From contig JAILBN010000089.1 of NCBI GenBank assembly GCA_024680915.1, positions 1-47,919 on the forward strand: DNA of 47,919 bases. Reading direction: 5' to 3'. The notes beneath the pieces are model-generated. The model saw only the letters and a list, made by a program, of their open reading frames with translations. It was not told the DNA's origin and ran no database searches. Each line of letters starts with the position of its first letter. Positions within the stretch are counted from its first letter, which is position 1. This DNA comes from Treponemataceae bacterium. GTDB lineage: Bacteria > Spirochaetota > Spirochaetia > Treponematales > Treponemataceae. The position numbers and the translations under genes are program-made. Of the stretch, positions 1 through 47,919 are shown one piece after another.

Positions 1-107
1 GCTGCAATAGAAATTTCCTTGATAAACTTTGTAAAAAGCTGACCGCGTTTTGCATCAGCTGCACCTTTGGCGTGTTTAATTGTCGCCCATTTACTATGTC
101 CAGACAT
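1..107 (-). CDS. yebC: YebC/PmpR family protein (partial, 5' end only)
   Basis: The reverse strand starts at 107 with [20 protein letters not shown] and continues with [17 protein letters not shown], the highly conserved N terminus of the YebC/PmpR family. Members of this family bind DNA or ribosomes and are described as transcriptional regulators or translation factors. Only 35 codons lie inside the window and the gene runs off its left edge. A GGAG Shine-Dalgarno lies just upstream on the minus strand (about 113-117). It is divergent from the neuB-like gene. The family call is secure; the function in this organism is inferred. Confidence 0.93.
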
Positions 108-381
108 CGGAACTCCTTATATAACAGCCATAACCACATAACAAGCCTGATTAAGCTGCTTTTAAAAGTATGAAAATTAAAAGATTAATTCATAATAACA
201 TAAACAAAAAAAACGTGTCAATTACCAAACAAATGCAAAAAACCGCAACGTATGCGTATTTTTACAAAACTTATAAAAACTTGTTCATTAACAGCCATGA
301 ACTTAGTAAATATCAGGCTTTGTTCTCATAAGCGCATCTTTTTATTCCCCTTGTTATTATATGGAGTGATATGTTACAATA
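108..381. other. AT-rich divergent spacer between yebC and neuB
   Basis: This 274-bp spacer is AT-rich and holds the yebC ribosome site (about 113-117, minus strand) and GGAG at about 363-366 before neuB. I see no convincing RNA gene or conserved operator; promoters for both genes must lie here but none stands out clearly. Confidence 0.5.
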
Positions 382-1521
382 ATGAATATGCCAAATGAAA
401 CAGAAACGTACATAATAGCTGAAATAGGGACTTCCCACGGAGGTTCCCTTGAGAAAGCTTATAAGCTGATTGATGCAGCAAAAAAAGCAGGAGCTGATTG
501 TGCTAAATTCCAATGGATATATGCGGATGAAATCTTACATCCTAAAACTGGATATGTACAACTTCCCACCGGTTCTGTAAGTCTGTATGAACGTTTCAAA
601 GCTCTCGAGCAACCAGTTTCATTCTATAAGAAAATCCAGCAATACACAAAACAGCAAGGTTTGGATTTCGGTTGCTCCCCCTTCGGACTAAAAAGCCTAA
701 AAAAGCTTTATTCTCTGAATCCGGACTTGATTAAAATAGCCTCACCGGAGCTGAATCATTACCCCATGCTTAAGGAATTAGTACGATTAGAAAACTGCTG
801 GTTAAGAAAAAAGATTCCTGTCGTACTTTCTTCTGGGGTTTCGCTATTGTCAGATATAGAAAAAGCATTAGCAATACTAAAACCATTAATACACAACTCC
901 CATAAGTCAGATAAAAAGCTTCCATCTCTCTCTCTTCTTCATTGTATAACTAGCTATCCTGCACCAGAGTCGGAATACAATCTCTCTACGATTGCGACTC
1001 TTTCAAATATGTTCGGAATAGAAACGGGAGTGAGCGATCATTCTCTAGATCCATTACTCGTTCCTCTGGTCTCTGTCGCAGCAGGAGGAAAGATCATAGA
1101 AAAACATATAACCCTCAGCAAAGAAACCGATGGACTTGATGATCCTGTGGCGCTGACGCCCGATGAATTCGGACTCATGGTGAAAAATATAAGGAAGATT
1201 GAGACTCTTGACCATGATATGCTTATAGAAGAACTATGTGAAATGTTCGGAGAAGATGTCTTGGAAACAGTGATGGGTGACGGACAGAAAAAGCTTGCAC
1301 CTTCTGAACTCCAGAACTATACCAGGACTAACAGATCCATCCATGTCATGAAAGACATGACAGCAGGACAAAAAATCCGCAAGAAAGACATAGCAGTCCT
1401 AAGGACAGAGAAAATTCTTACACCAGGCATGTCCCCGGAGTTTTTCTATGATATAATAGGAAAACACCTTAAATCTGACATATCCTCCGGAAGTGGTCTT
1501 TTACAGGAAATGATTTTCTGA
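382..1521 (+). CDS. neuB: NeuB-family sialic/nonulosonic acid synthase with SAF domain
   Basis: This 379-aa protein has the NeuB TIM barrel (about residues 8-270) followed by a C-terminal SAF (antifreeze-like) domain (about 310-370). Family landmarks include AEIGTSHGGS near the start, CAKFQ, IKIASPELNHYPML, LLHCITSYPAP, GVSDHS and IIEKHITL, then RSIHV, GQKIRKKDI and IIGKHL in the SAF part. NeuB enzymes condense phosphoenolpyruvate with an N-acetylated hexosamine to make sialic, pseudaminic or legionaminic acid; the exact sugar cannot be read here. No other nonulosonate pathway gene is adjacent. GGAG at about 363-366 is rather far from ATG 382, so the start could be this ATG or the one two codons later. 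The alpha-2-macroglobulin gene follows after 35 bp. Confidence 0.85.
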   Translation: MNMPNETETYIIAEIGTSHGGSLEKAYKLIDAAKKAGADCAKFQWIYADEILHPKTGYVQLPTGSVSLYERFKALEQPVSFYKKIQQYTKQQGLDFGCSPFGLKSLKKLYSLNPDLIKIASPELNHYPMLKELVRLENCWLRKKIPVVLSSGVSLLSDIEKALAILKPLIHNSHKSDKKLPSLSLLHCITSYPAPESEYNLSTIATLSNMFGIETGVSDHSLDPLLVPLVSVAAGGKIIEKHITLSKETDGLDDPVALTPDEFGLMVKNIRKIETLDHDMLIEELCEMFGEDVLETVMGDGQKKLAPSELQNYTRTNRSIHVMKDMTAGQKIRKKDIAVLRTEKILTPGMSPEFFYDIIGKHLKSDISSGSGLLQEMIF

Positions 1522-1556
1522 AATGTATAACGATTATATACATGGAGCTGTAAAAA

Positions 1557-4500
1557 ATGAAAAGAAATCGAAAAGGGTTATTTTTGTCAATGACAGCCGT
1601 CTTGACTGTGCTGTCTTTTCTCCTCTGCTGCTCAAAACAATTACCAGAGAACAGCTCAAACCTAAAGGATGCCACTTCTGCCGAAGAATCTAAGACAGCT
1701 TCTGATTCTGTATCAGGGAAGGAAACCCCTGCAATATCCCAGGAGACGATTCCCGACTCCTACCTGCAAGACACTTTCATAGAACCAAATGATTTTTTTA
1801 CCCTCGATTACACGCCCTATCTTCCAGAATCCGAAGCGGCTTTATTAAATAAAACAAAGACAGAGACAATTGTTTCCAGAAGCAATGAAGGACAAGGATC
1901 AGAATCCATTATCCCAGGGCTTCGTGAGATACAGGAATACCAGACAGATTATTCCACAAAAAAAGCAGCTCCGGTAGGGTCTTCCGTCCAGTCATTCCTT
2001 CAGACAGGGAACAGATCAGCATCTGGTACATTTACCGTAGAAGATTGGGGACCTCAAGGCATTATTCCCGGTGACATACGAAGACCCTCCTTCTATGTTC
2101 TTTTTTCAGAACCTGTAGTACAGCTGACCGCACTCACTGAACAAGCCTCCTCCTCTCCCTACATGGAGATAGAGCCCCCCCTTGAAGGGGTCTACCGCTG
2201 GTATGGAACAAGTCTTCTCAGCTTCGATGCTACGGAAGACTGCAATCCAAGACAAGTATACAAAATAAAGCTGAACACGGAAATGAGATCCCATGATGGT
2301 AAAAGACTGGCGGGCATAAGCGAATTCGAGACCCAGGCCGCACCTTTGGAAATAGAGTGGTACCAGCCAGGCTTTAATTGGAGCATCAGGAATAAGGAAT
2401 ATGTGGACACTCTTGATGTTCCGCCAGAAGCAGCAAAGGAATTAAGGGTACAGTTCAACTATGACGTTGATGCTGCAGAAATTGAAAAAATATCAGTTAT
2501 AAAGGTCGCAGGCCAAGAGGCCTCTTTCACAGTCACCCAATCTCTCCCGGACACTGTCACCTATGATATAAAATCGCCTATCCCTTTTGAGTCTACTGTC
2601 ATCCTATCAATAACTGATAATGACAAGGAAGCTCTTAAAGCTCAATATGCTACTCTTCAGGAATTCCACCTGGACAGCAGCTACCCAGGAAGCTCTTATG
2701 GAAAACACACGAATCCAGTGAACATCTATATGTCTCATCCTTTGAACGAGGCTTCTGTTCTGGATAACATCACCACACAGCCCTACATGCAGATAACTAA
2801 AGACAATATCAATGTCTCTGGAAACGTATTGATGCTCTATGGACTGCCTGTTGCATTCGGTGAGACATATACCATAGAGATAGACAAAGGCCTGGAGGAT
2901 ATATACGGAAGAAAACTTGGCAAAAAAGAAAGTATAAAAGTCGAAGTCCCGGATGCCAACAGCTACGTGCACTTCCAAAACTCAGGAATACAGATATTGG
3001 AAGCTCAGTTTCCCCACAAAATGCTCTTTGCCTACCAGAATATAGATGATGCTTCCCGTTACAGACTTGAAGCCACGGATACACCTCTAAATGCTTACAA
3101 AGACTATGACAAAATACAAATACAAAAGGATTCAGAAGGAGCCGTGGAGCTTCAGACGGAGCCCCGTAATACCAGCATATTCCAGGAGGTGAACCTTGAC
3201 CCCTATCTTAAGGATGGTAAGGGAGCCGTTTATTTCGAAGCTTTGGTAAACATGGAGACTACCAATTACAATGGAGAAAAAGAGAAATACAAAAGCACGA
3301 ATTCCACGACGATACAAGTTACAGACTTGGGAGTCACAGCCAGAGTAGGTATAAATAAGACAGCAGTCCTTGTCTCCAGAATATCCGACGGGAAACCAGT
3401 AGAAGGGGCAACTGTCTACCTTTACAAGAACGGAACGAAAACAAGGCTTTCTGATTTGGATAACGGCGGATATTTTGCAAAGGCTATATCCAACGCCGCA
3501 GGACTTGCGGTACTGGAATACAGTACGGAAGAAGCAGAGGAATTCTTCAAGAACGAGAATTACTCCATGGACAACAATCCTGCACTTTATGTAGCGACAG
3601 CAGATGATTCTGTAACCTTCTTCCCTGACAGCCACAGCCCCTGGAGACACGACGTCTATTATACTTCCGAAATAGCAGATGCATTCGCTCCTGTCCAGAA
3701 AACATTCATGTTCTGTGACAGAGGTCTCTACAAACCTGGAGAGACCGTGACCTTCAGAGGGATAGACAGGGACAAGCAGGCAGGCTCCTATACACCCTAC
3801 AAAGGAAAATTCACTATATTCCTGGAGGATTATTCTTGGTGGGAGGCAGAGATTTATGACTCTTTATCCGAGGAAACATCAGAAACAGGAGGCTTCTACG
3901 GTTCCTTCACTATACCGGAGGATCTTGAGCCCGGTACATATAAACTTAGGTATCAAAGAGAAGGCTCTACAGAACCATCTTACTACGACCCCTATATCGA
4001 GCTGAAAGTAGCCTATTTCGAAAGGCTTAAGTTCCAGACTTCCATTGATATGCCTTCCACACCTATCATTGCCGGGGACAATATCCCGGCATCCCTGGAA
4101 GCATCCTATCTGGCGGGAGGGGTCCTTTCATCCGCAAGCTACCAAACCGACTGGTTCAGGGAGCCTTGGTATTTCACATCAGAAGAAGAGGATTTCAAAG
4201 ATTTCCGTTTCGGGCCTTCAGACACCTCCGAGAACAGGACATATATCTCCAGTGAGGAAGGAAGTCTGGACGCAGAGGGCAAGGCGGAACTTTCCTGCAA
4301 AACAGGAGGGGAATCTCTGAAAGGCGTACCTTACAGCTACAGACTGTCGGCAAATGTGACAGATGCCTCCAACCAGCTTATCTCAAAATCGAAATCTACC
4401 ATCGTCCACCCAGCATCCTTCTATGCCGGGCTTATGAAGGAAGCTTCTCCCTCTGCCTTCCCCAGTACAGGAGAAAACCTTACTTTCAAATATAAGCTTG

Positions 4501-7500
4501 CATTCCCGGACGGCAAGGCCGTCTCACAAAGGGAGAACATGACGAAGACCATGACAGCCCTTGCGGGAGAAAGTAGGATTCTTGAAGTAAAGCTCTTCAG
4601 GACTGATTGGAATCTTGTAAAACAACAGGGTATAGGAGGAAACGTATACACTCGTTACGAAAAAGAAGAAGTTGAGGAATACTCCACTAAAGTCAAGCTT
4701 GAAGCAGAAGGGTCCTTAAAGGTAACTCCGAAGCAGGCCGGATATCATACCCTCCGTATTTCCACGAAGGACAGCCAAGGAAGGAGCGTACTGACAGACT
4801 ACACTTTCTTTGTGACAGGAAGTGGTGCCTACAATTGGTACAGCACATCGGCGGCCTCCCTCAGACTTACCCCCGACCAGTCTCAATACAATCCAGGTGA
4901 CACGGCTCATATCCTTCTTGAAAGCCCCCTTCCCTCTGGTGATTACCTGATAACCACAGAAAGAGAAGGCATATTCACAGAAGAAGTCCGTCATTTTGAC
5001 AACAGCATTCAGGTCCTGGACATTCCTGTTGCCAGGAACTACGTCCCTGTATTCTATGTCTCAATAAGCTCCTACTCAGTAAGAACAGAAGCTCCCCATT
5101 ATGAATACGGGGAAAAAGATGTGGATAAACCCCAGGGATACTACGGGGTGACCCCTGTTTATGTGAACCCTTACGTAAAAGCTTTTTCTCTGAATATAGA
5201 CACAGGAAGCCAAGCCTATAGACCCGGGGAAGAGGTGACTGTAACCATAACCGCGACAAAGGGCGGCAAAGCCCTTGAGAATGCGGAGATAACCCTGATG
5301 GCCGTAGACAGGGGAGTTCTTGATCTGATTGACTATCACGTACCGGATCCTATCAATTTCTACTATCAAGAGGGGAATTTCCCTCTTTGTGTAAAGGGAG
5401 GAGATGACCGCTCCTATCTTATGGATCCTGTGGTCTATGAGACAAAAAATCTTGCTGGAGGAGATGCAGAGGGAAGCGGGGACAAGGCGGAGGAAAGGAA
5501 GGACTTTAATCCTACGGCTGTTTTCGAACCAGTCCTGAAAACTGACAAAGAGGGAAAGGCAGTATGCAAGTTCAAGCTGCCGGACACTCTTACCACATAT
5601 CGCATAACCGTTTTCGGCGTAAACGGAGAGCTTCTTGCCCTCCAGGAAGATGAATTCCTAGTCAAAAACCCAATCAATGTACAGCAGGTCATGCCCCGGA
5701 GGCTCAGAATAAGGGACACTGCAGAAATGGGAGTCATTCTATCCAATCTCGACAGCATAGCCCACGAAATGACCGTATCACTCCATTTTGAGGAAGCAGA
5801 AGCCTCTTCAGAAAACGGAGTCGCAATAAAAACAGGCCTGGCTATCGTAGACGGAGAAAGCAGTCACACTGTCACAGTAGGAGCAGGAAGCACCATAGCC
5901 CTTTATTTTGATGGAGCCGCAGTAGAAGACGGTACAGTAAACGCAGTATTCACAGCGACTAGTGAAGGTATCCTTAACGAAAGGATAATATGTCCCCTCA
6001 TTATAGAAAAGCCCTATATTTACGAGACCTTCTGCACCACAGGCGTAGTCTCGGAAGAAGAGGAGCACGGGGAGGAGAATGTCCTGATACCTTCTTTCGC
6101 CGAGGAAGGCAAAGGCTCAATCTCCATTACACTTGATGCCACACGCCTGGGAACCCTGGGAAGTGCCGTCAACTATGTTTTCTCCTATCCTTACGGCTGT
6201 CTAGAGCAGCAATCGGCAAAAGTGCTGCCTCTTGTTCTGTTTGAGGAATACCTAGATGTATTCGGAATGGAGATGAGTGAGAAAATCTCGGACGTAAGAA
6301 GCTGCGTGAAAGCTTTCTTCAAAAACTGGGCTGACTGTCAGCTCGCAAACGGCTCGTTCGGATACTGGCCGGAATCCACCACAGGAAATCCCTTCGTAAC
6401 GGCCCGTATTGCCCATATCCTGCAGCTTGCGTCAGAAAGAGGCTACACAAATAAAGATATATGCATAAACAGGCAGGCTCTAATAAAAGCTTTGAAGCTC
6501 TTCCTTAAAGAAGATACTTACCAGTATCCAATATCAGATTATGAAAAGGCATATATCTACTATGTACTTGCCATATCAGGGGACAGATCCGTTACTGAAA
6601 AAGACCTTAAGACGCTGACAGAGGACAGCCAGACTCCTATATCGGAGCTTGTCTACACAGCCCTTGCTTCTTACAAGCTCTTCGGAAAGAATTCACCTCT
6701 CGTAAAAGACTCTTTTGAAAGGACAAGGGCATTTATCCGCCCCGGCACCAGGGGGGCAGACATAACGTATCCTGAAATGGATGAGCTATACGCCCCCTAT
6801 GCAGGTTCTAAAGATGAACAGCTGGCCTTGCTGGTTAAATTCTACACTATGCTGGACCCTGAGGACGAGATGATATCCAGGCTTATCTTCACCTTGCTCA
6901 ACAATCAGAAAGCCGGATACTGGAGCAATACTGCCACTACCGCATCTGTACTGGACGCCTTCTATACAGTAATAAAGACAAATAAACTTGACTCTTTAGA
7001 TATTACAGCAGCTGCAGGACTGGGAAGCACCCAGCTTGCAAAGACAAAATTCGAGGGTCCTGCCTCACAACCTTATAAGGTTGAACTGCCCTTCAGCGAT
7101 GACATATTCAAAGGCCTGAAGACAGGAATAACCCTGCCTCTTACCTTCTCCCGCTCCGGCACAGGATCCTTGTATTACACCGCAAGCCTGACATATCCTC
7201 TGCCCTATGAGAATCTTTTAGCCAGGGATGAGGGAATAAGTGTCTCCTATATCATATATGACGACACGACAGGTGAAGAGATTGAACCGACGCACATATC
7301 ATCTTCCTTACAGGAACTTCAAAGCGGAAGGATATACAGGGCAAAGCTCACTATATCCTCCCCACGAGACAGAACTTTCTTGGCCATAAGGGTTCCTGTG
7401 CCATCTGGAGCAGAAATTTTAGACCCGACCTTCATAACGACACCCATAGTTTCAGGAGAGACAGAGGAAGAATATGATTACAGGAGATATTACGACCACA

Positions 7501-7685
7501 ACGCCATATACGACAATGAGATCCAATATTTCTGGGATTCCTTCGAGAAAGGTTATACTTCGACCACCTTCAAATTCCGTGCGGTGAGAAGAGGTGTATA
7601 CCCTACTCCTCCTGTAACAGCGGAATGTATGTATGAACCAGAGGTCCTGGGACGTACTGAAGGTCTTTTGTACACGATAAAATGA
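1557..7685 (+). CDS. Bacterial alpha-2-macroglobulin lipoprotein
   Basis: This is a very large envelope protein (2042 aa) of the bacterial alpha-2-macroglobulin family, which traps proteases in the periplasm. The N terminus is a lipoprotein signal: basic residues, a hydrophobic stretch, then the lipobox FLLCC (lipidated Cys 24 or 25). Macroglobulin-type beta domains fill the first two thirds, including the MG landmark RGLYKPGETVTFRG. The thioester motif CLEQ (Cys1548-Gln1551, in YPYGCLEQQ) is intact, followed by the alpha-helical thioester domain and a C-terminal beta domain. It is longer than E. coli YfhM (about 1650 aa), with an extended N-terminal region. Its stop overlaps the pbpC start (ATGA), as in the common YfhM-PbpC pairing, which suggests coupled repair and defence of the cell wall. 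Confidence 0.92.
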   Translation: MKRNRKGLFLSMTAVLTVLSFLLCCSKQLPENSSNLKDATSAEESKTASDSVSGKETPAISQETIPDSYLQDTFIEPNDFFTLDYTPYLPESEAALLNKTKTETIVSRSNEGQGSESIIPGLREIQEYQTDYSTKKAAPVGSSVQSFLQTGNRSASGTFTVEDWGPQGIIPGDIRRPSFYVLFSEPVVQLTALTEQASSSPYMEIEPPLEGVYRWYGTSLLSFDATEDCNPRQVYKIKLNTEMRSHDGKRLAGISEFETQAAPLEIEWYQPGFNWSIRNKEYVDTLDVPPEAAKELRVQFNYDVDAAEIEKISVIKVAGQEASFTVTQSLPDTVTYDIKSPIPFESTVILSITDNDKEALKAQYATLQEFHLDSSYPGSSYGKHTNPVNIYMSHPLNEASVLDNITTQPYMQITKDNINVSGNVLMLYGLPVAFGETYTIEIDKGLEDIYGRKLGKKESIKVEVPDANSYVHFQNSGIQILEAQFPHKMLFAYQNIDDASRYRLEATDTPLNAYKDYDKIQIQKDSEGAVELQTEPRNTSIFQEVNLDPYLKDGKGAVYFEALVNMETTNYNGEKEKYKSTNSTTIQVTDLGVTARVGINKTAVLVSRISDGKPVEGATVYLYKNGTKTRLSDLDNGGYFAKAISNAAGLAVLEYSTEEAEEFFKNENYSMDNNPALYVATADDSVTFFPDSHSPWRHDVYYTSEIADAFAPVQKTFMFCDRGLYKPGETVTFRGIDRDKQAGSYTPYKGKFTIFLEDYSWWEAEIYDSLSEETSETGGFYGSFTIPEDLEPGTYKLRYQREGSTEPSYYDPYIELKVAYFERLKFQTSIDMPSTPIIAGDNIPASLEASYLAGGVLSSASYQTDWFREPWYFTSEEEDFKDFRFGPSDTSENRTYISSEEGSLDAEGKAELSCKTGGESLKGVPYSYRLSANVTDASNQLISKSKSTIVHPASFYAGLMKEASPSAFPSTGENLTFKYKLAFPDGKAVSQRENMTKTMTALAGESRILEVKLFRTDWNLVKQQGIGGNVYTRYEKEEVEEYSTKVKLEAEGSLKVTPKQAGYHTLRISTKDSQGRSVLTDYTFFVTGSGAYNWYSTSAASLRLTPDQSQYNPGDTAHILLESPLPSGDYLITTEREGIFTEEVRHFDNSIQVLDIPVARNYVPVFYVSISSYSVRTEAPHYEYGEKDVDKPQGYYGVTPVYVNPYVKAFSLNIDTGSQAYRPGEEVTVTITATKGGKALENAEITLMAVDRGVLDLIDYHVPDPINFYYQEGNFPLCVKGGDDRSYLMDPVVYETKNLAGGDAEGSGDKAEERKDFNPTAVFEPVLKTDKEGKAVCKFKLPDTLTTYRITVFGVNGELLALQEDEFLVKNPINVQQVMPRRLRIRDTAEMGVILSNLDSIAHEMTVSLHFEEAEASSENGVAIKTGLAIVDGESSHTVTVGAGSTIALYFDGAAVEDGTVNAVFTATSEGILNERIICPLIIEKPYIYETFCTTGVVSEEEEHGEENVLIPSFAEEGKGSISITLDATRLGTLGSAVNYVFSYPYGCLEQQSAKVLPLVLFEEYLDVFGMEMSEKISDVRSCVKAFFKNWADCQLANGSFGYWPESTTGNPFVTARIAHILQLASERGYTNKDICINRQALIKALKLFLKEDTYQYPISDYEKAYIYYVLAISGDRSVTEKDLKTLTEDSQTPISELVYTALASYKLFGKNSPLVKDSFERTRAFIRPGTRGADITYPEMDELYAPYAGSKDEQLALLVKFYTMLDPEDEMISRLIFTLLNNQKAGYWSNTATTASVLDAFYTVIKTNKLDSLDITAAAGLGSTQLAKTKFEGPASQPYKVELPFSDDIFKGLKTGITLPLTFSRSGTGSLYYTASLTYPLPYENLLARDEGISVSYIIYDDTTGEEIEPTHISSSLQELQSGRIYRAKLTISSPRDRTFLAIRVPVPSGAEILDPTFITTPIVSGETEEEYDYRRYYDHNAIYDNEIQYFWDSFEKGYTSTTFKFRAVRRGVYPTPPVTAECMYEPEVLGRTEGLLYTIK

Positions 7686-9928
7686 AACTGAAAGTCCCCA
7701 AAAAGAAACCCGCAAAAGCATTGCTCCTTTTGCTTGCTTTCGCGGTGCTTCTTGGTATAAGCCTCTTTCTCCTGCTGAGCTTTTCCCCCTATCCTGAAAT
7801 TCAGGCTTTTCTCCAGAAAAGCTACAGCACGGCGGTTTTCGACAGAGACGGGATACTCCTACAGGTGCTTCCCCTTGATGATGGCCTGAGACGGCAATAC
7901 ACTCCCTTGGAAGAAATTCCAGAAGTGCTGGTCTCCTCCTTCATCCAAGCCGAGGATAAACGCTTTTACGAGCACCACGGGGTTGATTTTATTGCAATTA
8001 TACGGGCCTTATTCCAGAACATCTCCGACAAAAGGATAGTAAGCGGAGCCTCCACTATTACCATGCAGCTGGCACGACTTATAAGTCCCAGAGAAGACAG
8101 GAATTTAGCCATCAAGATAAAGGAAGCCTTTGACGCACTTCGGCTTGAATGCAGACTTTCGAAAAAAGAGATTCTCGACCTTTACCTTAACAATGTTCCT
8201 TTCGGATTCAACACAGAGGGAGTAACCTCCGCAGCAAAAACCTTCTTCTCCAAGGAGCTCAATGAGCTTTCAGAGGCAGAAATACGATGTTTATCCGTAA
8301 TCATAAGACGTCCCAGCTCTTATAATCCACTGAAAGAGCCTGAAAAATGCACCAATGCAGTAATGGATGTTTTCGGGAACGATATAGAAGAGGACACGAT
8401 CCTGAAGGCTGCCAGACAAGCCTGCTCTTACGACTATCCTTTTCTTATGCCCCATTATATAAACTTTCTTAAAGCTGAATATCCTCAAGAGTTCTCAGGA
8501 AAAAAAGCGATAAGACTCTCCGCATCTGCCTACCTTCAGGGATATATAGAGGAACTTCTTACCACCTCCGTAAAGAAATTCGAATCAAACAGAATAACCA
8601 ATGGAGCAGTCCTTGTATTGGACACAAGAACTGCGGAAATCCTGGCATGGGCCGGAAGCAGCAGTTTTCAAGATGAGACGAACAAAGGTCAGCTTGACGG
8701 AGTAACGGTACCAAACCAACCAGGCTCCAGCATGAAGCCCTTCCTCTATGCCCTGGCTCTGGACAAGGGTTACCTGCCTTCTGATATCCTACCGGACATA
8801 CCTACTGACTTTGGTTTCGAGGAGCTTTATATTCCCCAGAATTTTAACAACAGGTTCAACGGTCCTGTAAGGATGAGAACGGCCCTTGCCTCAAGCCTGA
8901 ACGTACCAGCTGTATATCTTCTTAACAGGATAGGTATAAAAAGCTATCTTTCAAAGCTTTTCCAGCTGGACTTCCAATCCTTAAAGCAGGCTGACCCCGG
9001 GCTGGGATTAGCCTTGGGGAATGCGGAAGTAAGTATTTACGAGCTGGCAAGCGCCTTCAGCGTCTTTCCCAGGGATGGAATTTTCATAAGCCCCTCATAC
9101 AACAAAGAGCAGGCAGCCATAAAAGAGAAAGCAGCCTATTCCGTTTACAGCAAAGACACCGCCCGTATTATATGCAGCATTCTATCCGATGCTAATTCCC
9201 GTTCTACAGGATTCGGCTTTTCCACTGTATTCCAAACCCCTTTCTCATCCATTTTCAAAACAGGAACAGCCAACCAATACCAGAACATAACAGCACTTGC
9301 AGCTACTCCCCTTTACACAGTCGGTGTATGGATGGGCAATTTCACAGGAGAAACAGTCATAGGAAAGACAGGAAGCTCAATTCCGGCCTCCATGGCAAAG
9401 GAAATACTTTGTTTCCTACAAGGGGCCCGCGAAGTTCCCTTCAAAGAGCCTGAACAATTCAAAAAAGAGAGAATATGCTCCCTTTCAGGGAAAAAAGCAG
9501 GAGACTTATGCCCCACATCCCTGTATGAATATATTCCGGTTGCAAGCATCGCAGAAGAGAGTTACTGCGACTGGCATACAGGAACAGGAATAAAGTATCC
9601 TGCGGAATATGAGAAATGGCTGCTGATGAAGACCAGGACGGGAACTGCAGACGGGAAAACATCAACTTTCTCCATAGTTTCGCCTAAGGACGGTAGTGTT
9701 TTTTTTCACGACCAGTCATCCGCCTTGAATAAGCGGCAGAATCTTTCCCTGGAGTTTTCCGGAGGAGCTGAGGACTCAATGCAGCTTAAAATATCAGACG
9801 GAGAAAACCTTATGGAGACTACCCTGAACCGACCCTTCATAATTTCAATTCCCATAAGAAGAGCTTCATACACAATAGAGGCCGTATGCGGAGCAGAGAC
9901 TGTGGAATCAAGGTTCTCAGTACGTTGA
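7682..9928 (+). CDS. pbpC: Penicillin-binding protein 1C (bifunctional peptidoglycan synthase)
   Basis: This 748-aa class A penicillin-binding protein polymerises and crosslinks peptidoglycan on the outer face of the inner membrane. An N-terminal membrane anchor (about 11-31) is followed by a GT51 glycosyltransferase domain with the catalytic EDKRFYEHHG motif (Glu91) and SGASTITMQLARL. The transpeptidase domain has SxxK at Ser349-Lys352 (SSMK), SLN in ASSLNVPA, and KTGTA at 526-530. The tail (about 640-748) resembles the PbpC C-terminal beta domain. The start overlaps the macroglobulin stop by 4 bp, so translation is probably coupled. All key residues are present. Confidence 0.94.
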   Translation: MKLKVPKKKPAKALLLLLAFAVLLGISLFLLLSFSPYPEIQAFLQKSYSTAVFDRDGILLQVLPLDDGLRRQYTPLEEIPEVLVSSFIQAEDKRFYEHHGVDFIAIIRALFQNISDKRIVSGASTITMQLARLISPREDRNLAIKIKEAFDALRLECRLSKKEILDLYLNNVPFGFNTEGVTSAAKTFFSKELNELSEAEIRCLSVIIRRPSSYNPLKEPEKCTNAVMDVFGNDIEEDTILKAARQACSYDYPFLMPHYINFLKAEYPQEFSGKKAIRLSASAYLQGYIEELLTTSVKKFESNRITNGAVLVLDTRTAEILAWAGSSSFQDETNKGQLDGVTVPNQPGSSMKPFLYALALDKGYLPSDILPDIPTDFGFEELYIPQNFNNRFNGPVRMRTALASSLNVPAVYLLNRIGIKSYLSKLFQLDFQSLKQADPGLGLALGNAEVSIYELASAFSVFPRDGIFISPSYNKEQAAIKEKAAYSVYSKDTARIICSILSDANSRSTGFGFSTVFQTPFSSIFKTGTANQYQNITALAATPLYTVGVWMGNFTGETVIGKTGSSIPASMAKEILCFLQGAREVPFKEPEQFKKERICSLSGKKAGDLCPTSLYEYIPVASIAEESYCDWHTGTGIKYPAEYEKWLLMKTRTGTADGKTSTFSIVSPKDGSVFFHDQSSALNKRQNLSLEFSGGAEDSMQLKISDGENLMETTLNRPFIISIPIRRASYTIEAVCGAETVESRFSVR

Positions 9929-10005
9929 GAGCAGAAGGAAAGAAGGTAGATACTAGGGATAAATCTCTCTTGACGGCAGACAAGGATTTATTTTATACTT
10001 CACGC

Positions 10006-11919
10006 ATGTATGGATATTTAAAGAAAGCCGTCATTATTTTTCTTATTGCTTTTTCATTCATTGGTTTTCTTTACAGCGAAACCTATTACAATACTATTTC
10101 CTTCCATACTCAGATATATAACCGTCTGAAAATTGATGGCTACGCTCCCATCCGGCAGCCCCTTTTAAGCTCGAATTCCACACAGTTCCCATACAACGTA
10201 ATCATAAACTCTGCAGATCCGGGAAGCAATCTTTGCATAATAACGGACTCAACTTTCGCTATAAATAATATCAACCTGCTTGAAGATTTGTCGAATTATG
10301 CAGAAATAGCAATAACAGTAAATGACACTTCTTTTCTGCCGGATGACATAGCGATAGATATGCCGGCAGGAATCAGGGCATATGTAGCCTCTCTGCAATA
10401 TCCGGAAGATACTGCTCTTCTTATTCTCTCTCCTGACGAGAATCTGACAGGGGAGAAATGTATCATAGTTCCAGGAGCTGCCGGAAAGCTTACTCCCTAC
10501 AGTTTCTTCAAGAACACTATAGATTCGATGCAGAATCAGTCCATTTCTTTCTCGCTGAAAAACAGTTTTCTTTCTTTATACAGGCTTAATGTTACTGATT
10601 ACTCGAAAAAACTTGATGTATGCCTGAAAGAGGGATGTCAGGCGATCCAGGTTGATTTCTCACCGGAAATAAAAAAATCCACCCTGGCCTCTTTTGTGGA
10701 AAACTTGTTGAAGGAATTAAAAAACACAAAGGTTGACAGGAACACAAACTACACCTTTATCAGACTGGGTGTCAAAAACATAATAATCCCAGAAATGTTC
10801 AGCACCATAGTCCTGGTTCTCATGACAGGAACTATACTATTTTTCCTATGCGGACTTTCTTTCACGTTCGGTAAAAAGAAGGATCAGCACAGGATGGAGT
10901 TCATAAAATATTGGCCTCTTGTTCCCATAGTCGCTTTTATGTTTACGATTCTTTTTTATGCGGCTCAGTTCACTACCCTTGTGGTAGTAAAAAATTGGGA
11001 ACACTATCCTGTTTTCACCTTCCTTTATAAATTGCTTATCACCTGTTGGTTTTTCCGTATTTTTACCCTTCTCAGACATATAATAAAAATTCCATGCACA
11101 GACTTCATATACGGATATCTTCTTGTCATATCCTGCCTTTTGAATATCTATGTGTTCTCTGCAATCGATTTATCTTTGTTTATACCCCTCGCGGCTGTCT
11201 GTATCATCGCATATTTATCCAGGATGACAAAAAAATTAACTGTTCTCTTATTATTCACAGTTCTTACTATTGCTCCCGTAATCATTTTCTGCATCCTTTC
11301 CTTACCCTATATCCAGGAAGATGCTCTTCTAAAGCTTTCTGATGCTTCATTCTTGATCAACGCGATGTTCTCCATACTTATACTACCCTTCACCTTCATG
11401 GTCGTAAGGATATTCGTAAGCACGGGAATTCCTGGAAGATTACCGGGAAGGAAAAGGCGTATTATAGGCGAGACTATCAGAACCGTTGTAATTACCCTGA
11501 TCCTTATAACCTCAGCAGCAATTGTCACCAGGACCATAAAAACAGAGGAAACAGAACAGGTTTTCCATATAGAGGAAAAATCAAATGTACTTATATCATC
11601 TTTGAGAAAAGAGGAAAAAAAGGACAGGACCGACTTCGAGCTTGTGATATCATCCTCTCTACCGGTCATAAGATATGATATCTCGGCAGACTCAGAAACA
11701 GCCATGCCATTTTTCTATACAAATTTTCCTTACGAATACAATTCCTCCGATGGAAACATAGTCTTCCTGCTTGATGAGAATCCTCCTGCACCCTTCGTGC
11801 TCACAGGCTCCATAGCTCCTTCAAGCTCCATAACATTCACCGTCACTTCATATATGCATGACGAAAACAACATTTACAGGGAAGATAAAACACTTTCTCT
11901 TTCTTCAGGCGGAAGATAG
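10006..11919 (+). CDS. Polytopic membrane protein of unknown function
   Basis: The open frame extends back to 9886, but the ATG at 10006 gives a natural N terminus, MYGYLKKAVIIFLIAFSFIG, a signal anchor; the longer version would overlap pbpC. The 638-aa product has an extracytoplasmic region (about 35-260), a block of about seven to nine hydrophobic segments (about 265-500), a basic cytoplasmic stretch (GRKRR), a further hydrophobic segment, and a C-terminal soluble tail with beta character. I do not recognise a catalytic motif. It lies 77 bp after pbpC and 7 bp before dinB, so it is probably co-transcribed with the envelope genes. An envelope role is only inferred from context. Confidence 0.8.
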   Translation: MYGYLKKAVIIFLIAFSFIGFLYSETYYNTISFHTQIYNRLKIDGYAPIRQPLLSSNSTQFPYNVIINSADPGSNLCIITDSTFAINNINLLEDLSNYAEIAITVNDTSFLPDDIAIDMPAGIRAYVASLQYPEDTALLILSPDENLTGEKCIIVPGAAGKLTPYSFFKNTIDSMQNQSISFSLKNSFLSLYRLNVTDYSKKLDVCLKEGCQAIQVDFSPEIKKSTLASFVENLLKELKNTKVDRNTNYTFIRLGVKNIIIPEMFSTIVLVLMTGTILFFLCGLSFTFGKKKDQHRMEFIKYWPLVPIVAFMFTILFYAAQFTTLVVVKNWEHYPVFTFLYKLLITCWFFRIFTLLRHIIKIPCTDFIYGYLLVISCLLNIYVFSAIDLSLFIPLAAVCIIAYLSRMTKKLTVLLLFTVLTIAPVIIFCILSLPYIQEDALLKLSDASFLINAMFSILILPFTFMVVRIFVSTGIPGRLPGRKRRIIGETIRTVVITLILITSAAIVTRTIKTEETEQVFHIEEKSNVLISSLRKEEKKDRTDFELVISSSLPVIRYDISADSETAMPFFYTNFPYEYNSSDGNIVFLLDENPPAPFVLTGSIAPSSSITFTVTSYMHDENNIYREDKTLSLSSGGR

Positions 11920-11926
11920 GACCAAT

Positions 11927-13105
11927 ATGCAAAGGAATTTCTTTCTACATGTCGACTTAGACGCTTTTTTTGCCTCTGTGGAACAGCTTGATAACCCTGA
12001 GTACAGGAATAAACCCGTTATAGTCGGCGGCTTCCCAGGCGACAGAAGGAGCGTCGTCTCGACCTGCTCCTATGAAGCCCGCCGGTATGGTGTTCACTCT
12101 GCTATGCCCACTGTAAAAGCAAAAAAGCTTTGCCCCAATGGAATATTCCTGAGAGGCAGGATGAAAAGATATCATGAGATATCCTATCAAGTCATGTCGA
12201 TTTTCAAGGACTTCTCACCGGATGTGCAGCAGATGTCAGTAGATGAAGCTTTCATTGACTTGACAGGAACGGAGAAACTATTCGGACCTCCAGAAGAAAC
12301 AGCCTTAAAACTCAAGGAAAGAGTAAGGACGGAGACTGGTCTTACGGTTTCAGCGGGACTCGCCGCCAACCGATATGTAGCAAAGATAGCTTCCGGTATA
12401 TCAAAACCAGACGGATTCTTCCAAGTAAAAGAGGGAGAAGAAGAGGACTTCATGCTGTCACTGCCTTTAGACAAACTTTGGGGAGCCGGAACAAAGACAA
12501 GACAAAGACTCAATTCCTTCGGATTTTTCACCATGAAGGATATTCATAGGGCATCCATATCTACTCTTACCACTCTTTTCGGTTCCCATGCTGGAAATTT
12601 CCTATACAATGCAGTAAGGGGAAAAGACGTAGAGACTTTCTCAAATGAGGCTAAAAGTCATTCCATAAGCGCAGAGCAGACCTTCCCCTTCGATCTTACA
12701 GATACCTATATCATAGAGACGGAGCTGCTGGAGCTTTCCTATGATGTTTTTTTCCGACTCCTAAAAGAAAACTGCAACGGGAAAACCGTCCAAGTAAAAA
12801 TACGATACGAAGACTTCATCACAGTAACAGTAAGCGGTACTTACCCAAGGAATGTTTCCACATCCGACGATCTATTCGAAAAAGCCTGCGGTCTTTTCCG
12901 GAAAAAATACGAAGCAGGCAGAGGCATACGCCTGCTGGGACTTGCAGTACAGAATCTGAGCAGGGGCATGGAAGATTCCCAAGGAGAGCTTTTTGATTTC
13001 GGGGAAGAAAAAAAGAAAGCTGTGGAAAAAGCTGTCTATTCGATGCAGAAAAAAGACAAGTCACTTCACGTAAGAAAAGCCAGGAATCTCATCAACAAAA
13101 ATTGA
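11927..13105 (+). CDS. dinB: DNA polymerase IV (Y-family)
   Basis: This 392-aa translesion polymerase copies past damaged bases. The palm motif HVDLDAFFASVEQ supplies the first metal-binding aspartate, and QQMSVDEAFIDLTG supplies the catalytic SVDEAF aspartate and glutamate. The region around residues 170-230 (GLAANRYVAKIASGISKPDG) is typical of DinB, followed by the thumb and the little-finger domain. I chose ATG 11927 because family members begin two or three residues before the HVDLDAFF strand; the frame stays open upstream to 11858 inside the membrane protein gene. No obvious LexA box was seen. It ends 2 bp from the convergent NHL/vWA gene. Confidence 0.95.
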   Translation: MQRNFFLHVDLDAFFASVEQLDNPEYRNKPVIVGGFPGDRRSVVSTCSYEARRYGVHSAMPTVKAKKLCPNGIFLRGRMKRYHEISYQVMSIFKDFSPDVQQMSVDEAFIDLTGTEKLFGPPEETALKLKERVRTETGLTVSAGLAANRYVAKIASGISKPDGFFQVKEGEEEDFMLSLPLDKLWGAGTKTRQRLNSFGFFTMKDIHRASISTLTTLFGSHAGNFLYNAVRGKDVETFSNEAKSHSISAEQTFPFDLTDTYIIETELLELSYDVFFRLLKENCNGKTVQVKIRYEDFITVTVSGTYPRNVSTSDDLFEKACGLFRKKYEAGRGIRLLGLAVQNLSRGMEDSQGELFDFGEEKKKAVEKAVYSMQKKDKSLHVRKARNLINKN

Positions 13106-13107
13106 AG

Positions 13108-15120
13108 TTACTCCAAAGGTGCAAAATATCCTGTCTCTGCCCGTCCAGACCGGTTAAGAAGGTAAACTTCCAGTTCTACAGGCAGATAGCTTCTTCCAAA
13201 ATCTGTAGGCATACCGGATGTATAGGAAAGAGTATAAATGCCTGAAGGTATGTCCAGGAGATCGCCGACTATAGAGGAAATACCTTCGCTGCGGTACAGA
13301 TAATATTCATCTCCGCCTGTATTTTCCGTGATGTAGGCAAGCTCATCAGTCACAGCCTGCTGAACAGTAGAAAGCAAGGCGAAAGAAATGCCGTTATTAT
13401 TGAGATAGGCCGAAAGATCTGACAGAGTATAGTTGGAGAATGCACTTCCTGTCACATTTCCGTCTGTAATAAATACGATCGCACGCTTGTGCTCCCCATT
13501 AACAAGGTCGTTGGCCGCAAGCCTTATGGCAAGGTCTGTAGAACATAGGTCGGAATACTCTGTCTTTATATCTTTCATACTGAAGTTCAGCATATCAGAG
13601 GGAGAAGATATTATCTCTGACGTCGGGATATAGCCTGAGCTTACAATGCGCAGGGTACCCTTCCCCTTCATGGAAGCAGCTATCTCCCTGACCGCGTATT
13701 GGACATCAGACTCGAAAGCCTTCATACCAGAGGATCTGTCTATAATTATAGTGATATCACAATTCTCATTAAGGTCCGCGCTGCCTGTAAGCATAGGATT
13801 AGTAACAGCATATTTATCCTCGGTGATAAAGAAATTTATGTCGGAAAGCCCTACCACAGGCTGCCTACGCCTGTTCTCCACACGTACCTCAAGATCCACG
13901 TTAGGGAAATTGTCAGCGTTGACACGGCATATTTCCACATAAAGTCCCCCGATCAGCTCCGGCATACGGGAAAGGACATAAAGCTCGTTGGACTTAAAAT
14001 CGGCAGCAATGATATTTCCGTTTGCATCCTCTTCAGCACAAGTTATCCAAGAGGGACCGTTACCAGTATCCGCGACAAGCACAGGAGCTCCTGTATCTAT
14101 ACTCACAGAATAGATTTTCGATCCGTCACAGATCATAAGCCCGTCCTTATAAACACGCATTGCCTCAGGATTCTCAAAGCTGTCATCCGGCACGAACAAG
14201 CCCTCGTAATTTCCTGCAAGGTCATAAGAATAAATACAACCGTAATAATTATCCGCGACATAAACATTATCACCATAAACAGAAATACCTGTGGGTGACT
14301 TGAAATTCCCGAAATTAAAAAGGAATTCCCCGTCTTCACTAAAAACAGCGACACGCCTGTTCCCGTAATCGGTGACGAAAATATTTCCATTAGAGTCATG
14401 GGCAAGGAACTGTGGTCCTAAGAGCTCCCCATCCCCCCGGCCTTTAGTACCGAAGGATTTTATGTAGCTTCCGTCTGAGGTCAAAAAAGTAAGACGGTCC
14501 CCGGCGAACTCAGAGATAACGATGGTACCGTCATCCATTCGGAGCATATCAAAGGGTCTGTCGAAACCGTTCAAAGGTCCTTTTTTCCTTTCCACGACGA
14601 CACCATTCACATTAACTCTTATAAGCTCATTGGAACCGTAGGCAGATACCCAGAAAGAACCATCGGTATTAGGAAGAATCGATACAGGCTGGCTGTAGTG
14701 GAGCACAGTTCCTTCAGTAGCAGGGAAACTGCCGGATTCAACGAACCTGCCATCAGCTCCATAATCACCGGTAAAAATCCGCCTGACACTGACTATCTCG
14801 ATTATGTTCTGCAGAAGCTGTCCGCCATATCCATTCTGAGCGGCATAGTTCCATTCCATCAAAGCGGCATCTTCCATTCCAGCCCGGTAATAAGCCTTAC
14901 CAAGCCATTCAAGGATAAGATTCTCCTCAGGCAGATAAGTAAGAGCTTCCTCGAACTGAAGGACAGCATCATTAAAGGCACCCCTGTAAAAAGCCTGCAC
15001 GCCACGCCGGAAGCTTTCCTCAGCGAATCCCCTGTCAGCGGCAGTCTGCGCGAATAAAGAAGCGGCAGAAATTACAAGAAGAGAAAAGAATATCAGTTTT
15101 AGGCAAAGTTTTTTACTCAT
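13108..15120 (-). CDS. Secreted TPR / NHL-repeat / von Willebrand A protein
   Basis: This 670-aa exported protein starts with a signal peptide (MSKKLCLKLIFFSLLVISAA, cleavage near SLFAQ). Residues of about 28-95 form TPR-like helices (GVQAFYRGAFNDAVLQFEEA). Next is a long run of NHL-type beta-propeller repeats (FDRPFDMLRMDDGTIVISEF, GPQFLAHDSNGNIFVTDYGN). A vWA domain follows, starting at CDITIIIDRSSGMKAF and containing FITDGN. The metal-site motif reads DRSSG rather than DxSxS, so metal binding may be weakened. It is the last gene of a minus-strand set joined by 4-bp overlaps. The architecture suggests a periplasmic scaffold or adhesion role; the substrate is unknown. Confidence 0.82.
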   Translation of the reverse strand: MSKKLCLKLIFFSLLVISAASLFAQTAADRGFAEESFRRGVQAFYRGAFNDAVLQFEEALTYLPEENLILEWLGKAYYRAGMEDAALMEWNYAAQNGYGGQLLQNIIEIVSVRRIFTGDYGADGRFVESGSFPATEGTVLHYSQPVSILPNTDGSFWVSAYGSNELIRVNVNGVVVERKKGPLNGFDRPFDMLRMDDGTIVISEFAGDRLTFLTSDGSYIKSFGTKGRGDGELLGPQFLAHDSNGNIFVTDYGNRRVAVFSEDGEFLFNFGNFKSPTGISVYGDNVYVADNYYGCIYSYDLAGNYEGLFVPDDSFENPEAMRVYKDGLMICDGSKIYSVSIDTGAPVLVADTGNGPSWITCAEEDANGNIIAADFKSNELYVLSRMPELIGGLYVEICRVNADNFPNVDLEVRVENRRRQPVVGLSDINFFITEDKYAVTNPMLTGSADLNENCDITIIIDRSSGMKAFESDVQYAVREIAASMKGKGTLRIVSSGYIPTSEIISSPSDMLNFSMKDIKTEYSDLCSTDLAIRLAANDLVNGEHKRAIVFITDGNVTGSAFSNYTLSDLSAYLNNNGISFALLSTVQQAVTDELAYITENTGGDEYYLYRSEGISSIVGDLLDIPSGIYTLSYTSGMPTDFGRSYLPVELEVYLLNRSGRAETGYFAPLE

Positions 15121-15836
15121 TTTTTCCCGTCCAGAGAAGAAGATTTATTGTCTCCGACAGGACCATGGTTTTCCGTCGAAACTATTGTATAATGCCCGGA
15201 TATATCCGTATTGGAAGGAGCCTTGTCATAAGCCCGCTTTATAAAAGAACGGGCTTCAGACATAAGCCCCAGCTTATAATAGACCCATCCTAATGAATCC
15301 AGGAATGCCGGAGAATCAGGGTTTTTATCCACAGCACGCTTACAACAGAACAAGGCTTTTGTGAGGTCATGATTCATACAGGCAAGGACATATCCCAACC
15401 CGTTGAGGGCTGTGGAACTCTCAGGATTCAACTCCAGGGCTTTCTCATAGAACTGTACAGATTTTTCCTCTTCCTTACGTACCCAAGCCTCGTAAGCCAT
15501 AACACAATAAACATCTGAAGTCTGGTAACCGCCTTCAAGAAGCTTCTTAAGCTCAAAATCCGCAAGCGAAGTTCTCTCTGTCTTGCTATAAATAACGGCA
15601 AGGGCAAGCCGGCATTGGTTAACCCGCTTAGGATCCGCCCCCCCTGTAACTACCTGCTCAAGGTAAAGCAAGGCATCATCGTATTTGTTAAGCCTGGCAT
15701 AAGACAAGCCCACATAATAGGCTACCTCAATAGCAGGGTTTTCATCCGAATCAGGTTGAGAAAGGAATGCGTCCAAGGCTTCCGTGTAGTTCTTAGAATT
15801 ATATAGACGGATACCTTCCTTAAATATCTCTGTCAT
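15117..15836 (-). CDS. Tetratricopeptide-repeat protein
   Basis: This 239-aa protein consists almost entirely of TPR helices. Repeat-like units include GIRLYNSKNYTEALDAFL (about 7-24), AYYVGLSYARLNKYDDALLY, SVQFYEKALELNPESSTALN and LGWVYYKLGLMSEARSFIKR. No signal peptide or membrane segment is visible, so it is probably cytoplasmic. It overlaps surE upstream by 4 bp and the secreted TPR/NHL/vWA gene downstream by 4 bp, implying coupled translation. A protein-interaction scaffold role is likely from fold alone; partners are unknown. Confidence 0.8.
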   Translation of the reverse strand: MTEIFKEGIRLYNSKNYTEALDAFLSQPDSDENPAIEVAYYVGLSYARLNKYDDALLYLEQVVTGGADPKRVNQCRLALAVIYSKTERTSLADFELKKLLEGGYQTSDVYCVMAYEAWVRKEEEKSVQFYEKALELNPESSTALNGLGYVLACMNHDLTKALFCCKRAVDKNPDSPAFLDSLGWVYYKLGLMSEARSFIKRAYDKAPSNTDISGHYTIVSTENHGPVGDNKSSSLDGKK

Positions 15837-16564
15837 CTATCATCTCCATCGGAAACAATCTGAGGCTGACTATGAATTTTACTCACAGAGATGTAACCAT
15901 CCCTGACAACATCAGCATCTCCGTTATCCTCATGCACGGATTCCACTTTACCGAATATCTTGAATGCATAAGTCAATCCATCAGGTGCCTTATAAAATGA
16001 CATACGGTCATTGTAAATACGCTCAGAGGGGCTGGTAAGCTTCCACCCTTTATAGAAATCAAAATCATGAGCGTTCACATTCAAAAAAACATTCTTGCTG
16101 CACATAGAAACAAGCATATCAAGGTTTTTGCATATAAAACCCGCGAGGGGAGCAAAATTCCAAGTCTGCCGGGGGGAACCAAGGCTGACCGCGATTCCAG
16201 GGACATCCTCCATTGAAGCATGGCGGGCAGCAGCGACTGTTCCAGAAAAAACAATGTCCGTTCCCAGATTCTCACCTTTATTTATACCAGAAAGAACCAC
16301 ATCGGGCATAAAGCCCAAAAGGCCTGCAAGGACAATATGTACACAATCAGACGGGGTTCCAGAACAGGAATACCAGGTAGCTCCATCTTTCTTTACAGGA
16401 CCGTCAACGGTAAGCGCCTCCCTGAGCGTAAAGCTATGGGATACGGCAGAACGGTTCTTATCCGGAGCGACGACATATACGTCATTCTTTTTTGAAAGAG
16501 CATCTGTCAGAAACTTTATGCCATCGCTTTTTATTCCATCATCGTTTGTCACAAGAATTCTCAT
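15833..16564 (-). CDS. surE: 5'/3'-nucleotidase SurE
   Basis: This 243-aa metal-dependent phosphatase hydrolyses nucleoside monophosphates. The start MRILVTNDDGIKSDGI carries the metal-binding DD pair. VVAPDKNRSAVSHSFTL supplies the conserved serine and nucleotide loop, CSGTPSDCVHIVL and VVLSGINKGENLG follow, and TVAAARHASM and NVNAHDF are also typical. Length matches the family. Its start overlaps the stop of the GHMP-kinase gene by 4 bp and its stop overlaps the TPR gene start by 4 bp. Confidence 0.95.
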   Translation of the reverse strand: MRILVTNDDGIKSDGIKFLTDALSKKNDVYVVAPDKNRSAVSHSFTLREALTVDGPVKKDGATWYSCSGTPSDCVHIVLAGLLGFMPDVVLSGINKGENLGTDIVFSGTVAAARHASMEDVPGIAVSLGSPRQTWNFAPLAGFICKNLDMLVSMCSKNVFLNVNAHDFDFYKGWKLTSPSERIYNDRMSFYKAPDGLTYAFKIFGKVESVHEDNGDADVVRDGYISVSKIHSQPQIVSDGDDR

Positions 16565-17811
16565 TTAACGAAAGACTCCACCACATGAGCTCCGGCAGAC
16601 GGTCTCACTTCGTAGTAAGAGGGATGGAAACCGAATATCCTCTCATATTCAGCAAGCTTCTGCACATAATTGCCTACATCCGTTTTTTTCATTATGGAAT
16701 AAGAACAGCGGCCAAAACCTTTGCCTGTGATACGGGAACAGGAAGATGGGTTCCGTGCGGAGGAAGCAGGATCAAACTCAAGAACTCTTTTTACAAGCCA
16801 GTCTATTTCGGGGCATGAAATATTGAACATATCCCTCATAGCCTCATGGGATTTATTTACAGCCCTTGCAAAAAGCTGGAAGTTTCCTAAGCGCAGACCT
16901 TCGGCTGCATCCAGGACGTTCTTATGCTCTTTCATGATACATAGAAGACGACGACGGGTATCTTCATTCACACCAGAAAGAATATCATTTATCTCTATTT
17001 CAGAATCCTCGTATATCCAGAAACCATTCTTCCGAACCTTCAGCTCGGCCAGAAGGAGGAAATTCTCAGGAGTTCTGACCAAATCCTCATTCCAGACAAT
17101 AATTCTCGGAACCCTTGCATCCGTAAGAATAATAGAATAATCATCAAATGAGAATGGAATGAAGGAATAATTATTTTTCGAATGATCGGTAAGGAGACAA
17201 TTACCCTCCTTAGAGAACATGGCGGTAAAGACATCGGCAATATAATTGCCTGTACCCAGGAACTGCCTGTTTCCGATCTCTATAATTTTCAGTATTTTTT
17301 CATCGCTGCATTCAGGGTGAAAAAGAGCTTTGAGGGCAAGTGCCGAAACCACCTTCAGAGCCGTGGTAATCCCGAAACCTGCGGAAGGGAGGATTTCAGA
17401 CCAAACGGTTATATTCATTCCCTTGCAATGAAGCCCGAATTCCTCGAATGCATAGATAACGGCCTTTATTACGTTTGCCCAGCGATCCTCTTTCCTGAAT
17501 TTCAAAGATGTCACATTCGCACGCTTGCGTTCTTTCAGCTGATGAAAGTAAAAACGGACGGCAGTATCATTACGGACAGAAACCGACATATAAACAGGAA
17601 GGTCAACTGCCATGGACAAGGTTTTATCTTTGAAATACCAAGAATGGTCACCGATAAGGTGGAAGCGCCCGGGAGCCTCAAGGATGATATCAGGACGGGC
17701 TTCATACTCAGCAAGATGAGCTTCTATCAATTGTTCCATTTTTTTATATTCCCCACCCGGATAAAAAATCTGACTTTGAGAAGAGCTCTGTAAAACATCA
17801 GGATGTTTCAT
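16561..17811 (-). CDS. GHMP-family kinase, galactokinase-like with altered sugar motif
   Basis: This 416-aa protein has the galactokinase layout. An N-terminal APGRFHLIGDH sits where galactokinases have GRVNLIGEHTDY, the ATP-loop-like PSAGFGITTAL replaces GLSSSAxLE, GNYIADVFTAMF lies at the position of the catalytic-Asp segment, and a C-terminal ITGKGFGRCSYSI matches the GGGFGGC loop. The sugar-contact residues GEHTDY read GDHSWY, so the substrate may not be galactose. A later start (Met24, at 17742) with a purine-rich upstream stretch is also possible. It heads the minus-strand set with surE and is divergent from lnt. Confidence 0.78.
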   Translation of the reverse strand: MKHPDVLQSSSQSQIFYPGGEYKKMEQLIEAHLAEYEARPDIILEAPGRFHLIGDHSWYFKDKTLSMAVDLPVYMSVSVRNDTAVRFYFHQLKERKRANVTSLKFRKEDRWANVIKAVIYAFEEFGLHCKGMNITVWSEILPSAGFGITTALKVVSALALKALFHPECSDEKILKIIEIGNRQFLGTGNYIADVFTAMFSKEGNCLLTDHSKNNYSFIPFSFDDYSIILTDARVPRIIVWNEDLVRTPENFLLLAELKVRKNGFWIYEDSEIEINDILSGVNEDTRRRLLCIMKEHKNVLDAAEGLRLGNFQLFARAVNKSHEAMRDMFNISCPEIDWLVKRVLEFDPASSARNPSSCSRITGKGFGRCSYSIMKKTDVGNYVQKLAEYERIFGFHPSYYEVRPSAGAHVVESFVK

Positions 17812-17868
17812 GAAAAGACACTGAAACTATTGATTATTCTAAACAAAATCAACTAAGATGATAATATA

Positions 17869-19527
17869 ATGATACGAATTTTACAAGCTTTTTTTTACCC
17901 ACTCTTGTCCGCCTTCCTTTTGGCAGCTGGTATTCCAAATGAATTCTTTCCTCTAGGTTTCCCGGCAGCAGGCTTTATATCCCTTGTTCCATTATATATA
18001 TCCCTATATAAAGCAAAATCATTCAGCTCGGCCGGTTTCAGAGTCTCGCTACAATTCGGTACAGTCCATTTATTATCAAGCTTTTGGCTTGCCAATTTCG
18101 GAAACTACGCCATATTCACGCTGGGTGCTACAACCCTGGTTTATTTTTTGGCAGGCTTCGTTTTCGGCCAGATTCTTTATATTCCTTTCTTCTACTCTAA
18201 AAAGAAAGCTGCCTTTCTGAGAGAAGCCTCCGGACTTGAACCCTACGCATCGGTATTCAGGGTCCTTCTTTTCACCTCTGTCTGGACCTTCCATGAGTGG
18301 TTCAAATCGATCGGTTTTCTTGCATACCCTTGGGGAACCCTGATAATGACAGCCTACAGGTGGAATTTCCTTACCCAGATAGTATCGCTGACAGGTACCT
18401 GGGGAATATCATTCCTTTTCTCACTCTTCTCCGCTGTATGCGGCGAAGGACTCTTCCTTCTGAGCCGTTATTCCAGAGAAAGGGGAGCCTTCAGATATCC
18501 CTATACGAAATCCTATGCTTGCACAGCCTCTGCCTGCATACTGCTTTTATGCTGCTCTGTCTTATACGGAATCTATGAGACCAACAAAGAGCGTGAACCT
18601 GTCAAGAATATGGAAGCAATCCTAGTTCAGCACAACGTGAACTCATGGATAATAAACAACTCTAAGACTGCAAGGTCAGCCATACAGCTTACTGAAAAAG
18701 CAATGAATGAATCACCGCGAAAAGCGGACCTTGTGGTATGGAGCGAATCAATTCTGTCTTTCGCAATGCCGGAAGCACTTGAATGGCTTGACACCTTTCC
18801 CAAGGACAATCCCCTTCTCCCTGCCATAAGGCGAATAAACACTCCCTTAATCCTGGGCATTCCATACACAGAAGATGCAGAAAACTCACTATTCTCGAAT
18901 TCTGCAGTACTTATGAATCCTGACGGAACCATTGAGAATCATTACGGAAAGACTCAACTGGTTCCTTTCGCGGAATACGTACCCTACAGCGAAAAAAAAT
19001 GGATGAGGACTTTAATGTTTAAGCTTGCTGGTTTCTCCAGCGGCTGGACACCAGGAGACAGATATGTGGTTTTCAATGTCCCTTTAAGGGAAGGAGGAGA
19101 TGTCTCATTCTCTACTCCCATATGCTTTGAGGATGCATTCCCCAATGTTTGCCGTAATTTATTCTTGCAAGGCAGCGAGCTGTTCATCAATATAACTAAC
19201 GATTCTTGGTCTGAAACCCAGTCAGCGGAATACCAGCATTTCGTCATAGCATCCTACAGAGCCCAGGAATTCAGAACGACCTTAGTACGATGCACGAACT
19301 CAGGTTTTACAGCCATCGTCAATCCTACAGGTAAAATAACAGACAGTCTTCCTTTATTCGTAACAGACTCTAAACAATTCTCCATTCCTATATATGAGAG
19401 GGAGATCACTCCATATGCCATGCTGGGTGACTGGCTGCCATTATCAGTGGCAGCTTTCGTCCTGATCACATATTTTTACATCGAAATCAAAAGAAAAAAG
19501 CAAAAAATTTTTTTCATAAATTTTTAA
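17869..19527 (+). CDS. lnt: Apolipoprotein N-acyltransferase
   Basis: This 552-aa inner-membrane enzyme adds the third acyl chain to lipoproteins. The N-terminal half has about six to seven membrane segments; the second half is the nitrilase-like catalytic domain. The triad is visible as Glu293 (VVWSESILS), Lys361 (YGKTQLVPFAEYVPY) and Cys419 (TPICFEDAFPNVC). A final membrane segment precedes a lysine-rich tail. No clear Shine-Dalgarno precedes ATG 17869, and the 57-bp divergent spacer to the GHMP kinase leaves little room, so a weak or leaderless start is likely. Spirochaetes carry many lipoproteins, such as the macroglobulin here. Confidence 0.93.
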   Translation: MIRILQAFFYPLLSAFLLAAGIPNEFFPLGFPAAGFISLVPLYISLYKAKSFSSAGFRVSLQFGTVHLLSSFWLANFGNYAIFTLGATTLVYFLAGFVFGQILYIPFFYSKKKAAFLREASGLEPYASVFRVLLFTSVWTFHEWFKSIGFLAYPWGTLIMTAYRWNFLTQIVSLTGTWGISFLFSLFSAVCGEGLFLLSRYSRERGAFRYPYTKSYACTASACILLLCCSVLYGIYETNKEREPVKNMEAILVQHNVNSWIINNSKTARSAIQLTEKAMNESPRKADLVVWSESILSFAMPEALEWLDTFPKDNPLLPAIRRINTPLILGIPYTEDAENSLFSNSAVLMNPDGTIENHYGKTQLVPFAEYVPYSEKKWMRTLMFKLAGFSSGWTPGDRYVVFNVPLREGGDVSFSTPICFEDAFPNVCRNLFLQGSELFINITNDSWSETQSAEYQHFVIASYRAQEFRTTLVRCTNSGFTAIVNPTGKITDSLPLFVTDSKQFSIPIYEREITPYAMLGDWLPLSVAAFVLITYFYIEIKRKKQKIFFINF

Positions 19528-19573
19528 TTTTTTTATTTTTTGTTTCTGTTTACTGAATATAGTTTTAAAGTAT

Positions 19574-19582
19574 TTATCCACA
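19574..19582 (+). promoter_or_regulatory. Consensus DnaA box upstream of nrdR-nrdD
   Basis: TTATCCACA is the strong consensus DnaA-binding 9-mer. It lies about 40 bp upstream of the predicted -35 of the nrdR promoter. DnaA regulates ribonucleotide reductase genes in E. coli, so a link is conceivable. A second exact copy (reverse strand, 5120-5128) lies inside the macroglobulin coding sequence, so chance occurrence is a real alternative. Confidence 0.35.
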
Positions 19583-19614
19583 AAAAAAGACAGTTTTTTA
19601 CAAAAATAATATGC

Positions 19615-19643
19615 TTGCACATATATATATAGTGGTGTAGAAT
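19615..19643 (+). promoter_or_regulatory. Sigma70-type promoter for nrdR-nrdD
   Basis: TTGCAC (19615-19620) and TAGAAT (19638-19643) are separated by 17 bp and lie 46 bp upstream of the nrdR start. The spacer contains the half-site TATATAGTGG, which fits the right half of an NrdR box, consistent with autoregulation. Confidence 0.6.
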
Positions 19644-19677
19644 AAAGCTATTGCAAATATGACACTATATATAAGAA
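19620..19677 (+). promoter_or_regulatory. Candidate NrdR-box pair at the nrdR promoter
   Basis: Compared with the known consensus acaCwAtATaTwGtgt, box A (19620-19635, CATATATATATAGTGG) matches mainly in its right half, and box B (19662-19677, ACACTATATATAAGAA) matches the first 12 positions. Start-to-start spacing is 42 bp, close to four helical turns, rather than the usual 31-32 bp. Box A lies between -35 and -10 and box B lies downstream of the start point. The match is weaker than at the downstream site (22345-22392). Confidence 0.45.
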
Positions 19678-19689
19678 TTGGAGATTTAT

Positions 19690-20148
19690 ATGCGATGTCC
19701 TTACTGCGGCAGTCTTGACGACAAAGTTCTGGAATCAAGAACGATGGCTAATGGAGAAAGCATCCGCCGCAGACGAGAGTGCCTTTCATGTGGTTACCGT
19801 TTCACAAGTTACGAGCATATAGAAGAAAAACCCTTCATGGTCGTAAAAAAAGACGGACGCAGACAGCCTTTTGACAGACAAAAGCTTGAGAAAGGAATAG
19901 AAAGGGCTCTGGAAAAACGACCAGTATCCACAATCACCATAGAAAGCATTGTAAGCGAGATTGAGGATCAGGCCATAATGGAAGGAAAAGGAAGTCGGGA
20001 AATATCTACGGAAGCATTGGGGAACCTTGTTCTTGAAAAGCTGCATGAGATTGATAAAGTTGCATATATTCGTTTCGCTTCTGTATATCGTCATTTTGAA
20101 AATCTAAATGAATTCATTAATGAAGTAAATAAACTGGGGGGGCAGTAA
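19690..20148 (+). CDS. nrdR: Transcriptional repressor NrdR
   Basis: This 152-aa repressor senses dATP/ATP and controls ribonucleotide reductase genes. The zinc ribbon uses Cys3, Cys6, Cys31 and Cys34 (MRCPYCGS and RRRECLSCGYRFTSYE), followed by the ATP-cone domain (about 49-139; VVKKDGRRQPFDRQKLEKGI). I chose ATG 19690 rather than the in-frame ATG 12 bp upstream because TTGGAG (19678-19683) is correctly spaced and every NrdR begins at MRCPYC. Its stop overlaps the nrdD start by one base (TAATG), so the repressor and its target are co-translated. Confidence 0.97.
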   Translation: MRCPYCGSLDDKVLESRTMANGESIRRRRECLSCGYRFTSYEHIEEKPFMVVKKDGRRQPFDRQKLEKGIERALEKRPVSTITIESIVSEIEDQAIMEGKGSREISTEALGNLVLEKLHEIDKVAYIRFASVYRHFENLNEFINEVNKLGGQ

Positions 20149-22256
20149 TGAGCGGGCAATCCGATTTTCCAGAATGGAGGAGTTTTCTGGGAAATAAAAA
20201 TGAAGACACGCAGACCATGTTCATCAGGCATGTAGTAAAACGGTCGGGGGAAATAAGCGATTATGACCGTAAAAAGATTTTTACAGCTATAGGGAAAGCT
20301 ATAGAAGCTGTAGAAAAAAGGAACAACCCGGATAAAGCAGAACTTCTTACAGACGCGGTTGAAGAAAGACTGAGACTTCTCATGGCAGGAAGACATGAAC
20401 ATTCAATTCCTGCCATTGAGGAGATTCAGGACATCGTAGAGACTGTCCTTATTGAGAACAATGAGGTCGCCGTAGCAAAGGCTTATATTCTCTACAGAGC
20501 AAAGCACGAAGCTATCCGTGATGCGAAAAAGCTGATGCTTGACATCAACGCTACCATGGATGGTTATCTTAATCAGTCTGACTGGAGAGTAAATGAGAAC
20601 GCCAACGTGAACTTCTCTCTCGGTGGTCTTATCCTTCACAATTCAGGCACGATTACAGCTAATTATTGGCTCAGGAACATATATTCAAAGGAAATAGCGG
20701 AGGCTCACAAAACAGCAGCCTTCCATATCCACGACTTGTCAATGTTCTCCGGCTACTGCGCAGGCTGGTCAATCCGCCAGCTTATAGCAGAAGGTCTTGG
20801 TGGAGTTCCTGACAAAATAACATCAACTCCCGCGACTCACCTTTCAACGCTTGTCAACCAAATAGTCAATTTTTTGGGAATCATGCAGAACGAGTGGGCC
20901 GGAGCCCAGGCTTTCAGCTCTTTTGATACTTATCTTGCGCCTTTTATCAGGAAAGACAATCTTTCAGAAAAAGAAGTACGCCAGTGTATCCAGAGCTTTA
21001 TTTTCGGTGTGAACACACCCAGCCGCTGGGGCTCACAAGCACCATTCACAAATATAACACTGGATTGGGTCTGTCCTGATGATCTGAAGGACAAACCTGC
21101 CATTGTAGGTGGAAAAGAAATGGACTTCACCTACGGTGACTGTCAGAAAGAGATGGATGTCATAAACAGGGTTTTCATTCAGCTTATGATTGAGGGGGAC
21201 GCCGCAGGACGCGGATTCGCCTACCCTATACCAACATATAACATCACGAAAAATTTCGACTGGAACAATGAGAACGCTAAGCTTCTCTTCGAGATGACAG
21301 CTCAGTATGGAACACCTAACTTCCAGAACTTCGTCAATTCAGATCTAAACCCGAACGACGTAAGATCAATGTGCTGCCGTCTCCAGCTCGACAAGAGAGA
21401 GCTGAGAAGAAGGGGTGGCGGACTTTTCGGTGCGGACGAATTCACAGGTTCCCTGGGTGTCGTCACAATCAACCTGCCTCAAATAGGATACCTTACGAAA
21501 AACGAACAGCAGTTCTTCGTACGCCTTGATTATTTGATGGATCTTGCGAAAGAAAGTCTCTGCACAAAAAGAAAAGTCATTCAAAGACTTTTGGACGGAG
21601 GACTTTTCCCCTACACAAGACGCTATCTCTCAAGGCTTGACAATCACTTCAACACGATAGGTCTTTGCGGTATGAACGAATGCTGCCTTAATTTCTTAGG
21701 ATGTGATATCAGTACGCCTAAGGGCAAAGCTTTTGCCGAAAAGGTTCTTACCCACATGAGAAACAAGCTGTCTGATTATCAGGAAATAACCGGCGAGCTG
21801 TTCAACCTTGAGGCAACTCCTGCTGAAAGCACGTCATACAGGCTGGCTCGTCACGACAAAGCTCAGTATCCTGATATTATAACATCGGGCACAGATGAGC
21901 CCTTCTACACGAACTCATCACAACTCCCGGTGAACTACACCACCGACGTTTTTGAGGCTCTTGACCATCAGGAATCTCTTCAGACAAAATATACGGGAGG
22001 AACTATGTTCCACGTATTCCTGGGAGAAGCCTTAAAAGACTGGCAGACCTGCCGTGACTTGGTAAGGACGATCGCATCCTCTTACAGGATTCCATTCTTT
22101 ACTATATCACCAACCTATTCGATCTGTCATATCCACGGCTACCTGAACGGGGAACAGTTCGAATGTCCTAAATGCAAGGCCGAGAAAATGCAGAAACTGA
22201 AAAAACAGCTTGCAGCCCTGGAGGCAGAAAAAGAAGCCATTATGGCTCAAGCCTAA
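20148..22256 (+). CDS. nrdD: Class III ribonucleotide reductase large subunit lacking its glycyl-radical domain
   Basis: This 702-aa protein reduces ribonucleoside triphosphates to deoxy forms without oxygen. An ATP-cone regulatory domain (about 24-120; RHVVKRSGEISDYDRKKI) precedes the ten-stranded barrel. Candidate active-site cysteines are Cys204 (SGYCAGWS) and Cys409/Cys410 (RSMCCRLQLD). The C-terminal finger is present as Cys660-x2-His663 and Cys673-x2-Cys676. Full-length NrdD would continue into the RVxGY glycyl-radical loop, but this protein ends with a lysine/glutamate-rich helix (EKMQKLKKQLAALEAEKE) and a stop. The missing domain is encoded separately at 22488-23021. The start overlaps the nrdR stop and has a GGGGGG ribosome site. 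Confidence 0.95.
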   Translation: MSGQSDFPEWRSFLGNKNEDTQTMFIRHVVKRSGEISDYDRKKIFTAIGKAIEAVEKRNNPDKAELLTDAVEERLRLLMAGRHEHSIPAIEEIQDIVETVLIENNEVAVAKAYILYRAKHEAIRDAKKLMLDINATMDGYLNQSDWRVNENANVNFSLGGLILHNSGTITANYWLRNIYSKEIAEAHKTAAFHIHDLSMFSGYCAGWSIRQLIAEGLGGVPDKITSTPATHLSTLVNQIVNFLGIMQNEWAGAQAFSSFDTYLAPFIRKDNLSEKEVRQCIQSFIFGVNTPSRWGSQAPFTNITLDWVCPDDLKDKPAIVGGKEMDFTYGDCQKEMDVINRVFIQLMIEGDAAGRGFAYPIPTYNITKNFDWNNENAKLLFEMTAQYGTPNFQNFVNSDLNPNDVRSMCCRLQLDKRELRRRGGGLFGADEFTGSLGVVTINLPQIGYLTKNEQQFFVRLDYLMDLAKESLCTKRKVIQRLLDGGLFPYTRRYLSRLDNHFNTIGLCGMNECCLNFLGCDISTPKGKAFAEKVLTHMRNKLSDYQEITGELFNLEATPAESTSYRLARHDKAQYPDIITSGTDEPFYTNSSQLPVNYTTDVFEALDHQESLQTKYTGGTMFHVFLGEALKDWQTCRDLVRTIASSYRIPFFTISPTYSICHIHGYLNGEQFECPKCKAEKMQKLKKQLAALEAEKEAIMAQA

Positions 22257-22281
22257 TCATTTACGAACAGGCTTCCGGCTC

Positions 22282-22349
22282 CCTCTCAGTGCCGAAAGGG
22301 CAGGAAGGGAGAGGTCAGTGTCAGGGCGAAAAGCTCCAGCCCTGGCACT
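22282..22349 (+). terminator. Tandem hairpins after nrdD (likely terminator or attenuator)
   Basis: Hairpin 1 pairs CCTCTC (22282-22287) with GAGAGG (22309-22314) around an inner TGCC/GGCA stem with a GAAAG loop. Hairpin 2 pairs AGTGTCAGGGC (22317-22327) with GCCCTGGCACT (22339-22349): 11 bp including one G-U pair, with an 11-nt loop. A T-rich but interrupted tail follows. The right arm of hairpin 2 overlaps the first NrdR box, so termination of the nrdR-nrdD transcript and control of the next promoter share the same DNA. Confidence 0.65.
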
Positions 22350-22392
22350 ATATTTAGTGTTATTTATTGACTAAATACACTAAATGTAGTAA
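22345..22392 (+). promoter_or_regulatory. NrdR-box pair (32-bp spacing) controlling the radical/redoxin gene
   Basis: Box 1 is GCACTATATTTAGTGT (22345-22360), matching 14 of 16 positions of the NrdR consensus acaCwAtATaTwGtgt. Box 2 is ACACTAAATGTAGTAA (22377-22392), matching 12 of 16. Starts are 32 bp apart, three helical turns, the classic NrdR arrangement. The pair brackets the -35 and overlaps the -10 of the promoter at 22367-22395, so bound NrdR should block transcription. Confidence 0.78.
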
Positions 22393-22395
22393 AGT
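22367..22395 (+). promoter_or_regulatory. Sigma70-type promoter for the glycyl-radical/redoxin gene and nrdG
   Basis: TTGACT (22367-22372) and TAAAGT (22390-22395) are separated by 17 bp and lie 92 bp upstream of ATG 22488. Both elements lie within or between the NrdR boxes. This gives the second piece of the reductase its own regulated start, separate from nrdR-nrdD. Confidence 0.6.
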
Positions 22396-22487
22396 TTTAA
22401 TATATAAATGCCGATTATATAAACGAGTCGTAAAAAGACATGTTTTTATGGCTCAGACAACTTACTATAATAAAGTGGGAGGATTTT

Positions 22488-23021
22488 ATGGTAAAAACGG
22501 TACGTACACTGGCAGATGTGGAGGCAGATATAGCCCGGACAAAAGAAGCTCTTGCAAATGTAAAAGGAACGGAAACAGAGGTTTACGCACGAATCGTAGG
22601 CTATTATCGCTCTGTCCGTAACTGGAACAAAGGCAAAAGAGATGAATATAACAACCGAAAATTGTTTGTTTACAATAATGACGAAAAAGAACTTCCTGTC
22701 ATTGAGAACGTCATCGTAAAGCAGGCAGAGAGCGCAAAAGCTGTGGCTTCAGACGGCCCATCAGCACGCTATGAGTTTTTTGCACGGAAGACATGCCCTA
22801 ACTGTCCGCCTGTAAAGGAATATCTTGCTGATGTTACCTTGCCAGGTTCATATATCGATGTTGACTCAGAAGAAGGTCTTGCAAAAGCTGCAGAACTCGG
22901 TGTTTTCTCAGCCCCCACAGTCATCCTTTATGATGAGGACGGGGTAGAAACCGCAAGGGCTCATAACGTAAAAGAGCTGAAGGCTGCTTTAAAAGCAACG
23001 GCAATACCAGTATCCGCATGA
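22488..23021 (+). CDS. Stand-alone NrdD glycyl-radical domain fused to a redoxin domain
   Basis: This 177-aa protein carries the part missing from NrdD. Residues 7-26 are helical, then EVYARIVGYYRSVRNWNKGK (31-50) is the class III glycyl-radical loop with Gly38 as the predicted radical residue, followed by RDEYNNRKLF. After a linker (about 62-92) comes a thioredoxin/glutaredoxin-like domain starting at RYEFFARKTCPNC, with redox pair Cys103/Cys106 and the cis-Pro segment FSAPTVILYDEDG. I chose ATG 22488 because GGGAGG (22477-22482) is ideally spaced; the frame is open from 22440. The start codon of nrdG overlaps its stop by 4 bp. It should dock on NrdD, receive the radical from NrdG, and may also supply electrons. 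Confidence 0.9.
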   Translation: MVKTVRTLADVEADIARTKEALANVKGTETEVYARIVGYYRSVRNWNKGKRDEYNNRKLFVYNNDEKELPVIENVIVKQAESAKAVASDGPSARYEFFARKTCPNCPPVKEYLADVTLPGSYIDVDSEEGLAKAAELGVFSAPTVILYDEDGVETARAHNVKELKAALKATAIPVSA

Positions 23022-23770
23022 AAGAGTTGGAAGCCGCCGGTTCAAAAAAAGCCGGCGTGCTTGTAAAGACAAGCCTTGTAGACTATCCAGGACACGTTTC
23101 TTCTACAGTTTTCCTTCACGGTTGCAATCTTCGTTGTCCTTATTGTTATAATACAGAGCTTGTCATAAAGAATATAAATGAAGTCGAGGGTATCTCTACA
23201 GTTCAGGAAATAATAGAGCATCTGGAAAAAAGAAAAGCCGTTCTTACAGGTTTTGTCATTTCTGGAGGAGAAGCTCTTATTTCCCCCTACTTAGAAATTC
23301 TTATAACAGAAGCAAAAAAACGAAACTATAAAATAAAGCTGGATACTAATGGTACAAATCCGGACAAGCTGGAGGCTGTTCTGAAGGATCCAGAGCTACG
23401 TCCGGATTTTGTGGCAATGGATATAAAGACATCAATATCCAAGCTTGGTCTTTTGGTGCCTCATTTAACAAATGAAGCTATAAATGACATACTTGCCGAG
23501 AAAGTAAAAAAAACTGCGGAGTTAGTCGCCGCAATGCCTGCAGATACTCGTGAATACAGGACGGTTCTGGTACCACCCCTTGTTGATGAGAATGATATAA
23601 TAGAAATGGCAGCTTTTCTTCCAAAAGACGCTTCTTGGCAATTCGCCCAGTTCAGGAATGATAATTGTCTTGACCCCCTGTACAATAACGTAACCCCCTA
23701 CACACCGGCAGAGGCAGAAGCTTTAGTCAAAAAAGCCGCGTCACTTATCCCTGGTGCAGAATTACGATAA
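23018..23770 (+). CDS. nrdG: Class III ribonucleotide reductase activase (radical SAM)
   Basis: This 250-aa radical S-adenosylmethionine enzyme uses a [4Fe-4S] cluster to generate the glycyl radical. The cluster motif CxxxCxxC is Cys36, Cys40 and Cys43 in HGCNLRCPYCYN. VISGGEALISPYLEIL is the SAM-binding GGE segment, and LDTNGTNPDKL follows. It belongs to the longer NrdG type rather than the short E. coli type. It overlaps the glycyl-radical/redoxin gene by 4 bp (ATGA), so activase and radical-carrying piece are made together. A tRNA promoter follows immediately. Confidence 0.93.
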   Translation: MKELEAAGSKKAGVLVKTSLVDYPGHVSSTVFLHGCNLRCPYCYNTELVIKNINEVEGISTVQEIIEHLEKRKAVLTGFVISGGEALISPYLEILITEAKKRNYKIKLDTNGTNPDKLEAVLKDPELRPDFVAMDIKTSISKLGLLVPHLTNEAINDILAEKVKKTAELVAAMPADTREYRTVLVPPLVDENDIIEMAAFLPKDASWQFAQFRNDNCLDPLYNNVTPYTPAEAEALVKKAASLIPGAELR

Positions 23771-23776
23771 AAACTC

Positions 23777-23805
23777 TTGACTCTTTTTATCCTTTCTGGT
23801 AATTT
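23777..23805 (+). promoter_or_regulatory. Promoter of the tRNA-Met gene
   Basis: TTGACT (23777-23782) and TAATTT (23800-23805) are 17 bp apart and end 12 bp before the first tRNA base, the expected geometry for a tRNA promoter. Confidence 0.65.
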
Positions 23806-23817
23806 ATACACCGTTAT

Positions 23818-23890
23818 GGCGGCATAACTCAGTAGGTAGAGTACCCGGCTCATATCCGGTCGGTCGTAGGTTCAAATCCCACTGCCGCTA
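23818..23890 (+). tRNA. tRNA with CAU anticodon, probably elongator tRNA-Met
   Basis: The 73-nt sequence folds as a cloverleaf. The acceptor stem GGCGGCA pairs with TGCCGCT (one G-U at the first pair), with discriminator A. The D-arm is CTCAGTAGGTAGAG. The anticodon stem CCGG/CCGG holds loop CTCATAT with anticodon CAT. The T-arm contains GGTTCAAATCC. The 3' CCA is not encoded (ACA follows), so it must be added enzymatically. A CAU anticodon could also be lysidine-modified tRNA-Ile2; the G-U first pair argues against initiator identity but does not settle Met versus Ile2. Confidence 0.9.
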
Positions 23891-23894
23891 ACAC

Positions 23895-23932
23895 AAAGGC
23901 TGTACAGGTTACTGTACAGCCTTTTCTGTTTT
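23895..23932 (+). terminator. Rho-independent terminator of the tRNA gene
   Basis: A perfect 13-bp stem AAAGGCTGTACAG / CTGTACAGCCTTT with loop GTTA is followed by TCTGTTTT. It starts 4 bp after the tRNA. Confidence 0.92.
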
Positions 23933-24002
23933 GTCGAAAAGTATCCTTTACGGCATTTATATGTAGGTGCAAGCAACTTGCAATCTCAAAAAGAGGTCAA
24001 AT

Positions 24003-24953
24003 ATGGCTGCAGAATCATTTAAGGCTCCTTTCAAGGGCAGATCACTATTAAACTTGATTGACTGGACTCCGGAGGAAATACTCCAGATTATCGACATTGC
24101 TCTTCAGGTAAAGGATGAGCATAAGAAGGGAGAGATTCATCAACGTTTCTTAGGAAAAACTATTGCCCTTATTTTTGAGAAACGCTCCACAAGAACAAGA
24201 TGTTCTTTCGAGACAGCCTTCGGAGAAGAAGGCGGACACCCTGTATTTCTTTCTACCCAGGATATTCAGCTGGGAGGAAAAGAATCTGTGGAGGACACAG
24301 CCAGAGTACTGGGAAGAATGTTCTCGGCCATCGAATTCAGGGGATTCAAGCAGGAACACGTAGAATTACTCGCCAAATATTCAGGCATACCAGTATATAA
24401 CGGTCTTACGGATGATTTCCATCCGACACAGGCTCTTGCCGATGTGATGACACTTAAGGAACATTTTGGAGAAATCAAAGGACTTCATTTAGTCTTCGCC
24501 GGAGACGGAAGAAACAACGTAGCCCGTTCATTACTGCTTATCAGCGCAAAGCTGGGAGTAAATTTCACGATTATCTCTCCGAAAGAACTTTTCCCGGATT
24601 CAAAAATTCTTGAAATAGCAGAACCTTTCGCAAAAATATCAGGTGCAAAAATAACAGTAACTGACAACATTTCAGTTGTAAAAGGAGCCGATGCGGTTTA
24701 TACTGATGTATGGGTTTCAATGGGTGAAGAGGCTCTTAAAGAGACAAGAAAAAAGCTTCTTTCACCCTACCAGGTCAACGACAAGCTGATCTCATCAATT
24801 GGCAGCGAAAAAACAGTGTTTCTCCACTGTCTTCCAGCTGTCAAAGGAGAGGAAGTAACCGAAGAGGTTTTCGAATCCCCATCCAGTCTTGTCTTTGATG
24901 AAGCCGAAAACAGAAAACATACAATTAAAGCAATAATGCTTTCTACTCTGTAG
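24003..24953 (+). CDS. argF: Ornithine carbamoyltransferase
   Basis: This 316-aa enzyme converts ornithine and carbamoyl phosphate to citrulline, or runs in reverse in arginine fermentation. The carbamoyl-phosphate motif STRTR is in EKRSTRTRCSFE, FHPTQALADVMT is intact, and the ornithine/cysteine loop is FLHCLPAVKG. I chose ATG 24003 over the upstream in-frame ATG because AAGAGG is correctly spaced and the homologous N terminus begins here. No arginine-pathway neighbour is present, so biosynthetic argF cannot be told from catabolic arcB. Confidence 0.93.
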   Translation: MAAESFKAPFKGRSLLNLIDWTPEEILQIIDIALQVKDEHKKGEIHQRFLGKTIALIFEKRSTRTRCSFETAFGEEGGHPVFLSTQDIQLGGKESVEDTARVLGRMFSAIEFRGFKQEHVELLAKYSGIPVYNGLTDDFHPTQALADVMTLKEHFGEIKGLHLVFAGDGRNNVARSLLLISAKLGVNFTIISPKELFPDSKILEIAEPFAKISGAKITVTDNISVVKGADAVYTDVWVSMGEEALKETRKKLLSPYQVNDKLISSIGSEKTVFLHCLPAVKGEEVTEEVFESPSSLVFDEAENRKHTIKAIMLSTL

Positions 24954-24975
24954 TTTTCGACATAAGGAGTTTCCG

Positions 24976-25386
24976 ATGAAAAAGATTTGTTTTATCACTA
25001 TTTTACTTATGATTTGTGTCTCATTCGCTTTTACTCAGGTTAAATACGAGGGTGGATTGACATCATATGTAAACGTTCCTATTCTTAAAATATATGATCA
25101 CCCAAATTATTACATCGTAACATATAGACAAAATGGTTTGGGAATCGGTCAGACCTCTATTCCAAAAGAATGGTTCAAACAAGGATCTCCTGAAAAGAAA
25201 GGTCTGTTCAGAAATATTAAAGGGGATTTGAATCCCTACTTGACACTTTGGTTTCACAACGGAGAATTCGACCAGATATACATTAATTGCTCCATGAACA
25301 GGTCTGACGATGTATGGGGAGTTGCTTACGGCACCCAGAAAGCTCCTGAGGTCATAGATCCAGCAAAAGTTGCCGCAGGTCTTTAG
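24976..25386 (+). CDS. Small secreted protein of unknown function
   Basis: The 136-aa product starts with a clear signal peptide (MKKICFITILLMICVSFAF, cleavage probably near AFTQ), leaving about 115 residues of mostly beta character. I recognise no domain. AAGGAG lies 7-10 bp upstream of the ATG. It lies between ornithine carbamoyltransferase and the M24 peptidase homologue, 9 bp before the GTG start of the latter, so co-transcription is likely. It is probably periplasmic or outer-membrane associated. Confidence 0.75.
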   Translation: MKKICFITILLMICVSFAFTQVKYEGGLTSYVNVPILKIYDHPNYYIVTYRQNGLGIGQTSIPKEWFKQGSPEKKGLFRNIKGDLNPYLTLWFHNGEFDQIYINCSMNRSDDVWGVAYGTQKAPEVIDPAKVAAGL

Positions 25387-25395
25387 GACAGCTTC

Positions 25396-26604
25396 GTGGA
25401 AAATATAGACTCAATCTTAAAAGCTGTACAAGAAGAAAGTAAGGCAAATGGTCTTGGGGGATGGATTTTCACTAATTTCTCCCACAGGGACTCTCTTACA
25501 GACAACCTTCTCTCTTTGGATTCTGGTGTCGTATCAACAAGACGTTGGGTATATATAGTAAACGGGGACGGAAGCTGTACAAAAATAGTACATGCCATAG
25601 AAAAGCATAATCTAGATTCCCTTCCCGGAGAAGCAGTTTCTGTATACAGTTCAAAAGAGACTCTGCTTGAAGCTATTTCGGCAAAAACAGATAAAACAAA
25701 AAAATATGCTCTTCTTTGCGATGAGGATATACCCGTAATATCCACAGTAGACGGAGGTTTTGTATCTCTTCTTACAGGACTTGGTATATCTATCTGCAGT
25801 GCAGGACCATTAATACAACGGGGCAAAGGTATTCTTTCAGAGGAAAGGATTCTTTCCCATGAAAGATCCGCATCTCTTTTATATCTGACAGTATATGAGA
25901 CATGGAGCTACATCTCGGATTCCTACAGGAAAAATAGGACACTTACAGAAAGAGATGTATGTGATTTTATTCTATCTGAATTCCAACGCTTCAATTTAAT
26001 AACAGATCATCCACCTATCGTCGCTTTCGGAAAAAACAGCGGCAATCCTCATTATGAGGTTCCAGAAAGAGGCAGCGCCACAGCCGAAAAAGGGGATGTA
26101 ATACAGCTTGATATCTGGGCAAAAGACAAGGACGAGCCGGACAGCATTTATGCTGATATCTCCTGGGTAGGAGTATATGACACCTCTCCCACTCCCGAAG
26201 TTGAGAAATTATTCGCTACAGTCTGCAAAGCAAGGGATCTTGTAAAGGCAACTATAGAAAAGGATTCTATCGGAAACATCACAGGAGCTATGCTTGATTC
26301 AAAGGTCCGTGAGATAATTATAAATGCAGGTTATGGAGATGCCATAAAGCATAGGACTGGCCACGGGATAGATACTAATTGCCATGGTTCAGGGGTCAAT
26401 CTTGACTCCACAGAATTCCCAGACAAAAGAAAACTTCTTGAATACAGTTGTTTCTCTGTTGAACCAGGTATCTATTTTGATAAATATGGTTTTAGAACTG
26501 AGATTGATATTTATATAAAAGACGGAAAACCTGTCATTTCTGGAAGTATGTTCAAGAAATGCCCTATCGTGGTTCCGCAGACAAAACTTCTTACAATCAG
26601 CTGA
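25396..26604 (+). CDS. M24-family metallopeptidase (Xaa-Pro aminopeptidase-like)
   Basis: This 402-aa protein has an N-terminal creatinase-like domain (about 1-165) and a C-terminal pita-bread domain. Metal-ligand positions are visible: an aspartate pair in VIQLDIWAKD and YADISWVG, a histidine in HRTGHGIDTNCHG, and glutamates in SVEPGIYF and FRTEIDIYI. The start is GTG 25396, with AGGA 8-11 bp upstream. It would cleave peptides with proline in second position, in the cytoplasm. The exact specificity is unknown. Confidence 0.88.
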   Translation: MENIDSILKAVQEESKANGLGGWIFTNFSHRDSLTDNLLSLDSGVVSTRRWVYIVNGDGSCTKIVHAIEKHNLDSLPGEAVSVYSSKETLLEAISAKTDKTKKYALLCDEDIPVISTVDGGFVSLLTGLGISICSAGPLIQRGKGILSEERILSHERSASLLYLTVYETWSYISDSYRKNRTLTERDVCDFILSEFQRFNLITDHPPIVAFGKNSGNPHYEVPERGSATAEKGDVIQLDIWAKDKDEPDSIYADISWVGVYDTSPTPEVEKLFATVCKARDLVKATIEKDSIGNITGAMLDSKVREIIINAGYGDAIKHRTGHGIDTNCHGSGVNLDSTEFPDKRKLLEYSCFSVEPGIYFDKYGFRTEIDIYIKDGKPVISGSMFKKCPIVVPQTKLLTIS

Positions 26605-26625
26605 TACAGCTCACAAGGAAAACAC

Positions 26626-27606
26626 ATGCATATTATTACTCAAGCAGAGACGGAAAAATTCAAAGGCTTTCTGAACGCACATGAGGCTTTTATCATCGTT
26701 GGCCACAAGGAACCAGACGGAGACTGTATAGCAAGTACCTTGGGAGCGGCAGAACTGGTAAGAAGACTTGGAAAGAAAGCCGTCACCGTAAATGCAGGCC
26801 CTTTCAAGCGTACTGAATTAAAAAAATATGAAAAATACTTCAATCAAAAAGTAAAGAATTCAATTTTCAAAAAAAATGTTGCCTTGATAATAGTAGACTG
26901 CTCAGAGATGCAAAGACTAGGCGATATAGATGAAAGGCTTTCTTCCCTTGATTCTTTCATAATCGACCATCATAAGACCTCGGCAGCAGATATACAAAAT
27001 TCCATAATAGATTCAACATCGCCGGCAGCAGCGTGTATAGTACAGCAGCTTTTCGAGAATATAATAGGAAAACCAGATACGGAAACGGCAGAAACTTTAT
27101 TTTTCGGTCTTGCTACGGACACAGGTTTTTTCCGCTTTTTAGACACCACCGGAAAAGAAGCCTTTCAGGCAGCTTCCCGTCTAATTGAATATGGAGCGAA
27201 TCCAAGGACCACCTATGATGATATAACCGGGGGAAAACCTTGGTCCACCCGGAAACTGCTGGGGCAGCTTCTCTCCAAGGCAGAGACTCATTTTGACGGA
27301 AGGCTTGCCATAACTATCGAAAATATTGATGATACAAGACGCTTCGGTCAGGAAGGCCGGGATTCAGACGCTCTTTACCAGCTTATGCTTTCCTGTGCAT
27401 CAGTACAGGCCGTAGTTTTTCTCCGGGAAGAATCTGAGCAAACCTGTACTCTAGGTTTCAGATCAAAGGATGATATCGATGTAAGTAAGGTTGCATCTAT
27501 ATTCGGCGGCGGAGGCCATAAAAACGCAGCCGGGGCTTGCACAGAAGGAACACCGGAAACAATTATGCCAAAAATCTTAAGCGAATTCGAAAAAATATTC
27601 ATGTGA
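26626..27606 (+). CDS. nrnA: DHH-family phosphoesterase, NrnA-like
   Basis: This 326-aa protein has the DHH domain (VGHKEPDGDCIASTLGAAEL near residue 25, IIVDCSEM, and DHHKTS) and the C-terminal DHHA1 domain with GGGGHKNAAGA. The layout matches NrnA, which degrades very short RNAs and 3'-phosphoadenosine 5'-phosphate; related enzymes hydrolyse cyclic dinucleotides. AAGGAAA precedes the ATG. It follows the M24 gene by 21 bp. Confidence 0.9.
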   Translation: MHIITQAETEKFKGFLNAHEAFIIVGHKEPDGDCIASTLGAAELVRRLGKKAVTVNAGPFKRTELKKYEKYFNQKVKNSIFKKNVALIIVDCSEMQRLGDIDERLSSLDSFIIDHHKTSAADIQNSIIDSTSPAAACIVQQLFENIIGKPDTETAETLFFGLATDTGFFRFLDTTGKEAFQAASRLIEYGANPRTTYDDITGGKPWSTRKLLGQLLSKAETHFDGRLAITIENIDDTRRFGQEGRDSDALYQLMLSCASVQAVVFLREESEQTCTLGFRSKDDIDVSKVASIFGGGGHKNAAGACTEGTPETIMPKILSEFEKIFM

Positions 27607-27791
27607 TTTCTTTCCGCTGCTTGAAAAAACAGAAGCAAGGGAAAAATCGGATCAGATTCATTTAAATAATTTAAATCCCTTTTTAAATCTTTTTTCTCTT
27701 CCTCTTTTTTGTCAGAAATTTATCTCCTTTTATTATATATATTTATGAATCAATCTCACAATAAAAAAATTATTTGGCATAAAAGCTGCTT

Positions 27792-27824
27792 ATTGTTTTT
27801 ACCTGTCTTACAGGAAAAAACAAT
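27792..27824 (+). promoter_or_regulatory. Inverted repeat abutting the ribosome site of the sigma-like gene
   Basis: ATTGTTTTTACCTGT (27792-27806) and ACAGGAAAAAACAAT (27810-27824) form a 15-position stem with one A-A mismatch and loop CTT. It ends 1 bp before TAGGAG at 27825-27830. As RNA it could restrict ribosome access; as DNA it could be an operator. It is not followed by a T tract, so it is not a terminator of this gene. Confidence 0.6.
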
Positions 27825-27838
27825 TAGGAGCCATTTAT

Positions 27839-28717
27839 ATGAAAGTTCTTGACGAAGTGATACACCAATACCTTGAGGCGCATATCACATTAAAAGAAAC
27901 CGCAGACAAAACAATCGAAGCAGTCTTCCTGAATCCATCATATTTCAGGATTGACAAAATGACGGAAGATGACAGAAGTGATTTCATCATCTACATTTAC
28001 CCTAAAATCCAAGGGATTATAAAAACATACAATCCAAAGATAAGTTCTTTTGGAACATATCTGACCAGCTTCGTAAGCTCCATGCTCAGATCCTGGTTGA
28101 AGATGAATTATAAAAAGCAAGCCCAGGTAAAAGCTATAGAAGACTACGCCTTTTCGGAATTTGCAATTAATGTCGCTGATTCAGAACCAGAATACGAGGT
28201 GGAAAAAAGCAGATCGTTAAAGCTTGATTCAGAAATACCAGCTACATTGAAAAGATATTTGCGATCAGGACTGAAAAGAATTCCTGACTCAACAAAAATA
28301 ATGCTGCTGGCACTTAAATCAGAGTATTTCCTGAATTCTTCCCATATAGAGAAGCTGCAAAGGATGACAGGTATACCTGAAGAAAAAATACTTGATATGT
28401 TCCTTTTATTACAGGTACACTTATATAAGAAAAAGCGGACTTACGATCATCATAAAGAACTACAGAACAAATCATATATTATGAAAAAAAGGTCCAATCT
28501 TCTCCTTGACAGCGCGGAAGAAAATTCCTGCTTCTTCGAACAGCTGAAAAAAACAAAGGAATATCATGATTCCTTGTGGAAAAAGCATACCGAAAGCCTG
28601 AAGAAGCTTAAGATCTGTATTCCATCAAATACGGAAATAACGAAGATACTGGACATAACCACCGACCAGATAAGAAGACTTCAGAAGCATATAAAGGATA
28701 TTGTCGAAAGCATGTGA
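27839..28717 (+). CDS. Divergent sigma-factor-like protein
   Basis: I do not recognise a named family for this 292-aa protein. Residues 43-95 (YPKIQGIIKTYNPKISSFGT, then YLTSFVSSMLRSWLKMNYKK) resemble sigma70 region 2, where FxTYL and a basic helix contact core polymerase and the -10 element. The last 31 residues (SNTEITKILDITTDQIRRLQ) look like a region-4 helix-turn-helix. A middle segment (about 155-200) may be a further helical domain. It stands alone behind a 232-bp AT-rich spacer with an inverted repeat before its TAGGAG site. An alternative sigma factor or a polymerase-associated regulator is inferred; other helical DNA-binding folds are possible. Confidence 0.62.
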   Translation: MKVLDEVIHQYLEAHITLKETADKTIEAVFLNPSYFRIDKMTEDDRSDFIIYIYPKIQGIIKTYNPKISSFGTYLTSFVSSMLRSWLKMNYKKQAQVKAIEDYAFSEFAINVADSEPEYEVEKSRSLKLDSEIPATLKRYLRSGLKRIPDSTKIMLLALKSEYFLNSSHIEKLQRMTGIPEEKILDMFLLLQVHLYKKKRTYDHHKELQNKSYIMKKRSNLLLDSAEENSCFFEQLKKTKEYHDSLWKKHTESLKKLKICIPSNTEITKILDITTDQIRRLQKHIKDIVESM

Positions 28718-28733
28718 GGCGAGCTTATACTCA

Positions 28734-28776
28734 GGATTCCTGTAAGACTTTATACACCGAAGTTTTGCAGGAATCC
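28734..28776 (+). repeat. Inverted repeat between the sigma-like gene and rdgB
   Basis: GGATTCCTGTAA (28734-28745) pairs with TTGCAGGAATCC (28765-28776), 12 bp with one G-U, with a 19-nt loop. It may end the upstream transcript, but no T tract follows, so termination is uncertain. Confidence 0.45.
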
Positions 28777-28833
28777 ATAAGAGAATGGTCTACATGAGTA
28801 GAAAAAAAGGCAAAGAAAAGCTATCATGAAGGC

Positions 28834-29478
28834 ATGAAGATTTTTGCCGCAACTGGAAACCTCCACAAAAAAAAGGAGCTTTCAGAGCTTTTCTCGCCGG
28901 ATGAAATATGTATTCCTTCTGACCTGGGACTTGATTTTGACCCGGAAGAGAATGGAAATTCTTTTATAGCAAACAGCCTGATAAAAGCAGAAGCACTCTG
29001 GAGAATAACAAAAACTCCTGTTATCGCAGATGATTCTGGAATATGCGTCGATATATTGGACGGAAGGCCAGGCATATATTCAGCACGCTACTCAGGGAAA
29101 AACAAGCTGCCAGGCAGCGAGGAATACACCCAAAAGGAAAAAAATACCCTTTTATTGGAAGAAGCTTGGGAAGCAGCCAGCAGAAAGGGCTTGGGAAAAG
29201 ATGCTGTTCTCACATGCAGATTCGTGTGCGCAATGGTCCTTTACCTAGGCAAGGACCGCTTTATTTCTGTACAGGAGACAATTGAAGGTCAGCTTGTCAG
29301 GAACATAGATGAAGCAAACGGAAAAGGCGGTTTCGGATATGACCCCATAGTTTATCTGCCAGAGTTCCATAAAACCATAGCAGAGCTTACAGAAGAAGAA
29401 AAAAACAAGATTTCACACAGAGGAAAAGCCGCGAAAAAGATAAAAACAATCCTGGAGAAATCTCTTAGCTTTTCCTGA
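28834..29478 (+). CDS. rdgB: Non-canonical purine NTP pyrophosphatase (RdgB/HAM1)
   Basis: This 214-aa enzyme hydrolyses dITP and XTP to monophosphates, keeping deaminated purines out of DNA. The N terminus KIFAATGNLHKKKELSELF holds the substrate-binding loop. ADDSGICVDILDGRPGIYSA carries the catalytic acidic residues. GGFGYDPIVYLPEFHKT and the C-terminal ISHRGKAA are diagnostic. Its last 14 bp overlap the convergent methyltransferase gene. Confidence 0.95.
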   Translation: MKIFAATGNLHKKKELSELFSPDEICIPSDLGLDFDPEENGNSFIANSLIKAEALWRITKTPVIADDSGICVDILDGRPGIYSARYSGKNKLPGSEEYTQKEKNTLLLEEAWEAASRKGLGKDAVLTCRFVCAMVLYLGKDRFISVQETIEGQLVRNIDEANGKGGFGYDPIVYLPEFHKTIAELTEEEKNKISHRGKAAKKIKTILEKSLSFS

Positions 29479-30154
29479 AAAGAAAAGATCTTTCCGACAG
29501 AGCACTCACCCACTCCAGCCCATTTTCGTAAGCCATATGACGCAAAGCTTTCTCCGTATAGAAAGTTACATGGGTCGCATCAGAACGGTACCACCAGCTT
29601 TTGAAGGCTTCCCGGCCTCCGTCCGGAAGAAGCATTGTCCCGACGGCGACAAAGCCACCGGATTTTACACAGGAGAAAAGCTTTGAGAAATCCTCAGCAG
29701 GTTCCTCGAAATGCTCTGCGACCTCAAGACAAGTGACCAGGTCTGCCCCTCCCTCATAAAAAGGTGTATCGGGAGAGAAAAAAGGATCCCAGCCCCTTAT
29801 GGTGGAATCAGGACTCAGAAGCCCCTCTGCCTTGTATGACTGCAGAATTGAAAGAAGCACAGGATCAGGTCCGCAACCATAGTCGAGAATATTCTTTATA
29901 CAGCTCTTTCCATCCTTAAAATATTTCAGTACAGGATCAATAAAGCTTTTCAGGAACTTTACATAACCTTTGTTTTCTGTTGAGTTCTCATGCTTCAAAT
30001 ATCTTTCTTTCTGTTTTTCCGGTGACAAACGAAATTCAGGCTTCATAAGGACAGCTCCACAATCACCGCACTCCCAGTAGGAAACCTTTCCCACAGAAAA
30101 AACAGAGCGATTATGGCTGCCGCAAATCCCGCATCCAGAAGAATTATTAATCAT
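29465..30154 (-). CDS. SAM-dependent methyltransferase with N-terminal zinc knuckle
   Basis: This 229-aa protein starts with two CxxC pairs (SGCGICGSHN and WECGDCGAVL) typical of a small zinc-binding module. A class I methyltransferase fold follows: motif I LDYGCGPDPVL, an acidic strand end in IRGWDPFF, and motif IV VTCLEVAEHFEEP. This resembles Methyltransf_23-type enzymes that act on small molecules, lipids or sugars. The substrate is not evident. It is transcribed toward rdgB and divergently from the flagellin genes. Confidence 0.8.
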   Translation of the reverse strand: MINNSSGCGICGSHNRSVFSVGKVSYWECGDCGAVLMKPEFRLSPEKQKERYLKHENSTENKGYVKFLKSFIDPVLKYFKDGKSCIKNILDYGCGPDPVLLSILQSYKAEGLLSPDSTIRGWDPFFSPDTPFYEGGADLVTCLEVAEHFEEPAEDFSKLFSCVKSGGFVAVGTMLLPDGGREAFKSWWYRSDATHVTFYTEKALRHMAYENGLEWVSALSERSFLFRKS

Positions 30155-30214
30155 GCCTCACTATATCATTTTTGTTACAGACCTTTCCATAGATTAATTT
30201 TTTTAATTTTCCAC

Positions 30215-30242
30215 TAATGATTTATGCAAACCACTCCGATAA
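30215..30242 (+). promoter_or_regulatory. Candidate sigma28 promoter of the first flagellin gene
   Basis: TAAT (30215-30218), 16 bp, then TCCGATAA (30235-30242) closely matches the sigma28/FliA pattern TAAA-N15-GCCGATAA. It would give a leader of about 145 nt before the flagellin ATG. Confidence 0.6.
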
Positions 30243-30344
30243 TGAATGTGAGGAATTCTAATCTAAAATTTTTATTCCTTATGTGTTCGTTTTTCACGGA
30301 TGTAGCCTTATAAACAAACGTGCGGAATGAACACAGAAAAACGG

Positions 30345-30386
30345 GGTGGCAAGGATGCCGCCTGATTCTCAATATTTCCATGGAGG
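30345..30386 (+). promoter_or_regulatory. Candidate CsrA-binding leader of the first flagellin mRNA
   Basis: GGTGGC (30345-30350) pairs with GCCGCC (30357-30362), presenting loop AAGGAT. The loop and flanks, GCAAGGATGC, match the CsrA consensus core ACARGGAUGU at 8 of 10 positions. A second GGA lies in the Shine-Dalgarno GGAGG (30382-30386), 19 nt downstream. Two-site binding of dimeric CsrA, one at the ribosome site, is the known mode for flagellin repression in Bacillus. Confidence 0.6.
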
Positions 30387-30392
30387 AACCAT

Positions 30393-31256
30393 ATGATAAT
30401 CAACCACAACATGTCTGCAATCAATGCGAACAGAGTCCTTGGCGTAAGCAACAGCAGCTTATCAAAGGATATGAGCAAGCTTTCATCAGGGCTTCGTATC
30501 AACAAAGCCGGTGATGATGCTTCAGGTCTCGCCGTTTCTGAAAAACTCCGCAGCCAAATCCGCGGATTGAACCAAGCTTCTAAAAATGCACAGAATGGTA
30601 TCAGTTTTATTCAGACGACAGAAGGCTATCTGCAGGAAACCACTGACATAATTCAGCGTATCCGTGAGCTGGCAGTGCAGGCTTCGAACGGTATTTACAC
30701 AGAAGAAGACCGTTTACAGATTCAGGTTGAAGTATCACAGCTTGTTTCAGAAGTAGACCGTATAGCATCTCAGGCTCAGTTCAACGGCATGAATATGCTT
30801 ACAGGCCGCTTTGCTCAGAACCAGAACGGAGGAGAAGCTTCCACAGCTTCTATGTGGCTGCACGTAGGCGCAAACGTAGATCAGAGAATGCACATGTTCA
30901 TCGGAACGATGACAGCATCAGCTCTTGGTCTTCGTGAATTGGGAGGCGAATCGATTATGACCATCTCAGATCCAGAATCTGCGAACATGTCGATAAATAC
31001 TCTTGACGAAGCTCTGAAAATGATAAACAAGCAGAGAGCAGATCTTGGAGCATACCAGAACCGTCTTGAAATTGCGGTACAGGGTATAGACATTGCGTCA
31101 GAAAATCTTACAGCATCAGAATCTAGGATTCGCGATACTGACATGGCAAGCACAATTGTAGACTTTACAAAGAATTCCGTACTTACACAGGCTGGAACAG
31201 CTATGCTGGCCCAATCAAATGCAAGTGCACAGAATGTCTTGTCTTTGCTCCAATAG
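30393..31256 (+). CDS. flaB: Core flagellin (FlaB type)
   Basis: This 287-aa periplasmic-flagellum core protein has the conserved N-terminal D0/D1 helices ([37 protein letters not shown]) and the C-terminal counterpart ([22 protein letters not shown]-like end), joined by a short variable middle, as expected for FlaB proteins without bulky outer domains. GGAGG lies 6 bp upstream of the start. A likely sigma28 promoter and a CsrA-type hairpin lie in the leader. A second flagellin follows. Confidence 0.95.
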
Positions 31257-31268
31257 TGAGTTATAATC

Positions 31269-31299
31269 AGACTGTATAAACTCTTGGTTTATACAGTCT
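31269..31299 (+). terminator. Stem-loop after the first flagellin gene
   Basis: AGACTGTATAAAC and GTTTATACAGTCT form a perfect 13-bp stem with loop TCTTG, starting 12 bp after the stop codon. The sequence after it is GGATTATAC then A-rich, without a T tract, so it may protect the 3' end or be a processing site rather than a classical terminator. Confidence 0.5.
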
Positions 31300-31318
31300 G
31301 GATTATACAAAAAACCGG

Positions 31319-31340
31319 CCTTTTCAGAGGGCTGAAAAGG
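31319..31340 (+). repeat. Perfect hairpin between the flagellin genes
   Basis: CCTTTTCAG and CTGAAAAGG form a 9-bp stem with loop AGGG. It is the second of three hairpins between the two flagellin genes. No T tract follows. Confidence 0.5.
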
Positions 31341-31372
31341 GATCTTTGAAAACACCCTCCTGACGACATACT

Positions 31373-31416
31373 CGGCAGAAAAAGCGACTGTAGTCATACA
31401 ATCGCTTTTCCTGCCG
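31373..31416 (+). repeat. Long stem-loop between the flagellin genes
   Basis: The segment folds into a 20-position stem with 18 pairs and a GTCA loop: outer CGGCAG/CTGCCG, then AAAAGCGA/TCGCTTTT and TGTA/TACA, with mismatches at two positions only. It lies about 113 bp before the second flagellin start. It could be an mRNA stability element or a terminator for partial read-through. Confidence 0.55.
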
Positions 31417-31481
31417 TATAAAGTCTGAAACTGCATGTAAGAGGCGCATAACTTCACGCAGTCTTTGTATGTACGACAGGG

Positions 31482-31520
31482 GACAGAACATGGATTGTTC
31501 TGTCTTTCCTTTCATGGAGG
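31482..31520 (+). promoter_or_regulatory. Candidate CsrA-binding leader of the second flagellin mRNA
   Basis: GACAGAAC (31482-31489) pairs perfectly with GTTCTGTC (31497-31504), presenting loop ATGGATT. ACATGGATTG matches ACARGGAUGU at 7 of 10 positions. The Shine-Dalgarno GGAGG (31516-31520) supplies a second GGA 12 nt downstream. The layout mirrors the leader of the first flagellin although the flanking sequence is unrelated. Confidence 0.6.
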
Positions 31521-31528
31521 GTAATAGT

Positions 31529-32383
31529 ATGGTTATTAATCACAATTTGAGTGCTATGTTTGCTAACCGCAACTTGGGTGTCACACACAGCCAGTTACAG
31601 AGCAACATGGAAAAACTCAGTTCTGGTCAGAAAATTAACAAAGCCGGTGATGATGCTTCAGGTCTTGCTGTATCCGAGAAAATGCGCAGCCAGATTCGTG
31701 GTCTGAATCAGGCAGAAAGAAATATCAACAATGGTGTTTCTTTTATTCAGACAACAGAAGGATATCTGCAGGAAACAACTGATATTTTGCAGCGTATACG
31801 TGAGCTTTCAGTACAAGCCTCTAACGGTATCTATACAGAAAGCGACCGCATGCAGATTCAGGTTGAAGTATCTCAGCTTGTAGCTGAAGTTGACCGCATT
31901 GCATCCCAGGCACAGTTCAACGGAATGAACATGCTTACAGGTTCATACGCAAAGGACTCAGTGTCAGGTGGAATCATGCAGTTCCAGATTGGTGCAAATG
32001 TAGACCAGAATGTACGTGTATTTGTAGGAACAATGACCTCTCAGGCCCTTGGACTTACAAACGGTCAGGCGGATGAAGAAGTTATTTCTGTTTCTGCCCC
32101 CGATACAGCTAACGTGGCTATAACAACGATTGATGAAGCTCTCAAGAAAATCAATGCACAGCGTGCAGATCTTGGTGCTTATCAGAACCGCTTCGAGCTT
32201 GCCTCTCAGGGAATCGCGACAGCGGCTGAGAACCTTCAGGCCTCAGAATCACTTATCCGTGATACTGATATGGCTTCTACAATTGTTGACTATACAAAGA
32301 ACCAGATCCTCACACAGGCTGGAACTGCTATGTTGGCTCAGGCAAATACGCAGGCGCAGAATATTCTGAGTCTTATAAGCTGA
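31529..32383 (+). CDS. flaB: Core flagellin (FlaB type), second copy
   Basis: This 284-aa flagellin is clearly paralogous to its neighbour: [40 protein letters not shown] and [20 protein letters not shown]. The middle differs (residues of about 145-200), consistent with an old duplication. I chose ATG 31529, preceded by GGAGG, instead of the upstream in-frame ATG at 31469, which would add a non-flagellin extension. Tandem flagellins before fliD resemble the flaB1-flaB3-fliD arrangement of Treponema pallidum. Confidence 0.95.
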
Positions 32384-32441
32384 CGATTGTACAAAATGTC
32401 TGTTAAAGAGAAGTCTGGATGTCATCTTTTTAGCGGATTCC

Positions 32442-32483
32442 GGAAAAGCAGTAAAAGGAGCGCCCCTTTTACTGTCCTTTTCC
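32442..32483 (+). repeat. Strong stem-loop between the second flagellin and flaG
   Basis: GGAAAAG-C-AGTAAAAGG (32442-32458) pairs with CCTTTTACT-G and CTTTTCC (32465-32483), giving about 17 pairs with a 2-nt bulge and a 6-nt loop. It lies 58 bp after the flagellin stop. It may limit read-through from the very active flagellin genes into flaG-fliD; no T tract follows. Confidence 0.55.
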
Positions 32484-32556
32484 AGATTAATAACAATTGG
32501 TACCATATTATATATGGCGTTAATCCATACTGCATGAAAATCCAAGGAGGATGCCC

Positions 32557-32931
32557 ATGATTACTACAGGTATTTCAGGGCAAACAATGGTCAGGGAAGG
32601 CCAGAACATTATTTCTCAAAACACATCATCAATTCCTGCAAAGAAAGTTAAGCAACAGGTTGATATCAATGAAGGCATGGAGAATGCCGCCAGGGATATC
32701 AAAAAAGAAATGGCGGAAGTGCAGGAAGTAGTCTCAAAACTCGAAAATATTACGAACGTAATGGGCCGCAAAATCAGCTTCAACGTGAATGAGGAACTGG
32801 GAGAGGTTGTTGTCAAGGTGATTGACCCTTCTACCGATAAGGTAATTAAGGAGATTCCATCCGCAGAAATACAACAACTGCAGCTGCGCATAAAGCAGAC
32901 ATTAGGTCTTCTTTTCGATGAGGTAATATAA
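32557..32931 (+). CDS. flaG: FlaG family flagellar protein
   Basis: This 124-aa cytoplasmic or filament-associated protein matches FlaG: a variable N-terminal half with a helical segment (MENAARDIKKEMAEVQEVV), then the conserved ISFNVNEELGEVVVKVIDP, IKEIPSAEIQQL and GLLFDEVI. ATG 32557 is preferred over ATG 32551, because the AAGGAGG at 32544-32550 directly abuts the latter but is 6 bp from the former. FlaG influences filament length in other bacteria. fliD follows after 26 bp. Confidence 0.88.
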   Translation: MITTGISGQTMVREGQNIISQNTSSIPAKKVKQQVDINEGMENAARDIKKEMAEVQEVVSKLENITNVMGRKISFNVNEELGEVVVKVIDPSTDKVIKEIPSAEIQQLQLRIKQTLGLLFDEVI

Positions 32932-32957
32932 AATCTGCGGATGCATAAATGTAAACC

Positions 32958-34961
32958 ATGGCTGATATTTCAATTCCCGGAGTAAGCGATAAATATGGTA
33001 CAAACGAGACCATACAAAAGCTTATGGAGATTGAGAGAGTACCTCTTACCCGGGAGCAAGAAAAACTTGAGACATACAAGGACGAACAATCTGCATGGCG
33101 TGATGTGAACCGTCGTATGAGTTCCTTGAGAGAATGTGCCAGATCCTTGTATTCTTTTGACAATCCTTTCAGCTCCAAGCTTTCCGAATCTTCTGATGAA
33201 TATGCTGTAACTGCAGAGCCTACAAGGGATGCAGCCATAGAGACCTTCAAAGTCAAGGTATTGCAGACTGCCTCCGCCGATCGTTTTCTTTCCGGTGAGA
33301 TAGAAAAAAACTCTGAGGTACCAGAAGGAACCTATACTTTTACGGTGAACGATAAAAAGATATCCTTTAACTGGAAGGGGGGTAAGCTTTCTGATTTTTC
33401 AGCAGCACTCAACCGCAGAAGCAACGGAGTCGTAAAATCATCAATTATCGGAGTTTCTGGTACTAAACAGACTTTTTTGGTAGAATCCTTGCTTACCGGA
33501 AGTGAGAACAGACTTCAGTTTGAAGATTCAGCCCTGGATTATGCCCTTAAAATCGGGATGGTAAAAAAATCATCTGTCTCAAGACAGGTTACTCTGGGAA
33601 GAACAAATTCTGAATTAGAGAGCATCCCGGATTTTATCTTTTCAGCAGTAAAGTCTGCAGACGGTATTATAAAAGCACCTCCGGCCACAGGCTTCAAGAT
33701 TCCTCTGCCTTCTATTTCCGGTGATAACAAGCAGATTACATTCGAGCTTACACTCAACACCACTGAATCCACCACAGTCCAAAAGCCAGCAGTAGCAGAA
33801 CCCGTAATGCCAGATCCTTCCAGGATCCAATACAAGGGAATAATAATCTATAACGACGAGTCAGAGATAGGCTACACGGTGGACGGGGAACCCTATGATT
33901 ACATAGATCCTGTAGAAAACAATGAAATTGTATACCTGCAAACATCATCCGGAGAAATAGCCCTAGAGCCGGTAATGGCAGAAAACACAAAGGTAAAATA
34001 CACCATTGACCCTACCCTATACGAGAATCTTGAGGCGATCGTAATAAAAAACAGGAATACCGAAAAAACAGTCACGCTTTCTACTCCCATAATATCGGAT
34101 ATAAACAGCACTGGAGACTATGAACCAGTAAACCCCGTATCCATTGCTGGAGATGCAAAACTTCAATACGAAGGCATTAACATGACCCGGCCTTCAAACA
34201 AAATAGACGATATAGTTCCGAATATAACTCTTAACTTATACGAAGCCAGCGAAAAACCTGTGACCATAAAAATCAAATCAGACACAGACGCAGCTAAGGA
34301 TGCATTGATAAACCTGGTGGGCTATTACAACCAGTTTCTTACAGAAGTAAACGTACTTACTCAGAACAAACCAGAGATCATCAGCGAACTGGAATATCTG
34401 ACAGACGAAGAAGTAGAAGCCTATGAAAAAAAGCTAGGCATGTTCTCAGGCGACACCACATTGACAACCAGCAAAAACAATATACAAAGGATAATGACAA
34501 ACAATTATATAATCGAAGGTAATGAGATCTCCATGCTGGCTCAGCTGGGAATATCCACAGGAGCTGCCTCCGGATCTTACAATGCGTCCAGACTACGGGG
34601 GTACATGGAAATAGACGAAGAAAAGCTTGATTCTGTGTTGGCTGACAACATTGATGAGATAAAAACACTTTTCGGCTACGATTCCGATGACGATAAAGTA
34701 ATCGACTCAGGAATTGCCTTTATGCTTGACAGGAACCTGCAGGCTTATGTGCAGACAGGAGGAATAATCTCCACCAGGATATCCACTCTGGATACAAGGA
34801 TTTCATCGACAGAAACATCCATATCAAGGCTTGAGACTCAGATAGACCAAAAAGAAAGTGAATATAGAAGAAAATACGGTCTTATGGAATCTACGCTGAG
34901 TAATCTGGAATCTCAGTCGAATTCCATAACCAACTTCAGTAATCAGGGTAACAACAACTGA
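32958..34961 (+). CDS. fliD: Flagellar filament cap protein FliD
   Basis: This 667-aa protein caps the growing filament and folds incoming flagellin. The N terminus has the FliD coiled region (YGTNETIQKLMEIERVPLTR), followed by FKVKVLQTASADRFLSGEI, typical of FliD_N. The C-terminal half contains SDTDAAKDALINLVGYYNQF, GDTTL, LAQLGIST and LDSVLADN, all FliD_C landmarks, ending in a helical coiled coil. The order flagellin-flaG-fliD supports the call. No strong Shine-Dalgarno is visible, suggesting coupling to flaG. Confidence 0.93.
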   Translation: MADISIPGVSDKYGTNETIQKLMEIERVPLTREQEKLETYKDEQSAWRDVNRRMSSLRECARSLYSFDNPFSSKLSESSDEYAVTAEPTRDAAIETFKVKVLQTASADRFLSGEIEKNSEVPEGTYTFTVNDKKISFNWKGGKLSDFSAALNRRSNGVVKSSIIGVSGTKQTFLVESLLTGSENRLQFEDSALDYALKIGMVKKSSVSRQVTLGRTNSELESIPDFIFSAVKSADGIIKAPPATGFKIPLPSISGDNKQITFELTLNTTESTTVQKPAVAEPVMPDPSRIQYKGIIIYNDESEIGYTVDGEPYDYIDPVENNEIVYLQTSSGEIALEPVMAENTKVKYTIDPTLYENLEAIVIKNRNTEKTVTLSTPIISDINSTGDYEPVNPVSIAGDAKLQYEGINMTRPSNKIDDIVPNITLNLYEASEKPVTIKIKSDTDAAKDALINLVGYYNQFLTEVNVLTQNKPEIISELEYLTDEEVEAYEKKLGMFSGDTTLTTSKNNIQRIMTNNYIIEGNEISMLAQLGISTGAASGSYNASRLRGYMEIDEEKLDSVLADNIDEIKTLFGYDSDDDKVIDSGIAFMLDRNLQAYVQTGGIISTRISTLDTRISSTETSISRLETQIDQKESEYRRKYGLMESTLSNLESQSNSITNFSNQGNNN

Positions 34962-35029
34962 TAACTGTAGAATAATAATATATTTGCGGAAACAAAAAGA
35001 TACTATATAATGTAATAGGGGTATAAAGA

Positions 35030-35620
35030 ATGAAGATAGAAATAAACGGACAGCCTTTGGAATTCTCTCTTGAAAATGAAAAGACCACAGGAGATATTTT
35101 AAATGCCCTTGAAGAACAGTTTGAAAAAAATGAATCTACAATAATAGAAATTATTCTTAATGGAAAACAGATATCAGCAGATGAAATAGAGGCTTTGACT
35201 AAGAGGGAGATTCAGGATAGCGATACTATAGCCGTTACATCAGTATGCGCTGATGGTATTATTATGTCTTTGAAGGAGCTTGCCTCTGACTTTGAGCAAA
35301 TCTGCGCGGATCTGGAAGAGCTGCCGGTCCTGTTACAACAGAACGAGAACAAAAAGAGCTTTGACATAATAAAAAAATTCGCTGAGTCCTTTGACATTCT
35401 TTGCCACCTTACAACCCTGTCTTCCTTGTTCCCGGCAAAATTCGAAGGCAAAAAGATATCTGATAAATCCTTGATAGATTTTATGAATGATTTCTCACCA
35501 ATTCTGGCAGATTTTGAGGAATCCATGAAAAACAAAGATATAGTCCTTACCGGCGATTTAGCCGAATATGAACTTAAACCAAGATTGGAGGCTTTTATAA
35601 GCGATATACCGGAGTTTTAA
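35030..35620 (+). CDS. Conserved-looking protein downstream of fliD, unknown function
   Basis: This 196-aa soluble acidic protein has a beta-grasp-like first 75 residues (MKIEINGQPLEFSLENEKTT) and a helical remainder (about 80-196) rich in Glu, Asp and Leu. No export signal is visible. It occupies the place where many bacteria have fliS or fliT chaperones after fliD, so a flagellar chaperone or assembly role is possible, but no sequence motif supports that directly. A PilZ gene follows after 3 bp. Confidence 0.72.
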   Translation: MKIEINGQPLEFSLENEKTTGDILNALEEQFEKNESTIIEIILNGKQISADEIEALTKREIQDSDTIAVTSVCADGIIMSLKELASDFEQICADLEELPVLLQQNENKKSFDIIKKFAESFDILCHLTTLSSLFPAKFEGKKISDKSLIDFMNDFSPILADFEESMKNKDIVLTGDLAEYELKPRLEAFISDIPEF

Positions 35621-35623
35621 TGA

Positions 35624-36718
35624 ATGAATAGACTCACATTGCTTCCATTACAAATCTCCACACGAACTACTATCTTGCTTTCAGGAGTTGTTTTATTCCT
35701 TGTACTGGTACTTATAATAATAAAAAAGCTCCGTGACAGATATACCCGAGAAGCAGATTATTCATCCCAGAGCGCAGATTTAATAACGAACGGTGCAATT
35801 CTATACAGAATAACGAAAATGTATGATTTTGACCAAAAAGAATACGCTTTCCTAAAAAAAATATGCGCATCAAAAAAAATCAAGAATCTTGAATACGCTT
35901 TCCATTTCGATACCCCCTCTGAGGAATTTTTCCGTACAAGATTCCATGAAATAACTGATCAGCCCCACAAGAAGGATGATTTTATACAAAATGAATTATC
36001 CCTTCTTTTCTCAATAAAGCAAAAGGTAGATAACTCCAGGAAAACACTCTCAAATCTTACCAGTACGGCATCAATTCCCGCTGGCGATACTATATTCTAC
36101 TTCTCCGACACAAAAGAGCAGTTTGAGTCAAAGATTCTTGAGAATACAAAGAACGAGCTTATACTTTCCATACCTAAAGATATTTTCAACAATCCCATAA
36201 AGCCTCCTGTATTATCAAAGATTTCGCTGCTCTACCAGACAAAGAACGGAAGTGCCTATCTTTCTGACGTACGTATTATCCGCTATCAGAACACGACTGG
36301 AGCAGGAGAAATGGTCACTTCCCATTGCAACAACATGCAGAGCTATCAAAGAAGGCAGTTCAAGCGCATAAACATGAATATACCCTGCACTTTCTCCGCA
36401 GTTAAAATAACTACAGGCGGCTCAGGAGAGAAAGCCGAAATCACATATACTCCAATGGAGAGGAAATATTCAGGTCTTCTTCTCGAGCTTTCTGCCGGTG
36501 GCTGCAGCATAATGACTAACATGAACATAAGGGAGAAGCAGTATATACGCACAGAGCTTAATATTGACGGAGAACAAGCCGATTCTGTCATAGGCCTTAT
36601 CGTAAATACGACTCCGATCACAGACAAACGCCAATATGTCCTACATATCCTTTTCGTAAAAATTTCTTCAAAAACCAGGAACAAAATTTTTGCCCGTGTA
36701 TATGAATATAAAAAATGA
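35624..36718 (+). CDS. Membrane-anchored PilZ-domain protein
   Basis: This 364-aa protein has an N-terminal membrane helix (TILLSGVVLFLVLVLIIIKK) and a long helical linker. A YcgR-N-like beta domain (about 155-235) leads into a C-terminal PilZ domain (about 240-360). The c-di-GMP signature RxxxR is Arg244-Arg248 (RRQFKR). The second signature [D/N]xSxxG appears as Glu288-Leu-Ser290-Ala-Gly-Gly293, with Glu replacing Asp. It is encoded with fliD, so a c-di-GMP-responsive effect on motility is plausible; whether it still binds c-di-GMP is open. Confidence 0.82.
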   Translation: MNRLTLLPLQISTRTTILLSGVVLFLVLVLIIIKKLRDRYTREADYSSQSADLITNGAILYRITKMYDFDQKEYAFLKKICASKKIKNLEYAFHFDTPSEEFFRTRFHEITDQPHKKDDFIQNELSLLFSIKQKVDNSRKTLSNLTSTASIPAGDTIFYFSDTKEQFESKILENTKNELILSIPKDIFNNPIKPPVLSKISLLYQTKNGSAYLSDVRIIRYQNTTGAGEMVTSHCNNMQSYQRRQFKRINMNIPCTFSAVKITTGGSGEKAEITYTPMERKYSGLLLELSAGGCSIMTNMNIREKQYIRTELNIDGEQADSVIGLIVNTTPITDKRQYVLHILFVKISSKTRNKIFARVYEYKK

Positions 36719-36788
36719 ACTTAAGTTTTTGGAGATTTCTGTAAATCTTTCCGTTGACTGTTTTTTTACTTTGGAGTAACCTGTATAT

Positions 36789-37049
36789 ATGAGAGTACTT
36801 GAGCTTAAGAATGTCCACAGGGACGAAGGCTACATCTATTATCGCCGTACTTTCCAAGCTGATGCTGTTTTTGAACTTCCATTGAGAACAATGCAGACAC
36901 CTGTAGAGTTTACAATTGAAATCACGCCGCTAGGCTCGAAAGACATAGATATAACTTTTTTGGACACAATCGATTATCCTCTTATACCCTTGACTAAATC
37001 ACTAAAAGAATTAATTCTCAATGAAGATTCAGAAGGATTACTACCCTGA
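36789..37049 (+). CDS. Small protein of unknown function
   Basis: This 86-aa soluble protein (RVLELKNVHRDEGYIYYRRT) is predicted mostly beta with a C-terminal helix. I recognise no family. TTGGAG lies 12-17 bp upstream. Its stop overlaps the presumed start of tsaE, so the two are probably translated together. It may be a conserved spirochaetal companion of the flagellar/tsa cluster. Confidence 0.7.
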   Translation: MRVLELKNVHRDEGYIYYRRTFQADAVFELPLRTMQTPVEFTIEITPLGSKDIDITFLDTIDYPLIPLTKSLKELILNEDSEGLLP

Positions 37050-37504
37050 TACACTTATATACAAAATCTGCAGATGAAACTATCGAACTGGGCCGGCTTA
37101 TAGGAAAACACCTTAAACCTGGTTCTGTCCTTGCTATGCAAGGAAGCTTAGCTGCCGGGAAAACAACAATAACAAAAGGAATAGCGGCGGCTCTTGGAGT
37201 CGAGGAGACAGTCACAAGCCCTACCTTTACTCTCATAAGTGAATATGAAGGAAAAATGCCCTTATATCACATGGATGTATATCGTCTGGATTCCACAGAA
37301 GACTTCATAAATTTAGGCACAGACGATATGATATATGGCAAAGGGGGCTCAGTAATTGAATGGAGTGAGAAAATAATGGAGGAGCTCCCCTCCTCCAGCA
37401 TAATAATAAAGCTAGAGCCACAGGAAGACGGATCAAGAAAAATTACAATTGAAAACTGGAATGATCCTGATTTTCTCTTCGCTGCGGCGAAATTTTCTCA
37501 ATAA
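37046..37504 (+). CDS. tsaE: tRNA threonylcarbamoyladenosine biosynthesis ATPase TsaE (non-ATG start)
   Basis: This P-loop ATPase is needed for t6A modification of tRNA together with TsaB and TsaD. The Walker A is MQGSLAAGKTT, and TSPTFTLISEY and HMDVYRL are diagnostic. Homology continues upstream of the first ATG (37136) through YTKSADETIELGRLIGKHLK, the normal TsaE first helix, up to a stop at 37022. No ATG, GTG or TTG is available there. CTG 37046, overlapping the preceding stop as CTGA and following AGAAGG, is the best start; ATT 37037 is the alternative. From CTG the protein is 152 aa, normal for TsaE. Confidence 0.88.
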   Translation: MIHLYTKSADETIELGRLIGKHLKPGSVLAMQGSLAAGKTTITKGIAAALGVEETVTSPTFTLISEYEGKMPLYHMDVYRLDSTEDFINLGTDDMIYGKGGSVIEWSEKIMEELPSSSIIIKLEPQEDGSRKITIENWNDPDFLFAAAKFSQ

Positions 37505-37521
37505 AACAATAAGGAAAGAAT

Positions 37522-38202
37522 ATGAAGGCACTTGCGATAGACAGTTCTTCCACATACATCACATTCACAGTAAAAAACGAAGAAAAAACAGTAAGATTAT
37601 CACTTGATATAGGAATGCACCAGTCAGAACAGCTTTTACCCAGCATTGATCACGTATTGACCTTGGCTTCTCTTTCCGCTGCAGATTTGGACTTCACTGC
37701 CCTTTGCGGTGGTCCTGGCTCTTTTACGGGACTTCGTCTTGCTTTTGCTGCCCTGAAGGCCCTTCAGCTTGCGAATGGGACTCCTATCTATGCAGTACCT
37801 ACCTTAAAGGCAATCGCTTACCCCTTCTCACAATGGAAAGGTGCAGTCATCCCGGTCATAGATGCTAAGAAAAACCGCTTTTATGCGGCAGTTTACAGAA
37901 ATGGTGAAGAAAATACCCCTGCAGCAGATGCAGAGCTTTCTTTTATAGCAGAAATGCTGGACAAAGAAGAAGACATACTAGCAGTCGGTCCTGATGCCGA
38001 TTATTTTTCAGAATGTCTTACAGCAGCCTATCCTGAGCTTAAAGTCTCCACGCTTAAAGCTTTTCACATAGATGCTGGTCAGCAGCTCCTGGAGATAGCT
38101 GACAGGATGTTCAGGGAAAAAATGCCTCCGCTGCAGGAGTATGAGGGTCCAGTATATATAAGACCCTCTGAAGCGGAGGAAAAAAGAGCTGCCGCACAAT
38201 AA
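37522..38202 (+). CDS. tsaB: tRNA threonylcarbamoyladenosine biosynthesis protein TsaB
   Basis: This 226-aa ASKHA-fold protein partners TsaD and TsaE in t6A synthesis. The N terminus MKALAIDSSSTYITFTV, then HQSEQLLPSIDHVL and the conserved CGGPGSFTGLRLAFA are diagnostic, followed by GAVIPVIDAKKNRFYAAVY. AAGGAAAG precedes the ATG. It follows tsaE by 17 bp and converges on csrA. Confidence 0.94.
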   Translation: MKALAIDSSSTYITFTVKNEEKTVRLSLDIGMHQSEQLLPSIDHVLTLASLSAADLDFTALCGGPGSFTGLRLAFAALKALQLANGTPIYAVPTLKAIAYPFSQWKGAVIPVIDAKKNRFYAAVYRNGEENTPAADAELSFIAEMLDKEEDILAVGPDADYFSECLTAAYPELKVSTLKAFHIDAGQQLLEIADRMFREKMPPLQEYEGPVYIRPSEAEEKRAAAQ

Positions 38203-38205
38203 AAC

Positions 38206-38232
38206 ATAGGAATGGAATTCCTATATTTATTT
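38206..38232 (+). terminator. Bidirectional terminator between tsaB and csrA
   Basis: ATAGGAAT and ATTCCTAT (38206-38213, 38217-38224) form an 8-bp stem with loop GGA. On the plus strand it is followed by ATTTATTTTTT-like sequence that overlaps the end of csrA. On the minus strand it is followed by GTTTTATT. It can serve both converging genes. Confidence 0.7.
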
Positions 38233-38454
38233 TTTGAGTAAATTGGAAATAGCAGAAAGATCCGCTTTGGATGTGGAGGCTGCGGCTTTGTTTTCAGATT
38301 GAATCGCATTGAATACTTCCTGTCTGAAAACTTTAACATCCTTAGGGGCATCAATACCAACCTTTACCTGGTCTCCCCTTACTTCCATAATAGTAAGCGT
38401 TATATTGTTACCTATGCATATTTTTTCGTTTATTTTCCGGGATAATATCAGCAT
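38227..38454 (-). CDS. csrA: Carbon storage regulator CsrA
   Basis: This 75-aa RNA-binding dimer represses translation by binding GGA motifs. [20 protein letters not shown] and the segment [20 protein letters not shown], including the key Arg at the end, match CsrA fully. The C-terminal tail ([20 protein letters not shown]) is longer than in E. coli, as in CsrA proteins regulated by FliW. It overlaps the fliW stop by 7 bp. Likely targets are the two flagellin leaders at 30345-30386 and 31482-31520. Confidence 0.97.
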
Positions 38455-38858
38455 ATTCCCTCCGGATTATTCTTCTTAAGCTCAGAAAGAATATCATGCT
38501 TCGTGGACCATCTGCTGTCTCCTAGAGCGACCTGCATGGCACAACCATTCTGCCTGTTGATTATAACAGGGCCCTGCAGGTTCGCTGTAACAGAGCTGCC
38601 GTCAGAAGGAATAGTAACAATAGCCAGTACGATTACATCTCCTGGATTCTCAATACCGATTTTTGAAAGAATCTCATCATCGATATCCATCTCATAATCA
38701 GGACGAAAAAGGAAGGGATCGATAAGGAAAAAAGAAAGGTTCGCATCCTGAACGGACTGAAGGACCATAAAGGGCTTGTATTCTGACTCAAATAAATCAA
38801 ACTCTTTGTATTCCTCGAACCCCAGAAGGCCATCAGGCATTTTAATATTCTGTTTCAT
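38448..38858 (-). CDS. fliW: Flagellar assembly factor FliW (CsrA antagonist)
   Basis: This 136-aa protein binds CsrA and is itself titrated by free flagellin in the partner-switch known from Bacillus. Landmarks are [35 protein letters not shown] and [20 protein letters not shown]. It lacks the first beta strand (TKxFG type) found in longer homologues; an in-frame TGA just upstream of the ATG rules out a longer form, and GAGGT lies 8-12 bp upstream. It starts 4 bp after flgL and overlaps csrA. Confidence 0.93.
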
Positions 38859-38862
38859 TATT

Positions 38863-40107
38863 TTACCTCATATAATCAAGAAGTGATGTTGAATATAATT
38901 TCGAGGCTGTACTATACGTAGCTTTCTGAACATATTCAAGAAGCTTAAGATCTGTCACAGCCTGAGAGAAATCCAAATCTCCCTCACGAGAAATACGGGC
39001 AGTAGTATCAAGCACCGTTTTCTCATTGCGGGATATATTTTGCTGGGCCCTTGAATAAAGAGAACCAGTCTCAGCAAGCCGGGTCACAAGATTATCAAGA
39101 CCTCTGTCCAATGCACCAAGAGCCTTGCCACCTATAGTTTCCGTATCACCTGTAAGCATAGCATCGCGAAGGGTTATCACAGCATCGAACAAAGAACCAC
39201 CTGAAACCTTCGTAGCAGCGGTAAGGTTATATGGAGGCCTTTGTGAAGCATCCTTTATAATACCCAGATCATTTAATATAGTTCCGTCAGAATCCATAAG
39301 CCAAAGCTGATGGGCATCCGTGGTGGAAAGGTTAAGACCATTTGTGACAGGATCTATAGATGCTTTTACAGCCACATCGGAGTTGTTTATTTTGGAGATT
39401 ATGGAGTAGACATTGTCACCGGAATTAATCTTAATCTCTTTTCCATCTATGGAGATTACACTGTCTTTTGAAACCCTGTAGCTTGTAGCATCCCGCTCGG
39501 AATAAAGCTGCTGATTCTCTGCCCAGAAAACCTTGTTTCCAGCAGGCTCAAATTCCATATATGCATTCTCATCGACCTCGAATTTATTCCCGTCGATGCT
39601 TCCGTTATAACGGACTTCTGTTATATAGGAAACGGAGGAACCGTCCACAGGACCTGATATGACATCAAATGCTGTTCTGTTTGTACTTGTACCACCGAAT
39701 ATAGCGCTTCCTTCCGAATTAACGGCATTTCCATTCTGGACCAGCTCTTTAAGAAGCTCATCAACCTCCACAGCCATATTCTTCATATCTTCTTTCGTGT
39801 ATATTCCATTGGCCCCCTGGATAGCAAGCTCACGGACCCTTTGAATTATATCCACTGACTGACTGATATAACCTTCAGCAACTGTAAGCTTATCTGTAAG
39901 GGTCTCTGCGTTCTTTTGAAACTGGTTTATACGGGAGACATAGGACTGATATCGCACAAGATGGCCCGCCGCAATAGGATCATCCCGAAGGTTCTGTATG
40001 CGCTGCTGACTTCCAAGCTGATTACTTACTTTGTTAAGTCGATACTCCTGATTTCTCATTGTTCTCTGGAGTTCACTTGTACTAAGGCTCGTACTTATTC
40101 TTCTCAT
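38863..40107 (-). CDS. flgL: Flagellar hook-filament junction protein FlgL (HAP3)
   Basis: This 414-aa protein joins hook to filament. The N-terminal D0 helix MRRISTSLSTSELQRTMRNQ is followed by NLRDDPIAAGHLVRYQSYVS and GYISQSVDIIQRVRELAIQG, shared with flagellins, and the C-terminal helix ends in ATYSTASKLYSTSLLDYMR. It is longer than E. coli FlgL, with an extra beta-rich middle. It follows flgK by 24 bp and precedes fliW by 4 bp. Confidence 0.93.
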   Translation of the reverse strand: MRRISTSLSTSELQRTMRNQEYRLNKVSNQLGSQQRIQNLRDDPIAAGHLVRYQSYVSRINQFQKNAETLTDKLTVAEGYISQSVDIIQRVRELAIQGANGIYTKEDMKNMAVEVDELLKELVQNGNAVNSEGSAIFGGTSTNRTAFDVISGPVDGSSVSYITEVRYNGSIDGNKFEVDENAYMEFEPAGNKVFWAENQQLYSERDATSYRVSKDSVISIDGKEIKINSGDNVYSIISKINNSDVAVKASIDPVTNGLNLSTTDAHQLWLMDSDGTILNDLGIIKDASQRPPYNLTAATKVSGGSLFDAVITLRDAMLTGDTETIGGKALGALDRGLDNLVTRLAETGSLYSRAQQNISRNEKTVLDTTARISREGDLDFSQAVTDLKLLEYVQKATYSTASKLYSTSLLDYMR

Positions 40108-40131
40108 ACTATTCTACTCCTTGATTAACCC

Positions 40132-42000
40132 TTATACACCCAGTTTAAGCACAGTATTTATAAGTTCGTCCATAACCGTAACAATTTTCGCGGCAGCATT
40201 GTATCCATGCTGGAACTTAATTATATCGGCCAGCTCTTCATCCATATTTACACCTGAAATTGAGTCACGAAGTCCCCTAAGATCATCCATAATCGCAGTC
40301 TGATTCTTATAATTAAGCTCTGCCTGTTCCCCCTTGAGACCAACATTGGTCACTGAGTCGGCGAAATAATCATCAAAGGACCCTGCTCTATCTATCATAA
40401 CGGTGGTATTACGTAAAGCTGCGATCTCAACGGCTGCGGAGGAATCTCCCAGCTCTGCGACTCCTGTGCTACCTTTCTTTGCAGCAGCAACTGAAAGTAC
40501 ATCAGCCTTGATGGCTGCATTCACTTCCATATAGCCCGCTGGATTAAGCACAGGAGAAACTGTATACTGCGCTCCGGCAAGCTTAGATACCGCATTCACC
40601 TCATTGAAATCAAAAGCTCCGCCTCTTCCTGATGATGAAAGAACACCTGCATAACCAGTAAGGAAATATCCATCATCTTCCAGATGACGGATTACAAAAT
40701 CCGGATTTTCCTGATTAAGAGCCGTGGTACCTTTCAATACCAGATTATTATTTCTGTCCAGATAGGCTTTAACCTCGCCATCGGAATCATTGATCCGGTT
40801 TATTACTGTCTCCACTGTATCAGCGGCATAGTAAGGAATCTCTTTGATACCATCTTTTCCTGCGATCTTTATACTTCCTTCTATTCCTATCTGCTCCTGT
40901 GCTTTAAGGCTGTTAGTACCTGTAATACGGAATATATAGGAGGAATCTTCCCTTCCGTCTCCGTTCCTGTCATAATTTCCCAGCGCGTTGTTCACAAAAG
41001 GCTGCTCTACAAAAAAATCAAGTCCGGTAACATTGTTTGCACCAATAGCATTTCTATGGATATCATTCACCAAATCCATAAAATTCATGGTGAGGGTGTT
41101 TAGGCTTTGCAATTCATGCCGGACATCCACATCCCGCAGTTCTATAAGAGCCCCCAGCTTTCCTCCAGATATCTCGGCAGGATTTTTCGTGTCTGACCAT
41201 ACGACCTTGCTATAGCCATTATTATCTATTGTAGGTTCCACATCAAACTGACGGGCTATTCCACCCTGCACAAGAATACGACCATCCACATGAACCATGA
41301 ATTCATCGTTATCCCTTGTATCCCTTGTTATGTTCACAAGCTTAGAAAGCTTTTCCACAAGAAGATCCCTTTGATCATAAAGGTCGTTGGGATTATCCCC
41401 CATCGCCTCTGATTTTGTTATCTCTGTATTAAGCTCAGCGATACGGGCTGCATATCCGTTAACCTGGGTTACTGTAGCTTCAATATCACTGTTCAGTAAG
41501 GTCCCTATTCCAGCAAGGCTTGTATGACGCTGTCTTATGGACTCTGCAAGGGTCTCTCCACGGGTTACCACCGCCTGCCTGGCAGCTTTTGTTTCTGGAA
41601 AAAGTGACAGCTCCTGCCAGGATTCCCAAAACTTATCCATATTAGAACGTACGGAGATATCAGCTGGTTCATTATAAACAGCCTCAAGCATTGCATAATA
41701 GCTTTCCCTGGTTTCCCAGTAGGACTCTTGATTGGCCTGGGCAACTATACGCCCATCCAGCATCTCATCCCTGACACGGGCAATTCTTTCTGCAACTACA
41801 CCCTGCCCTATCTGTCCCGCTGTCTCCGCTCTCTCTAAATCAGGACGATAAAGTGGACTATATTGCCTGAGTTCCACCCGCTGACGTGAATAACCTTCGG
41901 TGTCAGCATTCGATATATTATGACCTGCAGTATTGATAGCCTGGCTATGAGCCATAAGGCCTCTTTTTCCCATTTCTATACCTGCAAATGAACTCGACAT
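40132..42000 (-). CDS. flgK: Flagellar hook-filament junction protein FlgK (HAP1)
   Basis: This 622-aa protein forms the first junction ring. MSSSFAGIEMGKRGLMAHSQ then AINTAGHNISNADTEGYSRQ is the classic axial-protein N terminus. SNMDKFWESWQELSLFPET and DLLVEKLSKLVNITRDTRDN are FlgK-specific, and the C terminus LADIIKFQHGYNAAAKIVTV closes the D0 domain. AGGAGGAT precedes the start. It lies between flgN and flgL. Confidence 0.95.
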   Translation of the reverse strand: MSSSFAGIEMGKRGLMAHSQAINTAGHNISNADTEGYSRQRVELRQYSPLYRPDLERAETAGQIGQGVVAERIARVRDEMLDGRIVAQANQESYWETRESYYAMLEAVYNEPADISVRSNMDKFWESWQELSLFPETKAARQAVVTRGETLAESIRQRHTSLAGIGTLLNSDIEATVTQVNGYAARIAELNTEITKSEAMGDNPNDLYDQRDLLVEKLSKLVNITRDTRDNDEFMVHVDGRILVQGGIARQFDVEPTIDNNGYSKVVWSDTKNPAEISGGKLGALIELRDVDVRHELQSLNTLTMNFMDLVNDIHRNAIGANNVTGLDFFVEQPFVNNALGNYDRNGDGREDSSYIFRITGTNSLKAQEQIGIEGSIKIAGKDGIKEIPYYAADTVETVINRINDSDGEVKAYLDRNNNLVLKGTTALNQENPDFVIRHLEDDGYFLTGYAGVLSSSGRGGAFDFNEVNAVSKLAGAQYTVSPVLNPAGYMEVNAAIKADVLSVAAAKKGSTGVAELGDSSAAVEIAALRNTTVMIDRAGSFDDYFADSVTNVGLKGEQAELNYKNQTAIMDDLRGLRDSISGVNMDEELADIIKFQHGYNAAAKIVTVMDELINTVLKLGV

Positions 42001-42049
42001 ATATATCCTCCTGATCCTGGATTAAATCTGCTATATTTCTCTATTCGCC

Positions 42050-42496
42050 TTAAGAAAGTGTATTCAAAACCAATGATTCCGGTTTCGAATGAACTATGCT
42101 ACCCTTGCTCGAATAAAGCGTATTGCGTCTTTGAGGAACGACATTATCAAAAACACTCTGAAGGAAGTTTTTAGTAACTGAAATATAATTATTCAAAGCA
42201 TCATTCTCTATTCTTGATGCAGCCAGCTTCTGATGAACCATATGGAAAAGAGGATTTCCAAGGAGGATATCTTTTCCTCCTGCATCTTTCTTTGCTTGGG
42301 TATAGGCTTTCGTGCGTTTTTCCTCCAAAACAGAGAACTGCTGTGACAGATAGTTCAAAGTCACTATATGAGCTTCTAGATCCTCCCAGTTCCTGGTGGT
42401 AACATCTTTACGTATTTTCTTCTGTTCTGTAAGGATAAGGTCAAGCTGGGCTCTCTGCTGTTCCAATATACCATTAAGCATTTCAAGACTATTCAT
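42050..42496 (-). CDS. flgN: FlgN-like flagellar export chaperone
   Basis: This 148-aa helical protein fits the FlgN family: an N-terminal helix (MNSLEMLNGILEQQRAQLDL), a middle pairing helix (DLEAHIVTLNYLSQQFSVLE) and a helical C terminus. FlgN escorts FlgK and FlgL to the export apparatus. Sequence conservation in this family is low, so position directly upstream of flgK-flgL is the main support. It heads the minus-strand flagellar set and has a sigma28-like promoter. Confidence 0.75.
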   Translation of the reverse strand: MNSLEMLNGILEQQRAQLDLILTEQKKIRKDVTTRNWEDLEAHIVTLNYLSQQFSVLEEKRTKAYTQAKKDAGGKDILLGNPLFHMVHQKLAASRIENDALNNYISVTKNFLQSVFDNVVPQRRNTLYSSKGSIVHSKPESLVLNTLS

Positions 42497-42552
42497 ATAT
42501 TCCTAGGCTCCTATTTTATAGCTCTTAAGAAAGCGGTTTATTCCTGTTATGA

Positions 42553-42578
42553 ATATCGGAAAATGCGATAAAAAGTTA
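42553..42578 (-). promoter_or_regulatory. Candidate sigma28 promoter of flgN-flgK-flgL-fliW-csrA
   Basis: On the minus strand TAAC (42578-42575), 15 bp, then CCGATAT (42559-42553) resembles the FliA pattern TAAA-N15-GCCGATAA. It lies 57 bp upstream of the flgN start. The leader also has AGGA before the ATG. Confidence 0.5.
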
Positions 42579-42693
42579 AGCAAACAAATAAGCGAATGAA
42601 AAAAAGCTAAACAGAAAAACAAATAGTCCGACAATTAGGTTGTACATCTTTGGAACTTAAGTCCAGTTCCGGAAAAAAAAGGAGGCTGATACC

Positions 42694-42912
42694 ATGGAAT
42701 ACTATGCACTGAAAGGATATGGAGAAACAAAAGACTATATGCAGATTGTAAAAAAACTTGATGATGGTTTTGTCATCAAGATTGTGAGAGATATGGACGG
42801 ATATGATGACATCACTACAGATTTTATGAGCCAGGAATTATTCGACACCTGTATCCGGACAGGATATATCCACAAAATCGACTCTGTTGAAAAAATCGCT
42901 GCCAATGCATAA
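42694..42912 (+). CDS. Small protein of unknown function (72 aa)
   Basis: The product starts MEYYALKGYGETKDYMQIVK and is acidic, soluble and of mixed beta/helix character, with no motif I recognise. An excellent AAAGGAGG lies 8-15 bp upstream of the ATG, which supports real translation. It is divergent from flgN and convergent with the glycosyltransferase, so it appears to be a single-gene transcript. Function unknown. Confidence 0.72.
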   Translation: MEYYALKGYGETKDYMQIVKKLDDGFVIKIVRDMDGYDDITTDFMSQELFDTCIRTGYIHKIDSVEKIAANA

Positions 42913-42921
42913 AAAGCAGTG

Positions 42922-44058
42922 TCATTTCTGTAACGAATGGAAAGCACGGATAATTTTCAAACCATCGAACCAAATATGAAAAGCTATTTCCCTTTTTTCT
43001 TCATCATAGGGATTATTCGTACAGATTCTATTCCAAATTGAAAAAAAGTTTTCTTTATTTATAAATCCTGCCAATTCATTCTGGCAGGATTCTTTTTTTT
43101 CTATGAACTCTTTTGCAACCCTGTAAAAATCATCAGGAAAGACAGGACAGTCAATCTTCTCCATCTCAGAAAGCTCTTTTACCTTCGGGCCGGTTCCAAA
43201 AAGCACCCTGTCTGATATTCGAGCAGAAGGATAGACCTCAGCATCCAGGAAGCAAGGTGAATATTCATAAAATCCCTCTTTTTTAATGAAGAAGCCGGAA
43301 GCTATCTCTAATTTCTCCAAGGACTGCAAAAAATAAAAATCCTCCCCGAATGCCCTCTTGTTCATACCCCCACAAGCTACGTATCCATCGGCAGTAGCCA
43401 CCAAAGAAGGACCTAATACAGGGGCCCAATAGGGACTTCCTGTCTCCCTAAGTTTCTTTGAATGGAGCAGCATATATTCCTCATAGGAGTCTATGGCCGC
43501 CTGCAGCTTTTCTGAAGCAGCCTTTTGATGACGGAAAGGCAAGAGGGCGAACAACCTTTTCCCGTGATTTTTTGTAAAAGCCAGGAGAGAAGAAACGTAG
43601 CTCTTCCCGACTATTGTATCTGCATCCATACAAGCTATCAGTTCTGCCCCACAAGCCAGGGCATAATCCATTCCGTATTTGCGGGCAAGCCCTACCCCTT
43701 CCTTCTCTGGCAGCTCGTTGCCAGCAGAGCTCCTGTCGATCAGTGACACATAAAGCCCCTTATAAGCGCAGGAAGCAAGAAAAGAAATCATCTCCGAGTT
43801 GTTTTCTTTTACATCTGATGAATCTGATGCATAACAGTTGACAACGCAAACCACATGAAGCTTGTTAATTCCAGAAAGCCCTGCTGAATCCGAAAGAGAG
43901 CTTAAGGTGTCTTTTATTCCAGGAAATTCATTTTTTACAGGGATGACCACTGCCACTGGAGGCTCTGAATTTCTACTCAGACAAGAAATAACGTCAGAGC
44001 AATCCTCCGGCTGATAAAGAGATTTTTTCAGAAAGTATTTCTTTGCGGAATCCTTCAT
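42922..44058 (-). CDS. Family-2-like glycosyltransferase
   Basis: This 378-aa protein has the GT-A fold start PPVAVVIPVKNEFPGIKDTL, the metal-binding DxD-type motif CMDADTIVGKSYV, and a later GEDFYFLQSLEKL resembling the ED acceptor motif. No membrane segment is visible. It lies 5 bp downstream of miaA. The donor and acceptor are unknown; since Treponema flagellins are known to be glycosylated and flagellar genes are adjacent, that role is possible but not shown. Confidence 0.78.
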   Translation of the reverse strand: MKDSAKKYFLKKSLYQPEDCSDVISCLSRNSEPPVAVVIPVKNEFPGIKDTLSSLSDSAGLSGINKLHVVCVVNCYASDSSDVKENNSEMISFLASCAYKGLYVSLIDRSSAGNELPEKEGVGLARKYGMDYALACGAELIACMDADTIVGKSYVSSLLAFTKNHGKRLFALLPFRHQKAASEKLQAAIDSYEEYMLLHSKKLRETGSPYWAPVLGPSLVATADGYVACGGMNKRAFGEDFYFLQSLEKLEIASGFFIKKEGFYEYSPCFLDAEVYPSARISDRVLFGTGPKVKELSEMEKIDCPVFPDDFYRVAKEFIEKKESCQNELAGFINKENFFSIWNRICTNNPYDEEKREIAFHIWFDGLKIIRAFHSLQK

Positions 44059-44063
44059 TTTTT

Positions 44064-45122
44064 TCAGCGACCGCTGCCGGTCTTATCCGCTATGCAGAAG
44101 CCAGCCTCACGCAGCATAGCAAGGCACTTTTCAAGCCTGTTTTCCACGCTTATATCCTCAGGGCTGCCGGAACAAGGAACCCAGTGAATTTTTACTCCCT
44201 GCTTCTCCATACGGCGGAACCAGGTTTCCTGCCTTTTTGCGAACTGCCCGATGGAAATACGGAGTTTTTCGTACAAGCCTTCCTCAGTTTCTATCTTACC
44301 CTGCAGATACCAGGCTATAAGCTTATATTCCAAGCCCAGCCTCTCCAGCCGCTCCCATTCTATGCCGCTCTTATGAATTCCCGCAACCTCGGCGATCATG
44401 CCTTCCTTAAAGCGGTTATTCATACGCCGGTTTATACCATTTCTCAGCACATCCCTGGGGAAGGTGGTTCCGATGATGAAGGGTCTGATATCAGGGCGGG
44501 CAGGAAAAGAATCCTCTGTCTCATTAACTGGGATATCTGTATGCTCCTGCATAAAAACCTCGATCTCTATAGCCCGTAGAAGACGGTGCCTCTCTAAAAT
44601 ATCTGTGGTATTGTGAAGCTTGCCCTTCTTAAGATTTATAAGCATGTCCGCAAGCTCTGAATCACTTTTCCCCACAAGGCTGGTCCTGAGCTTGGCATTA
44701 CAGGGAACGTCCACAAAGGAGTAGCCCCTGACCACGGCATCCAGATACATACCAGTACCGCCACAAACCACAGGAAGCTTCCCCCTGGAAATGATCTCCG
44801 GAAAAACCTGGTAAAAGGATCTTTGGTAATTGAAAACAGAGTATTCAAAGGGCAAAGAGACCACGTCTATAAGATGATAAGGGATAGTCCTCTCTGGATT
44901 CTGCAGGGTGTATTCGCAAAGGTCCTTGCCGCTGCCGATATCAAGGCCGCGGTATACTTGCCTTGAATCGGCGGATATTATCTCACCATTAAGCTTGTCC
45001 GCAAGCCGTACTGCCAACGCAGTCTTTCCCACAGCAGTGGGACCAAGGACTATGATCGAGTTATAATCACCGGCATCCATACCGTAAGACAGCTCTCTTA
45101 CAGAACCCTCAGAATCGCACAT
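44064..45122 (-). CDS. miaA: tRNA dimethylallyltransferase
   Basis: This 352-aa enzyme adds a dimethylallyl group to A37 of tRNAs reading UNN codons. The P-loop is VLGPTAVGKTALAVRLA, then ISADSRQVYRGLDIG with GSGKD replacing the common GTAKP, VVCGGTGMYLDAVVRGY, and FAKRQETWFRR near the C terminus. The chosen ATG (45122, with CGGAG upstream) overlaps the preceding methyltransferase gene by 25 bp; the ATG at 45080 is the alternative without overlap. Confidence 0.93.
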   Translation of the reverse strand: MCDSEGSVRELSYGMDAGDYNSIIVLGPTAVGKTALAVRLADKLNGEIISADSRQVYRGLDIGSGKDLCEYTLQNPERTIPYHLIDVVSLPFEYSVFNYQRSFYQVFPEIISRGKLPVVCGGTGMYLDAVVRGYSFVDVPCNAKLRTSLVGKSDSELADMLINLKKGKLHNTTDILERHRLLRAIEIEVFMQEHTDIPVNETEDSFPARPDIRPFIIGTTFPRDVLRNGINRRMNNRFKEGMIAEVAGIHKSGIEWERLERLGLEYKLIAWYLQGKIETEEGLYEKLRISIGQFAKRQETWFRRMEKQGVKIHWVPCSGSPEDISVENRLEKCLAMLREAGFCIADKTGSGR

Positions 45123-46360
45123 TTCAGATACTCCGATTTAGGATATCCTGCAAGTACAGGATGATCTGGACCTGCACCTCTTTTCTCCAGAATCTGTACA
45201 GTCCTACGGGCATCGTTGGCAGCATTCTGAATCATACTGTAGAAGGTGTTGTAATCGAAAAAATGAGAGCAGGAGCAGGTTATAAGAATGCCACCTTTCT
45301 CAAGGAGCTTCATAGCCCGTAAATTAATTTCCTTATAGCCGCCGTAGGCTTTTTGAACCTGTTTAGCACTCTTGGTGAAAGCAGGAGGGTCAAGGATAAT
45401 CATATCGAAGGTACGTTTCTCAGCCTCATAGGAACGAAGCAGATCGAAAACGTCAGCACAGACTGCGGTCACTTTCTTTTCCATACCGTTCAAGGCTATA
45501 TTGACATTGACGTTGGCAACGGCCTCTTCGGAAATATCCACGGCGGTCACCTCAGAGGCGCCGGCGGAGGCACAATTAAGGGCGAAGGCACCGGTATGGG
45601 TAAAGGTATCAAGAACACGTTTACCCTTGGCGAACATGGCTGCTGTATGGCGGTTGAACTTCTGGTCCAGGAAATATCCTGTTTTCTGCCCCTTCTCCAA
45701 GTCCACCTGAAGAATAATTCCGTTCTCTTTTATGCGGATTACAGGATCATGCTCAGCACCTATCCAGCCGGACTTTTCCTCCAGGCCTTCTTTCTCACGG
45801 ACAGAGGCATCGCTCCTTTCATAAATACCGAAGGGATGGCACAAGTCCTCCAGGACTTTGATGATTGTGTCCCTGAAAACCTCTGTACAGAGGGCCAAGA
45901 ACTGTACCACAAGGAAAACCCTGCCCTCGGTGTCACAATAACGCTCCACAGTCAAGCCGGGTAAGAAATCCGCCTCATCGAAAACAAGACGGTAGGAATC
46001 GTGCTTTGAGTAATAGGCATACCTTATGGCCATAGCCTCCTCAATGCGATTCCTGAAAAAAGCTTGGTCAAAGACTTCTCCCCTGTTACGGGAAAGAAGC
46101 CTTACCACAATCTTTGACTTTTTATTTATGATTCCAGTTCCCAGATACTGACCGGACTTTGAAAGAACCTCGACCACCTCACCGTCAGTCACCGTACATT
46201 GGTCGAACTGCTCTGTGGAAGAAGAATGCTGCCCACCTTCTGAGATGGCTTCCTTCTTTACATAGGAAATCTCGTTGTCGAAAACCCAGGGGAAGCCCTG
46301 CTTTATGTTCTCTTCCTCTCTAGGCTTGAGTATTATCCGGGAACAAGAGCTCATATTCAT
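45098..46360 (-). CDS. rlmI: RlmI-like 23S rRNA cytosine methyltransferase
   Basis: This 420-aa protein has an N-terminal PUA domain (LKPREEENIKQGFPWVFDNE) and a Rossmann methyltransferase: motif I VLDTFTHTGAFALNCASAGA, EVTAVDISEEAV, motif IV IILDPPAFTKSAK, and the catalytic-cysteine segment ITCSCSHFFDY. RlmI makes m5C1962 in E. coli. It carries an insertion at about 30-60 compared with E. coli. Its start overlaps the dapB stop by 4 bp. Confidence 0.9.
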   Translation of the reverse strand: MNMSSCSRIILKPREEENIKQGFPWVFDNEISYVKKEAISEGGQHSSSTEQFDQCTVTDGEVVEVLSKSGQYLGTGIINKKSKIVVRLLSRNRGEVFDQAFFRNRIEEAMAIRYAYYSKHDSYRLVFDEADFLPGLTVERYCDTEGRVFLVVQFLALCTEVFRDTIIKVLEDLCHPFGIYERSDASVREKEGLEEKSGWIGAEHDPVIRIKENGIILQVDLEKGQKTGYFLDQKFNRHTAAMFAKGKRVLDTFTHTGAFALNCASAGASEVTAVDISEEAVANVNVNIALNGMEKKVTAVCADVFDLLRSYEAEKRTFDMIILDPPAFTKSAKQVQKAYGGYKEINLRAMKLLEKGGILITCSCSHFFDYNTFYSMIQNAANDARRTVQILEKRGAGPDHPVLAGYPKSEYLKCAILRVL

Positions 46361-47139
46361 TTACCACCTAAAAGGTCTTCCATGGTGTAAACGGAGCCCT
46401 TAGAAAGCTTACCGGATGAAATACCGGAGCAAAGCCATTCACAGGCACGGACAGCGCCCATAGCCAGTCCTTCCCGGCTTCTGGCAGTATGGGTAAGCTC
46501 AATGGTATCGGCTGAGGAATCAAAGAAAACTGTGTGGGTTCCAGGTACGGAGCCGACCCTTGTGGATGCCACCTGAAGCTGATTTTTGGCAGGCTTACCC
46601 TGGAAGTTACCAGAAACGATTTCTGTTTTCTCCGGCATTTTAGCCATCATGCGGCGGGCAATCTCAAGGGCAGTACCGGAAGGACTGTCCACCTTTGTAT
46701 TGTGGTGGGCTTCCCATACGGCAGAGTCATACTCGTCATAGGCAGAAATAAGGGAGGCTGCCTCCTCAACAATCTTGTAGAAAAGGTTTACTCCCACAGA
46801 GAAATTAGCTGCATAAAATAGAGAGCCTTTGCTGCTTGAAGCCTGTTCCTTAACCTCAGGCAGATGGGTCATCCAGCCGGTAGTACCAACCACAAGGGGA
46901 AGTCCCAAGGGAAGGAAGGTCTTAATATTGTTAAGGACGACATCAGGATTGGTGAACTCGATGATTCCTTCCGCAGATGAGTTTTTTATTGCCTCCGCAA
47001 CCTTGGAAGCATCACCGGATTTAACATCCGCATCCTCTGCATAGGGGTCTGCTGTAAGCACTATATGATTGCCCCGCTTTTCAGCCAGGCTTTTGATCAT
47101 GTGTCCCATCTTACCAAAACCGACAATAGCTATTCTCAT
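46357..47139 (-). CDS. dapB: 4-hydroxy-tetrahydrodipicolinate reductase
   Basis: This 260-aa lysine/diaminopimelate pathway enzyme begins MRIAIVGFGKMGHMIKSLAE, a Rossmann NAD(P) loop. GIIEFTNPDV and VVGTTGW follow, and the catalytic EAHHNTKVDSPSGTALEIA contains the HH and K residues. It overlaps the aspartate kinase gene by 4 bp, forming a lysine-pathway pair. Confidence 0.95.
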   Translation of the reverse strand: MRIAIVGFGKMGHMIKSLAEKRGNHIVLTADPYAEDADVKSGDASKVAEAIKNSSAEGIIEFTNPDVVLNNIKTFLPLGLPLVVGTTGWMTHLPEVKEQASSSKGSLFYAANFSVGVNLFYKIVEEAASLISAYDEYDSAVWEAHHNTKVDSPSGTALEIARRMMAKMPEKTEIVSGNFQGKPAKNQLQVASTRVGSVPGTHTVFFDSSADTIELTHTARSREGLAMGAVRACEWLCSGISSGKLSKGSVYTMEDLLGGK

Positions 47140-47919
47140 TTGAGTTCATCTCCTTCTTTCTCACCGAACAAAGCGCTATGAAGCACCTGAACGACCTTAT
47201 TACTCTCAGCTTCATCACAGATCATACTGAAATTAACCTTAGAAGCACCCTGACTTATCATCTGTACATTGATGTTTTCTTTGGCAAGAGCAGCAAAGCC
47301 TGTGGCAAGTATTGAACTTGAATGCTCCACATCACAAATAATAGTGACTATAGCCTTGCCAGCTTTTGTCTTTACCTCAGCGACCCTGCTGATATCAGCC
47401 ACAAGGCCTTCAAGACTCTGCTTTGTTTTTACAGTGAGAGAAACAGAAACCTCACTGGTGGCGACCACATCAACGCTGATATTCCATTTTAAGAATTGGT
47501 TGAAAATATGAGCCAAATATCCGGCAGCCCCCAGCATACGGGTAGAAACAATATCAATCAGGGTAACACCCTTTACGGCTGTAATAGCCCGTACCGGAGA
47601 CGGCTTTGAAGAATGCTTCTCCACGATTATGGAGCCTGGAGACTGGATATTATAAGAGTTCTTTACCCTCACAGGAGTTCCCGTCTTACGGCAGGGAACC
47701 ATTGAACGGGGATGAAGAACCTGGGCTCCGAAATAGGCAAGCTCAGCGGCTTCCTCATAGGTGACCTCTGGAACAGAACGAGCCTCTTTAACGATACGCG
47801 GGTCTGTCGTAAGGATACCGTCAACGTCTTTCCATGTCTGAATCTCGTCCGCACCAAGAGCCGCACCTAGCATTGTCGCTGTAAGGTCGCTGCCTCCCCT
47901 TCCAAGAGTCGTTATGTAT
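47136..47919 (-). CDS. lysC: Aspartate kinase (partial, 5' part outside the window)
   Basis: The minus-strand frame is open to the right edge, where it reads YITTLGRGGSDLTATMLGAA, the conserved aspartokinase segment, then DVDGILTTDPRIV and VLHPRSMVPCRKTGTPVRVK. Two C-terminal ACT domains follow (about 145-260 of the visible part) for allosteric control, with VEHSSSILATGF and NVQMISQGASKVNFSMI. The visible part is 260 codons plus stop; the N-terminal lysine motif lies outside. The stop overlaps dapB by 4 bp. Confidence 0.95.
   Translation of the reverse strand, partial: YITTLGRGGSDLTATMLGAALGADEIQTWKDVDGILTTDPRIVKEARSVPEVTYEEAAELAYFGAQVLHPRSMVPCRKTGTPVRVKNSYNIQSPGSIIVEKHSSKPSPVRAITAVKGVTLIDIVSTRMLGAAGYLAHIFNQFLKWNISVDVVATSEVSVSLTVKTKQSLEGLVADISRVAEVKTKAGKAIVTIICDVEHSSSILATGFAALAKENINVQMISQGASKVNFSMICDEAESNKVVQVLHSALFGEKEGDELK

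Follow-up and report, generated by a model that had tools for sequence, protein, structure and literature searches.

A glycyl radical enzyme usually consists of one chain, which oxygen destroys at the radical glycine. In the locus studied here, from a Treponemataceae bacterium, the glycyl-radical domain of a class III (anaerobic) ribonucleotide reductase is encoded apart from the nrdD core. We asked whether this split gene still specifies a working enzyme, and whether the gap between its two parts holds a promoter under the control of NrdR. The window, i.e. the whole stretch of 47,919 nucleotides that was analysed, contains the following features.

19620–19635, + strand: upstream NrdR-like box CATATATATATAGTGG with a weak left half (matrix scan, nrdR promoter)
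19662–19677, + strand: downstream NrdR-like box ACACTATATATAAGAA with a weak right half (matrix scan, nrdR promoter)
19690–20148, + strand: nrdR, repressor with Zn ribbon and ATP-cone (TIGR00244 194 bits, cut-off 124.65; PF22811 and PF03477)
20148–22256, + strand: nrdD core, ATP-cone and barrel with MCCR finger motif (PF13597 positions 1–534 of 562 only, 578 bits; PF03477 72 bits; NF006126 1077 bits)
22176–22253, + strand: helical tail of the core, KAEKMQKLKKQLAALEAEKEAIMAQA, in split forms only (comparison with relatives; AlphaFold2 helix in a homologue)
22345–22360, + strand: NrdR box 1, GCACTATATTTAGTGT (direct reading, matrix and genome pattern scans; kept in relatives)
22367–22372, + strand: −35 element TTGACT (promoter scan; TTGACA or TTGACT kept in relatives)
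22377–22392, + strand: NrdR box 2, ACACTAAATGTAGTAA (direct reading and matrix scan; within the promoter spacer)
22390–22395, + strand: −10 element TAAAGT, matching at four of six positions (promoter scan; overlaps the end of box 2)
22477–22482, + strand: ribosome-binding site GGGAGG of the radical/redoxin gene (sequence)
22488–23021, + strand: radical/redoxin subunit, 177 aa (PF13597 positions 532–562, 1.8e-7; PF00462, 0.001)
23018–23770, + strand: nrdG, radical-SAM activase (TIGR02495 NrdG2 141.9 bits, cut-off 131.15)

Gene content of the split locus

The product of the nrdD core, whose nearest solved structures are those of Thermotoga maritima NrdD (4coi/4u3e), terminates right behind the CPKC zinc knuckle and has no glycyl-radical motif. 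After a gap of 231 bp the next gene starts with ATG at 22488. Its product consists of an N-terminal helix, a glycyl-radical domain (RIVGYYR), a linker and a redoxin domain (CPNC). The radical glycine is Gly38 (codon 22599–22601), the CPNC cysteines are Cys103 and Cys106, and all three residues are invariant across 14 relatives. The start of nrdG overlaps the stop of this gene by 4 bp. At the other end of the locus, the original prediction had placed NrdR just upstream, and the nrdR product indeed scores above the curated TIGR00244 cut-off.

Two features of a class III NrdD are found in the usual form, namely a barrel with ATP-cone and conserved finger-loop cysteines (MCCR) and a radical-SAM activase, NrdG, above the TIGR02495 cut-off. 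Another, a glycyl-radical motif on the barrel polypeptide, is missing there and lies in the next gene. MCCR is the finger-motif variant given for NrdDh4 (PMC4493059). By its sequence, the core, having MCCR, belongs with the redoxin-dependent NrdD2/NrdDh enzymes, and from this grouping we infer that the tethered redoxin is the likely reductant of the split enzyme. NrdDh/NrdD2 of T. maritima and Neisseria bacilliformis share with the window the barrel, ATP-cone, zinc knuckle, CCR finger motif and NrdG, and a protein is likely their reductant as well. The window differs from them in that its glycyl-radical domain sits on a separate, redoxin-fused polypeptide and both parts carry extra helices.

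No class I/II reductase (PF02867) was found in the window's own genome (a 95.7% complete draft), and the same holds for six further genomes of the genus and for five other relatives. No NrdD apart from the split form was found in the window's genome. This is apparently the only reductase in the genus, a statement that rests on the agreement of seven drafts; other complete treponemes do carry a class I/II enzyme. The class II reductase NrdJa/NrdJb of Pseudomonas aeruginosa likewise consists of two co-operating polypeptides (cited in PMC9669993). The window differs from it in class and split point, its second subunit being the domain that bears the radical, and the absence of PF02867 from its genome does not fit a split class II enzyme.

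A small glycyl-radical protein could also be a spare part that repairs oxygen-cleaved NrdD rather than an obligatory subunit. There are precedents: YfiD, a small glycyl-radical protein, rescues oxygen-cleaved pyruvate formate-lyase (PFL), and such proteins have been proposed for other glycyl radical enzymes (PMC8683613). The PFL spare parts YfiD/GrcA and T4 Y06I are, like the protein described here, free-standing glycyl-radical domains that dock into a barrel in trans, but they rescue a damaged complete enzyme (PMC8683613), and no complete NrdD was found in this case. Since the sole NrdD found in the genome lacks the glycyl-radical domain and a class I/II reductase was not found either, a repair protein would have no intact enzyme to act on. 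In addition, the core ends at the same point in 99 loci. We consider a mere repair function very unlikely.

Box pair and promoter in the gap

The original prediction described two NrdR-type boxes, 32 bp apart, that straddle a promoter. On direct reading, box 1 and box 2 match the palindrome ACACTATATATAGTGT at 14 and 12 of 16 positions, and their starts are exactly 32 bp apart, leaving a spacer of 16 bp, about three helical turns. The promoter TTGACT-N17-TAAAGT was found at the predicted coordinates, with the predicted spacer of 17, both by direct reading and by a promoter scan. The proposed arrangement has to be amended. Box 1 does lie upstream of the −35 element, but box 2 is located inside the −35/−10 spacer and covers the first 3 bases of the −10 element, which means that the pair lies over the promoter more than around it.

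A pattern scan of the 3.15-Mb genome with ACACTAWATNTAGTGT gave box 1 as the sole site with no more than one mismatch and about 10 distinct sites at two mismatches, one of them box 2. For scoring we used a matrix trained on 58 sites, all from genera other than that of the window. Among single sites in the window, box 1 (21.6) and box 2 (13.7) rank far ahead of the next site (7.6). As a pair they reach 35.4 bits; the best pair per random 48-kb window averages −0.8, with a maximum of 19.9 (n = 200). The second-best pair in the window, with 42 bp spacing, lies at 19620/19662 in the nrdR promoter and scores weakly (7.0 bits). A spacing of 42–43 bp is also the commonest one upstream of nrdR in relatives (51/92).

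In vitro, NrdR binds best to boxes with spacers of 14–17 and 24–27 bp, corresponding to three and four turns (PMC12051234). Judged by the features of an NrdR operator, the gap contains palindromic boxes near ACACTATATATAGTGT with scores far above those of random windows, a pair in helical phase (spacer of 14–17 or 24–27 bp; 16 bp in the window), and an overlap with the promoter of a reductase gene in a genome that has nrdR. Two values are less favorable, as the −10 element matches at just 4/6 and box 2 at just 12/16 positions. NrdR control of class III genes is already known (PMC12051234). The nrdDG operators of Listeria monocytogenes and Streptococcus likewise consist of two palindromic boxes in helical phase over the polymerase site, and the spacer in L. 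monocytogenes is 16 bp, equal to that of the window (PMC12051234). In contrast to these systems, the operator in the gap is located between the NrdD halves, would control the radical-subunit gene and nrdG, and is accompanied by a second operator ahead of nrdR-nrdD.

No + strand terminator was found in the gap between nrdD and the radical/redoxin gene. GC-rich inverted repeats occur at 22270–22345, between the nrdD stop and box 1, with no T run after them, and their folding stability is no better than that of shuffled sequences (z −1.2).

Conservation of the putative gap operator and of the split

The original prediction suggested comparing the same spacer in related species. In this comparison, the corresponding gap of many species turned out to contain box pairs with spacings that suit NrdR; in dozens of relatives the boxes lie 31–33 or 41–43 bp apart with TTGACA between them. 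The 71 unique gaps of at least 70 bp contained 56 box pairs, whereas 0.3 were expected from shuffles. The spacings were mostly 41–43 bp (spacers of 25–27 bp), with a smaller class at 31–32 bp, and the best-pair spacing peaked at 42–43 in the gaps, likewise upstream of nrdR (matrix). A box within 3 mismatches was present in 51/65 gaps of at least 90 bp and absent from the remaining 14/65; none of the 29 gaps below 70 bp contained a box. Several relatives have only a single clear box in the gap. A −35 element within one mismatch of TTGACA, at most 30 bp upstream of the proximal box, was found in 44 of 51 loci (8.5 expected). TTGACA is usually located at −19 relative to this box, which means that the box covers the −10 element; in the window and three loci of the same genus the position is −10 or −9. 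The window's layout of boxes and promoter is repeated in the same-genus loci L032, L087 and L109. It should be noted that the gap loci are related by descent and the counts are thus not independent.

The palindromes might belong to another regulator: there are no binding data, and ACACTATATTTAGTGT is merely a sequence match to NrdR boxes. However, nrdR is present in the locus, related pairs with the same spacing are found upstream of nrdR, and the spacing classes of the window and its relatives fit the NrdR optima measured in vitro (PMC12051234), which supports their assignment as NrdR boxes. A regulator other than NrdR is therefore a distant prospect.

The split itself is also widespread. The second protein, with radical and redoxin domains, is encoded in 46 of 59 related genomes, and nearly all relatives that keep the locus have the gene order nrdR, core, gap, radical/redoxin, nrdG. 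In a Spirochaetota sample, 220/393 genomes matched; many of the matches are short separate ORFs, others are fused chains of ~785–1090 aa. Judging from these comparisons, the division into an NrdD core and a separate glycyl-radical/redoxin protein is an ancient one that extends across much of the Spirochaetota. Split cores (n = 99) carry 22–38 residues beyond the last CxxC of the zinc knuckle that are found in none of the fused homologues, and split radical domains have 25–44 residues ahead of EVY. The added parts on both proteins look helical, whereas the fused homologues run straight through.

A tree of 65 core sequences requires three changes between the fused and the split state, indicating either one split and two re-fusions or up to three splits. 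In this tree, fused chains of NrdD, radical domain and redoxin (L074 in G036 and L212 in G405) are nested among split ones, hence the choice between re-fusion and repeated splitting. Two genomes with long open frames, G050 and G054, were first taken as fused and then reassigned as split, because the core has its own stop.

Genus g15 includes six genomes in which 97–527 kb lie between the core and radical-domain genes. At these loci (L073, L208 and L081, L215–L219) no redoxin remains, and nrdG has moved along with the radical-domain gene. The relocated gene has an NrdR box in both genomes read (0 and 1 mismatch), and the locus without mismatch reads TTGACA-a-ACACTATATATAGTGT-TAGAAT.

A split reading frame could also be a broken gene, an assembly error, or a gene healed into one polypeptide by recoding or intron splicing. 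Introns or inteins can split phage nrdD genes (PMC3653736), and in ten relatives the two parts share a frame and are separated only by a single in-frame stop (L044, L052, L057, L062, L070, L092, L096, L104, L111 and L149). Yet the gaps of the relatives range from 16 to 378 bp and fill the three frames evenly (37/31/31), so that the ten in-frame loci are probably due to chance. Moreover, the gaps contain promoters, and the second gene has its own ribosome-binding site and ATG. An Rfam search of the gap gave no match to a group I/II intron, riboswitch or other known RNA, and gaps as short as 16 bp in relatives do not fit a self-splicing element. The even frame distribution and the unlinked genes of g15, hundreds of kb apart, argue against recoding or stop read-through. 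Altogether, a broken, misassembled or healed gene is hardly conceivable. In the original prediction the boxes were taken to show that the split is functional. The comparisons support a functional split, although the boxes alone would not show it; the argument rests on three points, namely that much of the phylum has kept the split, that the genes can be physically separated, and that no class I/II reductase was found in the genus. With a conserved promoter and two NrdR sites inside the gap, the locus gives the impression of an enzyme that works in two parts, not of a broken gene.

The conserved box pairs and TTGACA elements and the g15 boxes also support the proposal of an NrdR-controlled promoter for the radical/redoxin gene and nrdG, with NrdR binding and the transcript start being inferred. 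The boxes could be real operators and the radical/redoxin-nrdG unit could nevertheless owe most of its transcript to read-through that begins at the nrdR promoter, with the internal promoter as a minor booster. All genes are on the same strand in tight order without a detected terminator, and relatives with gaps <70 bp, which have no boxes there, probably rely on one promoter. On the other hand, a near-consensus TTGACA and a box are retained in most long gaps, and the unlinked radical-domain unit of g15 has its own box-bearing promoter. We regard read-through as the main source of transcript as rather unlikely, but it is not excluded.

A probable two-subunit reductase and free-standing radical domains

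The locus very probably encodes a class III ribonucleotide reductase that is made of two subunits and controlled by NrdR at two points, in which binding, repression and activity are inferred. Unit 1 would comprise nrdR and the nrdD core with its own NrdR boxes, and unit 2 the radical/redoxin subunit and nrdG, for which the gap supplies a sigma-70-type promoter. In its dATP/ATP-loaded form, NrdR would occupy box 1 and box 2 on the same face of the helix and cover the −35 and −10 elements. When dNTPs are plentiful, NrdR would shut unit 2, and a fall in dATP would release both units together; such co-repression would match the supply of both enzyme halves to dATP. At the protein level, the added C-terminal helix of the core probably pairs with the added N-terminal helix of the small subunit. 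This pairing would put the Gly38 loop into the barrel, where NrdG would make the glycyl radical in trans and the tethered redoxin would reduce the active-site disulphide.

We modeled the core and small subunit of a relative (L096) with AlphaFold2, which are in frame across one stop, joined through this stop codon as an artificial single chain that is not meant to imply read-through. The helices at the junction (672–705 and 723–738) were predicted with pLDDT of about 91–96. Overall confidence was moderate (pLDDT 70.5, pTM 0.58) and low at the glycyl loop. The joined radical domain superposes with that of intact NrdDs and PFL, and residues 117–778 of the model align with 12–647 of 4u3e (Z 23.4, rmsd 5.8 over 521).

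What is new is the use of NrdR control within a conserved class III reductase that consists of two subunits and has its radical domain fused to a redoxin; the locus also provides NrdR with one operator for each half of the enzyme. Searches of open-licence papers on split NrdD, treponemal NrdD and spirochaetal NrdR turned up no account of a class III enzyme in split form, which is no proof of novelty. A radical glycine placed on a subunit of its own, which is tethered to a redoxin and transcribed separately, offers a natural test system for radical installation in trans, and also for reductant delivery and repair through subunit exchange. It is possible, albeit tentative, that the radical/redoxin protein is an exchangeable subunit under its own NrdR promoter, of which oxygen-cleaved copies are replaced without remaking the 700-aa core, and that orphan domains of phages plug into the host core. 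It has been suggested that glycyl radical enzymes beyond PFL might have spare-part proteins as well (PMC8683613), and the split locus together with the orphan phage domains makes this idea directly testable.

Stand-alone NrdD-type glycyl-radical domains of 60–100 aa were observed on phage or viral contigs (L167, L168, L169, L170, L173, L174, L175 and, near 5001, L179; possibly also L180 and L181). Most have the same N-terminal helix and no redoxin, and their neighbors include terminase, primase and helicase genes. No NrdD core was found on these contigs, which are incomplete (up to 178 kb), and a cultured-phage collection gave two weak matches only. These domains are candidates for spare parts or subunit-swap proteins. 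Orphan radical/redoxin genes without an adjacent nrdD, nearly identical to each other, were found in two different genera (L041:3130–3633 in G003 and L060 in G017), and no close NrdD was seen in G017. The orphan gene of L041 adjoins a gene whose 1916-aa product contains a phage-like Ig structural domain.
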